Assembly: GCA_036396535.1 (NCBI GenBank)
Contig: DASWKR010000065.1
Span: 1-64,000 of the forward strand
Source of the DNA: Acidimicrobiia bacterium
GTDB lineage: Bacteria; Actinomycetota; Acidimicrobiia; Spongiisociales; UBA5794
DNA length: 64,000 bases
Direction: 5' to 3'
This document shows, piece by piece, positions 1 to 64,000 of this stretch. Within the stretch, counting starts at the first letter, position 1, and each line of letters begins with the position of its first letter. The notes under the pieces were generated by a model that saw only the letters and a list, made by a program, of their open reading frames with translations, was not told the origin of the DNA and ran no database searches. The translations under genes were made by a program, and so were the position numbers.

Positions 1-43
1 GGGAGGGGGATCGACCATGTCGTGTATCCTGCTCGGGCCACTT

Positions 44-115
44 TCGGGGGTGGTGTAATCGGCAACACGACAGGTTCTGGCCCTGTTATTGGGGGTTCGA
101 GTCCTCCCCCCCGAG
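44..115 (+). tRNA. tRNA-Gln (CTG)
   Basis: The acceptor arm TCGGGGG (44-50) pairs with CCCCCGA (108-114). The anticodon stem ACAGG/CCTGT (70-74/82-86) encloses loop TTCTGGC with anticodon CTG at 77-79. The T-arm GGGGG/CCTCC encloses TTCGAGT (91-107). No CCA is encoded: the bases after the discriminator G115 are CGA. A TATCCT hexamer at 25-30 is a possible -10 element. Confidence 0.93.
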
Positions 116-150
116 CGAGTCCGGGCATCCGCCGAGGTGTCCGTCTCCCT

Positions 151-226
151 GGCCCCGTCGTCTAGAGGCCCAGGACGCCGCCCTCTCAAGGCGGTAACGC
201 CGGTTCAAATCCGGTCGGGGCTACCA
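151..226 (+). tRNA. tRNA-Glu (CTC), CCA encoded
   Basis: The acceptor stem GGCCCCG (151-157) pairs with CGGGGCT (216-222), with one G-U pair at the end. The anticodon stem CCGCC/GGCGG encloses loop CTCTCAA with anticodon CTC. The T-loop is TTCAAAT. CCA is encoded at 224-226. It lies 35 bp after tRNA-Gln and is probably co-transcribed. A diverged copy of its 3' half lies about 730 bp downstream. Confidence 0.95.
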
Positions 227-339
227 CCCAGGAACCGTTGCCTGGCAACGGTTCCTGCGCGTTGGAGGCAGTTGGACCGTCGCCACCACGACCACCAACC
301 GCGCTCGACGTGCTCGCAGAGGCGATGGGCCGCGACTGG

Positions 340-745
340 ATCGACCAACGAGCGGTCGCCTGGCGGGCCGAGCCGAGGGGGCGCTTGGCAGACCGGACCG
401 GAGGATCCCCCTCGACTCGGCGTGCGGCGCTCGTCGATCCCCCGGAAACCGGGGGATTGCGGGGACACCTGCGAACCGTACGGACGGCCACCCACGCTGT
501 CTCCCGCTCGGCGGGGGACCGGCGAGCGGTCGCCCTGCGACGCGAGCCGAGAGGGGCACTTGGCCGCCACACACTGCCCGGCCCCCTCGACTCGGCCTGC
601 GGCGCTCGTCGATCCCCCGGAAACCGGGGGATTGCGTAAGAAGCCTGTCAACCGCACGGACGGCCACACACGCGGTCTCCCGCTCGGCGGGGGACCGGCG
701 AGCGTCCTGCCAGGGACCGAGCCGAGGGGGCACCTGGCAGACCGG
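340..745. repeat. Hairpin-repeat block A (REP/BIME-like), about 2.5 units
   Basis: Two near-identical tandem units with a period of about 176 bp are present, plus a half unit upstream (about 340-396). Each unit holds two convergent hairpin modules. One is CTCGTCGATCCCCCGG-AAA-CCGGGGGAT at about 430-457 and 605-632. The other is CTCCCGCTCGGCGGGGGACC at about 501-520 and 677-696, flanked by GGCGAGCG and by CCGAGCCGAGGGG-type arms. The same modules recur at 38,703-38,930 in other orientations. Long reading frames across the block on both strands are artefacts of its GC content. Confidence 0.85.
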
Positions 746-914
746 ACCTCCGCGTGGCCGACGCCGCAAACCGGGACAGCCGCGGCCCGTGGTCATCAAT
801 CCCGCGACAGACCATTGGCACCCCGTGGATGACCGCCCTGTCGCGATGGTCTTGGCCCTCTTGTTGTTGCCACGCAACGACTCGTCACGATCGGGCAGAA
901 TGGGCCGGTGCTCA
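746..914. other. Non-coding stretch with no recognised feature
   Basis: The bases between the hairpin-repeat block and the tRNA fragment show no supported coding frame, no clear hairpin and no similarity to other parts of the window. Short open frames here continue into the repeat block or the tRNA remnant and have no recognisable domain. Confidence 0.5.
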
Positions 915-955
915 CTCTGTAGGCGGTAACTCCGGTTCGAGTCCGGTCGGGGCTG
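915..955 (+). pseudogene. Detached 3' half of a Glu-type tRNA
   Basis: This stretch aligns with bases 183-223 of the tRNA-Glu gene with six mismatches. It retains the 3' anticodon stem GGCGG, the variable region, a T-arm with loop TTCGAGT, and the acceptor strand CGGGGCT. No 5' acceptor strand, D-arm or anticodon loop lies upstream, so it cannot fold into a tRNA. Such fragments typically mark old attachment sites of tRNA-targeted integrative elements. A decayed tandem tRNA copy is the alternative. Confidence 0.7.
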
Positions 956-1006
956 CCCCTTGACTCACTCCTGCCTTCCGACACGGTCTGGCTTCTCACC
1001 CTGCTT

Positions 1007-1030
1007 GTGATGTATCACACATCGTGATAC
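1007..1030. promoter_or_regulatory. Probable autoregulatory operator of the toxin-antitoxin pair
   Basis: Three GTGAT half-sites alternate in orientation: GTGAT (1007-1011), ATCAC (1014-1018) and GTGAT (1024-1028). The last two sit in a perfect 7-bp inverted repeat, GTATCAC-ACATC-GTGATAC (1012-1030). The site ends 9 bp before the antitoxin start. Ribbon-helix-helix antitoxins commonly bind such arrays and repress their own operon. Binding here is inferred. Confidence 0.7.
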
Positions 1031-1039
1031 GTTGAGTGC

Positions 1040-1279
1040 ATGGCTCAGGCGATCTCGGTTCGACTCGACGATGAGGCGCTCCGCGCGCTCGGCCACCTCG
1101 AGGCAACCGGTATGACACGCTCCGAAGCGATCCGTGCCGCGCTCGTCGAAGCAGCATCCCGGCTCCGAGACAAGCAGATGCTCGCCGCCGAGGTCGCCGC
1201 TCTCGAAGCCGACGGCGACGATCGTGCGGAGATGCTGGCGGTGGCCGAGCTCATGGAGAGCCTCCGTGCGTCGGGGTGA
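1040..1279 (+). CDS. Ribbon-helix-helix antitoxin (CopG/MazE type)
   Basis: This 79-residue protein begins with a beta-strand carrying alternating residues (AISVRLDD, residues 4-11), followed by a helix-turn-helix with TGMTRSEAIRAAL (about 23-35). This is the pattern of a ribbon-helix-helix DNA-binding domain. The acidic, helical C-terminus (about 45-79) would be the toxin-binding part. It overlaps the following toxin gene by 14 bp, a usual arrangement in toxin-antitoxin operons. Its role is to neutralise the toxin and, with it, repress the promoter through the palindrome just upstream. Confidence 0.82.
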   Translation: MAQAISVRLDDEALRALGHLEATGMTRSEAIRAALVEAASRLRDKQMLAAEVAALEADGDDRAEMLAVAELMESLRASG

Positions 1280-1583
1280 CATCATCGCTCTGCGACTCCC
1301 GAAGGGTGCAGGGCACGAACAACTAAGGCGTCGCTTCGGCGTCGTCGTGCAATCCGATGCCTTCCTTCCACGGTCCGTCGTGCTGGTGGCGCCCACGTCG
1401 AGGAGCGCCAAAGCGGCATCGTTCCGGCCCGAGATCGACATCGATGGCACCTCTACTCGCGTGCTCGTCGAGCAGGTCGGTGCCGTCGATGTACAGCGCC
1501 TCGGTGACCTCGCCGGCCATCTGACCCCGGAAGAGCAGTGGGGAGTCGACACCGCCTTGCTCACCGTACTTGGACTCCACTGA
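1266..1583 (+). CDS. MazF/PemK-family toxin (probable mRNA endoribonuclease)
   Basis: This protein of about 105 residues starts at a GTG inside the end of the antitoxin gene, so that it begins VRRGDIIAL, the usual start of MazF/PemK proteins. Family features follow: RRRFGVVVQSD (about 22-32), the SVVLVAPTS strand (about 37-45), and a C-terminal EQVGAVDVQRLGDLAGHL segment. Known family members cleave mRNA at short motifs when the antitoxin is degraded. Longer frames upstream of the chosen GTG lie within the antitoxin gene and are not needed. Target sequence and activity cannot be read from the sequence. Confidence 0.8.
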   Translation: MRRGDIIALRLPKGAGHEQLRRRFGVVVQSDAFLPRSVVLVAPTSRSAKAASFRPEIDIDGTSTRVLVEQVGAVDVQRLGDLAGHLTPEEQWGVDTALLTVLGLH

Positions 1584-1755
1584 GCAGCGCCGATCACCAC
1601 GTGCTGAGCAATGATGGACACTCCGCCGAGTGCCCGGGGATCGGCACATCGAGGGCGATGGTCCACGAGGCGCCGCGATCCTTGGTAGCCCGCGGTGGGC
1701 CGATGCGATCGGGTTTTCCACCTGTATCCGCGCCTGGACCTGCGAGAATGACGAC

Positions 1756-2130
1756 ATGCTGAGCGTCGGAACCGTCGTCATGGGAGTTGAAGAGCTGCCC
1801 CGAGCGGTGGCCTTCTGGACGAAGGCCCTCGACTACGTCCCCAAGCGCGCCATCGAGCCCGGCGCCGACTTCGCGATCCTCGTTCCGGCAAAGGGGCCCG
1901 GTGCGCACTTGGCGCTCGACGTCAGCGAGACGCCCGTCCAGCAGTACCCCCGAATCCACCTGGACCTCTATGCGGGGGACGCCGCCGACCAGGCCGCCGA
2001 GGTCGAGCGGCTTGTCTCGCTGGGTGCGACGCGTGTCGACTGGGATCGGTATCCGGACGACCCCGACTTCATCGTCCTCGCCGACACCGAGGGCAACCGC
2101 TTCTGCGTCATCGATACGGGCCACGGCTGA
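1756..2130 (+). CDS. VOC (glyoxalase-fold) family protein
   Basis: This 124-residue single-module vicinal-oxygen-chelate protein begins LSVGTVVMGVEELPRAVAFW, typical of the first beta-alpha-beta unit. It ends with strand FIVLADTEGNRFCVID, which carries the usual C-terminal E/N residues. The ATG at 1756 is preceded by GAGAAT at 1744-1749 and no ribosome-binding site, suggesting a leaderless message. The substrate is unknown. Members include glyoxalases, dioxygenases and antibiotic-resistance proteins. It stands alone, followed by a convergent gene. Confidence 0.78.
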   Translation: MLSVGTVVMGVEELPRAVAFWTKALDYVPKRAIEPGADFAILVPAKGPGAHLALDVSETPVQQYPRIHLDLYAGDAADQAAEVERLVSLGATRVDWDRYPDDPDFIVLADTEGNRFCVIDTGHG

Positions 2131-2158
2131 CCGCCCCGCACCAGCGAGAGGGGTGCCG

Positions 2159-2818
2159 TCAGACGTGGGCCAGCAGTCGATCCAGCGGTCGGGGCACTTG
2201 GCCAGGGTTCAACGCGTCGACGAGCAAGGGCGCATAGCGGATCTTCCGGCCGGCGCGGGTGCCCATGAAGCGCCGGAGTTGTTCTTCGAGGGTGCGTTCT
2301 CGCTGCGCAGGCTGTCTCTGGAAGATGCGGAACGATCCGAGCTCACCTTGAGCGTCGACGACTCGTTCCACGGCGACGGCACCGATCGACCGGATCATCT
2401 CGTCCTCCAGGTCTGCGACGCAGACATAGAAGCCGAGGAGCTCCATGTCGGCACGGGTGAGGTTGGAGCCGAGACCCGCCCGCTCGAGACCGCGCTGGAA
2501 GTCGCCCTCCTCACCGGCGTCACAGAGCCCCGCCAGCGTGAGGTCGAGCCCCTGAGGCCCGAGCAGCGCCAGGAAGTGCCCGATGTTCGTGGCGCCCCCG
2601 ATCGGCACGATCGAGACGCCGTCGGCGGCGAGGTCCCGCCCTCGGCGCCGGGCGAGCGCTTCGAGCGCAAACTGGTCGCTGATCCCTTCGACGAGCACCG
2701 CGGCACGTGATCCGACGCCTGCCGGCGGCGGATGCGTGGTCGCGCCGAGCTGAGGGGCACCCCCGGCACGGGACGTCCACTCGTCGGCTTCCATCGAGGA
2801 TGGCGGCTGCTCGTGCAT
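2159..2818 (-). CDS. TOPRIM-domain protein (OLD-type nuclease relative)
   Basis: The central part reads AAVLVEGISDQFALEALA and then VSIVPIGGATNIGHFL and LAGLCDAGEEGDF. These are the E and DxD-like motifs of a TOPRIM fold of the kind at the C-terminus of OLD-family nucleases. No ATPase domain precedes it, so this is a stand-alone TOPRIM protein of about 219 residues. The start was placed at MHEQPPSS because the frame upstream is Arg-rich and low complexity. A role in nucleic-acid processing is inferred from the fold. It is convergent with the VOC gene. Confidence 0.68.
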   Translation of the reverse strand: MHEQPPSSMEADEWTSRAGGAPQLGATTHPPPAGVGSRAAVLVEGISDQFALEALARRRGRDLAADGVSIVPIGGATNIGHFLALLGPQGLDLTLAGLCDAGEEGDFQRGLERAGLGSNLTRADMELLGFYVCVADLEDEMIRSIGAVAVERVVDAQGELGSFRIFQRQPAQRERTLEEQLRRFMGTRAGRKIRYAPLLVDALNPGQVPRPLDRLLAHV

Positions 2819-2986
2819 AGCTCGCAGTTTCGCAGCTCTCGAGCGGCGGGTTCGATCAGGATCATCCCTCGGAAATCGGCGCCTCGTCCGTCGACGCGCC
2901 ACCCGGCAGACTCGCCACACGCCTCCGCTTCGCCTCCGAGGCGTGTCAGGCGCGCAAGGTTCCGGGGGGAGGCGACTGGAGAGCCG

Positions 2987-3694
2987 CTAGGTGCTCCCCG
3001 TCACCGGGATGGCGGCGCCGTTGATGACTCCCGATCCTTCGCTCGCCAGGAAGTCGACGAGGACTGCGATCTCGGCAGGTTTCGGCCACGACACATAGTC
3101 GGCGTACGGCAGCGCCGCCCTGGTGGCGTCGGTGTCGATCACGGTCGGGAGGATGGCGTTAGCGGTGATGCCCGTGTCGCCCAACTCGCTGGCGACGCTC
3201 TTGATGAGCGCCACCACTCCTGCCTTGGCGATGTTGTACGCGGCTTGACCCGAGGGAGCGTCGAAGGCGGCCTTCGACCCGACCGCGATGATGCGCCCCC
3301 ACTCGGCATCCCTCATGTGGGGGATCGCCGCTCGGATCGTGTTGAACGCCGATCGCAGGTTCAAGTCGAGCATCCTGTTGAAGCGGACGTCGTCCGTCTC
3401 GGCGACGTCACGGCCACCCGCCCATCCTCCGACGAGGGAGCAGAGCACGTTGAACCCGCCGAAATGCTCTGCCGTCTGCTTCATGAAGCTGCTGATCGCC
3501 TCGGCATCGGTGGCGTCGACGCGTCGCAGCAACAGCATGCTCTCGTCGAGGTCGAACTGGTCCTCGAACCCCCTCGCCTCCTCCGGCATGAGGTAGGTGA
3601 TGGCGAGGCTGTACTTGCGTCTGAGCAACAGCGGGACGAGCGCTCGGCCGAGCGCACCAGTACCTCCGGTGACGACTGCCACTGGCTGCTGCAT
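2987..3694 (-). CDS. Short-chain dehydrogenase/reductase
   Basis: This 235-residue Rossmann protein has the N-terminal cofactor motif VVTGGTGALGRAL (residues 7-19). The catalytic region has Ser in IIAVGSKAA and the YNIAK (YxxxK) motif. The C-terminal GSGVINGAAIPVTG segment is usual for SDRs. Fold and NAD(P)-dependent redox chemistry are well supported but the substrate is not. The -10-like TAGGGT (complement of 3701-3706) lies 6 nt before the ATG, so it may have its own promoter although it follows the PIG-L gene by only 36 bp. Confidence 0.88.
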   Translation of the reverse strand: MQQPVAVVTGGTGALGRALVPLLLRRKYSLAITYLMPEEARGFEDQFDLDESMLLLRRVDATDAEAISSFMKQTAEHFGGFNVLCSLVGGWAGGRDVAETDDVRFNRMLDLNLRSAFNTIRAAIPHMRDAEWGRIIAVGSKAAFDAPSGQAAYNIAKAGVVALIKSVASELGDTGITANAILPTVIDTDATRAALPYADYVSWPKPAEIAVLVDFLASEGSGVINGAAIPVTGST

Positions 3695-3730
3695 CGGGCC
3701 ACCCTAGTTGGCGCTCCGCGGAGCGGCGGT

Positions 3731-4441
3731 TCACGGATGGAGGCGCTTGAAGGCCTCGCCGAGTCCGAGGCCTGCCGGTGCACCCGACTCGGCCGCCCTC
3801 TCGGCCAGGCGCTTCTCGAAGGCCGCTCGTGCCTCGTCGTCCGCCCCTCCCATCGTCGTCGGTCCCTGCGATGCGTGGCAGAGCAGTGCCGCCAGCTTGG
3901 CCGAGAACGAAGGGGCGATGTCCTCCCAATGGTCCGGCTCGTCAGCCGCCCACAGGAGCATGGCGCTCGGTCGATGAGGCGGCAGCCCTTGCTCGGGGAA
4001 GAAGAGGTGATCTCGAGCGGCGACCATCCCGTCGATGGCGCCCCACCCGGTTGCCCTGTGGTCGGGGTGCAGCATGTACCGCTTCCACGGGTCGTGGGAG
4101 AGCAGGACGTCCGGGCGATGGATCCTGATCTGGAGGCAGATCTCGTACCGGAGGGCCATGTCGTACACCAACTCGCCGTCGACGTGGTCGAGATGCACCA
4201 GGTGAGCCGCCCCCAGCGCGTGGGCGGCCGCCAGCTGTTCCGATCGCCGGGTGGCGGCCAGGTCGGTCGGGTCGGTCCCGACATCCCATGTGCCCTTCGA
4301 TCCGTCGGTAACGATGAGCAGCGTCACCTCGGACCCGGCGGCGGACCACTTCGCCAGCGTGCCGCCTGCGCCGAACTCGATGTCGTCGGGGTGGGCGCCG
4401 ATCGCCAAGACGCGCTCCGGAAGCGTCAGCGCATCGCTCAT
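3731..4441 (-). CDS. PIG-L (LmbE-like) family N-acetylglucosaminyl deacetylase
   Basis: The N-terminus contains AIGAHPDDIEFGAGGTL (about 13-29), the zinc-binding AHPDD motif of the PIG-L fold. The later HPDH at MLHPDHRATG supplies another zinc ligand. In actinobacteria this family includes MshB and Mca of mycothiol metabolism and other amide hydrolases. This one is shorter than Mca, and its substrate is open. Its ATG overlaps the stop of the FbiD-like gene (ATGA), so the two are translationally coupled. That suggests a shared pathway but does not identify it. Confidence 0.85.
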   Translation of the reverse strand: MSDALTLPERVLAIGAHPDDIEFGAGGTLAKWSAAGSEVTLLIVTDGSKGTWDVGTDPTDLAATRRSEQLAAAHALGAAHLVHLDHVDGELVYDMALRYEICLQIRIHRPDVLLSHDPWKRYMLHPDHRATGWGAIDGMVAARDHLFFPEQGLPPHRPSAMLLWAADEPDHWEDIAPSFSAKLAALLCHASQGPTTMGGADDEARAAFEKRLAERAAESGAPAGLGLGEAFKRLHP

Positions 4442-5049
4442 CTACTCGCCTGGGCGGGGACCAGATCGGCGATCCACATCCCGCGTGGATGGGACAGGAT
4501 CAGCCTCAGGTCATCCGGGGTGTCGAGGTCGTATGCGAGCTCGGGGGTGACGAGCACCTCGGCTCGTGGCATCAGGCCGAGATGCTTGGCGAAACTGCCA
4601 TGGCCGTACTGGAACCGGAATCCCGGCCCGGTCCCGCCGATGACGTTCGTGCCGCCGTCGTGTGAGGGAGCGATGACACCTTCGTCGGCGGCTGCGGTGA
4701 GCATGGCGGGGATGTCGGCGGCCCTGAGCATCGGCAGGTCGGCGTGCACCAGGAGCCAAGGCTCGGACATCCTGGCTGCGTGGCGGGCGACTGCGCTTCC
4801 TGCGGCGTTCAGCCCGGTGCCATCGCCTGCCGCTTCGTCTATCGGCTCGTGGCCGAGGGACTTCGCCCAGGCGGCGACGTCGGCGTCACCGGTCACGACG
4901 ACGACGGGCACATCGGCCGCAGACAGCTCCGACACGGTGTGGGCCGCGATGGCCATGCCGAGGCGCGAACGGGCTGCTGCGTCGACCACGCCCGAGAGGC
5001 GGGCCTTGGCGACGCCGAATGGCTTGATCGGGACGCCGATGACGGGCAT
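4438..5049 (-). CDS. fbiD: CofC/FbiD-type guanylyltransferase (coenzyme F420 biosynthesis)
   Basis: This 203-residue nucleotidyltransferase begins MPVIGVPIKPFGVAKARLSG, matching the substrate loop of CofC/FbiD. The LLVHADLPMLRAADI segment carries the metal-binding Asp, and the DGGTNVIG and DLDTPDDL motifs follow. FbiD joins GTP to phosphoenolpyruvate (2-phospholactate in archaea) to make the activated precursor of the F420 side chain. It sits 3 bp after the VOC gene and overlaps the PIG-L gene. No other F420 genes are in the window. Confidence 0.8.
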   Translation of the reverse strand: MPVIGVPIKPFGVAKARLSGVVDAAARSRLGMAIAAHTVSELSAADVPVVVVTGDADVAAWAKSLGHEPIDEAAGDGTGLNAAGSAVARHAARMSEPWLLVHADLPMLRAADIPAMLTAAADEGVIAPSHDGGTNVIGGTGPGFRFQYGHGSFAKHLGLMPRAEVLVTPELAYDLDTPDDLRLILSHPRGMWIADLVPAQASR

Positions 5050-5052
5050 GGC

Positions 5053-5556
5053 TCAGACGTACCTGTCCGGAATCCCGGCTGCGACGTGCTCGACGGTGAG
5101 ACCGGGCAGGTCGTCGAGGTCGACCCACTCAGCCAGTTGAATGACCACTCCGTGTGCCGACTTGGGATGCAAGAACGCCTCCTTCCAGTTGGCGCCTGCC
5201 AGGTCGACTCCCACGACGTCGAAACCTGCGTTGGCGGCGCGCTCGATGGCCTGGTGGATGTCGCTCACCTTGAGAGTGACGTGGTGGACGCCCTCGCCGT
5301 GGCGCTCCAGGAAGCGCACGAGGAAGTTGTTCGAGTCGGCCCGATCGAGCGGCTGGATCATCTCGAGCCGGCAGGAGCCGGGAAGGTCGAACTGGATCCA
5401 GCGGAACCCCTTGGCGGAGGCGTCGCCGCCGTCCTTGACCTCCCCTCCCATGAGATCGACGAGCCGGCGGGCCGCAGTGATGTCCCACACCGCGACGGAG
5501 AGGTGATCGAACCGCTCGACCACGCTCCCGAGATCCGCCGGCGCCGTGGGAGGCAT
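5053..5556 (-). CDS. VOC family protein, methylmalonyl-CoA epimerase-like
   Basis: The 167 residues form two VOC modules. RFDHLSVAVWDITAARRL (about 15-32) supplies a metal-binding His. GVHHVTLKVSDI (about 89-100) supplies a second His, and the C-terminal strand HGVVIQLAEW supplies the Glu/Gln. HHVTLKVSDI and the NAGFDVVG spacing resemble methylmalonyl-CoA epimerase, but no mutase gene is nearby. It is the first gene of the VOC-fbiD-PIG-L run. TAACCT (complement of 5565-5570) sits 8 nt before the ATG, without a ribosome-binding site. Confidence 0.75.
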   Translation of the reverse strand: MPPTAPADLGSVVERFDHLSVAVWDITAARRLVDLMGGEVKDGGDASAKGFRWIQFDLPGSCRLEMIQPLDRADSNNFLVRFLERHGEGVHHVTLKVSDIHQAIERAANAGFDVVGVDLAGANWKEAFLHPKSAHGVVIQLAEWVDLDDLPGLTVEHVAAGIPDRYV

Positions 5557-5590
5557 GGAGCGGCAGGTTACCCGGCGCCGGCAGCCGGCC

Positions 5591-6589
5591 TCACGCAGAG
5601 ACGAGGCTCTGCGGAACGAGGTGCGCCGTCAGCTCGTCCGGCACCTCGATCGCCGTGTAGGAGCTCTCAGGGAAGTCGGCGAGGTACTTGCGGAAGAGTG
5701 TCTCGTTCTCGCCGGCGTGCATGGCGAGGAAGGCGGCCCTGTCCTCATCGCTCATCAGGTCTGCCCTCGGGTACTTCGATTGCGGGAAGATCTTGCGGAG
5801 GGTGCGACGCGCCAGCGCCACCTGCTCGGGGGCGTCCATGTGTCGGTTCATCACCCTGGCGGCGGCGTACGCCGGCTGGGTGTAGCTCGGGTTCGACTTC
5901 CTGGTGCGTTCGAGGTGATCGACCAGCTTCCTCCCGCCGAGCGGAGCCAGGAAGTCACGAATGAAGCGGCGCGGTCCGCCCTCGATGATCTCGAATGGCC
6001 GCACCCGGACGGCTGCCACGGTCGGCAGCGTCTCGAGCAGCCCGACCAGGTCGACGTATCGCACCCGGACGTCAGAGCAGACCTGTGCCTGGAAGACCGG
6101 CCATCTCCTCGTGCCACCCCGATGGATCGCCTGCATGTAGAGCGACTCGAGTAGCCGGTCCTGGCGGCGCACGTAGAGCCAGATCTCGGTCGAGCGCGGC
6201 TCGAGCCAGTCGATGACCTGGCGCACCCCTGCCTCGGCCCGCGGCCAGAACGGATCCCCGTACTCGGGGCCGACGCGCCCGATCATCGACTCGTTCGACA
6301 GCAGCACCGTGCGCAGATCCGGCACCGCTCGCATCTCTTTCGAGACGACCTCGCGCAACCCTGCGGCGTAGGCGTCGGCGATCGCCGGGTCGCCCTTCCC
6401 GTAGGCCGCCCACGACGTGCGGCCTTCGAGGCCGTGTGTCTGTTGTCGCCCGATGTAGGCGATGCCGGCCTGGCGAAGGTGGGGGCGGAGCTGACGCATC
6501 GATCGTTGGATCAGCGAGGAGGCGGTCTTCTGGACCCCGACGTGCAGGACGAGACGGTCGATGACCGGTCGGCCCTGCAGAGTTGCCAT
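5591..6589 (-). CDS. Sulfotransferase-like P-loop protein
   Basis: This protein of about 332 residues opens with LVLHVGVQKTASSLIQRSM (about 12-30), the 5'-phosphosulfate-loop pattern of bacterial sulfotransferase-like proteins (VGxxKTGTT-like). A later TEIWLYVRRQDRLLESLY segment resembles the 3'-phosphate-binding strand and helix. Such proteins often modify surface glycans or lipids, so the substrate is unknown. TACCGT (complement of 6597-6602) lies 7 nt before the ATG, which fixes the start and excludes a much longer upstream reading frame that overlaps the permease gene. Confidence 0.68.
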   Translation of the reverse strand: MATLQGRPVIDRLVLHVGVQKTASSLIQRSMRQLRPHLRQAGIAYIGRQQTHGLEGRTSWAAYGKGDPAIADAYAAGLREVVSKEMRAVPDLRTVLLSNESMIGRVGPEYGDPFWPRAEAGVRQVIDWLEPRSTEIWLYVRRQDRLLESLYMQAIHRGGTRRWPVFQAQVCSDVRVRYVDLVGLLETLPTVAAVRVRPFEIIEGGPRRFIRDFLAPLGGRKLVDHLERTRKSNPSYTQPAYAAARVMNRHMDAPEQVALARRTLRKIFPQSKYPRADLMSDEDRAAFLAMHAGENETLFRKYLADFPESSYTAIEVPDELTAHLVPQSLVSA

Positions 6590-6630
6590 GGGCGGGACGG
6601 TACAGGCGGGCGCCGGAGAATGGAACGACC

Positions 6631-7485
6631 TCAGCGGATCTGGCCGGGGATCTGGATGCGCCGTTCGTACCAGCGCAGCAGCAGGCTGAGAAGGAGCGTC
6701 AGCACGATGTAGAAGATCGTGAGCACGAAGTACCCCTCGCGGACGCGGAACGATGCGCCGACGTATATACCGGCGAGCTGGGTCAGCTCCCGGACCGCCA
6801 GGATGGAGAGGAGCGCGGTGTCCTTCATCAACGCGATCAGATCGTTGCCGAGCGCCGGCAGGGTGTTGCGGATCGCCTGCGGGAGGATGATGAAGCGCAA
6901 CACCTGTCGGTTCTTCAACCCCACTGCCCTGCCGGCCTCCCGCTGCCCGTGGCTCACCGATTGCACGCCGGCCCGGATGACCTCTGCGATGAACGCCGCG
7001 TAGAACAGCGCCAGGGCGGCGCTTCCTCGCCACGCCGCCCGGATCTGGCGAGTGGGGAGATCGATCAGCTCGGCGATGTCGCGGGTGAACACGAAGGCCA
7101 CGATGAAGATGAACACGATGAAAGGGATCCCGCGCACGAGCTCGATGTAGAGCGTGCACAGGTTGCGGATCGCGATCGAGACGAGCCGCAGCAAGTGGTT
7201 CGATCCTTCGTAGCGGTACATGCGGCCGAGCCCGATGACGAGGCCGAGGGCCAGGGCGATGACGAACGACACCGCCGTCGTGACGAGCGTCAGCGTGAGC
7301 CCGGGAAGGATTGCGGCGAAGGCGTCCTGATAGGTGTCGCTCGCCACGACGGCGAACACCATGGCCGCGATGATGAGGAGCATCCCGACCAGCCAGTAGG
7401 GGAACTCGTCGAAGTCGAGGTCGATGCCTGCAGCTTGCGGATTGGGCGCCGACGGATCGGGCTCCAACGGCTTGAGCTGTGTCAT
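6631..7485 (-). CDS. Polar amino-acid ABC transporter permease (HisM/GlnP family)
   Basis: This protein of about 284 residues is a membrane subunit with five or six hydrophobic helices. It contains the N-terminal LPGLTLTLVTTAVSFVIAL block and the EAA loop REAGRAVGLKNRQ, followed by LPQAIRNTLPALGNDLIALMKDT, all diagnostic of PAAT-family permeases. The start MTQLKPLEP was chosen because GGGAG lies just before it. It follows the binding-protein gene with a strong hairpin between them. No second permease or ATPase gene adjoins, so the permease probably homodimerises and uses an ATPase encoded elsewhere. Confidence 0.9.
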   Translation of the reverse strand: MTQLKPLEPDPSAPNPQAAGIDLDFDEFPYWLVGMLLIIAAMVFAVVASDTYQDAFAAILPGLTLTLVTTAVSFVIALALGLVIGLGRMYRYEGSNHLLRLVSIAIRNLCTLYIELVRGIPFIVFIFIVAFVFTRDIAELIDLPTRQIRAAWRGSAALALFYAAFIAEVIRAGVQSVSHGQREAGRAVGLKNRQVLRFIILPQAIRNTLPALGNDLIALMKDTALLSILAVRELTQLAGIYVGASFRVREGYFVLTIFYIVLTLLLSLLLRWYERRIQIPGQIR

Positions 7486-7505
7486 GTCGTCTCCCTGCGA
7501 CGCGA

Positions 7506-7533
7506 ATGCGCCGGGCCCAGAGGCCCGGCGCAT
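7506..7533 (-). terminator. Intra-operon hairpin between binding-protein and permease genes
   Basis: A perfect 12-bp inverted repeat, ATGCGCCGGGCC with loop CAGA and GGCCCGGCGCAT, lies between the stop of the binding-protein gene and the start of the permease gene, on the transcribed (minus) strand. There is no U-tract. In ABC importer operons such hairpins often protect the upstream binding-protein message or attenuate transcription into the permease, raising the ratio of binding protein to membrane subunit. Confidence 0.7.
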
Positions 7534-7558
7534 CGTACGCAAACGGTCCAAAGGTTGC

Positions 7559-8452
7559 TCAGCCGCCGACTTCCTCGATGTCGTCGTAGGTGATGGCGAA
7601 GGCGTCGGTGAAGTACTTCCGACCGAGCTCCTCGAGCGTGCCGTCGTCCTTCAACTGCTGGAGAGCGGCGTTCACGTGCGCCACCAGCTCGCTGTCGAGC
7701 GGGAAGATGAAGCCGAGCGGATCGCTCTGGAGCGCTCCGTCGAGCGTCACGAGCTGATCGGCATTCACCCCCACGTAGCCCAAGCCTGCGGCGTCGTCGA
7801 TGATGACGGCGTCGACATCACCGTCGATGAGCGCCTGCACCGCCACGGCGAAGTCCTGGTACGCCTCGACCCTGTCCTCGCCGGCGAGCTCGACGGCCAG
7901 GTCGAAGTTCGTCGTCCCGACCTGGGTCCCGATCTTCGCCGAGGTGTCGGCGATGAGGGCGTCGGAGTCGGCGAACCGATCGTCGTCGAGCCTCGCGATG
8001 AACTTCTGTTCGACCACCATGTAGGCGTCGGAGAACGCGAGGATCTCTTTGCGCTCATCGGTGATCGAGATCCCGTCCGCAGCGGTATCGATCTCTCCGG
8101 CGGCGACCTGGTCGAGCACTGCCGGCCAGCCTGCCTCGACGAACTCGGCGGTGCAGCCGAGGATGTCACAGATCGCGGCCCAAGCGTCGTAGTCCCAACC
8201 CTGGCCCTCGGTCTCGCCGACGGGGATGTAGTTGAAGGGGAGGTAGGCGTTCTCGACACCGACGGTCACCGTCTGGCCGGCGAGCGGCAACTCCTCCGCT
8301 GCTGCGGTGGTCGTCGCCCCGGCCGCGGTGGTCGTCGCCCCGCCGGCTGCGGTGGTCGTCGCACCGTCACCGCCGCCATCATCACCGCAAGCCCCTGCAA
8401 GCATGGCGAGCGACAGGACGAGGGCAGTTGCAACCCTCTTTCTTCCGATCAT
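7559..8452 (-). CDS. Polar amino-acid ABC transporter substrate-binding lipoprotein
   Basis: The 297-residue protein has a lipoprotein signal peptide ending in LAGAC (Cys about 22), then a Thr/Ala-rich linker with repeated ATTTAAG blocks (about 31-50). The SBP type-3 domain begins VTVGVENAYLPFNYI. DYDAWAAICDILG, GISITDERKEI and the C-terminal LKDDGTLEELGRKYF segment are standard features. It delivers an amino acid to the permease encoded next. An AGGAGGAAA ribosome-binding site precedes the ATG, in contrast with the many leaderless genes nearby. The bound amino acid is not predictable. Confidence 0.9.
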   Translation of the reverse strand: MIGRKRVATALVLSLAMLAGACGDDGGGDGATTTAAGGATTTAAGATTTAAAEELPLAGQTVTVGVENAYLPFNYIPVGETEGQGWDYDAWAAICDILGCTAEFVEAGWPAVLDQVAAGEIDTAADGISITDERKEILAFSDAYMVVEQKFIARLDDDRFADSDALIADTSAKIGTQVGTTNFDLAVELAGEDRVEAYQDFAVAVQALIDGDVDAVIIDDAAGLGYVGVNADQLVTLDGALQSDPLGFIFPLDSELVAHVNAALQQLKDDGTLEELGRKYFTDAFAITYDDIEEVGG

Positions 8453-8594
8453 CTGCTGTTTCCTCCTTGGTGGTGGTTCGCGCCCGCGAGAGGGCGAGAA
8501 CTGAGCACACGATAGCGCCGCGGCCCGGATCGACTCGATGGAGTCGCACCGTGGTGTGCTTCTTGGCTCGAAGCGGTCCTCCTAAGCTCGCGAG
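8453..8594. other. Divergent intergenic region, binding protein / pyruvate kinase
   Basis: This 142-bp divergent spacer holds the binding-protein gene's AGGAGG and two short hairpins, CGCCC-GCGAGA-GGGCG near 8,490 and CGACTC-GATG-GAGTCG near 8,530. TAAGCT at 8583-8588 lies 6 nt before the pyruvate kinase GTG. A TATCGT on the minus strand near 8,510 could serve the binding-protein gene. The assignments are by eye only. Confidence 0.45.
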
Positions 8595-10028
8595 GTGAAG
8601 CGCAAGACGAAGATCATCGCGACGCTCGGGCCGGCCGTCGCGACGAGAGAGCGCATCGTCGAGTTGGTGCAAGCCGGCATGGACGTCGCCCGTCTCAACT
8701 TCTCCCACGGCACGCACGAGGCCCACCTCCAGCTGTTCAACTGGGTGCGTGAGGCCTCCGACGACGTCGGCCGGCCGGTGGCCATCCTGCAGGACATCTC
8801 GGGCCCGGGAGTCCGCGTCGGCACCTTCCCCGGCGGCTCCGTCTACGTGCCCGAGGGCGCCGAAGTGACGCTGACCCCGGGCACCCGAGAGGGCTCGGAC
8901 ACTCACATCTACGTCGAGAACCTCGAGACGGCCGAGCTGACGGCAGGCTCGCCCATCGTCATGGCAGACGGGCTCATCACGATGAAGACGGCGTTCGCCA
9001 GCGGAGGGTCGGCCAAGGCCGTCGTGGTCCAGGGCGGCGAGCTCAAGGACCACAAGTCGGTCGCCTTTCCCGGGGTGCACGTCGGCTTGCCCCCGGTGAC
9101 CGACAAGGACCGGGTCGACATCGAGTTCGGGCAGGAGATCGGGGTCGACATGCTGGCCGCCTCATTCGTCGCCTCCGGAGACTCGATGCGCCAGATCAAG
9201 CGCCTCGTTCCCGGCGTTCCCGTCATCGCCAAGATCGAGAGCGCCCTCGGCTATCAGAACCTCGACGAGATCCTCGAGGAGGCGTACGGCACCATGGTCG
9301 CCAGAGGCGATCTCGGCGTCGAGCTCCGCTTCGAGATGGTTCCCCGTGCCCAGAAGACCATCCTCTCGCGGACGAACGCCAAGGCCAGGGTTTCGATCAC
9401 CGCAACCGAGATGCTCGAGTCGATGACCCACTCGCCGCGGCCCACCCGCGCCGAGGTGACAGACGTGTCGAGCGCCGTGCTGGACGGCACCGACGCCGTC
9501 ATGCTGTCGGCCGAGACCGCGGTCGGGGAGTACCCGATCCGCGCCGTCGAGGCAATGGACCGGATATGCAGGGAGGCGGAGGCGAGCCCCGAGTACGGGA
9601 GGGGGCCCGAGATCGAGTTCCTGGAGGACGAGGCGCGGTTCGCATCGGCGACGGCGGCCGCCTGCGTCGACGCCGCCAACAACCTGGGGCTCGAGGCGAT
9701 CTGCGCCTTCACCGAGTCGGGGAGCACCGCCCGACTGCTCTCGAAGTACCGGCCCAAGGCGGACATCTACGCATTCACCGCGGTCGACGCCACCTACCGC
9801 CGCATGGCGATCTATGCGGGGGTCACCCCGATGCACTTCGGACGCGTCGACTCGACGGACGACATGATCATGGGGGCCGAGAAGGTCCTCCTCGGCGAAG
9901 GGATCGTCATGGAGGGGCAAGGCGTCGTCATGGCCGCAGGGATCCCTCCGAACCAGGCCGCCTCGACGAATCTCATGAAGCTCCACTACGTCGGCTCGTC
10001 GGCCCGCGGGGTGCCGGGCAGCAGGTGA
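8595..10028 (+). CDS. pyk: Pyruvate kinase
   Basis: This 477-residue enzyme catalyses the last step of glycolysis, phosphoenolpyruvate plus ADP to pyruvate plus ATP. Signatures in order are KTKIIATLGPA at the N-terminus, MDVARLNFSHG, the B-domain, VIAKIESALGYQNLDEI with the active-site Lys and Glu, MVARGDLGVEL, and TATEMLESMTHSPRPTRAEVTDVSSAVLDGTDAVMLS (about 280-315, in two parts). The length fits bacterial pyruvate kinases. The GTG start is preceded by TAAGCT 6 nt upstream and no Shine-Dalgarno sequence, pointing to a leaderless transcript. Confidence 0.97.
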   Translation: MKRKTKIIATLGPAVATRERIVELVQAGMDVARLNFSHGTHEAHLQLFNWVREASDDVGRPVAILQDISGPGVRVGTFPGGSVYVPEGAEVTLTPGTREGSDTHIYVENLETAELTAGSPIVMADGLITMKTAFASGGSAKAVVVQGGELKDHKSVAFPGVHVGLPPVTDKDRVDIEFGQEIGVDMLAASFVASGDSMRQIKRLVPGVPVIAKIESALGYQNLDEILEEAYGTMVARGDLGVELRFEMVPRAQKTILSRTNAKARVSITATEMLESMTHSPRPTRAEVTDVSSAVLDGTDAVMLSAETAVGEYPIRAVEAMDRICREAEASPEYGRGPEIEFLEDEARFASATAAACVDAANNLGLEAICAFTESGSTARLLSKYRPKADIYAFTAVDATYRRMAIYAGVTPMHFGRVDSTDDMIMGAEKVLLGEGIVMEGQGVVMAAGIPPNQAASTNLMKLHYVGSSARGVPGSR

Positions 10029-10059
10029 ACGCTATCGTCCCGTGCTCTCGGGAGGTTTG

Positions 10060-10362
10060 ATGGGACAGACGATCAGCCTCGAGTCGCGCCGGATCCTCGG
10101 CGACGTCCTGATGCTCGACACCGACCGCAGCATCACCGGGCAAGACGGCGTGGCGTACGCCTCACCGGCAGACGCCGACGCATCGGACATCTTCCCCGCC
10201 AGACTCGCTGCCAGGCTCTTCGCTGCAGACGACGCCATCGACCACGTCTTCGTCGCCTCGAATCAGGTGGTCGTGCGCAGACCCGGTGGGTGGGACGAGG
10301 CGTCGACCGACACGGCATCGACGGTGGTGCGCGACTTCTTCCGTTTCTACAACGGAGAGTGA
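10060..10362 (+). CDS. Small protein with Nfu N-terminal-like domain
   Basis: The roughly 100-residue product has AARLFAADDAIDHVFVASNQVVVRRPGGWD (about 44-73, read in parts), then VVRDFFRFYNGE at the end. This resembles the Nfu/NifU N-terminal scaffold domain (Nfu_N), where a strand around NxVxV is followed by Trp and an FF-containing helix. The C-terminal CxxC domain of true Nfu proteins is absent, so a role in Fe-S assembly is uncertain. GGAGG at 10051-10055 sets the ATG at 10060. Its 3' end overlaps the convergent VanW gene by 16 bp. Confidence 0.6.
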   Translation: MGQTISLESRRILGDVLMLDTDRSITGQDGVAYASPADADASDIFPARLAARLFAADDAIDHVFVASNQVVVRRPGGWDEASTDTASTVVRDFFRFYNGE

Positions 10363-12398
10363 GCCGCCCCTCGTTGCCTGCCCTCGTCCGGCGGCGGCTC
10401 CTCTGGTGGTGGCTCCGTGTAGTGGCCGACTCGCAAGGTGATGGTCGTGCCTGCATCGACGAGATCGCCCGAGTGGGTCTGACTCTGGACGACTCCGTCC
10501 TGGGCGGGGTCCTCCACCTCGATGTCGTCGCCGCGCCTCACCGTCAGCCCGGCTTCCTCGAGAGCGTTCTTGGCGTTCTGGTACGACGAGCCGACCACGT
10601 CGGGCACCCGGACGGGACAGGTCGCCGTCGACTCAGGCATCTTGCACGGATGGACGTGCAGAATGGTCGGTGCCGCCCGGTACGTCCACGTGAAGGTCTC
10701 GTCTTCCGTGGTTCCATCGGGATGGGTGATCCGCCTGACGACCGAGTTGGTGAATCCGGTCGTGCCGCTCTGCTCGGTGATGGTGGTGTCGGGGTCCAAG
10801 GCGGGATCGGCGATGTACTCGACCTCCGACTCGACGATGTTGCTGCGTTCGCCCAGCCTGCGCTCGCAGGTCTTCCCCCCGTTGTTGCCGTAGAACGACA
10901 CGGTGATCGACGTCGCCGTGGCCGAGGTCTTGATGATGACGACGGCGTCGCTGTTGTTGCGAAAGCTCAGATCGGGGGAGGGCCACGAGATGGTCGCCTC
11001 GTTCACCTCGGGATACCTGCTGAAGTAGTAGCTGTGGGGCTTGTGCTCGACGTCCTCCATGCAGGAGTAGAAGATGGCGTTGAACATCGTGGTGGCGAAC
11101 TGACTAACGCCACCCCCGATGGCATCCTCGAACTCACCCCTGAGGATCTGCGGCGCCGCCACGTAGCCCTTGTCCTCCGTGCGTGGCCCGACGAACTCGT
11201 TCAGCGAGAACGTCTCGCCGGGGAACACGACGGCGTTGTCGACGAAGTCGGCCATGACGTGGATGTTGGTCACCCGCGGCTGCCCCGCCGGGTACTCGGT
11301 GTGGCCGCGCCCGAGCTGTGTGATGGGCTGCATAGCTTCCGCTGCCTCGGTCGTCAGCCGCGGCTCCTTGCCTTCCTTGAACGGGAACTCGCCCTCTCCG
11401 GTCCGGGTTCTGGCGATGACGGAGACCCGATCGGTGACGAGGTCCATGTCGAGGACCGTCTCGGAGCGGCCGGGGAGGAGCGTGGCGGAGCCGTCGGAGT
11501 TGATGGCGAAGCGGGCGTCGCGCGGCGGCTGCTCGATCTGGTCGCGCAGCGGTTCGATGACGGGCAGCAACATCTCCGGGTCGAGCCCGAACTCGATGCG
11601 CGTCGGGCTGTTCGACGTCACTTCGCTGTGGAAGGCGGAGGCGAGCTGCTCCGGGGTGAACGCCACCTCGACCTCGGGGTCGTCGCCGCGCAGGACGACG
11701 GCTGAGTCGATCAGGTCGTTGGCATCGGCGGCGGCGGCGTCGATGTCCTCGTCGGTGAGCGTCGGCACGAGCGGCGTGACCGGCAGCGTCGCCGGCGTGC
11801 GGGGTATCGAGGCGATCAGCGTTTGTGCGATGTCGATGGCGGCTGTGTTGTCGATGCCCTCCCCCGTGCGCGGGTACCGAGGAACGATGATGCCTCCGTC
11901 GAGCTCGAGTCCCCCCTCGAATGCCGGATTGGCGATCGCCTCCTGCTCCCAGACGTCGAGCAGGCCCACGAAGGCTTCGTGGTCGAAGGTGACCGGGACC
12001 TCGAGCTCGATCTCGTCGGAGAGAGTGCCGAACCATCCGAACATCTGCGACAGCAGCCCCTCCTGGCGACGCTGTTCGAGCGCCTCGGCGGCGATGGCGT
12101 CCTCGTCGATGTCGAGCCCGATGATCGCCGGCTCGATCGGGAACTGGCGCCCGGCCACCACGAATGTCGCCAGAGTCCCGGCCAGCTCCCTCTCATGGGC
12201 TTGCAGGGCAGCGACCGCATCGTCCTCGCCCAGCCCACCGAGCTGCACCCCGGCGGCGCTCACGTTCCGTGCCACCTCGCCGTTCGACCTGGCGATGTCG
12301 ATTCCGATGAAGGCGACGACGAGCAGCACCAACCCGACCGGGACGGCCGCGAGCAGCGCTCGTTGGTTCTTGCTCAATGAGACTCCGGAAAGTGGCAT
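10347..12398 (-). CDS. VanW-family cell-envelope protein with C-terminal PASTA domain
   Basis: The 683-residue protein has an N-terminal membrane anchor (about 13-35) and a YoaR-like putative peptidoglycan-binding region. The VanW domain spans about 365-500: GETFSLNEFVGPRTEDKGY, then GGGVSQFATTMFNAIFYS and HSYYFSRYP. A G5-like or linker region follows, then a PASTA domain near the C-terminus (RVPDVVGSSYQNAKNALEEA). The tail is rich in Pro and Glu. PASTA domains bind peptidoglycan, and VanW proteins occur in envelope and glycopeptide-resistance contexts with unknown chemistry. No van genes are nearby, so a general wall role is likelier. Confidence 0.85.
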   Translation of the reverse strand: MPLSGVSLSKNQRALLAAVPVGLVLLVVAFIGIDIARSNGEVARNVSAAGVQLGGLGEDDAVAALQAHERELAGTLATFVVAGRQFPIEPAIIGLDIDEDAIAAEALEQRRQEGLLSQMFGWFGTLSDEIELEVPVTFDHEAFVGLLDVWEQEAIANPAFEGGLELDGGIIVPRYPRTGEGIDNTAAIDIAQTLIASIPRTPATLPVTPLVPTLTDEDIDAAAADANDLIDSAVVLRGDDPEVEVAFTPEQLASAFHSEVTSNSPTRIEFGLDPEMLLPVIEPLRDQIEQPPRDARFAINSDGSATLLPGRSETVLDMDLVTDRVSVIARTRTGEGEFPFKEGKEPRLTTEAAEAMQPITQLGRGHTEYPAGQPRVTNIHVMADFVDNAVVFPGETFSLNEFVGPRTEDKGYVAAPQILRGEFEDAIGGGVSQFATTMFNAIFYSCMEDVEHKPHSYYFSRYPEVNEATISWPSPDLSFRNNSDAVVIIKTSATATSITVSFYGNNGGKTCERRLGERSNIVESEVEYIADPALDPDTTITEQSGTTGFTNSVVRRITHPDGTTEDETFTWTYRAAPTILHVHPCKMPESTATCPVRVPDVVGSSYQNAKNALEEAGLTVRRGDDIEVEDPAQDGVVQSQTHSGDLVDAGTTITLRVGHYTEPPPEEPPPDEGRQRGAAHSPL

Positions 12399-12550
12399 GT
12401 GCTTTCGGGGTGATCGAACCGACGCGACGCGATCCCTCGTCCGTCGCCGACTCTCGGCAGAAGTGTAATGCGGCCTGGTGCTACACGAGTTTCACGTCGG
12501 TGAGCCAGTTCACCGTCTTTGTGTCGCGACCGACCGATACGATCGACGGC

Positions 12551-13318
12551 GTGATCGACTTCCCGGCCGTCGAGGACGGCGAGCCCATCGTCGTATCGGC
12601 CACGTCGTACGTGGCGTTCGCCAACTGCCCGGACCAGGCGCTCGCCCGGCTTCGCGGCGAGTACCCGGCGGACTCGACGGTGTCGTTCCGGGGCGGGCTG
12701 GCCCACCGCGTCTTCGCCCGGCATCTCGAATCGGGCCCGATCGGCGACGACGAGCTCGCCCAGGTGTGCCGCGAGGAGATCGGCCAAGCGATGAATCAGA
12801 AGATCGTGTCACTGGCGATGCGGCCGAGCAAGCTGAACGCCGTCATCGCCGAGGTGGGCGAGCTGTATGCGACGTTCAAGCGCCTCTCCTCGGAGGGATT
12901 CGAACAGGCCGAGGTGTTCATCGAGATCGAGCCGGCACCGGGCGTGACGCTGCGCGGCTCGATCGACGCCGTGTTCGCCGGCGACGGACAACCGCGCATC
13001 GTCGACTGGAAGACCGGCATGCTCGGGGCGGCGCAGCACCAACTGGCGTTCTACGCCTTGCTGTGGACGCTCGACCGTGGCGAGCTCCCCTCGCTCGTGG
13101 AGGCCGTCTCCGTCGCAACCGGCGAGCGGCATGCCGAGCGGCCGACCAGGCATGACGTCGAGCGAACGGCTGCGTCCGTCGCCGACATGGTGTCGAGGCA
13201 ACGCACGGCGCTTGCCGCCGACGGCTGGATCGACCGGATCGCAGGGGGCTGGTGTCGATTCTGCCCCATCCTGGCCACCTGCGAGGAGGGGACGAGCGCC
13301 GCCGCGATCTGGGAGTGA
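12551..13318 (+). CDS. PD-(D/E)XK nuclease of the RecB family, probable Fe-S protein
   Basis: The protein of about 255 residues has the RecB/Cas4-like core GSIDAVFAGDGQPRIVDWKTG (about 136-156, read in parts), with catalytic D, D and K, and a downstream QLAFYALLWTL helix carrying the QxxxY-like motif. A lone Cys near the N-terminus (ANCPDQ) and CRFCPILATC near the C-terminus form the four-Cys arrangement that holds an Fe-S cluster in AddB and Cas4 nucleases. TACGAT at 12538-12543 precedes the GTG start by 7 nt. No Cas, AddA or RecBCD partner is nearby, so its substrate is unknown. Confidence 0.82.
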   Translation: MIDFPAVEDGEPIVVSATSYVAFANCPDQALARLRGEYPADSTVSFRGGLAHRVFARHLESGPIGDDELAQVCREEIGQAMNQKIVSLAMRPSKLNAVIAEVGELYATFKRLSSEGFEQAEVFIEIEPAPGVTLRGSIDAVFAGDGQPRIVDWKTGMLGAAQHQLAFYALLWTLDRGELPSLVEAVSVATGERHAERPTRHDVERTAASVADMVSRQRTALAADGWIDRIAGGWCRFCPILATCEEGTSAAAIWE

Positions 13319-13337
13319 TGTCGCGCCAGATTGTCCG

Positions 13338-13380
13338 GGCAGCCTGCGGCTGCCGTTCCGGGGAGCGCTGATACGCTCCC
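13338..13380. promoter_or_regulatory. Two hairpins just upstream of the Mca-like gene
   Basis: Two perfect inverted repeats occupy the short gap before the Mca-like gene: GGCAGCC-TGC-GGCTGCC (13338-13354) and GGGAGCG-CTGATA-CGCTCCC (13361-13380). The second ends 5 nt before the ATG at 13386. It would mask the initiation region in a long transcript read through from the nuclease gene, or act as an operator. Neither role is shown. Confidence 0.5.
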
Positions 13381-13385
13381 GGGCA

Positions 13386-14228
13386 ATGAGGACCTTGGTT
13401 GCCATCCATGCGCATCCTGACGACGAGAGCTCCAAGGGGGCGGGAGCGGTCGCGCGCCTTGCCGAGGCCGGGTTTCGGTGTGTGCTGGTCACGGCGACCG
13501 GAGGCGAGGCGGGAGACATCCTCAATCCGGCGATGGATCATCCGGAGGTGGCGGCACGGCTGGCCGAGGTGCGCGGTGAGGAGCTCGATCTCGCCGCCAA
13601 GATCATCGGGTACGACGAGGTGGTCAAGCTCGGGTATCGCGACTCCGGGATGCCGGATACGGATCACAATTCCCATCCCGAGGCATTCGCCAATGCACCG
13701 TTCGATGAGGTGCTGGAGCGCCTCGTAGCCATCGTGCGTCGCGAGCGGCCGTCCATCGTCTTCGGGTACGACGCCCACGAGCGGTACCCACACCCCGACC
13801 ACCTGCGGGTCCATGCGCTCTCCGTTGCGCTCGTCGAGGCCGCCGCGGACCCTGTCAGGTTCCCGGCGGCCGGGGAGCCGTGGCGTATCGCACGCCTCTA
13901 CGCACCGACGTTCACCAAGAGCAGATTGCTCGCCCTCCACGAGGCGATGATCGACCGCGGGCTCGAGTCGCCGTACGGAGACCGGCTCGAGCGGTTCGTC
14001 GGCCTCGACGACGACGGCAAGCCCATCTATCGCGTCGACGTCTCCGGGATGATCGAGCGGGCTCGGGAGGCGCTCCGAGCACACCGAACCCAGGTCGATC
14101 CGGAGGGCCATTGGTTCGCCGTGCCGTCCGGACTGATCGCCGAGGTGTATCCGTGGGAGGACTTCGAGCTCCTCGCCGCCGACGAAGGGGCGGCCCCGCC
14201 GGCGTCTGACCTGTTCGTCCCGGTTTGA
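13386..14228 (+). CDS. mca: Mycothiol S-conjugate amidase-like hydrolase (PIG-L family)
   Basis: The 280-residue protein starts MRTLVAIHAHPDDESSKGAG, the N-terminus typical of Mca. VLVTATGGEAGDILNP and YRDSGMPDTDHNSHP follow, all close to mycobacterial Mca. The zinc ligands are His and Asp in AHPDD and a later His in YPHPDHLRVH. Mca cleaves mycothiol adducts of electrophiles and toxins, releasing a mercapturic acid for export. The close match suggests that the organism makes mycothiol, though no mycothiol synthesis gene lies in the window. MshB is the main alternative. Confidence 0.83.
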   Translation: MRTLVAIHAHPDDESSKGAGAVARLAEAGFRCVLVTATGGEAGDILNPAMDHPEVAARLAEVRGEELDLAAKIIGYDEVVKLGYRDSGMPDTDHNSHPEAFANAPFDEVLERLVAIVRRERPSIVFGYDAHERYPHPDHLRVHALSVALVEAAADPVRFPAAGEPWRIARLYAPTFTKSRLLALHEAMIDRGLESPYGDRLERFVGLDDDGKPIYRVDVSGMIERAREALRAHRTQVDPEGHWFAVPSGLIAEVYPWEDFELLAADEGAAPPASDLFVPV

Positions 14229-14328
14229 GATCGACGCCGCCCCGCCGGCCTCCCCTGCTCGGCTCGGAACGGGTCAACGATGAGCCGATTCCGGTGGGGA
14301 CCGCATGGACATGTGGTGTAATCAAGTC

Positions 14329-15921
14329 GTGGAGGGCGTAGAAAGCTCGCGCGCCCGGATCCGGGCTGGTCTCGAGCGGGTCGCAGAACTGCTCGACGAC
14401 GTGACGTTCAAGCTGCCGACCCCCGACCGGGACGCGCTCGACCGCGAGCGGCAGAGCATCGTCGCCGTGGTCGAGGACTACCTGTTGCCGCGCCTCGACG
14501 ATCCGCAGGCCCCGGTCGTCGCCGCCGTCGTCGGAGCATCCGGCGTCGGGAAGTCGACCCTGGTGAACTCACTCGCCCAAGACCTCATATCGAAAACGGC
14601 GGCCCGCAGGCCGGCCACGACGACACCGATCATCTGGGGTCATCAGGACCACGCCGAGGTGTACGCCGCCAAGCTGGTGGCGCTGCTCAAGGCGAGACAG
14701 CGGAACAACGTCGAGTTGGTGGTCGGGGCGGACGAGCTGACCCGCAACCTCACCGTCGTCGACACGCCGCCCCTCGACCTCGGGCCCGGGGAGGAGGTCA
14801 CCGCCGCCGGAGACGTGCTCGCCTTCGCCGACCTTTGTGTGTTCGTGACATCGGCGGCGCGCTACGCCGACGCCGCCGGGTGGGACGTCATCCACGGGGC
14901 CAGGGACAGGGGGCTGCCCCTGCTGTTCGTGCTCAACAGGCTGCCGGCGAGTCCCGAGCTCCAGGACGACCTCAAGGCAGATTTCGCCAGGCGCCTGGCC
15001 GAGGCGGGCCTGCTGGACGACGCAGACCCCTCGTACCTGTTCGGCATCGTCGAGGGCGACGTTTCGGCATGGCACATGGGGCTCGAACCGCACAGCGTGT
15101 CGCTGCTCCGCAAGGAGTTGAGTGAGCTCTCCGATCCCGACCTGCGGGCCTCGCTGCTCGATCGGGTGGCGGTGGCGACCGGCCAGGCACTCGGACGAAG
15201 ACTTCACTCATTGTCGAAGGCATTCAGCGCCGAGCAGCGGCACATCGAGCAGCTGCTCGGCCACGCAGAGTCGTCTTATGCCGACCAGATCGAGCGGATC
15301 GAACGAGAGCTGGCGTCCGGGGTGTTCGCCGAGCTCGCCGAGCTCGACACGTGGTCGCAGGCCGCCGTCGACCTGACGGGCATCGTCACGCGACGAGCCG
15401 GTGTCGCCGCCCAAGACGCCGCGTCGGCGTGGTTCGAGGACGCCGTCGGGGGTGTGCTGCTCGCCACCGGGGGTCAGGGGCTGTGGCGGCACGCCCACGA
15501 CACCACCTATGACACCCAGCAGGCCTTGGAGCGGTGGGGGGCCTCGCTCGGCTCGCTGGCATCGTCGATGGCGCGCCGCGGTCACCTCTCGGAGCGGGGC
15601 AAGCGGCGCATCGTGCGCCGACTGTGGCCCATGGTGCTCGACCCGCGGCGCGAGGTGAAGGGGCTGCGGGCAGTTGGCGATCGGTCGAGTGAGGTCGTCG
15701 CCACCGCCCGGCACGGTCTCGCCGAGACTCTGGCGGGAGCATTGCTGGCAGACGCCGCCCGATTCGAGTCGTCACTCGGTCAGGCGGCGCCGGAAGGGCT
15801 GATGGCCGAGCTCGGCGTGCTGGAGCGCATCGTGGCGATCGAGCCGGGGTCCCTGGCGGCGCTCCCCGACCCCGACGTGATCGTCGTCCCTGAAGCGGTG
15901 CACGAGGAAGTCGATGCGTAG
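14329..15921 (+). CDS. Dynamin-like GTPase, first of a tandem pair
   Basis: About 530 residues contain a P-loop VVGASGVGKSTLVNSL (about 64-79) and a switch/Walker B VVDTPP. NRLP stands where NKxD is expected, so the G4 motif is degenerate. Helical regions follow, some rich in Ala and Glu. The pair resembles actinobacterial dynamin-like proteins (DynA/DynB, IniA/IniC), which remodel membranes at septa or under envelope stress. The GTG at 14329 follows TGTAAT by 6 nt and is preferred as a leaderless start. An ATG at 14305 gives an odd eight-residue extension. It overlaps the next gene by 8 bp. Confidence 0.75.
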   Translation: MEGVESSRARIRAGLERVAELLDDVTFKLPTPDRDALDRERQSIVAVVEDYLLPRLDDPQAPVVAAVVGASGVGKSTLVNSLAQDLISKTAARRPATTTPIIWGHQDHAEVYAAKLVALLKARQRNNVELVVGADELTRNLTVVDTPPLDLGPGEEVTAAGDVLAFADLCVFVTSAARYADAAGWDVIHGARDRGLPLLFVLNRLPASPELQDDLKADFARRLAEAGLLDDADPSYLFGIVEGDVSAWHMGLEPHSVSLLRKELSELSDPDLRASLLDRVAVATGQALGRRLHSLSKAFSAEQRHIEQLLGHAESSYADQIERIERELASGVFAELAELDTWSQAAVDLTGIVTRRAGVAAQDAASAWFEDAVGGVLLATGGQGLWRHAHDTTYDTQQALERWGASLGSLASSMARRGHLSERGKRRIVRRLWPMVLDPRREVKGLRAVGDRSSEVVATARHGLAETLAGALLADAARFESSLGQAAPEGLMAELGVLERIVAIEPGSLAALPDPDVIVVPEAVHEEVDA

Positions 15922-17137
15922 GGTCGACGAAGTGCTCGACGCCGTCGACCTGGCGATCGCCCGCTCGCGGGGGGTCGTGTCGGACGAGCGCCGGATCCAG
16001 CTTCTCGATCGCATGCGTGACCTGCGGATCAGGCGTGGCTACCTCGGCGAGACCGTCCTGCTGGCGCTGGCCGGAGGGACGGGGAGCGGCAAGTCGAGCC
16101 TCCTCAACGCCATCGCCGGTGACTCGATCGCATCCGTGAGCCACCTTCGACCCCACACCGATCGCCCTCTGGCGTGGATCCCGCAGAACCCGGATCCGGG
16201 GGTGATCGAGATGCTGCTCGACCTGGGTGTCACGGAGATGCACGAGCAGTCGGTGATGCCGGAGCTGGCGATCATCGACCTGCCGGACATGGACTCCGTC
16301 GAGGAGTGGCACCGCAGGACGGTCGAGGAGCTGTTGCCGCGCGTCGACCTCGTGATGTGGGTGTTCGACCCCGAGAAGTACCGGGACCGCGTCATCCACG
16401 AGGAGTTCTTGGAGCCGCTGGTCGAGTTTCGCGACCAGTTCGTGTTCGGGCTCAACAAGATCGACATGGTGTCGCCGGCGGATCTCGACGAGATCCGCGC
16501 CGACCTGATCGTGGCGCTCGAGCACGACGGCTTCCGCCGGCCCGAGGTCTTCGCCTTCTCGGCGAACCCGATCGACCATCCGCCGCGTGACGTCGGCCGG
16601 GTCACCGAGTTCCTCGCCGAGCAACTCGACACCAAGCGCGTCACCCTCTCGAAGATGGTTGCAGACGCCAAGCTCGTGCTGCGATCGCTCGCCGAGGAGC
16701 CGCAGATGTGGGACGGCCCATCGATCGACTTCGTGTCACGGTGGGATCGAGCACGGACGACGTCCGCCCAGGAGCTGCTGCCGGGCTCGGGACCGGCCGC
16801 CCGTGAGGACGCCCTGTGCCGCATCGAGGACCTGGTGGCCGCCATCTCGGTGGAGGTCGGTCCAGCCTGTGGAGCCGATCTGCGATCCCGGCTCGACAGG
16901 GAGACGATCGAGATCACGATCGACCTGGCCGGGAGCGCAGCCGTCGAGCGCTCGCCTGCCAGGAGGGGCAAGCGCGTCAAGCTGACGACGCAGCGCCAGT
17001 CCGCCGAGGCCGCCGCGTCGATACTCGAACAGCGAGTCGGCTCTGAGATCCGGGAGGTGCTGTGGCGGCGGGCCCGGCTCGGAGCGACGATCACGTACGC
17101 CGCAGTCGGCGCTACCGAGGTGTCGTCCCACCTGTGA
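15914..17137 (+). CDS. Dynamin-like GTPase, second of a tandem pair
   Basis: This 407-residue GTPase keeps all G motifs: LAGGTGSGKSSLLNAIAG (P-loop, about 52-69), IIDLPDMDSVEEWH (G3), and FGLNKIDMV (G4, canonical NKxD). The remaining C-terminal half is charged and helical, with no clear transmembrane segment. It begins inside the end of the preceding gene, so the two products are made together and may form a heteromer, as DynA and DynB do in Streptomyces. Membrane remodelling or division is inferred from the family. A strand switch follows: the next gene is convergent, 30 bp away. Confidence 0.78.
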   Translation: MRRVDEVLDAVDLAIARSRGVVSDERRIQLLDRMRDLRIRRGYLGETVLLALAGGTGSGKSSLLNAIAGDSIASVSHLRPHTDRPLAWIPQNPDPGVIEMLLDLGVTEMHEQSVMPELAIIDLPDMDSVEEWHRRTVEELLPRVDLVMWVFDPEKYRDRVIHEEFLEPLVEFRDQFVFGLNKIDMVSPADLDEIRADLIVALEHDGFRRPEVFAFSANPIDHPPRDVGRVTEFLAEQLDTKRVTLSKMVADAKLVLRSLAEEPQMWDGPSIDFVSRWDRARTTSAQELLPGSGPAAREDALCRIEDLVAAISVEVGPACGADLRSRLDRETIEITIDLAGSAAVERSPARRGKRVKLTTQRQSAEAAASILEQRVGSEIREVLWRRARLGATITYAAVGATEVSSHL

Positions 17138-17167
17138 CATGGTGCCGACCCTGCGGACGCCTCACCG

Positions 17168-18082
17168 TCACGGCGAGAGGACGAGCAGCGCTCCGGAGGC
17201 CGGGGTGATCTCGAATGCGGTTCCGTATCCGAGTAGCTCGCCGTCGGCTTGGAGCGGGCTCGGGGGGTCGGCGTCGATGAGCATCTTGTCGAGCTCCGGG
17301 AACACGGTGCACCCAGGCGCATTGGACAACGATCGGCTGACGACCGCCCTGGCCACGATCGATGCCCCGGTTGCGGCGCCGACCGACTCGATGGCGCATG
17401 CGACGAGGCCGCGCCGCGGAGCGGGTCCGAGACGGAGCGGGATCCTCCCGAAGTACGTGTACACCTGGTGGATCTGCACCATCACCGCAACCGCGTCCGT
17501 CCTCGTGCCGACGCACTCGACACGGAGGTTGGCCGGCATGTTGCGGTAGCGCCTCACGAGCATCCCGACGGCGGTTGATGCGAAGTGGGCGGCTCCGAAG
17601 CTCTGCTTGCTCTCGGGGCGGCGCTCGGCTGCCTCGACGACGTCGGCATCGAAGCCGACCCCGAGGGCGAACAGGGCGTACGCCGATGACACGCCCTTCA
17701 CCGTCTCTGCGACGACGTGGGCGAGGGTGACCGGCTTCGGTTCGTACTCGCCGATCGCCTTGGCCGCCGCCGCCGGCTTGGCCGGGATGTCGAGGATCTT
17801 GGCGAAGACGTTCGTCGTGCCCGCCGGGACGAGCCCGAGGGCGGTCGAGGTGTGAACCAGCCCGTTGGCGACATGGTGCGCCACGCCGTCGCCTCCCATC
17901 GCGATCACCGCGTACGCTCCGGACTGGGCGGCGCCGACCGCCTCGCGGCGCGCTTCGCTTGGGCTGGTTGGCCAGGCGGCCGTCACGGAGAACCGCTCGG
18001 AGAGTGCGGCCATCACGGCGCGGAAGCGGCCTCCGGTGAAGCCCGAGGCCGAGGGGTTGGCGACGAGAACGACGTGTCGCAT
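17168..18082 (-). CDS. Diacylglycerol/lipid kinase family protein
   Basis: The 304-residue protein has the DAGK catalytic fold: VVLVANPSASGFTGGRF at the N-terminus, then YAVIAMGGDGVAHHVANGL (about 58-76) with the ATP-binding GGDG, and LGLVPAGTTNVFAK. The family phosphorylates diacylglycerol, sphingoid bases or other lipids at the membrane. In actinobacteria some members act in phosphatidylinositol mannoside pathways, so the substrate is uncertain. TACGCT (complement of 18091-18096) is 8 nt before the ATG. A longer upstream frame runs through the divergent phosphoribosyltransferase gene and is rejected. Confidence 0.88.
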   Translation of the reverse strand: MRHVVLVANPSASGFTGGRFRAVMAALSERFSVTAAWPTSPSEARREAVGAAQSGAYAVIAMGGDGVAHHVANGLVHTSTALGLVPAGTTNVFAKILDIPAKPAAAAKAIGEYEPKPVTLAHVVAETVKGVSSAYALFALGVGFDADVVEAAERRPESKQSFGAAHFASTAVGMLVRRYRNMPANLRVECVGTRTDAVAVMVQIHQVYTYFGRIPLRLGPAPRRGLVACAIESVGAATGASIVARAVVSRSLSNAPGCTVFPELDKMLIDADPPSPLQADGELLGYGTAFEITPASGALLVLSP

Positions 18083-18090
18083 CGGCTCCG

Positions 18091-18108
18091 AGCGTACACC
18101 GTTACCCT
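18091..18108. promoter_or_regulatory. Overlapping divergent leaderless promoters
   Basis: The -10-like hexamer for the lipid kinase gene (AGCGTA on the plus strand, read TACGCT) is at 18091-18096. That for the phosphoribosyltransferase gene (TACCCT) is at 18103-18108. Only 6 bp separate them and only 34 bp separate the two start codons. Any -35 contact of one promoter would fall on or beyond the -10 of the other, so the two cannot easily be occupied at once. Confidence 0.6.
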
Positions 18109-18116
18109 CGACCCAC

Positions 18117-18767
18117 ATGGCGTTCGTCGACAGGCAAGACGCCGGGCAGCGGCTGGCCAAGGCCGTCGCCGCCCTCGGCCTCGACTGGTCGGACGGCGGG
18201 CTGGTGCTCGGGGCAGCCCGCGGCGGCGTCCTCGTCGCCGCCCCGGTGGCGAGCCGGCTCGGCGCCCGGCTCGACGTGGCGGTGGTTCGCAAGATCGGGG
18301 CTCCGCACCAACCGGAGCTGGCGATCGGGGCGGTCGCCGAGAACGGGAGCCCGCTGCTGAACCACGATCTCATCCGTCGACTGCGCCTCGGCGCCCCCGA
18401 GGTCGCCGTGGCAACGGAGGGCGCCCGCCGCGAGCTGACCAGGAGAGCCGCTGCCTACCGGGAGGGGCGAGCCGTTCCCCATCTCCGCGGCGAGACGGTC
18501 GCCTTGGTCGACGACGGGGTCGCCACCGGTGCGACCATCGTGGCCCTGGCACGCTGGGCGAGATCGGAGAGCCCGGCCACGCTGGTCATCGCCGTCCCCG
18601 TCGGCGCCCCCGAGACGCTGCGGATGCTCGCAGACGAGGCAGATCACGTCGTCGCGCTCGAGCGGCCGCGAGAGTTGCGGGCGGTCGGCGAGTGGTACAC
18701 CGACTTCCATCAGGTGTCGGACGAGGAGATGATGCGCGTCCTGAGGGACGGCACCGCCATCAGCTGA
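18117..18767 (+). CDS. Phosphoribosyltransferase-fold protein
   Basis: The 216-residue protein carries the PRPP-binding signature ETVALVDDGVATGATIVAL (about 121-139) and the earlier LVLGAARGGVLVAAPVASRL and VVRKIGAPHQPELAIGAV segments. These are typical of a group often fused to or found beside dienelactone or erythromycin-esterase-like domains. The true substrate of this group is not established, and a transferase of a nucleobase is only a family-level guess. The ATG follows TACCCT by 8 nt. Its last 8 bp overlap the convergent receiver gene. Confidence 0.85.
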   Translation: MAFVDRQDAGQRLAKAVAALGLDWSDGGLVLGAARGGVLVAAPVASRLGARLDVAVVRKIGAPHQPELAIGAVAENGSPLLNHDLIRRLRLGAPEVAVATEGARRELTRRAAAYREGRAVPHLRGETVALVDDGVATGATIVALARWARSESPATLVIAVPVGAPETLRMLADEADHVVALERPRELRAVGEWYTDFHQVSDEEMMRVLRDGTAIS

Positions 18768-19128
18768 CGATGAGCTTCTCGATGCGCTCGCGCAGCTCGA
18801 TCGGTCGGAACGGCTTCGTCATGAAGTCGTCGGCGCCTCCTTGGGCCGCCTGCTCGGCGACCTCCGGCTGGGCGTGCGCCGTCAGCACGAGCACCCTGAT
18901 CCCCCGAGTCGAGTCGTCGGCGCGCAGGTGACGAAGCACTTCCCAGCCATCCATGCCCGGAAGCCCGACGTCGAGGACGATCACGTCCGGGATGTAATGG
19001 CGGGCATCCTCGAGGCCTTGGATGCCGTCCTCGGCTGCACCGAGGTCGATGTCGAGCGCCCGCAGGCACACCTCGATGAGTCTCCGGACGCTGGCTGAGT
19101 CTTCGATGACGAGGACGCGTGGTTTCAC
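18760..19128 (-). CDS. Single-domain response regulator (CheY-like)
   Basis: About 122 residues form one receiver domain: VLVIEDSASVRRLIEV with the acidic pair, DVIVLDVGLPGMDGWEV with the phosphoacceptor Asp, VLVLTAHAQPEVA with the Thr switch residue, and FMTKPFRPIEL with the conserved Lys. There is no output domain, so it would act through protein contacts. The GTG at 19128 puts the start just before KPRVLVIEDS. A TTG at 19164 would add 12 residues. No histidine kinase is adjacent; the nearest is at about 27 kb. Confidence 0.87.
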   Translation of the reverse strand: MKPRVLVIEDSASVRRLIEVCLRALDIDLGAAEDGIQGLEDARHYIPDVIVLDVGLPGMDGWEVLRHLRADDSTRGIRVLVLTAHAQPEVAEQAAQGGADDFMTKPFRPIELRERIEKLIVS

Positions 19129-19258
19129 AGTGTTCGCTATCGGCAGGCCTTCATCTCCTATCAAGCATATTTCTCACCTCGGTGCTCGAGCGGGCGGCGT
19201 GGCACCGATGTTCCTGCGGTGGCGTAGCCTCGCGGAGAGTCTCCGAGGAGAGTTGCGA

Positions 19259-20802
19259 TGAGACCGTACCTGATCGAGCCATATTCCGACTTCTCGGATC
19301 GCGCCGCCAAGGCGGCCTACGAGCTGGCGCTCGCAGGCGTCGGAGAAGCGCTCGGCGCCGAGGCGCCGGTGATCATCTCGGGGGAGCCGGTCGCAACGGC
19401 CGACCACATCGTGAGCGTCGACCCGTCGCAGCCGGAGAGGATCGTGGCGGTGGCGGGGTCCGCAACGCCGGAGATCGCCGCCAGGGCGCTCGACGCATCC
19501 TGGGAGGCGTTCGCCTCTTGGGGCGCATCGCCCGCAGAGCGGCGGGCCGAGCTCGTCCATGCCGTGGGCGATGCAATCGCCGCCCGCAAGTACGAGTTCT
19601 CGGCGTGGATGACATACGAAGCGGGCAAGAACTGGCCCGAAGCCGAGGCCGACGTCGCCGAGGCCATCGACTTCTGCCGCTACTACGCCCACCAGGCCGT
19701 CGACATGGCCCGGTCGGTGCCGACGTACGACTACCCGGGCGAGAGCAACGAGTCATTCCTGACACCGATCGGCGCCGGGGTCGCCATCCCGCCGTGGAAC
19801 TTCCCACTCGCCATCCTGGTCGGCATGACCGTCGGCCCCGTGGCCGCCGGCAACACCGTCGTCCTCAAGCCGGCGTCGAACACCCCGATGATGGGCGCCC
19901 TGTTCATGGAGGCGGTCGCCGAGGCCGGCGTGCCCGACGGGGTCGTCAACTTCGTGCCGGGGGCGGGATCCGTCGTCGGGGACGCCCTCGTCGACAGCCC
20001 GCGAACCCGGTTCATCAACTTCACAGGGTCGAAGGAGGTCGGGCTGCACATCGCCGAGTCGGCCGCCAAGGTTCGTCCGGGCCAGCGCTGGCTGAAACGG
20101 GCGTACGTGGAGATGGGGGGCAAGGACGCCATCGTCGTCGACGAGACGGCCGACATCGACGCCGCCGCCGCCGCCGCCGTCAGGAGCGCCTACGGGTTCC
20201 AGGGTCAGAAGTGCTCGGCATGCTCGCGGCTCATCGTCGTCGACGCCGTGCACGACGCCGTCCTCGACCGGGTGGTCGCCGGCGCCGAGGCCCTCACCGT
20301 CGGCCCACCGGTCGCCAACCACGCGGTCGGGCCGGTCATCTCGTCTGCGCAGCATCGGTCGATCCTCGGAGAGATCGAGAGGGGGAAGGACGAGGCCAAG
20401 CTCATCGCAGGCGGCTCGGCGATCGATATGGACGGCGGCTACTACATCGAGCCGACCGTCTTCGGCGACGTCGAACCTGCGGCTCGGCTCGCCCAGCACG
20501 AGATCTTCGGCCCGGTGCTCTCCGTGATCCGGGTGGGCGACTTCGACGAGGCGCTGGCGGTCGCCAACGGCACCGACTACGGGCTCACCGGCGGTCTCTT
20601 CTCGACGGACGAGGGCAGGGTCGAGCGAGCCGTGCGGGAGTTTCGGGTCGGGAACCTCTACATCAACCGCAAGATCACGGGCGCCCTCGTCGGGGTCCAG
20701 CCGTTCGGCGGGTTCGACATGTCCGGCTCGAACGCCAAGGCGGGCGGACCCGACTACCTGCGGCTCTTCATGGAGATGAAGTCCGTGGCGCGCCGGCTCT
20801 GA
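19259..20802 (+). CDS. pruA: Aldehyde dehydrogenase, L-glutamate gamma-semialdehyde dehydrogenase type
   Basis: This protein of about 514 residues of the ALDH superfamily contains GVAIPPWNFPLAILVGM, the catalytic Glu in AYVEMGGKDAIVVDE and the nucleophilic Cys in GFQGQKCSACSRLIV. The C-terminal LYINRKITGALVGVQPFGGF is diagnostic of the RocA/PruA type, which oxidises glutamate semialdehyde (pyrroline-5-carboxylate) to glutamate with NAD in proline degradation. No proline dehydrogenase gene is next to it. AGGAGAG lies before the ATG, following a small CGGAGA-GT-CTCCG hairpin. This gene therefore has a conventional leader. Confidence 0.88.
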
Positions 20803-20851
20803 CGCCTGTGAAGCGCTCGGTAGCCGGGGGCCGATGGGATAATCCGATCCC

Positions 20852-22036
20852 TTGGCTCTGATCTCGTACCGGCAGGCGCCCTTCGTCGCGGTCGCCCTCG
20901 TCTTGGCGGCGTGTGCCGCCACCGATCCGGCGATCCTCGAGGGGGACGCCCGTGGTGTCGGCATCGGAGCCGCCGGGGTGCCTGCGACGGCCCCGGGCGG
21001 GGAATCCGCCGCCCCTCCGACGGCGGCCCTCCCCGGGGGGGCCGCCGACGACGAACCGGGGCTCGCCGTCGTCCCGGCCGGTGGGGCTCCCATCAGCTCC
21101 GAGAAGAACGGCGAGGTGACGATGGTCTTGCACGAGGGCGTCCTCCTCGGCGTCGAGGAAGTCGACGGCCGTTGGGTCCGCACGATCACGCCGTGCGGGC
21201 GCGACGCCTGGGCTCGGCGCGCCGACCTCGACATCACCCAACGAGCAGACCGGGCGGTACCGGGCCCCGGCTTCGACCTGACCGCCGCCTCGATCGTCGT
21301 CGACCCTGGGCACGGCGGCCGTGACTGGGGAGGCGTCGGCGACAGCATCTCCGAGAAGGGCACGAACCTCGACATCGCCGAGCGCCTTCGCTCACTCCTG
21401 CTGTCGTCACAGCAGGTCGGCTGGGAGACGGGGGAGCTCGGCAGCGGCGACACGGTGGCCGCCGCCGGCGCCGTCTGGCTGACGAGGGAGCGGCGCGGGC
21501 CGAACGATGGCGACATCGAGCTGTCGCTGGGCTACCGGGCCGCCATCGCCAACGGCGCAGGCGCCGATGTCTTCGTCTCGATCCACAACAACACCGTGCC
21601 GAAGCGGACGCTGGACCACCCGGGCACGGAGGTGTTCTATTCAGTCGGCTCCGACGGTTCCGATCGGCTGGCTGGCCTGCTGTACGACGAAGTGGTCCGG
21701 AGCCTCGCCGCCTTCGATGCTGCCTGGCAGGGCGGCGACGAGCTCGGCGCTCGCGCCAGGACGGATCCGGCCACAGGCGACGACTACTACGGCGTGCTGC
21801 GCAGGGCGGAGATGCCGGCCGCCATCGTCGAAGGGGCGTACATCTCCGAGCCCGCCGAGGAGGCGCTCATCGCGACCGAGGCATTCAGGCAGGCGTATGC
21901 GGAGGGTGTCTACCGCGGGATCGTCCGCTTCCTGACCACCGACGACTCGAGCGACTCGATCAACCCGCCGCAGCCGTTCCCGGACGACGCCGGCACCGTC
22001 AACACGGACGCCTGCGTCGATCCAGTGCAACCGTGA
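20852..22036 (+). CDS. N-acetylmuramoyl-L-alanine amidase lipoprotein, first of tandem pair
   Basis: The 394-residue protein has a lipoprotein signal (VALVLAAC) and a low-complexity linker. An SH3-like or linker region runs about 65-135. The amidase_3 domain is about 145-360: SIVVDPGHGGRDWGG, then FVSIHNNTVP, and AAIVEGAYISEPAEEALI, which supply the zinc ligands and catalytic Glu. It cleaves the lactyl-amide bond between MurNAc and the stem peptide. A GATAAT at 20838-20843 lies 8 nt before a TTG start, so a leaderless TTG is proposed. Its stop overlaps the start of its paralogue. Confidence 0.88.
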   Translation: MALISYRQAPFVAVALVLAACAATDPAILEGDARGVGIGAAGVPATAPGGESAAPPTAALPGGAADDEPGLAVVPAGGAPISSEKNGEVTMVLHEGVLLGVEEVDGRWVRTITPCGRDAWARRADLDITQRADRAVPGPGFDLTAASIVVDPGHGGRDWGGVGDSISEKGTNLDIAERLRSLLLSSQQVGWETGELGSGDTVAAAGAVWLTRERRGPNDGDIELSLGYRAAIANGAGADVFVSIHNNTVPKRTLDHPGTEVFYSVGSDGSDRLAGLLYDEVVRSLAAFDAAWQGGDELGARARTDPATGDDYYGVLRRAEMPAAIVEGAYISEPAEEALIATEAFRQAYAEGVYRGIVRFLTTDDSSDSINPPQPFPDDAGTVNTDACVDPVQP

Positions 22037-23211
22037 GGTGGTGGCACGCCGCCGGAGCGCTGGTCGTCGTGGCCGCCGCCGCGGCGACGGCTGTGTCCGT
22101 CGTGGAGCCGCCGGGGGAGGCCGCCACCACATCTGCGCCCACCTCGGAACCGCCGGCGGGCACGACCCTCCCCGCCCCGACGACCACGCAGGCGGTCATC
22201 TCGACGACCGCGGCCGTCTTCGGCGGGGAAGGCGTCGTGTTCGCACGCAGGGGCGGGGCGGATGTTCTGGCGGGTCCGGCCGGCCCCGTGATCGCCCGGC
22301 TGCGCCGGGGCATCCCTCTCGCCGCGACGGGATGGGACGGCGAGCTCATCACGGTGGTCACGCCTTGCGACACGACCGCCTTCGTTCGCGCCGATGAAGT
22401 GCGCGCCGTGCCACCGGCGCCGGCCCAGGACCCGGGAATCGGCTTCGACCTCGGAGAGGCGATCATCGTCGTCGACCCGGGCCACGGCGGACCCAACATC
22501 GGCGCCCGCGCCCCCGACGGGACACCCGAGAAGTCCGTCAACCTCGAGATCGCCCACCTCGTGCGCGACCTGCTGGAAGCCCCGAGGGCGATCGCCGCGG
22601 ACGGAGGCGTGCTCGCAGGCGACGATATCGTCGCGGCAGGCCGGGTGCTCATGACGCGGGTGGGGAAGGGAAGCCGAGGCGACTACGAGGCCGGCCTCAC
22701 ATACCGCGCCGCCCTCGCCAACGCAGCCAACGCCTCGGTGATGGTGTCGATCCACAACAACGCCGGCGCCGACATCTCGGTCGAGGTGCCGGGCAGCGAC
22801 GCCTACTACCAGTCGAGCGTTCCCGAGTCGCGGCGCCTGGCGACGCTCATCGTCGAGGAGCTCAGGAGGAGCTTGGAGGCGTTCGACGCCGATTGGGTCG
22901 GCACGGACCCGGTCGGGGCGAAGTCACGGCTCAGCGAGCAGGACGGCAACCCTCAGTACTACGGATTGCTCCGCAGGGCGACGGTGCCGACCGTGATCGC
23001 CGAAGGGGCGTACATCGTCAACCCGTCCGAGGCGGCCCTGCTGGCCACGACCGAGTTCAAGATCGCTTACGCCGAAGGCGTGTATCGGGCCATCGTGAGA
23101 TTCCTCGAATCAGGCGACACCGGAGATGCACCCAGCTACGATCCCGTCACGTGGCCGGGCGGTGCCGGCTCCGGGGACGCGCGTCAGGATTGCACGCTCC
23201 CCGAGGAGTGA
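22033..23211 (+). CDS. N-acetylmuramoyl-L-alanine amidase, second of tandem pair
   Basis: The 392-residue paralogue of the preceding gene starts at a GTG within its stop codon (GTGA). It has an N-terminal hydrophobic segment (about 5-22) without an obvious lipobox Cys, and a Thr/Pro linker. An SH3-like module follows (FARRGGADVLAGPAG), then an amidase_3 domain with IIVVDPGHGGPNIGARAP, MVSIHNNAGA and TVIAEGAYIVNPSEAALLA. The first copy has a lipobox and this one does not, so one may be lipid-anchored and the other secreted or membrane-anchored. The duplication suggests distinct roles in wall turnover. Confidence 0.87.
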   Translation: MRWWHAAGALVVVAAAAATAVSVVEPPGEAATTSAPTSEPPAGTTLPAPTTTQAVISTTAAVFGGEGVVFARRGGADVLAGPAGPVIARLRRGIPLAATGWDGELITVVTPCDTTAFVRADEVRAVPPAPAQDPGIGFDLGEAIIVVDPGHGGPNIGARAPDGTPEKSVNLEIAHLVRDLLEAPRAIAADGGVLAGDDIVAAGRVLMTRVGKGSRGDYEAGLTYRAALANAANASVMVSIHNNAGADISVEVPGSDAYYQSSVPESRRLATLIVEELRRSLEAFDADWVGTDPVGAKSRLSEQDGNPQYYGLLRRATVPTVIAEGAYIVNPSEAALLATTEFKIAYAEGVYRAIVRFLESGDTGDAPSYDPVTWPGGAGSGDARQDCTLPEE

Positions 23212-23253
23212 GCGCTCGTCGCAGCGGGGCCGGCTTCAGAAAGAGCAGGCGGG

Positions 23254-23271
23254 GTGCCGATAGATCGGCAC
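23254..23271 (+). promoter_or_regulatory. Hairpin in the 5' leader of the RTX metalloprotease gene
   Basis: A perfect 8-bp inverted repeat, GTGCCGAT-AG-ATCGGCAC, lies 46 bp before the GTG start. It is not followed by a T-tract. It may stabilise the leader or be a regulator site. No known riboswitch class was recognised in the 106-bp intergenic space. Confidence 0.4.
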
Positions 23272-23317
23272 AGGACCAGGGTGGCCGCGTGCGCGGTCGA
23301 AAAGGGAGGAAACCAGC

Positions 23318-25201
23318 GTGCTTGACGTGACTTCGACGCCGCGACGGCGTCCACTCGTGATTCTCGTCGCCGTGATGGCGATGGGCGCCTCGATCGCATT
23401 CATCTCGTCCCCCGCGGTCGCAGCCGCAGCCGTCAAGTGTGACGGGAAGGTGGCGACGATCGTCGGGACGAACGGCGACGACGTCCTGGTGGGCACCGGC
23501 GGCAACGACGTCATCGTGGCCAGGGACGGAGACGACACGGTCCTCGGCAAGGGCGGCAACGACACCATTTGCGGCGGCGACGGCGCCGATTGGATCGAGG
23601 GCGCCGCCGGCAACGACAAACTGTTCGGTGAGGGCGGCAACGACAGCATCGACGGGGGCAAAGGCACCGACGAGATCGTCGGCGGCGCCGGAGACGACAC
23701 GCTCATCGGCGGGCCGGGCCCGGACGACGTCGCCAAGGGCAACGCCGGGGACGACCGCTGCAAGGCCGAGGACGAGACGTCGTGCGAGCGGAACCCGATC
23801 GACTTCGACCTGGAGCGCTTCTACATCAACCAGGCGGTCCCGGCGGTCGACTCGAAGAAGCCGAACAAGACCGACGTCATCGCCGACAGGGTCGGCATCG
23901 TCAGGGCCTTCGTGGCCGCCAACCAGGCGAGCGTCGGCAGTCCCCGGGTGACCGTCTTCTGGCGCGACAACAACGGGTCGGGCAAGTTCAACCTCGACGG
24001 GCCCGCCAATGCGCCGACGAACCCCAAGGAGAGCAAGCTCGGCAAGACGTTCAACTACGAGTTCGACAACACGTGGCTGACGCCGAGCACGAAGATCTAC
24101 GTCGAGGTCGACCCGAACTCGAAGTTCCTCGAGGCCGACGAGAAGAACAACCGGTACCCGAGCAGCGGCTGGCTCGATCTCAAGACCAAGAAGGCCGACA
24201 AGATCGACGTGACGTTCCTGCCGACCAGGGTCGACGGGAGCTCGGCGCCCAGCATCTCGAAGAATCCTCTCTTCAAGCACACCGAGCGGGTCTTCCCGAT
24301 CGGGAAGAAGGCCGTGAGCGTCGGGCCGAACTACAACTACTCCCAGCAGATCCCCGGCGACTGCGCCGGCAACTGGGTGGACCTCCTCAACGAGATCACG
24401 GCCGAGTGGGTCGCCAGCGGCGCGGCCGACGAGTTCTTCGCCAGCATCGTGCGTCCCGAGAACAACCCGGGCGGGCAGTTCTGCGGCATCGCAGGCATCG
24501 CCTGGGTGAACTGGGACTACGACACGGACTCGCCGTACGGACAGGCGCTCCTCGCCAGCGTGAGCTACGACGACCCCGTCGTCGTCGCCCACGAGCTCGG
24601 CCACAACTTGGGGCTGGCGCACGCCCCGTCGACCGGGCCGGGTTGCTTCGCCGTCCCGACCGGTGTCGATCCGGACTACCCGTACGCCGACGGGTTCATC
24701 GGCTCCTGGGGGTACGACATCTTCAGCGGCGACCTGGTCAACCCGAACACGCACTACGACATCATGTCGTACTGCGACCCGACGCACATCAGCGACTACA
24801 ACTACCAACACGCCCTCGACCGGCGCCGGTACTACGACCACTACGAGCTGCCGATCGCCGACGACGAGGCGGTGGTGGCCTTCACGGGCAACGTGTTCGG
24901 CGGCGGCCACGAGAAGGCCGATCCGGAGACGGCGACGGCGACGATCCTGACGGCGGAGGAAGTGTCCGCCCGTCCGATCGCTCCGAACCCCGGCCCGTAT
25001 CGCCTCGTCGGCCTCGACGGTGACGGTGAGGTGCTCGTGTCGGTGTCGTTCGGCACCCACCAGGCGCACTCCTGGGGCGGCGACACCACTGACCTCGAGG
25101 GGTTCGCCTTCTCGGTCAGGATGAAGCAGTCGACGGCCGACAACGTCGTCGAGTGGCAGGTCAGGCAGGGCACCCGCGTCCTCGACGCGGCCGCCTCGTA
25201 A
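23318..25201 (+). CDS. Secreted metzincin-type metalloprotease with N-terminal RTX repeats
   Basis: The 627-residue protein has a signal peptide (about 12-38), then RTX nonapeptide repeats (GGxGxDxxx, about 48-145). A CARDB-like or beta-sandwich region follows (about 150-290), then a metalloprotease domain. The zinc motif HELGHNLGLAH is at 425-435, and the Met-turn YDIMSYC follows with Met at about 483. This HExxHxxGxxH plus Met-turn pattern defines metzincins. RTX repeats bind calcium and usually lie C-terminal to the catalytic domain, so the N-terminal position is unusual. A strong AAGGGAGGAAA site precedes the GTG. No secretion genes adjoin. Confidence 0.85.
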   Translation: MLDVTSTPRRRPLVILVAVMAMGASIAFISSPAVAAAAVKCDGKVATIVGTNGDDVLVGTGGNDVIVARDGDDTVLGKGGNDTICGGDGADWIEGAAGNDKLFGEGGNDSIDGGKGTDEIVGGAGDDTLIGGPGPDDVAKGNAGDDRCKAEDETSCERNPIDFDLERFYINQAVPAVDSKKPNKTDVIADRVGIVRAFVAANQASVGSPRVTVFWRDNNGSGKFNLDGPANAPTNPKESKLGKTFNYEFDNTWLTPSTKIYVEVDPNSKFLEADEKNNRYPSSGWLDLKTKKADKIDVTFLPTRVDGSSAPSISKNPLFKHTERVFPIGKKAVSVGPNYNYSQQIPGDCAGNWVDLLNEITAEWVASGAADEFFASIVRPENNPGGQFCGIAGIAWVNWDYDTDSPYGQALLASVSYDDPVVVAHELGHNLGLAHAPSTGPGCFAVPTGVDPDYPYADGFIGSWGYDIFSGDLVNPNTHYDIMSYCDPTHISDYNYQHALDRRRYYDHYELPIADDEAVVAFTGNVFGGGHEKADPETATATILTAEEVSARPIAPNPGPYRLVGLDGDGEVLVSVSFGTHQAHSWGGDTTDLEGFAFSVRMKQSTADNVVEWQVRQGTRVLDAAAS

Positions 25202-25208
25202 CATCCGC

Positions 25209-26048
25209 TCAGACGCCATAAGGGACCCGGTCGGCCATCGTGCCGGCCGGGTCCTGCAACATCACGGTGTCCCCGCCGTTCGACCACACGGGTAGGGCGG
25301 AGCACCAGAAGAGCTCGTCCTCGGTGTCGTCGCCGCACCCGGTGCGGATGACCAAGGATCGCCCGGGCTCGATCGATGTCCCGTCGGGGAAGACGAAGCG
25401 GTTGCTCGTCGACTCGTCGCGCAAGGTCCACCCACCGAGGTCGACCGGGCGCTCCTCGGCCGACTCGATCCTCACCCACTCGTCGTTCATGACGTCGCCG
25501 TCCGGGCCTTCCGGGTCGAAGGCGACGTCGGCGACGAAGACCGCAGGGGGGATGTCCCCGCAGGCGTCGATCCCCCACATCCCGAGGCCGGCTGCGGCCG
25601 CCTGATCGCCGAGCTCGGCATAGCGTCCGGTGCGCCCTCCCATTGCGAGGGCGTCTCCGCCGGCGACCAGCCTGGCGTTCACCTCGATGCCGTCGACGAA
25701 GGCGGCAACGAGATGACGGCCGAACTCGTCGCGCTGAGCCTCCTCGACGGCGGGGACGACCTCGATGGTCCTCTCGTCGATCAGTCCGGCGAGCGCATCG
25801 CGCGACTCGTCTCCATGGCATTCCCCGCCTTCCGGCGCGTTCACGTCGAGCAGGCGCACCTCGAGATCCTCGTCCGCCACCACAGCCTCGAACGAGTCCC
25901 CGTCGAGCACCCTGGTGACGGTCACCTCCGTGCCGGCATCCTCGACGAGGGGAGGGACGACCACCTCGGGGGGCGGCACCGTGAGCACGTCGTCCCCGGA
26001 GCACGCAGTTGCCACGGCCGCGGCGACGATGACGGCGATGAGGCGCAC
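25209..26048 (-). CDS. SNase-like nuclease plus lamin-tail-domain lipoprotein
   Basis: About 279 residues start at a GTG with a lipoprotein signal (VAAAVATAC). A staphylococcal-nuclease-like domain follows (about 45-160): VTRVLDGDSFEAVV, VRLLDVNAPE and RDEFGRHLVAAF, with the usual Arg and Glu positions. A lamin-tail domain runs to the end (about 170-279): NDEWVRIESAEERPVDLGGW and NRFVFPDGTSIEPG. Such fusions are found in extracellular DNA-degrading or DNA-binding proteins. It is convergent with the protease gene, 7 bp apart. A longer frame upstream runs into the palindromic repeats and is not coding. Confidence 0.82.
   Translation of the reverse strand: MRLIAVIVAAAVATACSGDDVLTVPPPEVVVPPLVEDAGTEVTVTRVLDGDSFEAVVADEDLEVRLLDVNAPEGGECHGDESRDALAGLIDERTIEVVPAVEEAQRDEFGRHLVAAFVDGIEVNARLVAGGDALAMGGRTGRYAELGDQAAAAGLGMWGIDACGDIPPAVFVADVAFDPEGPDGDVMNDEWVRIESAEERPVDLGGWTLRDESTSNRFVFPDGTSIEPGRSLVIRTGCGDDTEDELFWCSALPVWSNGGDTVMLQDPAGTMADRVPYGV
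25223..25254. terminator. Hairpin at the protease/nuclease convergent junction
   Basis: Arms GGACCCGGTCGGC and GCCGGCCGGGTCC form 13 pairs with one wobble around a 6-nt loop, 22 bp after the protease stop. The hairpin lies inside the 3' end of the convergent nuclease gene. It has no U-tract. It is the only plausible terminator for the protease gene. Confidence 0.5.
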
Positions 26049-26066
26049 CCCGGGGAAGATACAGCT

Positions 26067-26135
26067 CCCGCCCTCCGTTCTTGCGTCCCTGCGCCGCGTA
26101 TGTTCGATCGGGGGACGCCGGAACGGGAGGGCGGG
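26067..26135. repeat. Palindromic repeat B, copy 1
   Basis: This 69-bp imperfect palindrome has 5' arm CCCGCCCTCCGTTCTTGCGT and 3' arm ACGCCGGAACGGGAGGGCGG, with an internal GCGTATGTTCGA. It shares the core CCGTTCTTGCGTCC with copies at 26138-26200 and 60065-60126. It lies between the start of the nuclease gene and the two-component operon. Confidence 0.85.
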
Positions 26136-26137
26136 TG

Positions 26138-26200
26138 GCCCCCTCCGTTCTTGCGTCCCTGCGTCGCGTATGTGCGATGGGGGGACGCCGGAACGGGAGA
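26138..26200. repeat. Palindromic repeat B, copy 2
   Basis: This direct repeat of copy 1 lies 2 bp after it. The arms are CCCCTCCGTTCTTGCGTCCC and GGGACGCCGGAACGGGAG, around an internal TCGC-GTATGT-GCGA stem-loop. The last 3' arm base is only 6 bp before the direct-repeat operator of the response regulator gene. Confidence 0.85.
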
Positions 26201-26206
26201 GACGGT

Positions 26207-26224
26207 CGTTTAGACCCCGTTTAG
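26207..26224 (+). promoter_or_regulatory. Tandem CGTTTAG repeat, probable OmpR-type regulator site
   Basis: CGTTTAG occurs at 26207-26213 and 26218-26224, spaced by exactly 11 bp (one helical turn). OmpR/PhoB-family regulators bind such tandem half-sites as head-to-tail dimers. It lies 45 bp upstream of an OmpR-type regulator gene, which suggests autoregulation. TACCGT at about 26235-26240 could be the -10 element. Confidence 0.6.
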
Positions 26225-26268
26225 CTGCGTGCCGGTACCGTGTGCGGCGACAGCAGGGGAGCACAGCC

Positions 26269-26955
26269 ATGCGGATCTTGGTCGTCGAGGACGAGCCGGA
26301 GCTCGCCGAGGCCCTCGCGGTCGGACTCCGCCGCGAAGGCTATGCCGTCGACGTCGCCACCCGCGGCGACGAGGCGGTCGAGCGCCTGGCGACGAGCCCC
26401 TACGACCTGGTGACGCTCGACCTCGGACTGCCCGACATGGACGGCCGGGACATCGCCCGCGCCGTTCGCTCCCAGACGGTGACGGACGAGCCGGGGCCGC
26501 GTGTCCTCATGTTGACCGCCCGGGACCGTCTGGAAGATCGAGTCGCCGGACTCGACGTCGGCGCCGACGACTACCTCGTCAAGTCGTTCGCCTTCGCCGA
26601 GCTGCTCGCCAGGGTGAGAGCCCTGCTCAGGCGGGACGTCGGATCGAACGGCGCCGTTCTCCGCCTCGCCAAGCTGGAGCTCGACGCCGCTCGCCTCGAA
26701 GCGAGCCACGACGGCGTCGAGCTTGCGCTCACGGCCAAGGAGTTCGCCCTGCTGCGGTTCTTCATGCTCCACCCCGGCGAGGTCCTCAGTGCCGAACGAC
26801 TGCTCGACCACGTGTGGGACGAGCACGTCGACCCATTCACCAACACAGTGAGGGTGACGGTCAGCAACCTGAGGCGCAAGCTGAAGGAGGCGGGCGCCGA
26901 TGACTCGATCGAGACCGTCGTCGGGGCCGGTTACCGGCTGCGGGACATGCGATGA
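26269..26955 (+). CDS. OmpR-family response regulator
   Basis: The 228-residue protein has a receiver domain with the acidic pair EDE (7-9), phosphoacceptor Asp51 in LVTLDLGLPDMDG and a conserved Lys in DYLVKSFAF. Ser replaces the usual Pro after the Lys. The C-terminal winged helix runs about 130-228: LALTAKEFALLRFFMLHPGE, then TNTVRVTVSNLRRKL and VVGAGYRL. An AGGGGAG site precedes the ATG. It overlaps the histidine kinase start (ATGA). The signal and regulon are unknown. A tandem operator just upstream suggests that it controls its own promoter. Confidence 0.92.
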   Translation: MRILVVEDEPELAEALAVGLRREGYAVDVATRGDEAVERLATSPYDLVTLDLGLPDMDGRDIARAVRSQTVTDEPGPRVLMLTARDRLEDRVAGLDVGADDYLVKSFAFAELLARVRALLRRDVGSNGAVLRLAKLELDAARLEASHDGVELALTAKEFALLRFFMLHPGEVLSAERLLDHVWDEHVDPFTNTVRVTVSNLRRKLKEAGADDSIETVVGAGYRLRDMR

Positions 26956-28175
26956 AGCTGCCCGCTTGGATGAGATCCGTCCGGTTTCGGCTCGCCCTGA
27001 CGTACTCGGTCGTCGTCTTCGGACTCGCCTTCCTCGTGGTCTTCGGTGTCAACGTCGCCCTCTCCCGGTCGCTGGCCGACCAGCCGGTGTCCCAGCAGAC
27101 GCAGTTCCGCACGTTCGTCGCCCCGAACGGCGCCATCGTCAGGATCGAGGAGACCGTCCGCGGTCGGATGGTGACCCTCGAGCAGCTCGTCAACGCCAGG
27201 GCGCGTGAGGACTTGCGCCGCTACTCGCTGCTGGCGCTGCTCGGGATGTTCCCCGTCAGCATCGGGATCGGGTGGCTGGTAGCCAACAGGGCCTTCGCTC
27301 CGATCGGCAAGATCACCAAGGTCGCTCAGGACATCCAGTCGACCGATCTCTCGCAACGGATCGATCTCGAGGGTCCCGACGACGAGCTGAAGCAGCTCGC
27401 AGACACGTTCGACGGCATGCTCGACCGGATCGAGGCCGGCATCGATCGCCAGCGGAGCTTCGTCCAGGACACGTCGCACGAGTTGCGCAACCCACTCGCC
27501 GTGATGGCCGTCAGCCTCGACGTCGCCCTGGCCGACGACGCGGCGGACGCGGCGACGCTCAGGAGGACGGCAGAGGTGGTGCGGCGCAACGTCGAGCGCA
27601 CCTCGAGGACGGTCGACGATCTCCTCATGTTCGCCCGCAGCCAGATCCCGGAGTCGCAGCTCATCGAGGCGGATCTCGCCGATCTGACCGGTGAGGTCGT
27701 CGAGGAGCACCGGGCCGTCATCGAGGAGCACAGGCTCGCCCTGGAGTGCGACCTCGATCACGTCTCGGCGACCGTCGACGACGTCTCGGTGAAACGAGCG
27801 GTCGGGAACCTCATCGGCAACGCGGTGCGGCTGTCGCCGCCGAACCGCCAGTTGCGGATCGGAACGGGGGCGGTCGACGGGTGGGCGTGGATCGGCGTCT
27901 CGGACGAGGGACCAGGCATCGCCGAGGAGCAGCACGCCACGATGTTCAGGAGGCATTGGTCCGGGGATGCATCGAGCCTGGGCAGCGAGCTACGCGCCGG
28001 TCTCGGGCTCGACATCGCCCGCCAGGTAGCCGAGTCGCACTCCGGGCTCATCACGGTCGAGTCGCAGCCCGGCGTCGGCGCAACATTCGTCCTGTGGCTG
28101 CCGAGGGGGCCGGGCGCCGACCCTGCGATGGTCACGGAAGACGGCATCCACCCCAAGGCCAACCCGCTGGGGTGA
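26952..28175 (+). CDS. Sensor histidine kinase
   Basis: The 407-residue membrane kinase has transmembrane segments at about 13-35 and 92-112, enclosing a short extracytoplasmic region. A HAMP linker follows (about 113-165), then a HisKA domain with His176 in FVQDTSHELRNPLAVM. The HATPase domain contains NLIGNAVRLSP (N box), VSDEGPGIAEE (G1) and GLGLDIARQVAESH (G2). It starts within the stop of the response regulator gene, forming a two-gene signalling operon. The HWSGD sequence near G1 replaces the usual RFYR-like segment, with no clear effect. Confidence 0.92.
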   Translation: MKLPAWMRSVRFRLALTYSVVVFGLAFLVVFGVNVALSRSLADQPVSQQTQFRTFVAPNGAIVRIEETVRGRMVTLEQLVNARAREDLRRYSLLALLGMFPVSIGIGWLVANRAFAPIGKITKVAQDIQSTDLSQRIDLEGPDDELKQLADTFDGMLDRIEAGIDRQRSFVQDTSHELRNPLAVMAVSLDVALADDAADAATLRRTAEVVRRNVERTSRTVDDLLMFARSQIPESQLIEADLADLTGEVVEEHRAVIEEHRLALECDLDHVSATVDDVSVKRAVGNLIGNAVRLSPPNRQLRIGTGAVDGWAWIGVSDEGPGIAEEQHATMFRRHWSGDASSLGSELRAGLGLDIARQVAESHSGLITVESQPGVGATFVLWLPRGPGADPAMVTEDGIHPKANPLG

Positions 28176-28273
28176 GACCGGGGATGTATCTGGCCTGCCG
28201 CCATGGTGCGAGGCGCCAAAGCACTCGCCATGCTGCGCCGACGCACGCACGCCCTGCCTCCGGACGTCTACGC

Positions 28274-28411
28274 ATGGCGTACGACGTGCTCAACCATCGG
28301 ATCATCATGTGGTTCGAGGCCCTGGCGGACGGGGTCGGGGTCGACGATGTGCTCGTCGAGCTGCTCTCGGAGCTTCCGGCGCCGCGAGTCACGCAGACGG
28401 CGTCGGCATGA
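28274..28411 (+). CDS. Possible small protein of unknown function
   Basis: A 45-residue frame starts MAYDVLNHRIIMWFEALADG and ends in a polar tail, in the gap between the kinase gene and the convergent anti-sigma-like gene. It has a hydrophobic-acidic composition consistent with a short helical protein, but no ribosome-binding site or domain was recognised. It could be chance coding in a high-GC gap, so it is listed as doubtful. Confidence 0.3.
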   Translation: MAYDVLNHRIIMWFEALADGVGVDDVLVELLSELPAPRVTQTASA

Positions 28412-28454
28412 CTCTCACGGCGGAGCAGCGCCCGAGGGGTCTCGACCTTGTCGG

Positions 28455-29405
28455 TCAGCGGTTGGGGAGCTCCCGGCCACTGTCCTGCCCGCCGGGGTTG
28501 GCGTTGCCGCCGCCATTGCCGCCGGCTCCATTGCCGCCGCCTCCGGCATTGCCGCCGCCTCCGGCATTGCCGGTCCCGGAGTCGTCGTCACCGTTCCCGC
28601 CGCGATTGCCGGGCGGATCATCGGAGCGACCCGGAGCGTCGCCGGACCCGCCGGGCGCTTCGTCGTCCTGCTGACCCGGCGCGCCGTCCCGGCTTGGATC
28701 ATCCGGCCGTCCCGGCGGGTCGGCCGGCAGCCCGTAGTCATGCGGGTCGGGGTGGTCGCCGCACGACTCCTGCGGCGTTGGCATGCCGTCTTCCGCCTTC
28801 TCGCGGTCCTTGACGCACTGGGTCCAGGCGGCGACCGCCAGGGCGTATTCGTCGGCTCGCTCGCCTTCGTCGTCGACGACGGAGGTGACGGTCGTGGAGA
28901 CGCCGGGGACTGCCGCCGGTGGATTCGTCCCGGCGGTGGTGACAGTGGCGCCCGCCGTCGCCTCGGCCTGAGGGATGCGAATGCCCACGTGCTCGACGAC
29001 ACCGGCGACTGCGTTCTGCCACCCGGTCGGCAGGTTGCCCGTGGCGGCAGCCGCGCCACCCGTGACGGTGGCGAGCGCCATGGCGCCGAAGAGGAACTTG
29101 ATAACGAAGCCCGACGTGACCCCGGCGTAGGCGAGACGCCTCCGCCGGGGCGCTGGCTGCACGACGGGTGCTGCGGCGTCCCCCGCTCTAACAGCAACCT
29201 GTCGTGCAGCCATGGCAGCCTGGGCGACGTGCGTCGCTTTGGCTGCGCCCGACAGGGGCTGTTCGGAACTGGCCCGGACCCGTTCGACGAGAAGGGCGAG
29301 AGCCGGATCGGCCGAAGCCGAACCGCGGATTGCGCTCTCGAGCGCCGCGTCGTCCGGACCTCCGAACAACCACTTCATGTCGTCGTTACCGACGCGATCG
29401 CTCAT
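28455..29405 (-). CDS. Membrane protein coupled to the ECF sigma factor (possible anti-sigma factor)
   Basis: The product of about 316 residues has an N-terminal cytoplasmic part (about 1-95), one membrane helix (FVIKFLFGAMALATVTGG, about 102-119) and a long extracytoplasmic region. That region ends in low-complexity Pro/Asp/Gly and Gly/Asn tracts (NAGGGGNAGGGGN). It starts within the stop codon of the sigma factor gene, and this position and topology suit an anti-sigma factor. However, no zinc-binding HxxxCxxC motif or other recognised anti-sigma domain is visible. The Gly-rich tail could contact the wall. Function is inferred from context only. Confidence 0.6.
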   Translation of the reverse strand: MSDRVGNDDMKWLFGGPDDAALESAIRGSASADPALALLVERVRASSEQPLSGAAKATHVAQAAMAARQVAVRAGDAAAPVVQPAPRRRRLAYAGVTSGFVIKFLFGAMALATVTGGAAAATGNLPTGWQNAVAGVVEHVGIRIPQAEATAGATVTTAGTNPPAAVPGVSTTVTSVVDDEGERADEYALAVAAWTQCVKDREKAEDGMPTPQESCGDHPDPHDYGLPADPPGRPDDPSRDGAPGQQDDEAPGGSGDAPGRSDDPPGNRGGNGDDDSGTGNAGGGGNAGGGGNGAGGNGGGNANPGGQDSGRELPNR

Positions 29406-29959
29406 CGTGCTACGCCCTCGTTGTCGAGCTTCCTGCGGATCGCCCCCAGAGCCCTCCGCTGCAGCGCAGTGATCGCCCCGATGCGCTTGCCGAGCGCCCG
29501 GGACGTCTCCTCGAGCGTGAGGCCGCCGATGATGCGCAGCATGAGCACATCTCGCTGGTCGGGGGTGAGCTCCGAGAAGAGCGTCCTCAGCAGGCCGTCG
29601 TCGATTCGATCGAGAGCGGCCCGCTCCGTGTCGTCTGCCGAGACGACCCCCGTCAGCTTCTCGGTCTCGACGAGCTGCTCCGGCCGGCGGGTGCGGGCCC
29701 GGCGCTCGTCGATGAGGCGGCTGTGAGCCACCATGAAGACCCACGAGTGGAAGTTGCGCTCGGTGCCGTCGAACGTCTCGATGTTCCGGGCGACCTGGAG
29801 GAAGACCTCGCCGACCAGGTTCTCGGCATCGACGGCACCTCGGACCCGTAAGTACCCGTGGAGCTTGGGGGAGAGCTCGTCGTACAGGATCGACCACGCC
29901 CACTCGGCGCCCGCCCGGGCGGCTTCGAGGACGTCATCGAACTGCTCACCGAACGCCAT
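29402..29959 (-). CDS. ECF-family RNA polymerase sigma factor
   Basis: The protein of about 185 residues has a sigma-2 region (about 18-85): ELSPKLHGYLRVRGAVDAEN, then GEVFLQVARNIETFDG and FHSWVFMVAHSRLID. A sigma-4 region follows (about 128-178): LFSELTPDQRDVLMLRIIGG and LEETSRALGKRIGAITALQRR. Region 3 is absent, as in ECF sigma factors, which direct polymerase to stress or envelope regulons. The start was set at the ATG (MAFGEQF); a GTG 6 nt upstream is possible. The following gene overlaps by 4 bp and may encode its regulator. Confidence 0.9.
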   Translation of the reverse strand: MAFGEQFDDVLEAARAGAEWAWSILYDELSPKLHGYLRVRGAVDAENLVGEVFLQVARNIETFDGTERNFHSWVFMVAHSRLIDERRARTRRPEQLVETEKLTGVVSADDTERAALDRIDDGLLRTLFSELTPDQRDVLMLRIIGGLTLEETSRALGKRIGAITALQRRALGAIRRKLDNEGVAR

Positions 29960-30046
29960 GGACACCCTGATCTCGGGAGAACGTGGGCCGATGGTACCGA
30001 GGGTGTCGCCACGGGCGTGACAGGGCAGCCCGAGAGGACTACGCCG

Positions 30047-30646
30047 TCACTGATCGATCGAGGCCAGGAACACCTCGGCGACGAGGGGATCGAACTGCGA
30101 CCCCGCCCCGGCTGCGATCTCCTCGATCGCCCGCTCGCTCGCCTGGGCCGGGCTGTAGGGCCGCTCGCAGACGATGGCGTCGTACGCGTCGACGACCGAG
30201 ATGATCCGGGCCGGCATGGGGATCTGGGCGCCTTCGAGTCCGAACGGGTAACCCTTGCCGTCGAACCGCTCGTGGTGGGTGAGCACCGTCATGGCGACCT
30301 CGCGGTCGACCCGGCTCCGCAACATCCAGTAGCCGTGGATCGGGTGGAGGCGCATCTGCGCCCATTCGGCACCGTCGAGGGGGCGTGGCTTGCGGACGAC
30401 GGTCTCCGCGATCGCAAACTTGCCGATGTCGTGGAGCGAGGAAGCGATCCGAAGCCGATCGATCGCCTCTTCGTCGAAGCCCATTCGCGCCGCGATCACG
30501 GCTGCGACGTCGCCGACCCGCTCGCCATGGTCGACCCAGATCGGGTCATCGCCCAAAGCGAGCCCCGCGGCCCTGGCGTCGACGAGGTCGCGGAGCATGC
30601 CGGAGCCGCCCGGCCGGCGCGTCGCCCTGTCCAAGGTTGCGGTCAT
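30047..30646 (-). CDS. HD-GYP domain phosphohydrolase
   Basis: The 199-residue protein has the HD-GYP motifs: ASSLHDIGKFAI (HD), RLHPIHGYWML, LTHHERFDGKGYPFGL and SVVDAYDAI. HD-GYP proteins are metal-dependent phosphodiesterases, many of which degrade c-di-GMP. Here GYP is present within DGKGYPFG, so activity is plausible. There is no receiver or sensor domain, and the first 35 residues are not a known module. It is divergent from nothing: the next gene upstream on this strand is the beta-propeller protein. Confidence 0.85.
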   Translation of the reverse strand: MTATLDRATRRPGGSGMLRDLVDARAAGLALGDDPIWVDHGERVGDVAAVIAARMGFDEEAIDRLRIASSLHDIGKFAIAETVVRKPRPLDGAEWAQMRLHPIHGYWMLRSRVDREVAMTVLTHHERFDGKGYPFGLEGAQIPMPARIISVVDAYDAIVCERPYSPAQASERAIEEIAAGAGSQFDPLVAEVFLASIDQ

Positions 30647-30699
30647 TGGGGAGGTAACCGACGTTGGGTCAGAAATTGCTACGCCGCAGGCTCAATACT

Positions 30700-32331
30700 T
30701 CAAACCCTGAGCAGTTGGATCACCGAGCCGTTCGTGCCGCCGTCGCGATCCGAGTTGGTCCACGGCGTGTAGTAGGAGCCTGGGTCGACGATTCCCTTCA
30801 CGCGCACCTCGACCTTGTCGCGGGACTGGATGCGCGTCTTCACGATGCACTTGCCCGCCTCGTCGGTCACGCATCCCCGGTCACGGCCGTTCGAGAAGCG
30901 CACACGGACCTCGGCACCGGCGACCGGGTCGCCGTCCTCGTCGACCACATTGATCTTGGCTCGGGCCCTCCAGTGCGGGCCAGGCAGCGGCCTGCTGCGG
31001 TCGTCGAGGTCGATCGTCGTAACCGCGTGGCGGGCTGCGCCGGGGAACAGGACGAAGAGACCCTGCTCGATCCCGTTCACGACGACCACCCCGCTCTCGA
31101 AGAACGGGTAGACACTCCACGCGCCGTTGAACTGCGCGGCGTTGTCTGCCGGCCAGACGTCGAAGTACCCGACCTCGGTGAGGTCGCCGCCGGCGACACC
31201 TTTGAGGGACAGCACCCGGAGCCCTGCCCGGTAGTTGGCCTGATAGGTGTGGCCGTCGGCGACGTACTGGTTGTGGTCGATGGCATTGACCCACGACCTG
31301 TGGGTGTCGAGGACGGCCGGGTCGTCGACGTCGCGCACGTCCCAGATGTAGGTCGTCGTCTTCACCCCCGAGAACATCTCATCCGCCTCGTCGTCGAGGA
31401 GGAAATACCTGTGGTTGTCAGTCAGCCACCCCTGGTGCGTGTACGAGGCGCCCGGGTATGCCCTCCTGGCGAGCTGGATCGGGCTCGACTTGTCGGTGAC
31501 GTCGACGATCGTGAGCGTGTCCTCGTTCGAGGCGAAGCACAGCTCCTTGCCGGCGTGGGCGGTGTCCGGCCCCCGGTACACGACGCACTGGACGTCGTGC
31601 GTGTAGCCGTCAGCCGAGTAGCACCCGGAGAATGCCGGGCTCGAAGGATCGGCGAGGCTCACCATGTAGAGGCCGCCGGAGCATTGGCTCGAACCGATGA
31701 CGTAGGCGTACCCGGTTTCCTCGTTCACGGCGATGTTGTGGGCGTTCGAGAACCCGTTGAGGTGGCCGCTCTCCGAGAACGTCACCGGCGGTGAGCCGAC
31801 GTCGAGGAGCTCGGTCAGGTCGAAGTACTGCAACCCCGAGGATGCCGCCTCGCTCACGATGTAGGCGTGGTCCTCGTACACCTTGATGTCACGCCAGATC
31901 GAGGAGGTGGCGTGAGGCGGCAGGCTCCCGAGGTAGACGGGATCCGTGGGCTTGGTGACCTCGACGAACGAGGTGCCGGTCGAGCGACCGACGATGGCGA
32001 ACTCGCGGCCGGACGCTTCGTCTGTCCAGCCCCAGATGTCGTTGCCCTCTCCGCCGCCCATCGAGGGAAGCGGCAGATGGGAGAGCATGTCGACGCCGAG
32101 ACACGGATAGCTGCCGGCGAAGCCGCCTTCGCATCGCGTGTATGACATCGAAGCCGACTCGAGCACGCGGGAGAGGGCGTTGCGGGCGATGCTGCTCGTC
32201 ATGCGAGCCGCGTCGACTCCGAACTCGACTTGGCGGGCGCCGCCTTCTGGGTGGGCGCCTGCCGGGAGGGCCAGACCGACGATGAGGGCGGCAGCAGCGA
32301 CCGCCGTGAGCTTCGCCTGGTATCGGTGCAC
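30700..32331 (-). CDS. Secreted beta-propeller protein, choice-of-anchor-B/LVIVD type
   Basis: A signal peptide (VHRYQAKLTAVAAAALIVGL, then ALPAGA) leads into a beta-propeller of LVIVD-like repeats: YLGSLPPHATSSIWRDIKVY, ESGHLNGFSNAHNIAVNEET, LTIVDVTDKSSPIQLARR and DHNQYVADGHTYQANYRAGL. This is the choice-of-anchor-B family. A C-terminal carboxypeptidase-regulatory-like or Ig-like domain begins KINVVDEDGDPVAGAEVRV. The role is unknown; many are surface proteins. The GTG at 32331 follows TACGCT (complement of 32341-32346) by 9 nt. An ATG at 32361 would put a proline-containing 10-residue extension before the signal peptide. Confidence 0.8.
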   Translation of the reverse strand: MHRYQAKLTAVAAAALIVGLALPAGAHPEGGARQVEFGVDAARMTSSIARNALSRVLESASMSYTRCEGGFAGSYPCLGVDMLSHLPLPSMGGGEGNDIWGWTDEASGREFAIVGRSTGTSFVEVTKPTDPVYLGSLPPHATSSIWRDIKVYEDHAYIVSEAASSGLQYFDLTELLDVGSPPVTFSESGHLNGFSNAHNIAVNEETGYAYVIGSSQCSGGLYMVSLADPSSPAFSGCYSADGYTHDVQCVVYRGPDTAHAGKELCFASNEDTLTIVDVTDKSSPIQLARRAYPGASYTHQGWLTDNHRYFLLDDEADEMFSGVKTTTYIWDVRDVDDPAVLDTHRSWVNAIDHNQYVADGHTYQANYRAGLRVLSLKGVAGGDLTEVGYFDVWPADNAAQFNGAWSVYPFFESGVVVVNGIEQGLFVLFPGAARHAVTTIDLDDRSRPLPGPHWRARAKINVVDEDGDPVAGAEVRVRFSNGRDRGCVTDEAGKCIVKTRIQSRDKVEVRVKGIVDPGSYYTPWTNSDRDGGTNGSVIQLLRV

Positions 32332-32431
32332 TGCGACGGAAGCGTAGCCGGGAGCCGCCATGCGGACGCGCAGGTGGGCGGCACCGGTGCGCGCCGCCCA
32401 CCTACGTGATCAGGGCCGCCTACTTGTCGAG

Positions 32432-32890
32432 TTACTTGTCGAGCTGGCCGCGCAGCTCGCCACCCGGATATGCGTCGGAGTGGATGTTGACGTAGTAGTC
32501 CTCGGGGTTCTGCTGGATATCGCGGAGCAGCGGCTTGGCGACATCGCGCGTGCAGCCCCTGCTCTGCTTTTTCACTGCCTGTCCGAATGCCGTGAAGTCG
32601 ACCACGATGGGCCCGTCGACGCCCGCAGCCCCATCATGGATGTGGAATGCGATCGGCGTCACGCCCGTGATCGAGATGTCGTAGCAGAGCACCTTCTTGC
32701 GCCTGTCGATCGTGACGGTGGCGACTCCGACGCCGTCCGAGTCGATGTCGGCCGTCTCCCCGTCGCCGGTCAGCGTGGCGATGCGCACCTTGGCATTGGT
32801 CTCCGGCCCGTCGATGGCGGCGATGGCCGGGATCGCGGCGGCGGCGAGCAAGCCGAGGAGCGCGAGGCCGACGATGAGTCTCCTCCTCAT
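32432..32890 (-). CDS. Secreted CHRD-domain protein
   Basis: This 152-residue protein has a signal peptide (RRRLIVGLALLGLLAAAAI). A CHRD domain follows, with the diagnostic PIAFHIHDGAAGVDGPIVVD in the middle and YYVNIHSDAYPGGELRGQL at the C-terminus. The CHRD domain occurs in chordin and in many bacterial surface proteins; its function there is unresolved. A strong ribosome-binding site (AAGGAG) lies before the ATG. It follows aceA by 82 bp upstream and the propeller gene by about 100 bp downstream, and its expression may be independent. Confidence 0.87.
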   Translation of the reverse strand: MRRRLIVGLALLGLLAAAAIPAIAAIDGPETNAKVRIATLTGDGETADIDSDGVGVATVTIDRRKKVLCYDISITGVTPIAFHIHDGAAGVDGPIVVDFTAFGQAVKKQSRGCTRDVAKPLLRDIQQNPEDYYVNIHSDAYPGGELRGQLDK

Positions 32891-32972
32891 GAACCGTCTC
32901 CTTCCCTAGAGGTTCGAGGGGAGTACGGCGCGGCCTGGATATCGGTTCCTTCGTCGGCGCCCGGAGCGCCGA

Positions 32973-34247
<1,275 letters not shown>

Positions 34248-34276
34248 GGTTGTCGCCTCCGATGTGAGCGGCGGGC

Positions 34277-35857
<1,581 letters not shown>

Positions 35858-35972
35858 CGGGGTCCTCCTGGTCCGGATGGGGCAGAGTGCGCACGCCGGC
35901 GGCGTCCTGCCAAGGCGAGTGGACATTAAGTTTGAGTGTTCTTATCATTGAGTCGTCTACTCGGAGGAAATT
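35858..35972. promoter_or_regulatory. Divergent aceB / ramB-like control region
   Basis: This 115-bp region between the divergent genes holds an AT-rich core (35921-35948). A well-formed promoter for the regulator lies at 35920-35948: -35 TGGACA (35920-35925), a 17-bp spacer and -10 TATCAT (35943-35948). GGAGG at about 35963 is the regulator's ribosome-binding site. AGGAGG for aceB lies at the other end. The aceB promoter and any RamB site could not be defined by eye. Confidence 0.65.
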
Positions 35973-37415
35973 TTGGCGGCAACTTCGATTGATTCCCTCA
36001 TTCTCGGGTATCGACTGCGACACTTCCGTAAGCAGCGCGGGCTCACGCTCGAGCAGCTCGGCGCCCTCGTCGACAAGCCGGCCCCGTACCTGTCGCTGCT
36101 CGAGAATGGCAAGCGTGAGCCGAGGCTGGGGCTCCTCAACGAGCTGGCCGCTTCGCTCGACGTCTCGGTCGCGGAGCTGCTCGAGCCGACGCCGCCGACG
36201 AAGCGATCGCGCATGGAGGTGGCGCTCGAACGTGCCCAGGATGAGCCGATCTACCGGGAGCTCGGGCTGCCATACCTCAAAGCGTCGGCCAAGCTGCCCG
36301 ACCCCGCCCTCGAGCACATCGTCGCTCTCTACGAGGCCCTCCGGGAGACCAGGACCGTCACCGATCCGACGAGGGAGGCGGCGCGGATCGCCAACGCCGA
36401 GCTACGCGCCGAGATGAAGCGGCGCGGCAACTACTTCGAGGAGATCGAGTCGGTTGCAGCCGAAGCCGTCGAAGCAGCCGGGTACGAGGGGTCGCGGGCC
36501 CTCACCGAGCGCGACATCGCCCAACTGGCGTCACACTTCGGATTCACGGTCGAGCGCGCTCCCGACGTGCCGCCTTCGGTGCGATCGGTCACGGACCTGC
36601 GCAACCGGAGGATCTACGTCGCCCAGCGCGACCTTCTCGGCACCAGGAGCGCCCGTTCGGTTGTCATCCAGACCCTCGGCCACTTCGCGCTCGATCACAC
36701 GGATCCGAGGAGCTTCGGGGAGTTCCTGCGGCAACGCGTCGAGGCGAACTACTTCGCCGGCGCCGTGCTGCTCCCTGAGGTGGCAGCCGTCCCGATGCTC
36801 GTCGAGGCGAAGCGAGAGCGCGACCTCTCGGTGGAGGATCTCCGTGACGCCTTCTACGTGTCGTACGAGATGGCGGCGCACCGCTTCACGAACCTGGCGA
36901 CCAGGCACCTCGGGCTCAAGGTGCACTTCGTCCGTTCGGACGAGGCCGGGATCATCTGGAAGGCATACGAGAACAACGACGTCCCGTTCCCGCAGAACTC
37001 GGTCGGCGCCATCGAAGGGCAGCGGCTGTGCCGCGAGTGGGGGACGCGCCAGGCGTTCCACTCGCGCGACAAGTTCTCGATCCACTACCAGTACACGGAC
37101 ACCTCGCGCGGGACATTCTGGTGCAGCACCCACGTCGACGAGCACCGCATGGCTGCCATCACCACAGGTGCCAGATTCGAGGAGGCGCAGCATTTCCGCG
37201 GCAGGGAGACGAACCGGCACTCCGCCTCACGGTGCCCCGACGGGACGTGTTGCCGCAGACCGGACGCCGGGCTGGCGTCGCGCTGGGACGGCTACGCCTG
37301 GCCGTCTGTCCGGCCGAACAGCCACGTCCTGGCGGCGATGCCCGTCGAGACCATCCCCGGCGTCGACTTGACCGAGGTGTACGAGTTCCTCGACAGGAAT
37401 GCGTCTACGGGCTGA
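35973..37415 (+). CDS. ramB: RamB-type transcriptional regulator of the glyoxylate shunt (HTH-XRE plus IrrE-like)
   Basis: The 480-residue protein has an N-terminal XRE helix-turn-helix: LRHFRKQRGLTLEQLGALVD and YLSLLENGKREPRLGLLNEL. A domain resembling ImmA/IrrE follows (about 195-320). The canonical HExxH is not visible: the matching region reads IQTLGHFALDH, so metalloprotease activity is doubtful. A C-terminal DUF2083-like part has Cys clusters including CPDGTCC. In corynebacteria and mycobacteria RamB represses aceA and aceB. The start is a TTG with GGAGG in front. Its position divergent from aceB supports the same role. Confidence 0.85.
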   Translation: MAATSIDSLILGYRLRHFRKQRGLTLEQLGALVDKPAPYLSLLENGKREPRLGLLNELAASLDVSVAELLEPTPPTKRSRMEVALERAQDEPIYRELGLPYLKASAKLPDPALEHIVALYEALRETRTVTDPTREAARIANAELRAEMKRRGNYFEEIESVAAEAVEAAGYEGSRALTERDIAQLASHFGFTVERAPDVPPSVRSVTDLRNRRIYVAQRDLLGTRSARSVVIQTLGHFALDHTDPRSFGEFLRQRVEANYFAGAVLLPEVAAVPMLVEAKRERDLSVEDLRDAFYVSYEMAAHRFTNLATRHLGLKVHFVRSDEAGIIWKAYENNDVPFPQNSVGAIEGQRLCREWGTRQAFHSRDKFSIHYQYTDTSRGTFWCSTHVDEHRMAAITTGARFEEAQHFRGRETNRHSASRCPDGTCCRRPDAGLASRWDGYAWPSVRPNSHVLAAMPVETIPGVDLTEVYEFLDRNASTG

Positions 37416-38658
37416 CGGCCCCCGCTCGCACCGGCTCGAGCCGGAGCACGTCCCCGCCCAGCGTGGCGACGAGCATCTCTCCTTCCGGGTCGAGGCCGAA
37501 GCTCGTGACGTTGCCGAGGCCGTCCAGCCACTGTCTCTCGTCGCCGACATCACCGTCGATGAGCTCGAGGCTCCTGACCCAGCCGGCGCAGTAGTCGCTG
37601 TAGAAGAAGGTGCCGTCGAGCTCCGGCATGGCTCTGCCGTGGTAGACCGGGCCGGCGATCACGGCGCACTCCGGGACGTGCTCGATGACGAGCACCGGCA
37701 ATGCGAAGTCGGCGGGGTCGCACACGGGTACCGGTTTGCCGTCCCTGAGGTCCTGGGCGGTGATGAAGCACGTGTCCGCCTCGGCGATGGGCCACCCGAA
37801 GTTGGTCCCGGCGCCGTCTGCGAGGGAGATGACGTTGATCTCCTCCCAGAAGTCCTGGCCGACGTCCCCGATGTACACGAGGCCGGACGGGGCATCGATC
37901 GTGAACCGCCATGGGTTGCGCAGGCCGTAGACCCACTTCTCCGGGGCACCGCCACCGGCGGCATGAGGGTTGTCGGGTGGGATGGCATAAGGGCTGGCGG
38001 CGTCGACGTCGAGCCTGAGGAGGCCGCCGAACACGACGTCCTCGTTTTGGCCGTTGTGGAACGGGTCGCCGATCCCGCCTCCGTCGCCGAGGCCGAGCCA
38101 GAGGTAGCCATCCGGCCCGAACTGGATCATCCCGCCGTTGTGGAAGTGGTGGGGCTGGTCCACTGCGAGCACGATCGCCCGGCTCAGCGGGTCGAGCCGG
38201 TACGGGTCGTCCCCGTCGACTCGATACTCGAGGATCCGCGAGTCTCCCAGCTTGTTGACGAGGGAGACGAACACCCGGCCATTCTGTGCGAAGCGAGGAT
38301 GGAAGGCGAGGCCGAGCAACCCCTGCTCCGTGCCCTGGCTGCCGACGTCGTTCGACACGTCGAGGAAGGGCTCCGGGCGCACCACTCCGTCCTCGACGAC
38401 CACGATCCGGCCGGGCTGCTCGACCACGAAGAGGCGATCGCTCCCCGGGGGAGCCGTGACCTGAACCGGCTGGTTCAGCCCGGAGACCAGCAGCGTCGCC
38501 TCGATCCCGGTGAGCGGACCTTCCGGGGCCTCGCCGGGGAGCGTCGTGGCGGGCGTCGGCGTCGTGGTGCCCGGCCCGATCGGGATGCCGGATGCCGCGT
38601 CACCTCCGCAGGCGGCGAGGGCGATGGCGAATGCTGCGGCGACCACGAGACGATGCAC
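37405..38658 (-). CDS. PQQ-type sugar dehydrogenase-like beta-propeller lipoprotein
   Basis: The 417-residue lipoprotein has a signal ending IALAAC and a Thr-Pro linker, then a GSDH/sorbosone dehydrogenase beta-propeller: GLNQPVQVTAPPGSDRLFVV, GLLGLAFHPRFAQNGRVFVS, LAVDQPHHFHNGGMIQFGPD, VYGLRNPWRFTIDAPSG and AGTNFGWPIAEA. These match the soluble aldose sugar dehydrogenases, which oxidise sugars with PQQ. No pqq biosynthesis genes are here. TAGCCT (complement of 38667-38672) lies 8 nt before the GTG. A paralogue is encoded at 42.7-44.0 kb. It overlaps the 3' end of the convergent ramB-like gene by 11 bp. Confidence 0.83.
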   Translation of the reverse strand: MHRLVVAAAFAIALAACGGDAASGIPIGPGTTTPTPATTLPGEAPEGPLTGIEATLLVSGLNQPVQVTAPPGSDRLFVVEQPGRIVVVEDGVVRPEPFLDVSNDVGSQGTEQGLLGLAFHPRFAQNGRVFVSLVNKLGDSRILEYRVDGDDPYRLDPLSRAIVLAVDQPHHFHNGGMIQFGPDGYLWLGLGDGGGIGDPFHNGQNEDVVFGGLLRLDVDAASPYAIPPDNPHAAGGGAPEKWVYGLRNPWRFTIDAPSGLVYIGDVGQDFWEEINVISLADGAGTNFGWPIAEADTCFITAQDLRDGKPVPVCDPADFALPVLVIEHVPECAVIAGPVYHGRAMPELDGTFFYSDYCAGWVRSLELIDGDVGDERQWLDGLGNVTSFGLDPEGEMLVATLGGDVLRLEPVRAGAVSP

Positions 38659-38702
38659 GGTGAGCGAGGCTAAACCGGCGAGGACGCTACGAGTCGGACG
38701 GG

Positions 38703-38930
38703 TTCTCTCCCGCCTTGCGGGGGACCGACGAGCGCCGAAGGCCGAGTCGAGGGGGTGGCTGCGGCGAGTCGAGTGGACGAGCCCTTCTTACGCAGTCTCC
38801 CGCTTTGCGGGGGACCGACGAGCGCCGAAGGCCGAGTCGAGGGGGTGGCTGCGGTTGGGCCCCCTCGGCTCGGTCCCTGGCGGGACACTCGCCGATCCCC
38901 CGGCTCACGCCGGGGGATTGCGTAGGGGGT
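38703..38930. repeat. Hairpin-repeat block A, second locus
   Basis: Two direct copies, about 90 bp apart (38,703-38,764 and 38,793-38,854), share 48 identical bases starting GCGGGGGACCGACGAGCGCC. Each holds a TCCCGC-TT-GCGGGGGA hairpin. A third module in opposite orientation, about 38,860-38,925, has GATCCCCCGG-CTCACG-CCGGGGGATTGCG. These modules match those at 340-745. The remaining 312-bp intergenic space between the PQQ and hypothetical genes is otherwise featureless. Confidence 0.85.
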
Positions 38931-38970
38931 GGCGCGCCCCTGGGTGCGTCGGTCTGGCATAGTGGCCGCC

Positions 38971-39432
38971 ATGTCAGACGTCGTCGTGCCGGTCGACGTG
39001 CCCCAACTCGGGGACGACCGCCTGAAGAACTGGGCGAAGGTCGTCCACTCCGTGGACGAGGGCAAGGCGTCCGGCTGGGCGTTCGAGGGCGACTTCATAG
39101 CTACCGGCGGGATCCAGGACGTGCCCGCCGGAGCCGTGATCCTGGTGTACGGCGAACGCGGGTCGCGTCAGAGCCCGTCTGTCGAGGCCAAGGTGTACAC
39201 CGCCAACAACGACGGGACGCTGAGCCAGGAGGCGGAGGCGAAGGGAAGGGCCTGGGCCAGGACGCTGCGTGACCGCGTCGTCGAGCTGCTGACGGCTGCA
39301 GAGGCGCTCCCCACGGGCGGGGTCGGGTGGCAGCCCGACCCCCCGGGGGCGGTCGGGTGGAAGCCCGACCTGATTCGATACTCGGAAGCGGCGCTGCGCG
39401 AGGAGCTGGCGCGTCGAGGGCTCGCCTCCTGA
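38971..39432 (+). CDS. Conserved-looking protein of unknown function
   Basis: The 153-residue product has a soluble, acidic N-terminal part (AKVVHSVDEGKASGWAFEGD, then IQDVPAGAVILVYGERGS) and a long helix (EAKGRAWARTLRDRVVELLT). Near the C-terminus VGWQPDPPGAVGWKPD is encoded by two hairpin-forming 20-bp repeats. No domain was recognised. CATAGT at 38958-38963 precedes the ATG by 7 nt without a ribosome-binding site. It lies 32 bp before the MFS gene and may be co-transcribed with it. Confidence 0.65.
   Translation: MSDVVVPVDVPQLGDDRLKNWAKVVHSVDEGKASGWAFEGDFIATGGIQDVPAGAVILVYGERGSRQSPSVEAKVYTANNDGTLSQEAEAKGRAWARTLRDRVVELLTAAEALPTGGVGWQPDPPGAVGWKPDLIRYSEAALREELARRGLAS
39321..39370 (+). repeat. 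Two tandem 20-bp hairpins inside a coding sequence
   Basis: GGTCGGG-TGGCAG-CCCGACC (39321-39340) and GGTCGGG-TGGAAG-CCCGACC (39351-39370) are near-identical hairpins, 30 bp apart and in frame. CCCCGGGG lies between them. They encode the repeated VGWxPD motif of the hypothetical protein and could be a repeat insertion within the gene. Confidence 0.65.
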
Positions 39433-39464
39433 GCGACGATCCTCCCGCCGTCATCGGGGGACCG

Positions 39465-40631
39465 GTGCAGCGTGCCGGGTTCGTCTCGATGCTCGTGACC
39501 GCCATGGGCGTGGCGACATTCGTCGCAGGGATATTGAGCATCCTGTCGGCGGAGATCATCGACGAGTTCGACATCACGCGCCAGCAGTTCGGGCTCCTCA
39601 TCACCGCACTCCTCGTCACCGGAGCCGGTCTGTCGTTCGCATCGGGCAAGATCACGGACGCCATCGGCGGCAAGGCCGGGTTCTTCCTCTTGTTCGCCCT
39701 GGCGGCCGCCGCATACGCCGTGTACGGGTTCGCCCCTGCGTATTGGGTGATGGCGCTCGGCGGGCTCGTCGGTGCGATGTCGAACTCGCTCGCCAACCCG
39801 ACGACCAACAAGCTGATCTCCCTGCACATCCCGGCCGGTCGCCGGTCGGTGATCACCGGCATCAAGCAGTCGGGCGTCCAGGGGGCGGTCTTCTTCGGCG
39901 GGATCCTGCTGCCGGACGTGGCCCGCCGACTCGGCTGGCGAGGCGCCATGTTCACCGTCGCCGTCTTCTCGATCCTGTTTCTCCCGCTGGTCGCGGCTGC
40001 CATCCCGCGTGACACGGCGACCACATCCGCCGACCGGCAGGGTGCCGCACCTGTCCCCGGCTTCGTGCGCTGGCTCGCCCTGTACGGCTTCCTGCTCGGG
40101 TTCGCCGGTTCGGTGACGTTCCTCATCCCGCTGTTCGCCCAGGAGTCGCTCGGGATGAGCGCCGATGCGGGGGGCACCGCGGCGGCCGTCGCCGGGCTGG
40201 CAGCGTTCGTCGGGAGGATCGCGTGGGCGCGGATCGCGGAGCGGCGCGATCGCTACGTCGTCGAGCTGCTGTGGATCGCCGTGCTGTCGGCCGGGGCGGG
40301 GTACGTGTTGCTGCAGGCGACCCCGGAGCTGCCCTCGGCCCTGTGGGTGGGCGTCGTGCTCGTCGGCCTGACGTCCAGCTCGTGGAACTCGGTCGGGATG
40401 CTGGCCGTCATCTCACGTGCCGGGGTGCTGAGGACGGGAGGCGCCACGGGAACCGTGCAGGGAGGCTTCCTGCTCGGGCTCGGGATCGGACCTCCGATCT
40501 TCGGTCGGCTCGTCGATCGGACGGGGAGCTACGACTCGATGTGGCTGCTGTCCATCGGGTTCGTGGCGGCGGCGGCGCTGCTGTGCGCCACCTGGCTCTG
40601 GCGGGACCGGGTCGTCAGGGCTCGACGATGA
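39465..40631 (+). CDS. MFS transporter
   Basis: The 388-residue membrane protein has about 12 helices of the major facilitator fold. It includes FGLLITALLVTGAGLSFASG, the loop-2/3-like GKITDAIGGKAGFFLL, and a large central loop after IPRDTATTSADRQG. The start is a GTG; the frame upstream lies in the preceding gene. The transported substrate cannot be predicted. Proteins of this type (nitrate/oxalate/formate-like and drug exporters) vary widely. Its 3' end overlaps the convergent copper-protein gene by 17 bp. Confidence 0.85.
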   Translation: MQRAGFVSMLVTAMGVATFVAGILSILSAEIIDEFDITRQQFGLLITALLVTGAGLSFASGKITDAIGGKAGFFLLFALAAAAYAVYGFAPAYWVMALGGLVGAMSNSLANPTTNKLISLHIPAGRRSVITGIKQSGVQGAVFFGGILLPDVARRLGWRGAMFTVAVFSILFLPLVAAAIPRDTATTSADRQGAAPVPGFVRWLALYGFLLGFAGSVTFLIPLFAQESLGMSADAGGTAAAVAGLAAFVGRIAWARIAERRDRYVVELLWIAVLSAGAGYVLLQATPELPSALWVGVVLVGLTSSSWNSVGMLAVISRAGVLRTGGATGTVQGGFLLGLGIGPPIFGRLVDRTGSYDSMWLLSIGFVAAAALLCATWLWRDRVVRARR

Positions 40632-41190
40632 CCCTGCCCCGCATCTCGATCGGGTGGATCTCGCAGAAATACGGGTAGGTGCCCGCCGTCTCGAAGGTGA
40701 CCGAGTATCGGCTCCCCTCGTCCAGGAAGCCCGAATCCCAGCGGCCGTCCTTGACGTAGGCGTCTCCTCCCCGACCGGATGTGGTCGTGTGGGCTCCCTG
40801 GTCGTTCGTCCAACGGACGCTGTCACCGACGGTGATGCGGACGGTCGGGGGACCGAAGGCGTAGTCGACCATCGACACGTCGACGCGTTGGGATGGAGGC
40901 TGGGTGGTGGTGGTGGTGGTGGTCGTCGTCGTCGTGGTGGTGGTCGTGGTCGTGGTCGTGGAGGTCGTCGACGTCGACGAGGTGGTGGTCGTGATGGGCG
41001 CAACCGTCGTTGTGGGAGGCGCAGTCGTGGTCGTCGCCGGCGCACCTGTTGTCGTGGCCGGCATAGTCGTCGTCGGCCTGCTGGTCGTCGATTCGACCGG
41101 AGCGGAGGTCGTCGTCTGGAGCGTCGTCGCCGCGCTCGTGCCGCAGGCGGTCGCCAGCGCCGCCACGACGATGCCACTCCGCAGTCTCAC
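40615..41190 (-). CDS. Blue-copper (plastocyanin-like) lipoprotein with poly-Thr linker
   Basis: About 191 residues include a signal with Cys in VVAALATAC, then a long Thr-rich linker ending in about 19 consecutive Thr residues. The cupredoxin domain begins VDVSMVDYAFGPPTVRITVG. Copper ligands are visible: His in GAHTTTSGRG, then Cys, His and Met in YFCEIHPIEMRG, the full type-1 set. It probably carries electrons at the cell surface. The GTG at 41190 was chosen because it gives a normal signal peptide; an ATG at 41217 adds 9 residues. The poly-Thr tract is a triplet repeat at DNA level. Confidence 0.85.
   Translation of the reverse strand: MRLRSGIVVAALATACGTSAATTLQTTTSAPVESTTSRPTTTMPATTTGAPATTTTAPPTTTVAPITTTTSSTSTTSTTTTTTTTTTTTTTTTTTTQPPSQRVDVSMVDYAFGPPTVRITVGDSVRWTNDQGAHTTTSGRGGDAYVKDGRWDSGFLDEGSRYSVTFETAGTYPYFCEIHPIEMRGRVIVEP
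40903..40972. repeat. Trinucleotide-repeat tract (poly-Thr coding)
   Basis: About 70 bp of GGT/GTC/CGT triplets, read on the minus strand as Thr codons ACC, GAC-free, encode the linker of the copper lipoprotein. GTG runs of 6 units are present (GTGGTGGTGGTGGTGGTG). The tract can expand or contract in frame through slippage. Confidence 0.8.
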
Positions 41191-41268
41191 GCCGTCGGAT
41201 ACGGCGCCGTGTCGCATACCGGTTCGCGGTTGCGGCCGCGGCGCGGCGACCCGTAGCCTCGCCCGTCA

Positions 41269-42621
41269 GTGGCCACCGCCGGCAAGAACGACCCCCGCAC
41301 GGTGTTCGGTTGGGCGATGTACGACTGGGCGAACTCGGCGTACATCACCATCTTCGGCGCGGTCGTCGCCGCCTTCTTCACGGACTCGATCGTGCCCGAC
41401 GAGGGACTCTGGGGCCTGAGCGGCGAGACGTTGTGGGCGGCCGTCGTTTCGGTCGGAGCGATCGTGTTGTTCCTCTGGATGCCCATCATCGGCGCCATCG
41501 CCGACTACTCGGCGGCCAAGAGGGCTTTTCTGCGCGTCTTCGCCGTGTTCGGTGCGATCGTCACCATGCTCGTGCCGTTCGTCCCGGACGGCGCCGTGCT
41601 GCCGTTCCTGTTCCTCGTGCTGCTCACCCAGGTCGGCTTCGTCGGGGCGAACGTCTTCTACGACGGTTTCCTGCCTGACATCACGACCGACGCCACGATC
41701 GACCGGGTTTCGTCAAGGGGATTCGCCTTCGGGTACATCGGCGGAGGCCTCTACCTGCTCCTGGCGTTCGTGCTGCTCACGCTGAGCGGCGACGACGGGG
41801 CGACCGGGCTCGCTGAGGCGACGGCAGCACGCATCGGTATCTTCGGGGCCGGCGTCTGGTGGCTCGGGTTCACGTGGTTCGCCCTCGCCCGTTTCCCGGA
41901 GACCGGAGTCCCCGAACAGCTTCCCGCCGAGTACGGCGGGACCGCCAGGTGGAGGGCATACGCCTCCATCGGGTTCAGGAGGACGATCTCGACCGGTAAG
42001 AAGCTGCGCCGGTTCCCGCAGATCCTCCTCTTCGTCCTGGCCTTCCTCTTCTACAACGACGGCACCCAGACAGTCATCGCCATCAGCGGTGCATACGCAG
42101 AGGACACCCTGGGTCTCGAGCTCACCCAGATCGCCACCGCCTTCCTCATCGTGCAGTTCATCGCCTTCTTCGGGGCACTCGGTTTCGGAGTGCTCGCCGG
42201 TCGGATCGGCGCCAAGCGAGCGATCATCGTGTCGCTCGTCATCTGGGTGGGGCTCGCCATCGGGGCATACTTCCTCCCGGAGGGCGAGGCGCTGCCGTTC
42301 TATGGGCTGGCAGCCGTCGTCGGTTTCGTGCTCGGGGGCGTCCAAGCTCTGTCCCGATCGCTCTACGGGTCGATGATCCCCGAGGAGGCGTCCGCCGAGT
42401 TCTACGGGTTCTTCTCGGTGTTCTCGAAGTTCTCCGCCATCTGGGGCCCGCTCGTGTTCGCCATCGTCAGTGCCGTCACGGACTCCGGCAGGCCCGCCAT
42501 CGTCTCGATCGTCGTCTTCTTCATCGTCGGGATGGTCCTGCTCGGACGGGTCGACGTCGATGAGGCGAGAGCGTCGCGGGAGCGGTGGCGCTTCGAAGGC
42601 GTCGAAGCCACGGTCGACTGA
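41269..42621 (+). CDS. MFS transporter, UMF1/Atg22-like family
   Basis: The 450-residue protein has about 12 transmembrane helices and the N-terminal FGWAMYDWANSAYITIFGAV typical of UMF1/Atg22-like transporters. GIGGG-like GFAFGYIGGGLYLLLAFVLL and FYNDGTQTVIAISG, where the family motif DG is conserved, follow. Substrates of these bacterial proteins are unknown; yeast Atg22 exports amino acids from the vacuole. TAGCCT at 41254-41259 lies 9 nt before the GTG. It is divergent from the copper lipoprotein gene, about 80 bp apart. Confidence 0.87.
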   Translation: MATAGKNDPRTVFGWAMYDWANSAYITIFGAVVAAFFTDSIVPDEGLWGLSGETLWAAVVSVGAIVLFLWMPIIGAIADYSAAKRAFLRVFAVFGAIVTMLVPFVPDGAVLPFLFLVLLTQVGFVGANVFYDGFLPDITTDATIDRVSSRGFAFGYIGGGLYLLLAFVLLTLSGDDGATGLAEATAARIGIFGAGVWWLGFTWFALARFPETGVPEQLPAEYGGTARWRAYASIGFRRTISTGKKLRRFPQILLFVLAFLFYNDGTQTVIAISGAYAEDTLGLELTQIATAFLIVQFIAFFGALGFGVLAGRIGAKRAIIVSLVIWVGLAIGAYFLPEGEALPFYGLAAVVGFVLGGVQALSRSLYGSMIPEEASAEFYGFFSVFSKFSAIWGPLVFAIVSAVTDSGRPAIVSIVVFFIVGMVLLGRVDVDEARASRERWRFEGVEATVD

Positions 42622-42657
42622 CCGGCGTAGCCCGTAGGGGCCACTACGTTGCCTGGG

Positions 42658-43959
42658 ATGCCCAAGGCCCTGCTCGTCATGCTCCTCGGCGCCCTGGCGG
42701 CATCGTCGTGCGCCACCGACGGTGTGTCCGGGGCGAGCACCACCGTCGTCCCGGTGTCGGCTCCGTCGTCGACGACCTCGCCTCCGACGACGGATCCGCC
42801 GGGCACCACCCCGGCGGAGCCCACCACGACCGGGCAGCCAACGACGACTGTGTCGCCGACGACGACTGTGTCGCCGACGACGACCGTGCCGCCGCTCGAC
42901 GAGCTCGACCTGGAGTTGGAGCTCGTCGCCGAGGGCTTCAGGCAGCCGGTCTTCGTCACGGCGCCTCCCGACGACCCGCGCCTGTTCATCGTCGATCAGC
43001 CTGGGACGATCTGGGTGATCGACGGTGGAGACCCGGTTCTGTTCCTCGACATCAGCGACCGTGTGCTCGCCGAGGGCGAGCGGGGTCTCCTCGGCCTTGC
43101 CTTCCCGCCCGACTTCGCCACGACGGGCCTCTTCTACGTGGATTACACGGATGGAAACGGAGACACCAACATCGCCGAGTTCGCCGTGACGGCCGACTCG
43201 GGCGTCGCCGATCCCGACTCGGAGCGGACGGTTCTGGAGGTCTCCCAGCCGGCCTCGAACCACAACGGGGGAATGATCGCATTCGGCCCGGACGGAGCCC
43301 TGTGGATCGGCATGGGCGACGGGGGGCGCTCGAACGACGCCTTCGGCAACGGCCAGGATCCGGACACGCTGCTCGGAGCGATGCTGCGCATCCAGCCGTC
43401 CGCGGGGAACGGGGCCGAGTACCAGATCCCGCCGGACAACCCGTATGTCGACGGCGGCGGTGCGCCGGAAGTGTGGGCGATAGGTCTGCGCAACCCGTGG
43501 CGATGGTCGTTCGACGGCACCGTCCTCTGGATAGCCGACGTGGGCCAGAACACCATCGAGGAGATCGACACTCACGACACGACCGAGGGAGGCGGCGCCA
43601 ACTTCGGCTGGCCGATCATGGAGGGCGGTTCCTGCTTCCAGGAGAAGGACTGCGACCGGTCGGGCTTGATCCAGCCCGTTGCCGACTACACCCACGCAGA
43701 GGGATGCTCGGTGAGCGGCGGCTATGTGTACCGGGGCGGGTCGATCCCGTCGTTGGACGGCCAGTACTTCTACGGCGACTACTGCGGCGGGTGGATCAGG
43801 TCGCTGGCGATCGGGGCGGACGGCGCCGTGGCAGGACGCGAGTGGTTCCCGAGCGGTGAGGTCGGAGGCTTGACGTCGTTCGGGGTCGACTCCTCGGGCG
43901 AGCTGTATGTCACGTCGACGTCTGGAGAGGTGTGGCGCCTCGTCGCCGCCGGACGATAG
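42658..43959 (+). CDS. PQQ-type sugar dehydrogenase-like beta-propeller lipoprotein, paralogue
   Basis: About 433 residues start with a lipoprotein signal (LGALAASSC) and a Thr-rich linker (TTTVSPTTTVSPTTTV). The GSDH propeller follows: LVAEGFRQPVFVTAPPDDPR, RGLLGLAFPPDFATTGLFYV, SQPASNHNGGMIAFGPDGA, WAIGLRNPWRWSFDG and GGANFGWPIMEGG. It resembles the protein encoded at 37.4-38.7 kb at every block and is its probable paralogue. TACGTT at 42645-42650 lies 7 nt before the ATG. PQQ as cofactor and the sugar are family inferences. Confidence 0.83.
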   Translation: MPKALLVMLLGALAASSCATDGVSGASTTVVPVSAPSSTTSPPTTDPPGTTPAEPTTTGQPTTTVSPTTTVSPTTTVPPLDELDLELELVAEGFRQPVFVTAPPDDPRLFIVDQPGTIWVIDGGDPVLFLDISDRVLAEGERGLLGLAFPPDFATTGLFYVDYTDGNGDTNIAEFAVTADSGVADPDSERTVLEVSQPASNHNGGMIAFGPDGALWIGMGDGGRSNDAFGNGQDPDTLLGAMLRIQPSAGNGAEYQIPPDNPYVDGGGAPEVWAIGLRNPWRWSFDGTVLWIADVGQNTIEEIDTHDTTEGGGANFGWPIMEGGSCFQEKDCDRSGLIQPVADYTHAEGCSVSGGYVYRGGSIPSLDGQYFYGDYCGGWIRSLAIGADGAVAGREWFPSGEVGGLTSFGVDSSGELYVTSTSGEVWRLVAAGR

Positions 43960-43966
43960 GTCGGGC

Positions 43967-44467
43967 TCAGAAGCGGAAGCTGCGGTCGTGGAGGCTCGGT
44001 CCGGCCAGCCACTCCCTGGCTGCGTCGCCCGGGATGAACATCTCGACGTGGCCGAGTGTCCGGAATCCCAACGCATGGAAGAACCGAACCGCTTCCCCAT
44101 TGCGTGCGACCGGGCGCACTCCGACGGTGGCGGCGCCGCCGGCCAGAGACGCATCGACGGCGGTCGCGACGAGGGCCGCCCCGATGCCGGTGCGTCTGTG
44201 AGCGGCCGCCACGACCACGGGCTCGATCTCTCCTTCGTCACCGTCGATCAGCAGCCCGGCGAGCCCCACGACGACACCACCGGCAACAGCCACCCACGTC
44301 CCGACCCTGGTCGGCAGCGCCAGGTAGTCGTTGAAACCTGCACCGGGATCGTCACCCCCGATGTCGTCGGCGCGGTAGATCGCCCTGTGGTGCTCGGTCA
44401 GCTCTGCCCACAGAGCCCTGCATGCGTCGTGGTCCGGGTCGGCGTACGGCCGGACGGCAGCGTCCAT
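43967..44467 (-). CDS. GNAT-family N-acetyltransferase
   Basis: The 166-residue protein has the GNAT core: VAVAGGVVVGLAGLLIDGDE (strands 3-4), then EPVVVAAAHRRTGIGAALVA with the acetyl-CoA-binding (R/Q)xxGxG motif, and ARNGEAVRFFHALGFRTLGH. Substrate is unknown. CACAAT (complement of 44474-44479) lies 6 nt before the ATG. It is divergent from the ribokinase gene, with 44 bp between starts. It is convergent with the PQQ-type gene. Confidence 0.87.
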   Translation of the reverse strand: MDAAVRPYADPDHDACRALWAELTEHHRAIYRADDIGGDDPGAGFNDYLALPTRVGTWVAVAGGVVVGLAGLLIDGDEGEIEPVVVAAAHRRTGIGAALVATAVDASLAGGAATVGVRPVARNGEAVRFFHALGFRTLGHVEMFIPGDAAREWLAGPSLHDRSFRF

Positions 44468-44473
44468 CCGACC

Positions 44474-44504
44474 ATTGTGGTCGACCTCGGCCTCGCCGTA
44501 CCAT
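44474..44504. promoter_or_regulatory. Divergent leaderless promoters, GNAT / ribokinase
   Basis: CACAAT on the minus strand (44474-44479) serves the acetyltransferase gene. TACCAT on the plus strand (44499-44504) serves the ribokinase gene. They are 6 and 7 nt from the respective starts, and the whole divergent region is 44 bp. Confidence 0.55.
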
Positions 44505-44511
44505 CGCCGCC

Positions 44512-45402
44512 ATGTCGATCGCCGTGGTCGGGAGCCTCAACCAGGACATCGTCGCCAGGGTCGAGCGGCACCCTCTCCCGGGCGAGACCGTCCTCAGCCA
44601 TGGGCACTTCGTCGCCCCCGGCGGCAAGGGTGGCAATCAGGCAGTGGCGGCGGCCCGGCTCGGCCAGAGCGTGGCCATGGTGGGGAGGGTCGGCGCCGAC
44701 GCCGCAGGGCGTGACATGGTTGCCGCCCTGCTCGCCGACGGGGTCGACGTCACTCACGTCCTCACGGACGAAGGGGCGACCGGGGTGGCGCTCATCACCC
44801 TCGACGACGCCGGCGAGAACGCCATCGTGGTGAGCCCCGGGGCGAACGCCAGGCTCACCGCAGCCGACGTCGAGGACGCCGCCCCGCTCGTCTCCGCTGC
44901 CAGCGTCGTCCTCTTGCAGCTCGAGGTGCCGCTCGAGGCCGTCGCCGCGGCGGCGGCGCTGGCGACCGGCACGGTGGTGCTCAACCCGGCGCCTGCCCGC
45001 CCTCTCCCCGCCTCTCTCCTCGAACGGATCACCGTCCTCGTCCCGAACCGCTCCGAGCTCGGGATCCTCGCGGGACAGGAAGAGCCGCACGACGTGGCTG
45101 CGGCGGCGGCGCTGGCGTCGCGGGTCGCGCCGACCGTGGTGGTGACCCTCGGCGAGGACGGGGCGATTCTCGTCAGGGGCGACGACTATCTGCACGTCCC
45201 GGCGCCTCCCGTCGTCCCGGTCGACACGACCGCAGCCGGCGACGCCTTCTGCGGAGCGCTCGCCGACGGCATGGCTCGGGGCCACCCGCTCGACGAGGCG
45301 GTGCGGTGGGCGGTCGCCGCCGGCGCGGCGGCGACCACTCGTTTGGGGGCGCAGCCCTCGCTCCCCTCGCGCCGCCACGTCGAGTCCCTTCTCGGCGCCT
45401 GA
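44512..45402 (+). CDS. rbsK: Ribokinase-family carbohydrate kinase
   Basis: The 296-residue PfkB-family kinase has the N-terminal AVVGSLNQDIVARVERHPLP, then GGKGGNQAVAAARLG, and the C-terminal DTTAAGDAFCGALADGMARG, which holds the catalytic Asp and anion hole. These match ribokinase, which phosphorylates D-ribose to ribose-5-phosphate. A nucleoside hydrolase gene lies about 1.3 kb downstream, so ribose released from nucleosides is a plausible substrate. TACCAT is 7 nt before the ATG. Confidence 0.88.
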   Translation: MSIAVVGSLNQDIVARVERHPLPGETVLSHGHFVAPGGKGGNQAVAAARLGQSVAMVGRVGADAAGRDMVAALLADGVDVTHVLTDEGATGVALITLDDAGENAIVVSPGANARLTAADVEDAAPLVSAASVVLLQLEVPLEAVAAAAALATGTVVLNPAPARPLPASLLERITVLVPNRSELGILAGQEEPHDVAAAAALASRVAPTVVVTLGEDGAILVRGDDYLHVPAPPVVPVDTTAAGDAFCGALADGMARGHPLDEAVRWAVAAGAAATTRLGAQPSLPSRRHVESLLGA

Positions 45403-45410
45403 CGATTCGA

Positions 45411-46616
45411 TCAAGGGGCGGCCGGCTCGCTGGGGGCGCCGGCGCGCACGGAGAGCCGCCGTAGGACGAGGAGGGCCGCCGCGATGACGATCGGGGCGAT
45501 CAGCAGACTGCGTCCCCCGAACCACAACACGGTCGCGAATGCGACGCCCCTGTGGGCGATCACAGCCGCGGCGACCAGCCCGAACAGGGCGACCACGTCG
45601 GGCCTGGCGTGGATGCGGGAGCGCCACAGGAGTGCCGCCGGTACCAGCAGGATCACGAGGTCGTAGTCGAACGTGTACGGCGAGATGAGCAGTCCGGCCC
45701 CGATGGCGAGCACGAAGCGGTCACTTGCAGGCACTCCCCGAGAGAACCGCCGCCAGCCGGCGACGACGACAACGGCGAGGGCGAGCCACGCCGCCCGCGC
45801 CAGAGACGCCCCGGCGAGCAGCGTGAATGTCGCCCGAGCCGTCACGTGCCTCGCAAGGCGACCCGGTTCGAGGGCGTCGGTCGACTCGAGAACGTGGGTC
45901 AGGTAGCCGGACCAGGCCGCCGGCGCCGTCAGGACGCTGATACCGATGAGGGCGGCTGCCGTCGCCGCTGCGCCGGACAGCTCGCGCCTGTGCACTCTCG
46001 GGTCGGTCACCCACAGCAGCGCCAACCCGATGGCGTACTGCGGCTTCAGGACGAGCAGGCCGCCGAGGATCCCCTGGACGACATGGAGCTGGTCGCGTGA
46101 CCGGAGGTGGGCGACGAGCCCGATGATGCCGGCGGCGATGATGCTGAGTTGCCCGAGGCGAAGCGCCCAGGCGACGGGGGCGAAGAGCAGGCACAGCGAG
46201 ATCCACGCCGTCGACATGCCGAGCTTGCGGAGCGCCAGCACGGCGAGGGCGACGCCGACAGACGTGACGATCAGCCAGCCCACCAGCTGGCTCAGCTCGG
46301 CGAATGTCGCCGTCAGCTGGCCGAGCATCGGTGTGAAGAGCAACTTCGGAGCGGGCGGGGGCACCTGGTAGCCGACGACGCCCGAGAGGGCTTCGAGGAA
46401 TGCCTCGGGCGAGCGCACCAGGGTCCCCCCGGCGCGCACCAGGCTTCCTGCCGCCTGGATGGTCGCCGAGTCGGCCGCCCAGCCGTAATCCCAGAGATCG
46501 ACGACATTCAGACCATCGGGCGCCCTGCGTGTCAGCCAGTCGACCCATTCGAGCGCCTGGACGGCCAGCGAGAGCGCCAGGGCGGCTGCGCCCCAGCGGC
46601 GGACGGCATCTCTCAC
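45411..46616 (-). CDS. DUF2029/GT87-like integral membrane glycosyltransferase
   Basis: The 401-residue polytopic protein has about 10 hydrophobic helices. LLVLKPQYAIGLALLW, with the KPQ motif, and ISPYTFDYDLVILLVPAALL with DYD are typical of DUF2029/GT87 polyprenyl-phosphate mannosyltransferases. In mycobacteria such enzymes act in lipoarabinomannan and PIM synthesis. It is encoded opposite the kinase and hydrolase genes. The GTG start has no clear -10 or ribosome-binding site. Confidence 0.78.
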   Translation of the reverse strand: MRDAVRRWGAAALALSLAVQALEWVDWLTRRAPDGLNVVDLWDYGWAADSATIQAAGSLVRAGGTLVRSPEAFLEALSGVVGYQVPPPAPKLLFTPMLGQLTATFAELSQLVGWLIVTSVGVALAVLALRKLGMSTAWISLCLLFAPVAWALRLGQLSIIAAGIIGLVAHLRSRDQLHVVQGILGGLLVLKPQYAIGLALLWVTDPRVHRRELSGAAATAAALIGISVLTAPAAWSGYLTHVLESTDALEPGRLARHVTARATFTLLAGASLARAAWLALAVVVVAGWRRFSRGVPASDRFVLAIGAGLLISPYTFDYDLVILLVPAALLWRSRIHARPDVVALFGLVAAAVIAHRGVAFATVLWFGGRSLLIAPIVIAAALLVLRRLSVRAGAPSEPAAP

Positions 46617-46670
46617 CGCCGGCCTGCAGGGGTTCTCGGCTCTCGGACCACGCTCCTAGTCTCGTCGGCT

Positions 46671-47612
46671 GTGAGCGGGCGACCAATCATCATCGACACC
46701 GACCCGGGCCAGGACGACGCCGTCGCCATCCTCGTGGCACTCGCCTCGCCGGAGCTCGACGTGCGGGCGATCACCACCGTTGCCGGCAACGTCCCGCTCC
46801 CGCTCACGACGAAGAACGCCCTCATGCTCTGCGAGCTGGCCGGGCGGACCGACGTGCCGGTGCACGCCGGATGCGCCGGGCCCCTCGTGAGGCCGCTCTT
46901 CACCGCCGAGTACGTGCACGGGCCGACCGGTCTCGACGGAGCCAACCTCCCCGATCCGGTCACCACCCCGGCTCCCGGCCACGGCGTCGACGCCCTCATC
47001 GACATCGTGATGGCGTCCGACGACGTGACGATCTGCCCCCTGGGACCGCTCACGAACGTCGCCATGGCCATGGTGAAGGAGCCGGCCATCGTTTCCCGGA
47101 TTCGAGAGATCGTCATGATGGGGGGCGGCTTCTTCGAGGGCGGCAACGTGACGCCCGCCGCCGAGTTCAACATCTACGTCGACCCGCACGCCGCTCATCG
47201 GGTGTTCCGGAGCGGTGTCCCCATCACGATGATGCCGCTCGACGTCACCCACAAGGCGGTGACGACCCCCGACAGGATCGAGGCGTTCCGCAGGCTGGCG
47301 ACCCCGGCCGGCACTGCCGTCGCCGGGATGCTCGACTTCTTCGACCGCTACGACATCGAGAAGTACGGATCGGAGGGAGGGCCGCTGCACGATCCATGCG
47401 TCATCGCCTACCTCCTCGAGCCCGACATCTTCTCGGGCAAGCCTTGCCATGTCGAGATCGAGATCGCATCGGAGGCCACCATCGGCATGACCCTGGTCGA
47501 CTGGTGGGGCGTGACCGGCAGTGAGCCGAATGCGCTCGTCATCGGCGACCTCGATCCCGACCGCTTCTTCTCGCTGCTCGTCGACAGGATCGCCACCGTC
47601 GCCCATGACTAG
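46671..47612 (+). CDS. Inosine/uridine-preferring nucleoside hydrolase
   Basis: The 313-residue protein starts with PIIIDTDPGQDDAVAILVAL, the calcium-binding DxDxxxDD motif of the nucleoside hydrolase family. TTVAGNVPLPLTTKNALMLC, VMMGGGFFEGGNVTPAAEFN (catalytic Asn/Glu region) and GGPLHDPCVIAYLL, with the His/Asp motif, follow. It splits a purine or pyrimidine ribonucleoside into base and ribose. TAGTCT at 46657-46662 lies 8 nt before the GTG. With the ribokinase upstream and the pyrimidine locus at 59.6-64 kb, it suits a nucleoside-salvage role. Confidence 0.9.
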   Translation: MSGRPIIIDTDPGQDDAVAILVALASPELDVRAITTVAGNVPLPLTTKNALMLCELAGRTDVPVHAGCAGPLVRPLFTAEYVHGPTGLDGANLPDPVTTPAPGHGVDALIDIVMASDDVTICPLGPLTNVAMAMVKEPAIVSRIREIVMMGGGFFEGGNVTPAAEFNIYVDPHAAHRVFRSGVPITMMPLDVTHKAVTTPDRIEAFRRLATPAGTAVAGMLDFFDRYDIEKYGSEGGPLHDPCVIAYLLEPDIFSGKPCHVEIEIASEATIGMTLVDWWGVTGSEPNALVIGDLDPDRFFSLLVDRIATVAHD

Positions 47613-47716
47613 ACCGATGCCGCGTATCACGAATGACCCTGGGGCGTCGGCTCTGCGCTGATACCGTGTTGCCCGGTGGGCTCATCTGGGCAGAGTCCTC
47701 GTCAGGGGGTGGGGGT

Positions 47717-47938
47717 ATGTCATACGAGACGGCGGCCGCGCTCGTCACAGGCACGAAGTCATGTGAGCGATGCTCCGGTGACATGGTGAAGCTGGAGATC
47801 GGGACCCGGCTGTCGGTGCACATGCCGGGGGACACGCCCGAGGCGTACTGGACGGCGACCCCTCTCGACAGCTGGACGTGCACGGACTGTGGCAAGACGG
47901 ACCTGTTCGCCAGGAACCCTCGGATCTTCAAGCGTTAG
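47717..47938 (+). CDS. Small zinc-ribbon-like protein
   Basis: The 73-residue product has two CxxC pairs, CERC and CTDC, 40 residues apart, which could form one zinc-ribbon. The intervening VKLEIGTRLSVHMPGD and YWTATPLDSWTC are polar. No known family was recognised. The ATG at 47717 was chosen because a G-rich site (GGGGGTGGGGG) lies before it, and the upstream extension is not conserved-looking. A longer start at 47633 remains possible. Confidence 0.6.
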   Translation: MSYETAAALVTGTKSCERCSGDMVKLEIGTRLSVHMPGDTPEAYWTATPLDSWTCTDCGKTDLFARNPRIFKR

Positions 47939-48036
47939 CGGACGGCTCAGCGAAACGCCTCGTGCCGCCCGGCCGCCCGCGGCCGTCTTCCGCGTAGAAC
48001 GCCTTCCTGTCACACCCCGTCGGTACCATCGGCCAC

Positions 48037-48993
48037 ATGGCTAGATTGCACGTCGAGGGGTGGGCGCCTGAGTACGGCAACCCGTTCGACCCCGATCCCG
48101 AGCTGCTCGACGAGACGAAGGTCGACGAGGCCGTCGAGATAGCCGGGCGATGGGACCCGATCGACGGACAGGACGACGGCGTCGAGGTGATCGCCTTCGT
48201 CGACGGAGTGCGTCGGGTCGACGCTCGGCTCGTCCTCGACGATACCTCCGGCCCGGTCCCGGGAATCTGCGGGTCGTTCGGCGTCGGAGCCGTGCTCTGG
48301 GACCGCGCCCGGGAGATCTCCGAGTTCGAGTCGTGCCTCGTTCACCGGCTGGCCCTCTTCGGCTCCGGGAGGGGCCACCCCTTCCCACCCGTCTCGCCGG
48401 AGCTGACGTACTCCAGCGAGTCGGTCGCCGAGTCCGATCCGGCTGCATTGATCCAGCGCTTCCACGGGGCGATGCGCAAGGCCGAGGCGGTGCTGTCCGA
48501 GCGGCTCGCCCAGCAAGGGCTCTTCGTCGTCGCCGACGGTCCCATCAACGACCTGTCGGCGACCGAGAAGGTGGGCTACATCAAGACCCACCGGGCGCCC
48601 TACCTCTCGGAGGTGGCTCTTCCCGTCGTGGGGCGCTTGCGCGCCGGCCAGAGGACCCCCCTCTTCCTCATCGGTGCAGGGGGCGCCTACCCGCGCTACT
48701 CGTGGTACTTCAAGCTCGCCGACCTGCCGGGCGGTCACTCGTGGACGGGCGTCGTGCGCGGGGAGCTCTCGAGCCACCTCGATCTGGCGACGGCCGTCAA
48801 CGTCGCCAACCGGGCGACGGCTGTGCTCCCGCTCGTGGGGTCGCAGCCGCACCGGGACCCGAGAGCGCCGCAGAACCTCGTTCCGATAGCCGCCCTCGAG
48901 CGCCGGCTGCGCCGGCTCCTCGGTGATGGGACATTCGTGCACCGCCAGCTACGGTCTGCAGTGATGCGCGACCTCGCAGGATCGGGGCGATGA
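48037..48993 (+). CDS. nurA: NurA-like nuclease of an end-resection operon
   Basis: The 318-residue protein has the NurA-domain layout. An N-terminal VEVIAFVDGVRRVDARLV carries an active-site-like Asp56 in the DG motif. QGLFVVADGPINDLS carries Asp167, and downstream are ATEKVGYIKTH and PRYSWYFKLADLPGGHSW. NurA is a 5'-3' nuclease that acts with HerA in archaea. TACCAT at 48024-48029 is 7 nt before the ATG. It overlaps the HerA-like gene by 4 bp (ATGA) and heads a four-gene operon with sbcD and sbcC. The resemblance is by motif and context and is not proven by alignment. Confidence 0.75.
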   Translation: MARLHVEGWAPEYGNPFDPDPELLDETKVDEAVEIAGRWDPIDGQDDGVEVIAFVDGVRRVDARLVLDDTSGPVPGICGSFGVGAVLWDRAREISEFESCLVHRLALFGSGRGHPFPPVSPELTYSSESVAESDPAALIQRFHGAMRKAEAVLSERLAQQGLFVVADGPINDLSATEKVGYIKTHRAPYLSEVALPVVGRLRAGQRTPLFLIGAGGAYPRYSWYFKLADLPGGHSWTGVVRGELSSHLDLATAVNVANRATAVLPLVGSQPHRDPRAPQNLVPIAALERRLRRLLGDGTFVHRQLRSAVMRDLAGSGR

Positions 48994-50726
48994 CCGAGCG
49001 ATCACAGAGCGTCAGCGGCGTCGGCCGCGTCATGGGCGTGCAGCACTCGACGACGAGCGAGTTCCGCGTTGCCCTCGACGACGACGACTATCTCCAGCTC
49101 GACGACCTCGTCGTTGTCCGCACCCAGGTGCCCAAACAGGGGGAGGTGCGCACCTACGGGATCGTCACCGAGGTGGAGGCGAAGCACGAGGGCGCCCAGT
49201 TCGAGAGCGACACCCACCTCATCGGGGCGGGCGTGCTCCCCGGCCAGAAGGTGCGGTCCGCCCAAGTGGCCGTGACGCGGGTCGAGCCCGAGATCTGGGT
49301 AGCCCCCGACCCGGGGGAGATCGTCGAGCGGGCGTCCGGCGAAGCCAGGGAGAAGGCCCTCTACGTCGACGAGATGGCCCGCCCGCTCCCCATCGGCATC
49401 GGCAGGGACGGCGAGCCCGCCTACATCGACCTCGACTTTTTCGACGGACGCAAGGGCGGGCACATGTCCATCAGCGGCATCTCCGGCGTCGCCACCAAGA
49501 CGTCGTTCGCTCTGTTCTTCCTGCGGCTGCTGAGCGGCAGGCCCGACGTCGTCGGGGAGGGAGCCGCCAACCTTCGGGTGCTCGTGTTCAACGTGAAGGG
49601 CGAGGACCTGCTGTGGTTGGACAAGCAGAACAAGTACTTCGACGACGACGCCGCCCTCCGCTGGGAGCGGCTCGGTGTGTCGCCTGCTCCGTTCCCGTCC
49701 GTCTCGTTCTGGGCGCCCCCGGCGGCGCGCAGCGGCGACGTCGTCGTCCCGGACACGGGAGGGAGGCAGGTCGGTGTCGACGCCTTCGCCTGGACCCCGC
49801 GCGAGTTCGTCGAGGAGGGTTTGCTGCGGTTCTTGTTCACCGACTCGAACGACGCCCGCAACCAGATCCCGTTCATCGAAGAGCGGGTTCGCTCACAGCT
49901 GGCCAGGTACTCCGTCGACGTGGCCGGCGAGCCCGGCGCCGTCGTTCTCCGAGACCCGGCAGAGGGCCACAAACCGGGCGAGTTCGTCGGCCCGAACAAG
50001 GGCGAGCGGGTGATCCGCGACCTACGCGGCCTGGTCGAGGCGATCGAGGAGTTCGTCGAGCCGGAGGATCACGAACCGGACCAGCGGTGGACGGGACGAG
50101 CCCAGGTCGGGACCATCTCGGCGTTCATGCGGCGCCTCCATGCCGCTGCGCACCGGCTCGGGCATCTCGTGAGGGCCGGCGAGAGCCGCCGCATCGACCG
50201 CCGGGCATCCCAGGTGACCGTCGTGGCGATCCAATCGCTGCACGACCTCGGGCAGCGGTTCGTCGTCGGCGCCCTTCTCGCCGAGACGTTCGCCGAGAAG
50301 GAGCAGACGGGCCAGCGCCTCCCGCTGTCTGTGATCGTCCTCGACGAGTTGAACAAGTACGCCCCCCGCGAAGGAGCCAGTCCACTGAAGGACATGCTCA
50401 TCGACATCGCCCAACGGGGCCGGTCGCTCGGTGTGCTCCTCGTCGGCGCCCAGCAGACGGCGAGCCGAGTGGCGCCCGAGGTGATGGAGAACGCCGCCAT
50501 CAAAGTCGCCGGCCGGCTCGACGCAGCCGAGGCGGAACGATCCGAGTACGGGTGGATGCTGCCGTCGACCCGGGCGAGGGCACGCCTGCTCAAGCCGGGC
50601 ACGATGGTCGTCAGCCAGCCGGCGATCCCGGTCCCCCTCGTGCTCGACTTCCCGTTCCCACCATGGGCGACACGCAAGGAAGAGGTCGCCGAGGGGAGTG
50701 ACGGCGACCCGTTCCGCGGCCTGTGA
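48990..50726 (+). CDS. herA: HerA-like hexameric DNA translocase with variant P-loop
   Basis: The 578-residue protein has an N-terminal HAS-type beta barrel (GVGRVMGVQHSTTSEFRVAL, then YGIVTEVEAKHEG). A FtsK/HerA-like ATPase core follows. The Walker A region reads SISGISGVATKTS (about 160-172), with Lys170-Thr171, and differs from the usual GxTGSGKS. Walker B is VIVLDELNKYAP with Asp452 and Glu453. QRGRSLGVLLVGAQQTASRV and the Arg-rich C-terminal sensor region follow. HerA translocates DNA and powers NurA in end processing. It lies between the NurA-like and SbcD genes, all on one strand. Confidence 0.83.
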   Translation: MTERSQSVSGVGRVMGVQHSTTSEFRVALDDDDYLQLDDLVVVRTQVPKQGEVRTYGIVTEVEAKHEGAQFESDTHLIGAGVLPGQKVRSAQVAVTRVEPEIWVAPDPGEIVERASGEAREKALYVDEMARPLPIGIGRDGEPAYIDLDFFDGRKGGHMSISGISGVATKTSFALFFLRLLSGRPDVVGEGAANLRVLVFNVKGEDLLWLDKQNKYFDDDAALRWERLGVSPAPFPSVSFWAPPAARSGDVVVPDTGGRQVGVDAFAWTPREFVEEGLLRFLFTDSNDARNQIPFIEERVRSQLARYSVDVAGEPGAVVLRDPAEGHKPGEFVGPNKGERVIRDLRGLVEAIEEFVEPEDHEPDQRWTGRAQVGTISAFMRRLHAAAHRLGHLVRAGESRRIDRRASQVTVVAIQSLHDLGQRFVVGALLAETFAEKEQTGQRLPLSVIVLDELNKYAPREGASPLKDMLIDIAQRGRSLGVLLVGAQQTASRVAPEVMENAAIKVAGRLDAAEAERSEYGWMLPSTRARARLLKPGTMVVSQPAIPVPLVLDFPFPPWATRKEEVAEGSDGDPFRGL

Positions 50727-50736
50727 GGACCGCACT

Positions 50737-51909
50737 ATGAAGGTCCTGCACACCTCGGACTGGCACGTGGGAAAGCGGATCGGGCGGTACGACCGCAGCG
50801 CCGAGTATCGCGAGGTCATCGACGAGGTCGTGGCGATCGCCACCGCAGAGCGAGTCGACCTCGTGCTCCACTCCGGAGACGTCTTCGACCGGCCGATGCC
50901 GCCCGTCGAGGCGCTCCAGATCGCCTTCGATGGCCTCGTGAGCCTCTCGGACGGCGGCCGCAGGCCTGTCGTCGTCATCGCCGGGAACCACGACTCGCCC
51001 GGCTTCTTCGAGGCGCTCGCTCCATTCATGGCGCCGCAGAACATCCATCTCGTCGGCGAGGTCAAGCGGCCTGACGCCGGGGCGGTCATCGAGGTCGAAA
51101 CGGCGGCCGGGCGCGCCGTGATCAGCTGCTTCCCGTTCCTCAGGGAGGGGAGGGTCGTCGACTTCCTGGCAGAGGCCGACGAGTGGTACAAGCACTACGC
51201 CGACCGTCTGCGCCGCATCTCCGAAGCGTATGCGACGAAGGCGGCCGAGCTGGCAGGGGCGGACGCCGTGACGTTCCTCCTCGCCCACTTCCTCGTCGGG
51301 GGCGTCAAGGTCCACGGGCACGGCGCCCCGCGCGGCGAGCGCCAGCTCCACATGGGCGAGGCATACGCGGCGACGCCTGAGGCGATCCCCCCGGGGCCGC
51401 AGTACGTGGCGCTCGGGCACATCCACGCTCCCCAACCGGTACCGGGAGCGAAGGTCCCGGCCGAGTATGCCGGTTCGCTCCTCGAGCTCGACTTCGGCGA
51501 GGCAGGCGAGAAGAAGCGGGTCGTCGTCGTCGACGCCGAGCCGGGGCTACCCGCCAAGGTCAAGTCGATACAGCTCACGAAGGGCAGACGGCTCGTGCGC
51601 GCCAGCGGAGGGTGGCAGGACCTGCTCGTCCGCGACGACCTCAGGGAGGCGTACCTCGACCTGACCGTCGACACCGCCGGACCAGACCCCGGGCTCGCCG
51701 ACAGGGCCCGCACCGAGTACGACTACCTCGTCAAGGTCCGGGCGGAGTACCCGCGCCTGGAGCAGAGCTCGGGAGCCGCTCATGAGGCCCGCTCGCTCGA
51801 GGAGCTCTACGCCGACTTCCACGCCGACCGTCACGGGATCGCCGCAGACGAGCTCACCCTCGAGCTGTTCCGCGACATCATGGAAGAGGCGGCCGGTGCG
51901 CCCGCTTGA
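50737..51909 (+). CDS. sbcD: SbcD (Mre11-type) nuclease
   Basis: The 390-residue calcineurin-fold nuclease has all phosphoesterase motifs: LHTSDWHVGKRIG, LVLHSGDVFDRP, VVIAGNHDSPGFF, and ALGHIHAPQPVPG. It is the nuclease of the SbcCD/Mre11-Rad50 complex, which opens hairpins and trims protein-blocked DNA ends. It starts 10 bp after the HerA-like gene and overlaps sbcC by 14 bp. The C-terminal capping region ends in an acidic helix, which is the likely SbcC contact. Confidence 0.95.
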   Translation: MKVLHTSDWHVGKRIGRYDRSAEYREVIDEVVAIATAERVDLVLHSGDVFDRPMPPVEALQIAFDGLVSLSDGGRRPVVVIAGNHDSPGFFEALAPFMAPQNIHLVGEVKRPDAGAVIEVETAAGRAVISCFPFLREGRVVDFLAEADEWYKHYADRLRRISEAYATKAAELAGADAVTFLLAHFLVGGVKVHGHGAPRGERQLHMGEAYAATPEAIPPGPQYVALGHIHAPQPVPGAKVPAEYAGSLLELDFGEAGEKKRVVVVDAEPGLPAKVKSIQLTKGRRLVRASGGWQDLLVRDDLREAYLDLTVDTAGPDPGLADRARTEYDYLVKVRAEYPRLEQSSGAAHEARSLEELYADFHADRHGIAADELTLELFRDIMEEAAGAPA

Positions 51910-54406
51910 GCTGCGGATCGCCAACTTCCGCTCGTACTTCGGGGCGCCCGTCGTGTTCGACTTCCGGGGGAGGCGCCTCACCGGCATCGTCGGGCCGATC
52001 GGAAGCGGGAAGTCTTCCATACTCGACGCCGTCTCCTTCGCCCTGTACGGGCGGACCTCGACGATCGCCGGAGCCACGAAGTCGCTGATCCATCAGCGTG
52101 CCGACGGGGCGACGGTCGCCCTTCGGTTCGAGGTCGACGGGGAGGTGTGGCAGGTGATGCGCGCCCCGCGGCGCAAGGGTCAGAGCCAGCACGCCCTCGT
52201 CCACCTCGCAGCAGACGCCGACGACGCCGAGGAGCTGCAACGGGTCGTCCTCGAGGCGGACGTCAATGCCAAGGTGATCGAACTGCTCGGGCTCGAGTTC
52301 GATGCCTTCTCCCGCTCCGTCCTCCTGGCGCAAGGCCGGTTCGCCGAGTTCCTCTCGTCGCAGCCGGCGGAGCGCGACCGTGTCCTCAAGGGCGTCTTCG
52401 GGCACGATCGAATCGACGCCATGCGCGAGGTCGCCAAGGAGCACGTGCGAGCCGAGTCCGCCGAGCTCGACAGGCTCGCCGGCAGGCTCGATCAGCTCGC
52501 CCGCCTCGAGCAGCGCCTCGTCGAGAACCGTGCCGCCATCCTCGATCTCGACGAGCGCATCGAGCGCCTCCAGAAGGCTGAGCCGGCTTTCGTCGACCTC
52601 GACGAGCGGGAAGCGACCGCCAGGGCGGCAGGGGAGTCGGCACGCAAGCGCCTCGATGAGGTGGCCGCCCATGCCGTCAGGCTGCCTTCGGATGACGTCG
52701 TCGCCGGACAGATCGCCGAGGCGGAGGAGGCAGGGGCCAAACGCGCCGAGCTGGCGTCACGGCTGGACGAGGCGCAGGCCACGCTCGTCGAGGCCGAGCA
52801 GGCGGTCGAGGACGCCGAGCTGGCGGGATCGGCAGAGACCATCGAGCAGGCGGGCGCGGCGCTCGCCAGGCGCCAAGCGGCGCTCACACGGGTCAAGGAG
52901 ATCGAGGCGAAGCTCGCCGAGCTCGTCGAGACGGAAGCGGCTGCTTCCCGGGAGGGGAAGCGTACCGCCGCCTCACAGGCGAAGGCCGCCGCCCGGGTCG
53001 AGTCGACGGCGGCATCCCTGGCGGAGGCGTCGAACGCCCGCCAGGCGGCGGAGGGGCGCGCCCGGGAGGCTCGCCACCTCGACATGGCGGATGCACTCCG
53101 TGCGGGCCTCGAGCCGGGCCACCTGTGCCCCGTGTGCCGCCAGGCCGTCCATGAGGTGCCCCCGCAGAGTGGCAGTGCGCTCGCCGCTGCCGAGCGAGCA
53201 CTCGTCGAGGCGGGCGAGCGCCATGTTGCCGCTTCCGAAGCGCTGGCCGCCGCCGAGGCCGACGTCTCGGAGGCGCGCGATGCGGCGACGAGGGCCGAGA
53301 TGCTCGCCGCCACCATCGAGGCCGAGGTCGTGGCGTGGCGTCAGCAGCGCGTCGCGGCCGAGGCGGTCGTCGCCGACATCGACGCCGCGCTGGCCTCCCT
53401 GCTCGGTGACGGGGACGCGGCAGCCCTGCTCGACGAGGCTCGAGCGTCGTTGCGGGCACTGGGCGGCGCGGCGGCCGAGGCACGCAAGGCCCTCGACAGG
53501 GCCAGGGGAGCGCACGACGAGGCGATCGTCGCCGAGCAGACGGCGGGCAGGCAGGTGGCGGAGCTCCGGGTGCTCCTCACGGACATCGCCGCCCGCCTCG
53601 ACACGCAGCTGAGCGCCGCCGAGGGTGCCGCCGGTGTCGCGGCAGCCTTCCTCGAGGTCAAGGCGGCATGGTCGGAGACGGTCGCCACGCTGGGGGAACG
53701 GGTCACCGTTTCGTCCGCCGAGGTCGAGGCGGTCGGCACGGAGAGAGACAGGCTGCGAGGCGAGCTCGACATCGAGAAGGACATCGTCACCGAGTTGGGA
53801 GGGGCCATCGCCCGCTCCAAGCTCCTCGCCGAGCAGATCGACGCCGACGTAGCCGAGGTCGAGGCAGCGAGCGCCCTCGCCACCGAGCGCGAGCTCCTGA
53901 TCGGGCGGATCGCCTCGCTCGAGCGGATCGCCGGTGATCTCACGAACGCCGGGTTCATCCGGTTCCTGCTCGACGACGAGCGGGCAAGGCTCGCCGACCT
54001 CGGCAGCGAGCACTTCCAGCGCCTCTCCTTCGGCCGCTATCGATTCACCGAGGACGGCAAGTTCGACATCGTCGACCTCGCCGCCGCCGACGCGGTGCGG
54101 AAGGCGGACAGCCTCTCGGGCGGGGAGACGTTCGTGGCGTCGCTCGGACTGGCGCTCGCCCTCGCCGAGATGGTGAGCGGCGTCGGCGGAAGGCTCGACG
54201 CCTTCTTCATCGACGAGGGGTTCGGGTCGCTCGACCCGGAGCACCTCGACTTGGCGATGGACGGCATCGAGGCCCTGGCGGCGGGGGAGGGCACGAGGCT
54301 CGTGGTGGTGGTCAGCCACGTGCCGGAGCTGAGACAACGCGTCGAAGACCTCATCGAGCTCGATCGCGACCCCGTCACGGGGGACACGAAAGTCCTCCGC
54401 AGCTGA
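51896..54406 (+). CDS. sbcC: SbcC (Rad50-type) ATPase with zinc hook
   Basis: The 836-residue SMC-like ATPase has the N-terminal Walker A GPIGSGKS at 33-40 and a Q-loop region with LLAQGRFAEFLSS. A long coiled-coil follows, interrupted by the zinc hook CPVC at 411-414. The C-terminal ABC signature DSLSGGETFVASLGLALALA and Walker B FFIDEGFGSLDPEHLD complete the ATPase. It tethers and unwinds DNA ends and gates SbcD. The GTG at 51896 was chosen inside the end of sbcD. The coiled-coil is shorter than in E. coli SbcC (about 1,050 residues). It ends the four-gene operon. Confidence 0.96.
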   Translation: MRPLELRIANFRSYFGAPVVFDFRGRRLTGIVGPIGSGKSSILDAVSFALYGRTSTIAGATKSLIHQRADGATVALRFEVDGEVWQVMRAPRRKGQSQHALVHLAADADDAEELQRVVLEADVNAKVIELLGLEFDAFSRSVLLAQGRFAEFLSSQPAERDRVLKGVFGHDRIDAMREVAKEHVRAESAELDRLAGRLDQLARLEQRLVENRAAILDLDERIERLQKAEPAFVDLDEREATARAAGESARKRLDEVAAHAVRLPSDDVVAGQIAEAEEAGAKRAELASRLDEAQATLVEAEQAVEDAELAGSAETIEQAGAALARRQAALTRVKEIEAKLAELVETEAAASREGKRTAASQAKAAARVESTAASLAEASNARQAAEGRAREARHLDMADALRAGLEPGHLCPVCRQAVHEVPPQSGSALAAAERALVEAGERHVAASEALAAAEADVSEARDAATRAEMLAATIEAEVVAWRQQRVAAEAVVADIDAALASLLGDGDAAALLDEARASLRALGGAAAEARKALDRARGAHDEAIVAEQTAGRQVAELRVLLTDIAARLDTQLSAAEGAAGVAAAFLEVKAAWSETVATLGERVTVSSAEVEAVGTERDRLRGELDIEKDIVTELGGAIARSKLLAEQIDADVAEVEAASALATERELLIGRIASLERIAGDLTNAGFIRFLLDDERARLADLGSEHFQRLSFGRYRFTEDGKFDIVDLAAADAVRKADSLSGGETFVASLGLALALAEMVSGVGGRLDAFFIDEGFGSLDPEHLDLAMDGIEALAAGEGTRLVVVVSHVPELRQRVEDLIELDRDPVTGDTKVLRS

Positions 54407-54412
54407 TCCTGT

Positions 54413-55216
54413 TCACGCCAGGAGCAGCTTCTCCACTCGGCGCGCCGCGACGGCCAAGCCGATGGCGGCCATCACGACGAGGTACGCCACATGGCCTGCG
54501 ATGCTCCAGTCGACCGTGCCCAGCGTGAAGGCACGCAGCATGTCGACGACGTGGTAGAGCGGGGTGAAGCGGGCGACGGCCTGCAGCCAGCCGGGGTAGA
54601 TCGACAGTGGGAAGAACGTCGCCGAGAACAGGAACATCGGCAGGATCGCCAGCGTGATGAGGTCGAAGTCCTGCCACGATCGCATGAAGGTCGTCGCCGC
54701 CATCCCGACGGCGCCGAACGCCAGGCCGGCGAGCATCGCCCCCGGCAGCGCCAGGAGCCCGAGAGGCGACGTGAGCAAGCCCATCACGACCATGACGATG
54801 ATGAAGGCCAGCGAGTACAGGGTCGCCCTGATCTGTGACCAGGTGATCTCGCCCAGCGCCACGTCCTGCGGGCTCAGCGGGGTCGCCAGGATCCCGTCGT
54901 AGGTTCTCTCGTAGGTCAGCTTGAAGAAGATGCCGAAGGACTCGAAGACGGGGCCGTTCATCGCCGATGCCCCCAGCAGTGCCGGAGCGACGAAGGCGGC
55001 GTACGTCACGATCCTGCCGTCGACGAGGGTGATGTCGCCGACGAGCTGCCCGAGGCCGACCGTGATCGAGAACAGGTAGAACACCGGCTCGAAGAAGCCC
55101 GAGACGATCACTCCCCAGATCTGCCGGTAGACGAGGTAGTTGCGTTCCACGAGCCGGGTGGCGCGCCTGAACCCGAACCGGGTCGGGAGGACACGAAGGA
55201 AGGCGCCCGACGTCAC
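54413..55216 (-). CDS. ABC-2 type transporter permease, first of two
   Basis: About 267 residues with six hydrophobic segments match the ABC-2/NodJ-type membrane subunit. They include RQIWGVIVSGFFEPVFYLFS, ERTYDGILATPLSPQDVALG and ILPMFLFSATFFPLSIYPGW, whose LFSATFFP motif is typical. It is the last gene of the exporter operon and starts in the stop codon of the paralogous permease (GTGA). A heterodimer of the two permeases with the ATPase is likely. The exported substrate is unknown; such exporters handle polysaccharides, lipids or drugs. Confidence 0.88.
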   Translation of the reverse strand: MTSGAFLRVLPTRFGFRRATRLVERNYLVYRQIWGVIVSGFFEPVFYLFSITVGLGQLVGDITLVDGRIVTYAAFVAPALLGASAMNGPVFESFGIFFKLTYERTYDGILATPLSPQDVALGEITWSQIRATLYSLAFIIVMVVMGLLTSPLGLLALPGAMLAGLAFGAVGMAATTFMRSWQDFDLITLAILPMFLFSATFFPLSIYPGWLQAVARFTPLYHVVDMLRAFTLGTVDWSIAGHVAYLVVMAAIGLAVAARRVEKLLLA

Positions 55217-55995
55217 TTGACCAGCCGCCGCTCGAGTCTCGCCGTTGCCAGGACGAGTCCACCGGCGGCCACGGCGAGGAGGAACAGGGCGTGCACCATC
55301 CACGGCCAGGCGCTCGGGGTGCCGAGCGCCGCGCTTCTCGTCAGCTCGACCCCGTGCCACAGGGGCGTGAGCCACGCCAGCGGCCTGATCCAGGCGGGGA
55401 GCTGCGTGATCGGGAAGAACGTTCCCGAGAACAGGAACATGGGCGTGATCCCGAACCTGAAGAGGGAGGAGAGGCTCGTGTCGTTCTCGAGGCCGGTCGT
55501 GAAGGCCAGGACCGCGGCGCCGACGGCGAGGCCGGTGAGAGTTGCCGGCACCGAGGCGAGCAGGGCCCGCGGCACGCTGAAGGCGCCGAAGGCCGACCCG
55601 ACGAGGCCGTAGACACACACGACGAAGGCGGTGCGAGTCGTCACCCACGAGAGGTGCCCGGCCATGATGTCGCCGACCTCCATCGGCGTGGCCAGCACTC
55701 CGTCATAGGTTCGCAGCCACTTGATCCCGGCCATCACCGGCCACGAGCTGTCACCAGCCGCTGCCTGCATGGCGGTCGCCGCCATCAAGCCCGGAGCCAG
55801 GAACGCCAGGTACGTGAAGCCTCGAAGCGCCGGATCTCCCGTTCCGCCATCGACGAGGCTCCCCAGGCCGAGCCCCATCGCGGCGAGAAACATCACCGGG
55901 TTGAGGAACGAGGAGATCACGGACGCACGCCATGTGTGCCGGTACACCCTGGCCCGCGACTCGAAGTACGAGAGGGCGCCGCGAGTCGCCGTCAC
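55213..55995 (-). CDS. ABC-2 type transporter permease, second of two
   Basis: The 260-residue permease is related to the following one: VYRHTWRASVISSFLNPVMF, LRTYDGVLATPMEVGDIMAG and GITPMFLFSGTFFPITQLPA, with the same LFSxTFFP motif. It starts in the stop codon of the ATPase gene (GTGA) and ends in the start of its paralogue, so all three genes are translationally coupled. The family matches the NodJ/DrrB-type exporters. Confidence 0.88.
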   Translation of the reverse strand: MTATRGALSYFESRARVYRHTWRASVISSFLNPVMFLAAMGLGLGSLVDGGTGDPALRGFTYLAFLAPGLMAATAMQAAAGDSSWPVMAGIKWLRTYDGVLATPMEVGDIMAGHLSWVTTRTAFVVCVYGLVGSAFGAFSVPRALLASVPATLTGLAVGAAVLAFTTGLENDTSLSSLFRFGITPMFLFSGTFFPITQLPAWIRPLAWLTPLWHGVELTRSAALGTPSAWPWMVHALFLLAVAAGGLVLATARLERRLVK

Positions 55996-56921
55996 TCGAC
56001 GAGGGACCTTCCCGTGAGGCGCAGGAACACGTCCTCGAGGCTGCTGCGCCGCGCCACGATGGTCTCGGGCGCCAGGCCTCGGGCGTGCACCTCGGCGGTG
56101 GTGGCGTCGGCGTCGTCGGTGTAGAGCAGCAAGCGATCGGGGAGCATCTCGATCCGCTTGGCGACGCCGTCGAGTTGCTCGAGCGCTCCGTCCTGGGTCC
56201 CGACCGGGAACCTCAACTCGACGACCTCGCGAGGGCTGTACTTCTCGATGAGCTGGCGCGGCGAGCCTTCGGCGACGATCTTGCCTTTGTCCATCACGAC
56301 CAGCCTGTCGCAGAGCTGCTCGGCCTCGTCCATGTAATGGGTGGTGATGATCAGGGTGACGCCGTCCTGCTTGAGCCGGTAGAGGCGGTCCCAGAGGAGG
56401 TGTCGCGCCTGCGGGTCGAGACCGGTCGTCGGCTCGTCGAGGAGGAGCAGGTCCGGCTTGTTGATCAGCGATCGGGCGATCGTGAGGCGGCGCTTCATCC
56501 CGCCCGACAGCGAGCTGACCTTGGAGTCACCTCTGTCCTCCAGTTGCGCGAAGGCAAGAAGCTCGCGGATGCGCTCCCTGATGACGGAGCGGGGCAGGTC
56601 GAAGTACCGCCCGTAGATCATCAGGTTGGCGGCGACGGGCAACTCGGTGTCGAGGTTGTCCTCCTGGGGCACGACGCCGAGGCGGGCGCGGATTGCGGCC
56701 CCGTCCCGGTCCGGGTCGAGGCCGAGCACGGTGAGCTCGCCCGAGGTCACGGGGGACACGGCGCCGATCATCCGCATCGTCGAGCTCTTGCCCGCCCCGT
56801 TGGGCCCCAGGAATCCGAACGCCTCGCCCATCCTGACCTCGAAGTCGATCCCGTCGACCGCAACGAAATCGGCGAATCGCTTGGTGAGGTTGCGGGCGGC
56901 CACGAGCGGCTGGGCGGACAT
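55992..56921 (-). CDS. ABC transporter ATP-binding protein (NodI/DrrA type)
   Basis: The 309-residue ATPase has Walker A FLGPNGAGKSSTMRM, the Q-loop VVPQEDNLD, the signature LSGGMKRRL, Walker B LLLLDEPTTGLD and a switch His in LIITTHYMDEAEQL. PQEDNLD is characteristic of the NodI branch. A C-terminal extension (about 220-309) is usual in the DrrA/NodI group. It energises the two downstream permeases. TAACCT (complement of 56931-56936) lies 9 nt before the ATG. Confidence 0.93.
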   Translation of the reverse strand: MSAQPLVAARNLTKRFADFVAVDGIDFEVRMGEAFGFLGPNGAGKSSTMRMIGAVSPVTSGELTVLGLDPDRDGAAIRARLGVVPQEDNLDTELPVAANLMIYGRYFDLPRSVIRERIRELLAFAQLEDRGDSKVSSLSGGMKRRLTIARSLINKPDLLLLDEPTTGLDPQARHLLWDRLYRLKQDGVTLIITTHYMDEAEQLCDRLVVMDKGKIVAEGSPRQLIEKYSPREVVELRFPVGTQDGALEQLDGVAKRIEMLPDRLLLYTDDADATTAEVHARGLAPETIVARRSSLEDVFLRLTGRSLVE

Positions 56922-56958
56922 CAGCCCGCCAGGTTAGAAGCCCGCCGTGGCAGCTAGT

Positions 56959-57122
56959 GCTTCGACCAGCAACCTACGGTTGCTGGTCGAGTTTGTCGCC
57001 TGCGCCCCTAACGGGGCTTCGACTCTGCTGGTGCGGCCTGCCGGCCGCGCCTATTGCCCTGGTCGAAGCGGCAAGCCGCTCCGCCCAGTACGAGGGGGCC
57101 GGCACAAGGGCCGCCCCCTCGT
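56959..57122. repeat. Nested inverted-repeat element C
   Basis: An 11-bp inverted repeat (GCTTCGACCAG at 56959-56969 and CTGGTCGAAGC at 57059-57069) encloses a perfect 13-bp hairpin at 56962-56990 and smaller hairpins GCCCC-TAAC-GGGGC (57004-57017) and GCGGCC-TGCC-GGCCGC (57033-57048). AGCGGC-AA-GCCGCT (57067-57080) and ACGAGGGGG/CCCCCTCGT (57090-57122) follow. It fills most of the divergent gap between the exporter ATPase and the CoA-transferase genes. Confidence 0.75.
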
Positions 57123-57175
57123 GCACCCCCACCAAGCATGCGAACGTTTCTGGTCGCCGCACTAGCGTCGCAAGG

Positions 57176-58303
57176 GTGAGCGCCCTCGAGGGACATCGCA
57201 TCATCGAGTTCGCCGCCATCGGGCCCGTCCCCCTGTGCGGCCTGATGCTGGCGGATCATGGTGCCGACGTCATCCGGATCGACCGGCCGGGAGGTTCGGG
57301 TGCCCTCCCTGCCGAGATGCTCGACGTCGCCACACGTGGCAGGCGCTCGATCGCCGTCGACCTGAAGCAACCAGCGGGAGTGGCGTTGGCCGTCGACCTG
57401 GCGGCGACCGCCGACGCGATCGTCGAGGGACACCGCCCGGGCGTGATGGAGCGTCTCGGCCTCGGGCCGGACGTCCTCCTCGAGAGGAACCCGCGGCTGG
57501 TCTACGGCCGCATGACCGGATGGGGTCAAGACGGTCCGATGGCGGCGATGGCGGGCCACGACATCAACTACATCGGCCTCGTTGGAGCACTCCACGCCAT
57601 CGGGACGTCTGATGCGCCGGTGCCGCCGCTCAACCTGGTCGGTGACTATGGCGGGGGAGCCATGCTGCTCGCCTTCGGTGTGCTCGCAGCACTGCTCGAG
57701 AGGCATCGATCGGGTCGTGGCCAGGTCGTCGATGCGGCGATGATCGACGGAGCCGCCCTCCTGATGGCGCCCACATTCGGGCTCCTCGGAGCAGGCATTT
57801 GGAGGGACACCCGCGCCGCCAACACCCTCGACGGCGGTGCCCCGTTCTACGGTGTGTACCGGTGCGCGGACGGCGAGTGGATCGCCGTCGGGGCGCTCGA
57901 GCCGCAGTTCCATGCCGAGCTCATGCAACGGCTCGGACTACCCGACGAGCCCGACCGTCTCGATCCTGCCCACTGGCAGGCTCAGCGCGAGCGCCTCGCC
58001 GACGTCTTCGCCGAGCGGCCGCGACAGGCGTGGGTCGAGCTGTTCGACGGTTCGGACGCGTGCGTGACGCCGGTGCTCGCCATGACCGAGGCGCCCGGTC
58101 ACCCGCACAACGTCGCCAGGGACGTGTTCGTGCCTGTCGGTGATCGATCCGAACCTGCCCCAGCGCCTCGGTTCTCCAGGTCGGCGGCATCCGTCCCGAC
58201 GCCCGGTCCCAGGGTCGGAGCGGACACGGATGCCGTCCTCGAGAGCATGGGAATCAGCGGCGCGGACATCGCGATGCTGCGGTCTCGGGGAGTCGTTCAC
58301 TGA
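57176..58303 (+). CDS. Alpha-methylacyl-CoA racemase-like CoA-transferase family III protein
   Basis: The 375-residue protein belongs to the CaiB/BaiF family. VKVIE-like GHRIIEFAAIGPVPLCGLML and DVATRGRRSIAVDLKQPAG begin it. RMTGWGQDGPMAAMAGHDINYI, with the catalytic His/Asp, is typical of alpha-methylacyl-CoA racemase (AMACR). LLERHRSGRGQVVDAAMIDG is standard. AMACR interconverts 2R and 2S methyl-branched acyl-CoAs in branched-chain lipid degradation. TAGCGT at 57163-57168 is 7 nt before the GTG. A plain CoA-transferase is the alternative. Confidence 0.85.
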   Translation: MSALEGHRIIEFAAIGPVPLCGLMLADHGADVIRIDRPGGSGALPAEMLDVATRGRRSIAVDLKQPAGVALAVDLAATADAIVEGHRPGVMERLGLGPDVLLERNPRLVYGRMTGWGQDGPMAAMAGHDINYIGLVGALHAIGTSDAPVPPLNLVGDYGGGAMLLAFGVLAALLERHRSGRGQVVDAAMIDGAALLMAPTFGLLGAGIWRDTRAANTLDGGAPFYGVYRCADGEWIAVGALEPQFHAELMQRLGLPDEPDRLDPAHWQAQRERLADVFAERPRQAWVELFDGSDACVTPVLAMTEAPGHPHNVARDVFVPVGDRSEPAPAPRFSRSAASVPTPGPRVGADTDAVLESMGISGADIAMLRSRGVVH

Positions 58304-58314
58304 TCGCGGCGCCG

Positions 58315-59613
58315 ATGAGTAGCCCACAATGGGCTGGTCATTCCGAAAGCGTGCCAATCACCCTCGAACACACCCCAGATCGGGGTATGGTGCCTGGAAC
58401 ACAGGGGGCAAGCATCAAGGGCCATCTTCTTGGGCGGCGTGGGGTCGTTCCCATCCTGATCCGCGGCGTGACGACCGCGGCACTCGTCTACGTCCTCCTC
58501 TCCGGCGGGGTCGCTCTGGCCCTCTCGGGGGTGCAATGCGCCCCACAGCGTCTCACCGTCGGTGCAGAAGATCGGGTGTTCGACATCGTGGCGGTATTCC
58601 CGGATTCGCCCGGCCCGACGTCCGTCGACGTGGTCACCAGCAGCCCTGGGCTGCGCGTCGTCGGCGCCCCGAGCCCTGTCAGCAACGAGACTGCCGACGG
58701 ATTCGCGTCGAGCTGGAACACGCTCATCACATTCAGCCTCGCCTCCGGGGCGGCCGACGGTGACTACGTCATCACCGTCCGTGGGATCGGCGCCGACGAG
58801 ACGGCCTGCACGATCGATCTGACCGTCGATACGGCTGTGGCGGAAGGGCCGATCGTCCTGCTCCCCGACGAGAGCGGCGCCCTCGGTGAGCCGGGAACCG
58901 GGCAAGAGGCAGTGGTGACGCCTGCCGGCACCGACGAGGCAGCCGCCCCGTCCGGCAACCTCGTCGATCAACTGCTCGATCGGCTCCCATCCGCCGGCCG
59001 GTTCTTCGTCTTCTTCATCGGGTTCGTCGTGGTGGGTGGCATCATCCTCTCCCTCGGCGCCCTGGCGATCAGCATCGTGAGACGAGAGTCGCCCCAGGAT
59101 CTCGCCGCCCCAGAGGTTCCCGTTGTCGAGGTCGCCAGCGTCAAACGGCGCAGGTCGGAGGAGGTTGACCTCGATGACCTTGCAGCCGGCACGACGCGCC
59201 GGGCCTCACCTCTCCCCGCCGAGGAGCCGACGCCGCTGTTCGGGCCGCGGCGGCGCTCAGAGCGCAACAGGGCGCAGCGCAGGGCGGCCGCCGAGGTATC
59301 GGTTGCGCCACTTGCAGTGCCGGACGAGGCGCCGCCCCGACACGACGCCGGCGTCAGGCGGACGCCGCCCCCCCGGCGGACGGCGATCCAGCGATTCAGG
59401 ACCTCCGGTGTCGGCCGGGCGTATCTCATGCGAAAGGCCCGGGCGAAGGTGAAGCGGCCATCGGTGATCAGGCGGATGCGCACCGCCATCGCCCGGGAAC
59501 GGGCCGCAGCCACGGCACCGAAGTGGGATCCGAGCACGAGGCCCAGCTTGCCGGCGCCCCCGCCCGAGGAGACGTCGGACTTCGTCCCGCACTCGGTCGA
59601 GAACGCCGGCTGA
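58315..59613 (+). CDS. Membrane protein of unknown function with basic cytoplasmic tail
   Basis: The protein of up to 432 residues has two hydrophobic segments. One near residues 55-75 (GVTTAALVYVLLSGGVALAL) is probably a signal anchor. FFVFFIGFVVVGGIILSLG, about 230-248, is a transmembrane helix. Between them is an extracytoplasmic beta-rich domain (about 75-190). The tail is rich in Arg and Pro (RRRSERNRAQRRAAAEV, RRTPPPRRTAIQRF). No family was recognised. The ATG at 58387 is an alternative start that would shorten the N-terminus by 24 residues. Confidence 0.65.
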   Translation: MSSPQWAGHSESVPITLEHTPDRGMVPGTQGASIKGHLLGRRGVVPILIRGVTTAALVYVLLSGGVALALSGVQCAPQRLTVGAEDRVFDIVAVFPDSPGPTSVDVVTSSPGLRVVGAPSPVSNETADGFASSWNTLITFSLASGAADGDYVITVRGIGADETACTIDLTVDTAVAEGPIVLLPDESGALGEPGTGQEAVVTPAGTDEAAAPSGNLVDQLLDRLPSAGRFFVFFIGFVVVGGIILSLGALAISIVRRESPQDLAAPEVPVVEVASVKRRRSEEVDLDDLAAGTTRRASPLPAEEPTPLFGPRRRSERNRAQRRAAAEVSVAPLAVPDEAPPRHDAGVRRTPPPRRTAIQRFRTSGVGRAYLMRKARAKVKRPSVIRRMRTAIARERAAATAPKWDPSTRPSLPAPPPEETSDFVPHSVENAG

Positions 59614-59626
59614 GCCGACCCGGGCG

Positions 59627-60064
59627 ATGGATCCGTTCCTGGCGGCCGCCATCGACGAGGCTCGAATGGGCCTCTCCGAGGGCGGCATCCCGATCGGCTC
59701 CGTGCTCGTGATCGACGGCCAGGTCGTCGGCCGGGGCCACAACCGCAGGGTTCAGCAGGGCAGCGTCGTGCTCCACGCCGAGATGGACTGCCTCGAGCGT
59801 GCCGGGCGGATGCCGGCGAAGGACTACGCCAGAGCGACGATCTACTCGACCCTTTCACCGTGCGACATGTGCTCAGGGGCCATCCTCCTCTTCGGGATCC
59901 CCCGCCTCGTCGTCGGGGAGAACCGGACGTTCCGGGGCCCGGAGGACCACGTGCGCTCGAGAGGCGTCGAGGTGGCAATCGTCGACGACCCGGTGTGCGT
60001 CGCGATGATGAAAGAGTTCATCGCAGCCGAGCCCGAGCTGTGGAACGAGGACATCGGAGTGTGA
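59627..60064 (+). CDS. Cytosine deaminase, yeast FCY1 type
   Basis: The 145-residue deaminase has the zinc site HAE (His50, Glu52) in VVLHAEMDCLERAGR and PCxxC (Cys79, Cys82) in LSPCDMCSGAILLFGIPRLV. ARMGLSEGGIPIGSVLVIDG, GRGHNRRVQQGS and the C-terminal PELWNEDIG resemble yeast cytosine deaminase Fcy1 closely. The C-terminal gate helix ending WxEDIG is characteristic. It would deaminate cytosine to uracil. It is encoded 100 bp before a probable pyrimidine importer. Guanine or tRNA deaminases lack this ending and are less likely. Confidence 0.87.
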   Translation: MDPFLAAAIDEARMGLSEGGIPIGSVLVIDGQVVGRGHNRRVQQGSVVLHAEMDCLERAGRMPAKDYARATIYSTLSPCDMCSGAILLFGIPRLVVGENRTFRGPEDHVRSRGVEVAIVDDPVCVAMMKEFIAAEPELWNEDIGV

Positions 60065-60126
60065 CCCTTCCGTTCTTGCGTCCCAGCGTCGCGACTATGC
60101 GATGTGGGGACGCAAGAGCGGAAGGG
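60065..60126. repeat. Palindromic repeat B, copy 3
   Basis: A 62-bp palindrome has 5' arm CCCTTCCGTTCTTGCGTCCC (60065-60084) pairing with the 3' arm of the same length with one mismatch (60106-60126). An inner stem-loop TCGC-GACTAT-GCGA lies between. It is the same family as the copies at 26067-26200. It lies between the cytosine deaminase and the first permease gene and could end or attenuate transcription between them. Confidence 0.88.
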
Positions 60127-60159
60127 ACGAGGCCCTCTCGGGTCGTTAGATTCGCGGCG

Positions 60160-61044
60160 ATGCGGGAGGAAGTCGCCGGGAGTGGCATTCGATCGCGGGC
60201 GCGCAACGCCGTTGCGGTCGTCGGCGTCATCGCCACCGTCGTCGTCGCGTGGGAGCTCTACAAGGTCGTCTGGTCGGCGCTCGGCCTCGAGGAGCCGGTG
60301 CGACCGGACGACGTCACGATGCCGCACGTGTGGGACATGGTCTTCGAGCTGTTCCGTCCGGCGCGTCGCGGAGGCGAGACGCTCATCCTGCTCCTCGGCA
60401 AGGCCTCGCTGTTCACACTCGGAGAGGCGGCGCTCGGGTTCCTCGCTGGTGCGGTCATCGGCTTCGGCCTGGGGGTCCTCTTCGTCAGGTCTGCCCTCGC
60501 CGAGCGGGCATTCATGCCGTACGTCGTCGCCAGCCAGACGGTCCCGATCCTGGCCATCGCCCCGATGGTCGTCGTCTGGGGCGGGCGCCTCGCCATCCCC
60601 CAGTGGATGTCGGTCGCCATCATCGCCACCTACCTCACCTTCTTCCCCGTGGCGATCAACACGCTACGCGGCCTCCGCTCGCCGGCCCCCACTGCGCTCG
60701 AGCTGATGCGCTCGTATGCGGCGTCACCCAACGAGGTCCTCTGGAAGCTGCGGGTGCCGGCCGCCCTGCCCTACATCTTCACCGCCCTCAAGGTCTCGGC
60801 GACGGCGTCCGTGATCGGTGCGATCATCGGTGAGCTGCCCACCGGGATGCGCGACGGCCTCGGGCGAGCCCTCCTCGACTTCTCCTCCCGGTTCAGCGTC
60901 CAGTCCGAGAAGCTGTACGCGACCGTGATCGTGACCGCGTTCGTCGGGATGCTCTTCGTTGCGATCGTCGGATTGGCGGAGCGACGGATCGTCGTTGCGA
61001 CCGGAAGCGGCGAGCAGGCGGCTGCGAACCGGGTCCCGGGATAG
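60160..61044 (+). CDS. ABC importer permease, TauC/SsuC family (first of two)
   Basis: The 294-residue permease of the nitrate/sulfonate/NMT1-type family has about six helices. LGKASLFTLGEAALGFLAGA, VVASQTVPILAIAPMVVVWG and the EAA-loop YAASPNEVLWKLRVPAALPY are typical. TAGATT at 60147-60152 lies 7 nt before the ATG without a ribosome-binding site, so a new promoter may start here after the palindrome. It may pair with the second, different permease encoded at 61.8 kb to form a heterodimeric channel. Confidence 0.88.
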   Translation: MREEVAGSGIRSRARNAVAVVGVIATVVVAWELYKVVWSALGLEEPVRPDDVTMPHVWDMVFELFRPARRGGETLILLLGKASLFTLGEAALGFLAGAVIGFGLGVLFVRSALAERAFMPYVVASQTVPILAIAPMVVVWGGRLAIPQWMSVAIIATYLTFFPVAINTLRGLRSPAPTALELMRSYAASPNEVLWKLRVPAALPYIFTALKVSATASVIGAIIGELPTGMRDGLGRALLDFSSRFSVQSEKLYATVIVTAFVGMLFVAIVGLAERRIVVATGSGEQAAANRVPG

Positions 61045-61054
61045 GAGTCGGGTG

Positions 61055-61846
61055 GTGGCGAGCGCGATCGAGGCGACGGCGGTCGGCAAGGTGTTCGGGA
61101 CGGACGCCGGCCGGGTCGAGGCGCTGCGCGACATCAGCCTGACCATCGGCAATGGTGAGTTCGTCTCGCTGATCGGGCCGTCGGGGTGCGGTAAGAGCAC
61201 GCTGCTCCGGCTCATCGGCGACCTGGTGCAGCCGTCGTCCGGATCGCTGCGAGTGAACGGCAAGGACCCCGGGCGCTCCAGGCTCGACCGCGACTACGGG
61301 ATGGTGTTCCAGCAGGCGACCCTCCTCGACTGGAGGACCGTCGCCAAGAACGTCGAGCTCCCGCTGGAGATCATGGGCGGCGCCGGAGACGCAACTGGTC
61401 GTCTCGCCACTGCATCCGAGATGCTGTCGCTCGTCCAACTCGGCGAGTTCGCAGACCACTACCCGTGGCAGCTCTCGGGGGGGATGCAGCAGCGGGTGGC
61501 CATCGCCAGGGCGCTCGCCTTCCGGCCGTCGATCCTGCTCATGGACGAGCCGTTCGGCGCCCTCGACGAGATGACCCGCGAGCAGATGCAGCAGGAGGTG
61601 CTCCGGATCTGGCGGGAGACGAACACGACCGTCGTGTTCGTGACCCACTCGATCCCGGAGGCGGTGTTCCTCTCGAGTCGAGTCGTCGTGATGTCGCCCC
61701 GGCCCGGCCGCGTGGCGTCCATCGTCGCCGTCGATCTGCCCCATCCTCGCGACGTCGACACCCGCGAGTCCGCTGCCTACTTCGACAAGATCACCGAGGT
61801 GCGCGAGGCGCTTCGGGGCCGGGGAGTCGCCGAGGCCGCGTCGTGA
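61055..61846 (+). CDS. ABC importer ATP-binding protein (TauB/SsuB type)
   Basis: The 263-residue ATPase has Walker A SLIGPSGCGKSTLLRL, the Q-loop GMVFQQATLLDWR, signature QLSGGMQQRVAIARAL and Walker B ILLMDEPFGALDEMT with the switch His in VTHSIPEAVFLSSRV. This is the nitrate/taurine/NMT1-type subfamily. TAGGAG at 61043-61048 serves the GTG at 61055; a GTG one codon earlier is possible. Its stop overlaps the second permease start (GTGA). Confidence 0.93.
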   Translation: MASAIEATAVGKVFGTDAGRVEALRDISLTIGNGEFVSLIGPSGCGKSTLLRLIGDLVQPSSGSLRVNGKDPGRSRLDRDYGMVFQQATLLDWRTVAKNVELPLEIMGGAGDATGRLATASEMLSLVQLGEFADHYPWQLSGGMQQRVAIARALAFRPSILLMDEPFGALDEMTREQMQQEVLRIWRETNTTVVFVTHSIPEAVFLSSRVVVMSPRPGRVASIVAVDLPHPRDVDTRESAAYFDKITEVREALRGRGVAEAAS

Positions 61847-62688
61847 CCCACGACCCGGACGTGTTCTCGGCCTTCGAGGGAATCGTGCCCGGCGAGGAGA
61901 GAAGCACCAGCTCCGGCCGGCTGGCGGCGGCGTGGCCTGCCGTGCTTGCGTTCCTCGCCGTGCTCGTGGTGTGGGAGGGGCTCACCAGGGCGTTGTCGGT
62001 GCAGCAGTTCATCCTCCCCAAGCCGTCGGAGATCGTGCGCTCGTTCTTCGCCACGAGCGGCATCATCTGGGGTGCCGGCCTCCGAACGCTCCAGGAAGCC
62101 ATCGGCGGACTGTTCGTCGGGGTGGTCTCGGGGGTGGCGATGGCCCTGGTGACGACCCGGTGGATCGGCTTGCGGTCGGGGCTCATGCCATTCGCCATCG
62201 CAGCCAACTCGGTGCCGATCGTCGCTTTGGCGCCGATCTTCAACCAGTGGTTCTCGATCACGAGCCCGATCTCGAAGGTCGCAGTTGTGGCTGTCGTCGT
62301 GTTCTTCCCGGTGATGATCAACACGGCACGCGGCCTCCTCGAGGTCGACGACTCCGAGATCGAGCTCATGAGGTCGTTTGCGGCGAGCCCGCGGACCGTG
62401 ATGCTGCGCATCCGGATACCGCGGGCGTTGCCGTACTTCTTCTCGGCGCTCAAAGTGGCGAGCGCCCTGTCGCTCATCGCGGCGATCGTGTCGGAGTACT
62501 TCGGCGGTCCCCAGGACGTGCTCGGCCAGTACATCGTCAACCGAGCCCAGCTCTTCCAGTTCGCAGACGCCTGGGCGGCGATCGCGGTCGCATCGATCCT
62601 CGGCATCGCGATGTACGGGGCGATCCTCGTCCTGGAGCGCGTCGCCATGCCGTGGCATGTGTCCTTCCGCGAGCCGCAGAGCAGCTGA
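61843..62688 (+). CDS. ABC importer permease, TauC/SsuC family (second of two)
   Basis: The 281-residue permease has a cytoplasmic N-terminus and about six helices. EAIGGLFVGVVSGVAMALVT, SVPIVALAPIFNQWFSITSP and the EAA loop SFAASPRTVMLRIRIPRALP match the family. It is clearly distinct from the first permease, so the importer may have a heterodimeric membrane core. It starts in the stop codon of the ATPase gene. Confidence 0.9.
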   Translation: MTHDPDVFSAFEGIVPGEERSTSSGRLAAAWPAVLAFLAVLVVWEGLTRALSVQQFILPKPSEIVRSFFATSGIIWGAGLRTLQEAIGGLFVGVVSGVAMALVTTRWIGLRSGLMPFAIAANSVPIVALAPIFNQWFSITSPISKVAVVAVVVFFPVMINTARGLLEVDDSEIELMRSFAASPRTVMLRIRIPRALPYFFSALKVASALSLIAAIVSEYFGGPQDVLGQYIVNRAQLFQFADAWAAIAVASILGIAMYGAILVLERVAMPWHVSFREPQSS

Positions 62689-62752
62689 AGGACACATGTG
62701 GAATGGATAGTCTCCTGTGACGGAGGCTTGGAGGAACAAGGAAGGTGACAAC

Positions 62753-63871
62753 TTGAAGAGAGAGTACGTGGGAAGGGTGCTGGCGCTCGTTGCCGCACTC
62801 GGCCTCGTGGCAGCGTCGTGCGGCGGCGGCGGGGACGGGCTCGGCACGGAGGAGTGCGACGGAGTAGACGATGTGCGGCTCCAGCTGCAATGGGTCGCCC
62901 AGTCGCAGTTCGCCGGCTACTTCGTCGCCAACGAGCTCGGGTTCTATGCGGACGAGTGTCTCAACGTCGAGATCCTCGAGGGGGCGGTCGAGATCGTGCC
63001 CCAACAGGTGCTGGCGAGCGGAGGCGCCGAGTTCGGCCTGGCCTGGGTGCCGAAGGCGCTCGTGTCACGCCAGGGCGGCGCCGACATCGTGAACATCGCC
63101 CAGGTGTTCGAGCGCTCCGGCACGCTCGAGGTGTCGTTCAAGGAGAGCGGCATCGAAGCGCCCGAGGACTGGGCGGGCAAGACGGTCGGCAACTGGGGAT
63201 TCGGCAACGAGTTCGAGCTGACGGCAGCGATTGCGCAGTACGGCGTCGAAGACGTCACGCTCGTCGGGCAGGACTTCACCATGAACGCACTGCTCAACGG
63301 AGAGATCGACGCGGCCGAAGCGATGATCTACAACGAGTACGCCCAGGTGCTGGAGGCTGAGAACCCCGAAACGGGCGAGCTCTACCTGCCCGATGACCTC
63401 AACGTCATCGACTTCAACGAAGTCGGCACGGCAATGCTGCAGGACGCAGTGTGGGTGAACGCCGACTGGATAGCGGAGGACGGCAACGAGGACATCGCCG
63501 AGCGGTTCCTCAAGGCGTCGTTCCGCGGGTGGATCCACTGTCTCGACAACTTCGACGAGTGCGTCGAAGTCGTCCTCGACAACGGGTCGACGCTCGGCGC
63601 CAGCCATCAGGCGTGGCAGCTCAACGAGATCCTCGCCCTGATCTTCCCGGCGACGAACGGGATCGGCGTGATGAACGAGGACTTGTGGGACCAGACCGTC
63701 CAGATCGCCACGGAGCAGATCCCGGAGCTCCAAGGCGTCGACGTATCGGGCGACGCCTATCGCACCGACATCGCAGAGGCAGCCCGCGACGCATTGGAGT
63801 CCGCCGACCTCGACGTACAGGGGGACGGGTTCTCGAGGCGCGAGATCGAGCTCGCCCCGGGCGGCGAATGA
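62753..63871 (+). CDS. NMT1/THI5-like substrate-binding lipoprotein, probable pyrimidine binding
   Basis: The lipoprotein of about 372 residues has signal LVAALGLVAASC. An NMT1/THI5-like fold follows: VRLQLQWVAQSQFAGYFVAN, ELGFYADECLNVEIL, VPQQVLASGGAEFGLAWVPK and EDWAGKTVGNWGFGNEFELT. Paralogues in this fold bind thiamine precursors, riboflavin or pyrimidines. Adjacent genes (cytosine deaminase, beta-ureidopropionase-like amidohydrolase) point to a pyrimidine or its breakdown product. GGAAGGTGA precedes the TTG start; a GTG at 62717 is an alternative. A perfect hairpin follows its stop. Confidence 0.86.
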   Translation: MKREYVGRVLALVAALGLVAASCGGGGDGLGTEECDGVDDVRLQLQWVAQSQFAGYFVANELGFYADECLNVEILEGAVEIVPQQVLASGGAEFGLAWVPKALVSRQGGADIVNIAQVFERSGTLEVSFKESGIEAPEDWAGKTVGNWGFGNEFELTAAIAQYGVEDVTLVGQDFTMNALLNGEIDAAEAMIYNEYAQVLEAENPETGELYLPDDLNVIDFNEVGTAMLQDAVWVNADWIAEDGNEDIAERFLKASFRGWIHCLDNFDECVEVVLDNGSTLGASHQAWQLNEILALIFPATNGIGVMNEDLWDQTVQIATEQIPELQGVDVSGDAYRTDIAEAARDALESADLDVQGDGFSRREIELAPGGE

Positions 63872-63881
63872 GATGAGGCAG

Positions 63882-63911
63882 ACGGCGGCCCGGCGACTGC
63901 CGGGCCGCCGT
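63882..63911 (+). terminator. Strong hairpin after the binding-protein gene
   Basis: A perfect 13-bp inverted repeat, ACGGCGGCCCGGC-GACT-GCCGGGCCGCCGT, lies 10 bp after the stop of the binding-protein gene. It has no U-tract. It may protect the binding-protein message, as hairpins in importer operons do, or reduce read-through into the amidohydrolase gene. Confidence 0.65.
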
Positions 63912-63961
63912 CGCATCAGCGTCGCTAGCTTTGGATTCACACGCGAACAAGGAGGAGCTGC

Positions 63962-64000
63962 ATGGCCAACGTGGTGCGTGCCGCCATCGTCCAGACGGAG
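63962..64000 (+). CDS. N-terminus of a nitrilase-superfamily amidohydrolase (partial)
   Basis: Only the first 13 residues are in the window: MANVVRAAIVQTE. This opening is the typical first strand of nitrilase-superfamily enzymes and is close to bacterial beta-ureidopropionase (N-carbamoyl-beta-alanine amidohydrolase), which starts MANxVRAALVQT. AAGGAGGAG precedes the ATG. If correct, it completes the last step of reductive pyrimidine degradation, releasing beta-alanine, ammonia and carbon dioxide. The call rests on a short stretch and on the importer context. Confidence 0.6.
   Translation, partial: MANVVRAAIVQTE

Follow-up and report, generated by a model that had tools for sequence, protein, structure and literature searches.

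A candidate damage-inducible nurA-herA-sbcD-sbcC operon in actinobacteria

Introduction

Gene sets of the NurA/HerA/Mre11/Rad50 type, which serve to trim DNA ends, are known mainly from archaea, where (in Sulfolobus and others) herA, nurA, mre11 and rad50 form a single transcription unit. Whether Mre11-Rad50 feeds HerA-NurA, and what purpose the bacterial complex serves, are long-standing questions. A 2023 study described NurA-HerA as restricted to few bacteria, for example the Deinococcus-Thermus phylum, and its function as controversial (PMC9960219). In Deinococcus, the resection activity of NurA-HerA is weak and radioresistance hardly suffers when it is deleted (PMC9960219, PMC4663267), so that bacterial NurA-HerA may not be a main resection engine. 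A link to SbcCD was left open in that organism (PMC4663267). The closest bacterial precedent for such a link is a single passage from 2017 on Oceanithermus profundus (PMC5448004), reporting a nurA-hepA-sbcD-sbcC unit in which sbcD and sbcC lie downstream of nurA-herA; the report concerns one Thermales genus and is without distribution, second gene order, promoter or RecBCD-linked alternative. Mycobacteria possess AdnAB (PDB 6ppj/6ppr/6ppu), likewise a helicase-nuclease for double-strand-break resection.

Here, we analyse a locus with all four functions of the archaeal operon in an Acidimicrobiia bacterium (assembly GCA_036396535.1). The window, that is, the whole stretch of DNA considered, comprises 64,000 nucleotides of contig DASWKR010000065.1.

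Results and Discussion

Four resection genes in one operon

Four plus-strand open reading frames span positions 48037-54406: nurA (48037..48993; 318 aa, a NurA nuclease with RNase H-like fold), herA (48990..50726; 578 aa, the HerA ATPase/translocase), the mre11 homologue sbcD (50737..51909; 390 aa, the nuclease subunit) and the rad50 homologue sbcC (51896..54406; 836 aa, an ABC ATPase with a GTG start). The first two overlap by 4 bp (ATGA), herA and sbcD are separated by a 10-bp gap, and sbcD and sbcC overlap by 14 bp. Judging by their sequences, all four genes encode intact catalytic and ATPase motifs.

The first protein finds its best PDB match by sequence comparison in D. radiodurans NurA (7f6d_H, E=1.1e-23), and also matches TM1739 (PDB 1zup, E=3e-8). 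Its AlphaFold model (pLDDT 88.6), used as a Foldseek query, retrieves the same Deinococcus NurA at the top (7f6d_G, E=8.5e-18), followed by 1zup and Sulfolobus NurA 2ygk, so the predicted fold is the RNase H-like NurA fold, shared with the archaeal protein. In an alignment to 7f6d, D56, K183 and R276 correspond to D53, K201 and R309 of the Deinococcus enzyme, mutation of which abolishes activity (PMC9960219), and all three are invariant across 12 homologues. The Pfam NurA model PF09376 remains below its gathering score (13.2 bits vs 21, E=0.064), and a scan of the whole genome with this model returned zero matches. This failure is a matter of detection threshold rather than a biological trait: as the fold and the PDB match show, this branch of NurA lies outside the reach of the model. 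Standard annotation consequently overlooks the protein, and with Pfam and RefSeq naming passing over NurA proteins of this kind the system is hidden.

HerA matches D. radiodurans HerA (7f6d_B) over residues 6-568 (sequence comparison, E=2.3e-121, 409 bits), making the Deinococcus pair the closest solved relatives of both proteins. It carries a variant Walker A motif, GISGVATKTS (K170, T171), which the alignment shows to be identical in D. radiodurans, and VIVLDEL as Walker B (D452, E453); these four residues are invariant in 14 homologues. Although the match to the HAS-barrel domain is weak, by its sequence features the protein is a full-length member of the HerA translocase family, with HAS-barrel, RecA-like core and both Walker motifs, an architecture that archaeal HerA has as well.

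SbcD scores 158.9 bits against TIGR00619 (cut-off 77.65) and has the expected metal-site motifs (D8/H10, SGDVFD, GNHD, GHIH). The SbcC-like protein matches TIGR00618 with E=1.2e-61 yet stays under the cut-off, at 836 aa versus 1043 model positions, and contains a Walker A motif (GPIGSGKS), a CPVC zinc hook, an LSGGE signature and a DEGFGSLD Walker B. From these motifs, namely the phosphoesterase set in SbcD and the ABC halves and zinc hook in SbcC, the two are assigned to the SbcCD family.

The genes and junction distances given in the initial annotation are thus confirmed from the reading frames, and the gene identities, the operon structure and the resemblance to the archaeal operon that it put forward are all supported; where it allowed for an unrelated fold in the first protein, sequence and fold agree on NurA. 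Differences from the archaeal operon are nonetheless evident: the actinobacterial unit has bacterial SbcD and SbcC instead of archaeal Mre11 and Rad50, its gene order is nurA-herA-sbcD-sbcC or herA-sbcD-sbcC-nurA, and it combines the variant Walker A with a damage-type promoter and a coexisting AdnAB.

The unit is inherited as a block

Among 296 genomes of this bacterium's class, HerA is found in 99, NurA in 103 and the SbcD type that belongs to the unit in 97, with HerA and NurA both present in 96. Every unit-type SbcD is accompanied by HerA or NurA (97/97), none of the 296 genomes having it with neither. Distances between the gene families correlate (r 0.88-0.94), and Fisher and permutation values for this sample are uncorrected for the relatedness of genomes. 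The four genes are kept together in about 100 genomes and in two arrangements, pointing to linkage beyond chance: nurA comes first in this bacterium and last (herA-sbcD-sbcC-nurA) in Actinoplanes, Micromonospora and Streptosporangium. Nocardioides and others have the four-gene unit too. Relatives thus share one co-directional four-gene unit, an operon of the archaeal type, and uniqueness to this contig, an outcome the initial annotation had provided for, is rejected. Its remark that such a unit is unusual in an actinobacterium does not hold either, given that 52 of the 246 genomes sampled across the phylum encode NurA of this family and that several genera have the unit.

Within the same taxonomic order, 26 of 95 genomes lack the unit, which must therefore be dispensable. 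In two unit-less relatives (G117 and G224) the same pair of genes that flanks the unit is separated by no more than about 50-100 bp. The four genes are inherited and lost as one block. We considered a mobile island and rejected it, since the unit keeps its position in several families and the empty sites are clean. A fifth conserved gene was likewise dismissed: some 13 genomes have a gap between herA and sbcD, and the inserts, in a sample inspected by eye, seem mutually unrelated and non-repair. Elsewhere, copies of the unit reside on a Streptomyces plasmid and on a conjugative cyanobacterial plasmid.

HerA ATPases are also found in defence systems, and one might ask whether HerA plus nucleases here constitute an anti-phage system rather than a repair operon. 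The patchy presence of the unit, its plasmid copies and weak PADLOC matches to mad8 and HerA models would all be in keeping with such a role. However, those HerA matches are weak when set against the 409 bits scored with Deinococcus HerA, the conserved position with clean empty sites is not what this scenario would lead us to expect, and 50,697 phage records yield only two HerA matches, both partial and distant. PADLOC found no match to a described HerA-based anti-phage system with its partner genes, and the operon contains no defence partners. With its promoter also common to uvrA, uvrB, dinB and radA, we consider a defence function very improbable.

A putative damage-type promoter at the head of the operon

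Immediately upstream of nurA, on the plus strand, lies a promoter-like motif, TGTCACAC-N8-TACCAT (48008..48029). It ends 7 bases ahead of the nurA ATG, a position that fits a leaderless transcript, and its spacing fits that of an actinobacterial PafBC/P1 damage promoter, which is LexA-independent. Of the mycobacterial consensus tTGTCRgtg-8nt-TannnT (PMC5656591), the upper-case core (TGTCR-N11-TANNNT) is present and the weaker lower-case gtg is replaced by cac.

The motif is conserved, with exact spacing, at the operon head among relatives. In strict form it precedes 27 of 62 nurA-first and 15 of 36 herA-first units, at essentially a single fixed spacing, and in the scanned units it is never found ahead of a herA in second or a nurA in last position. 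Even a loose version is missing from about one fifth of non-Chloroflexota nurA-first units. In this genome, exact matches number 10 (versus 1 for the reversed pattern) and matches with one mismatch 27 (versus 7), with uvrB, uvrA, dinB, radA, lhr-like, yifB and ybaB among the genes downstream; a YneA-like gene adjoining lexA is preceded by the motif as well. The sole WYL match in the genome is a tandem pair followed by tatA/B and tatC, and from this neighbourhood we judge the pair to be the probable PafB-PafC orthologues. A leaderless damage-type promoter on the leading gene looks to be new here.

Could the unit limit recombination instead, degrading or diverting ends as a brake, or acting as a nuclease against DNA ends that are damaged or foreign? 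Bacterial NurA-HerA has been proposed to attenuate break repair in vivo (PMC9960219), and the repeated clean absence of the unit would be compatible with this. Yet a damage-type promoter kept across a change in gene order suits a repair role better, and the Deinococcus complex has no described link with SbcCD. We regard such a restraining function as unlikely.

Relation to AdnAB and to a second SbcCD lineage

An adjacent AdnA-AdnB pair is encoded on the same contig, about 11 kb past the end of the window, and in the same taxonomic order AdnB is encoded by 67 of 69 genomes with the unit and by all 26 without it (93/95 overall). For this genome, and likewise for its order, replacement of AdnAB by the unit is therefore rejected, and the suggestion in the initial annotation that the operon could replace RecBCD/AdnAB fails here; it may, however, assist AdnAB. 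AdnAB, composed of UvrD-type motor-nucleases unrelated to the unit, is near-universal in the order, whereas the unit is not.

Taken together, we think it likely that the operon is a DNA-damage-inducible accessory module for processing double-strand-break ends. The PafB-PafC pair would turn it on after damage; SbcC-SbcD would open blocked or protein-bound ends, and HerA would pump the duplex into a NurA dimer, which would cut back the 5' strand and so provide RecA with a 3' tail. The operon would act alongside AdnAB rather than instead of it.

Do the four proteins act on the same ends? NurA-HerA and SbcCD might be independent repair enzymes, both needed after damage and sharing a promoter, that never meet on one end or touch. 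A common promoter by itself would account for their co-inheritance. The class's other SbcCD type sits with RecBCD, in an sbcDC-recCBD operon (a placement that is new here), so SbcCD can partner different motors, and in D. radiodurans the known partner of HerA besides NurA is RecJ, with no SbcCD link shown (PMC4663267). Against this, the unit-type SbcD forms a clade separate from the RecBCD-linked SbcD (support 100) and is never without HerA or NurA, which suggests specialisation, and Mre11 interacts with HerA in Sulfolobus acidocaldarius (PMC2288612). On balance, we give independent enzymes a substantial chance that falls somewhat short of even. That NurA, HerA, SbcD and SbcC form one physical complex is conceivable, although we lean against it. 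With similar reserve we put forward a bolder reading: in parallel to AdnAB, actinobacteria may run a dedicated resection machine built of these four proteins and controlled by PafBC, whose specialised SbcD lineage passes ends straight on to HerA-NurA, and in the same class another SbcCD lineage may serve RecBCD alone. If so, SbcCD would be exchangeable as the front end of two resection motors that are unrelated to each other.

NurA-HerA is present in about one fifth of the sampled phylum genomes, culturable Actinoplanes and Micromonospora included, nearly always linked to SbcCD and in many cases preceded by a damage-type promoter. This spread makes both the feeding of HerA-NurA by Mre11-Rad50 and the role of the bacterial complex testable in genetically usable mesophilic actinomycetes. 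As to RecBCD, an anti-correlation with the unit is absent inside the bacterium's own taxonomic order (95 genomes); beyond it a weak one is seen (3/37 vs 46/164, p=0.01, uncorrected for relatedness).

Four adjacent genes with intact active sites

The initial annotation described nurA, herA, sbcD and sbcC as one operon, and all four open reading frames are found on the plus strand with the spacing it proposed: nurA (48037-48993) shares an ATGA overlap with herA (48990-50726), sbcD (50737-51909) follows after a 10-bp gap, and sbcC (51896-54406), which has a GTG start, overlaps sbcD by 14 bp. The suggested structural check of the first product also bears the assignment out. Its AlphaFold2 model (pLDDT 88.6) has a NurA fold, with Deinococcus radiodurans NurA (7f6d, E=8.5e-18), 1zup and Sulfolobus NurA (2ygk) as top Foldseek matches, and phmmer against the PDB returns D. 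radiodurans NurA (7f6d_H, E=1.1e-23) as best match along with Thermotoga TM1739 (1zup, E=3e-8). HerA matches 7f6d_B over nearly its full length in a PDB search (E=2.3e-121), and SbcD and SbcC are identified by matches in NCBIfam and the PDB.

The Pfam NurA model (PF09376) recognises neither this NurA nor any other protein in the whole genome; because the model misses this branch of the family, such proteins are often annotated as hypothetical. In a Streptomyces plasmid unit, the RefSeq names read 'ATP-binding protein', 'exonuclease SbcCD subunit D', 'SMC family ATPase' and 'hypothetical protein', the last of which is NurA by profile search.

Nuclease activity of D. radiodurans NurA is abolished by D53A, K201A and R309A (PMC9960219). 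Pairwise PDB alignment places these residues at D56, K183 and R276 of the window protein, which are invariant in 12/12 diverse homologues, as are E150, D167 and H272. HerA has a variant Walker A motif (GISGVATKTS), shared with Deinococcus HerA in the alignment, and VIVLDEL as Walker B; K170, T171, D452 and E453 are invariant among aligned homologues. The usual motifs of SbcD and SbcC are intact, including the CPVC hook.

The genes are inherited, and probably lost, together

Among 296 Acidimicrobiia genomes, with HerA counted whether full or partial, 99 carry HerA of the unit family, 103 NurA and 97 the SbcD lineage typical of the unit. HerA and NurA occur together in 96, every genome with unit-type SbcD has HerA or NurA, and the exceptions to co-occurrence are mostly fragmented assemblies. 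Across 102 units, pairwise distances of NurA, HerA and SbcD correlate (r=0.88-0.94). When we looked for the gene order in related genomes, all four genes were retained in two arrangements: nurA-herA-sbcD-sbcC in the window clade, Chloroflexota, Thermoflexus-labelled bins and a cyanobacterial plasmid, and herA-sbcD-sbcC-nurA in many Acidimicrobiia, Actinoplanes, Micromonospora and others. In a tree of unit-type SbcD, the two main branches correspond to these orders. That the genes stay together through rearrangement is strong evidence that they are functionally linked.

In the window's own order the unit has a nucleoside hydrolase gene on one side and a CaiB-type CoA transferase gene on the other, or a closely similar neighbourhood (named by eye). 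In two unit-less genomes of the same family (G117 and G224) both flanking genes lie about 50-100 bp apart, leaving a clean empty site. Given this and the same location of the unit in several families, loss as a block is the simpler reading.

Further afield, NurA of the window family is present in 52/246 sampled actinobacterial genomes, and unit bearers include Actinoplanes, Micromonospora, Streptosporangium, Nocardioides, Pseudonocardia and Thermocatellispora, among others. The unit also occurs in Chloroflexota and some Gemmatimonadota-labelled bins, whose labels may be wrong. Complete four-gene units lie on plasmids of Streptomyces sp. BB1-1-1 (L205), where a TIGR02680/TIGR02678/DUF2397 cluster and an ImmA/IrrE gene stand immediately upstream, and of the cyanobacterium Sphaerospermopsis (L206), where the plasmid is conjugative. 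Marinitoga camini virus 1 has a gene annotated as HerA helicase (KP836355.1, 38588-39871), a distant match with 32% identity over half of the query.

A putative damage-type promoter at the operon head

The sequence directly before nurA reads CTGTCACACCCCGTCGGTACCATCGGCCAC-ATG and contains TGTCR-N11-TANNNT near the start codon, a motif kept in aligned relatives. Its spacing is identical to that of the mycobacterial consensus for P1, the PafBC-dependent damage promoter independent of LexA and RecA (tTGTCRgtg-8nt-TannnT; PMC5656591). With the motif so close to the start, a leader with a ribosome-binding site would not fit, which suggests a leaderless operon mRNA.

In its strict form (T or C as first -10 base) the motif lies ahead of 27/62 nurA-first and 15/36 herA-first units, never before herA in the former or before nurA in the latter, and before sbcD in 1/54 and 3/34, respectively. 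At operon heads it is absent with spacers of 7-10, 12, 13 or 15 and found in 1 and 3 cases with a spacer of 14. With the first base free, it precedes 43/54 non-Chloroflexota but 0/8 Chloroflexota nurA-first units (p=2e-5), a pattern that fits an actinobacterial regulator.

Across the window's own genome, TGTCRYAC-N8-TANNNT has 10 exact matches versus 1 for the reversed control, and 27 versus 7 with one mismatch and TAC. Genes starting just downstream (NCBIfam) include uvrB, uvrA, dinB (Pol IV), radA, an Lhr-like helicase, yifB and ybaB; motif-linked loci also include a gene for a LysM protein that matches YneA below threshold, opposite a LexA-like protein, and three DUF222/13E12-like genes (LexA and DUF222 named by eye). 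Other matches precede genes without an evident repair role, so that some are chance. As a set the sites (L172-L198) probably mark a LexA-independent damage regulon. Many start codons fall a few bases 3' of them, suggesting that these mRNAs too may be leaderless. The genome's sole WYL matches form a tandem pair followed by tatA/B and tatC. In mycobacteria the gene order is pafB-pafC-tatA-tatC, the same arrangement.

How the unit might act

The best-supported reading is a damage-induced end-processing module. Gene content, intact motifs, block inheritance and the promoter motif were obtained here; induction, joint action and polarity are what we infer for the unit. Going by the biochemistry of the parts (PMC9960219, PMC2288612, PMC4351679), SbcCD would prepare the DNA end and HerA would then drive DNA into NurA, yielding 3' tails. 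Since the Deinococcus NurA-HerA complex shows weak resection and can be lost with little consequence, a role as a brake or back-up also has to be considered.

A bacterial four-gene unit was previously noted in Oceanithermus (PMC5448004). Our literature search, which covered few subscription journals, found nothing joining NurA and HerA with Acidimicrobiia, and none of the hits listed joined PafBC with NurA and HerA; an earlier mention in annotation or comparative-genomics papers may exist.

Coexistence with AdnAB and a second SbcCD lineage

The idea that an end-processing module of this kind replaces AdnAB fails in the window's own order, where a query with the genome's own AdnB finds AdnB in 93/95 genomes, comprising 67/69 with the unit and 26/26 without. 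At E<=1e-60 the same query finds AdnB in none of the 201 genomes of other orders. On the same contig, an AdnB-AdnA-like adjacent pair (1050 aa and 992 aa, 74767-80840) starts about 11 kb past the window end, each member with a PDDEXK domain. The first matches mycobacterial AdnB (E=2e-81) and the second mycobacterial AdnA (E=9e-39), with Deinococcus UvrD scoring slightly higher for the latter. Unit and AdnB lie within 8-50 kb of each other in several relatives.

RecC is present in 66/296 genomes of the class; in the other orders, RecC and the unit tend not to occur together (3/37 versus 46/164, p=0.01, relatedness ignored). A weaker SbcD match occurs in 24 unit-less genomes, 19 of which also have RecC (p=2e-9). 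In two genomes it belongs to a five-gene operon, sbcD-sbcC-recC-recB-recD (L156:6026-18928 in G024; L157:5410-18372 in G019), with RecC, RecB and RecD confirmed in both and SbcD and SbcC identified by NCBIfam in the first and by profile in the second. The sbcC-recC adjacency recurs in other genomes, and this lineage tracks RecBCD across the class. RecBCD-linked and unit-type SbcD form separate clades (support 100); both occur in one genome, G110, and a second, partial match is present in G123.

Apart from AdnAB, a strong PDDEXK_1 (RecB-type nuclease) domain (4.2e-19) is present in an ORF at 12377-13318 on the plus strand, and a further PDDEXK_1 ORF lies at contig positions 82682-83407.
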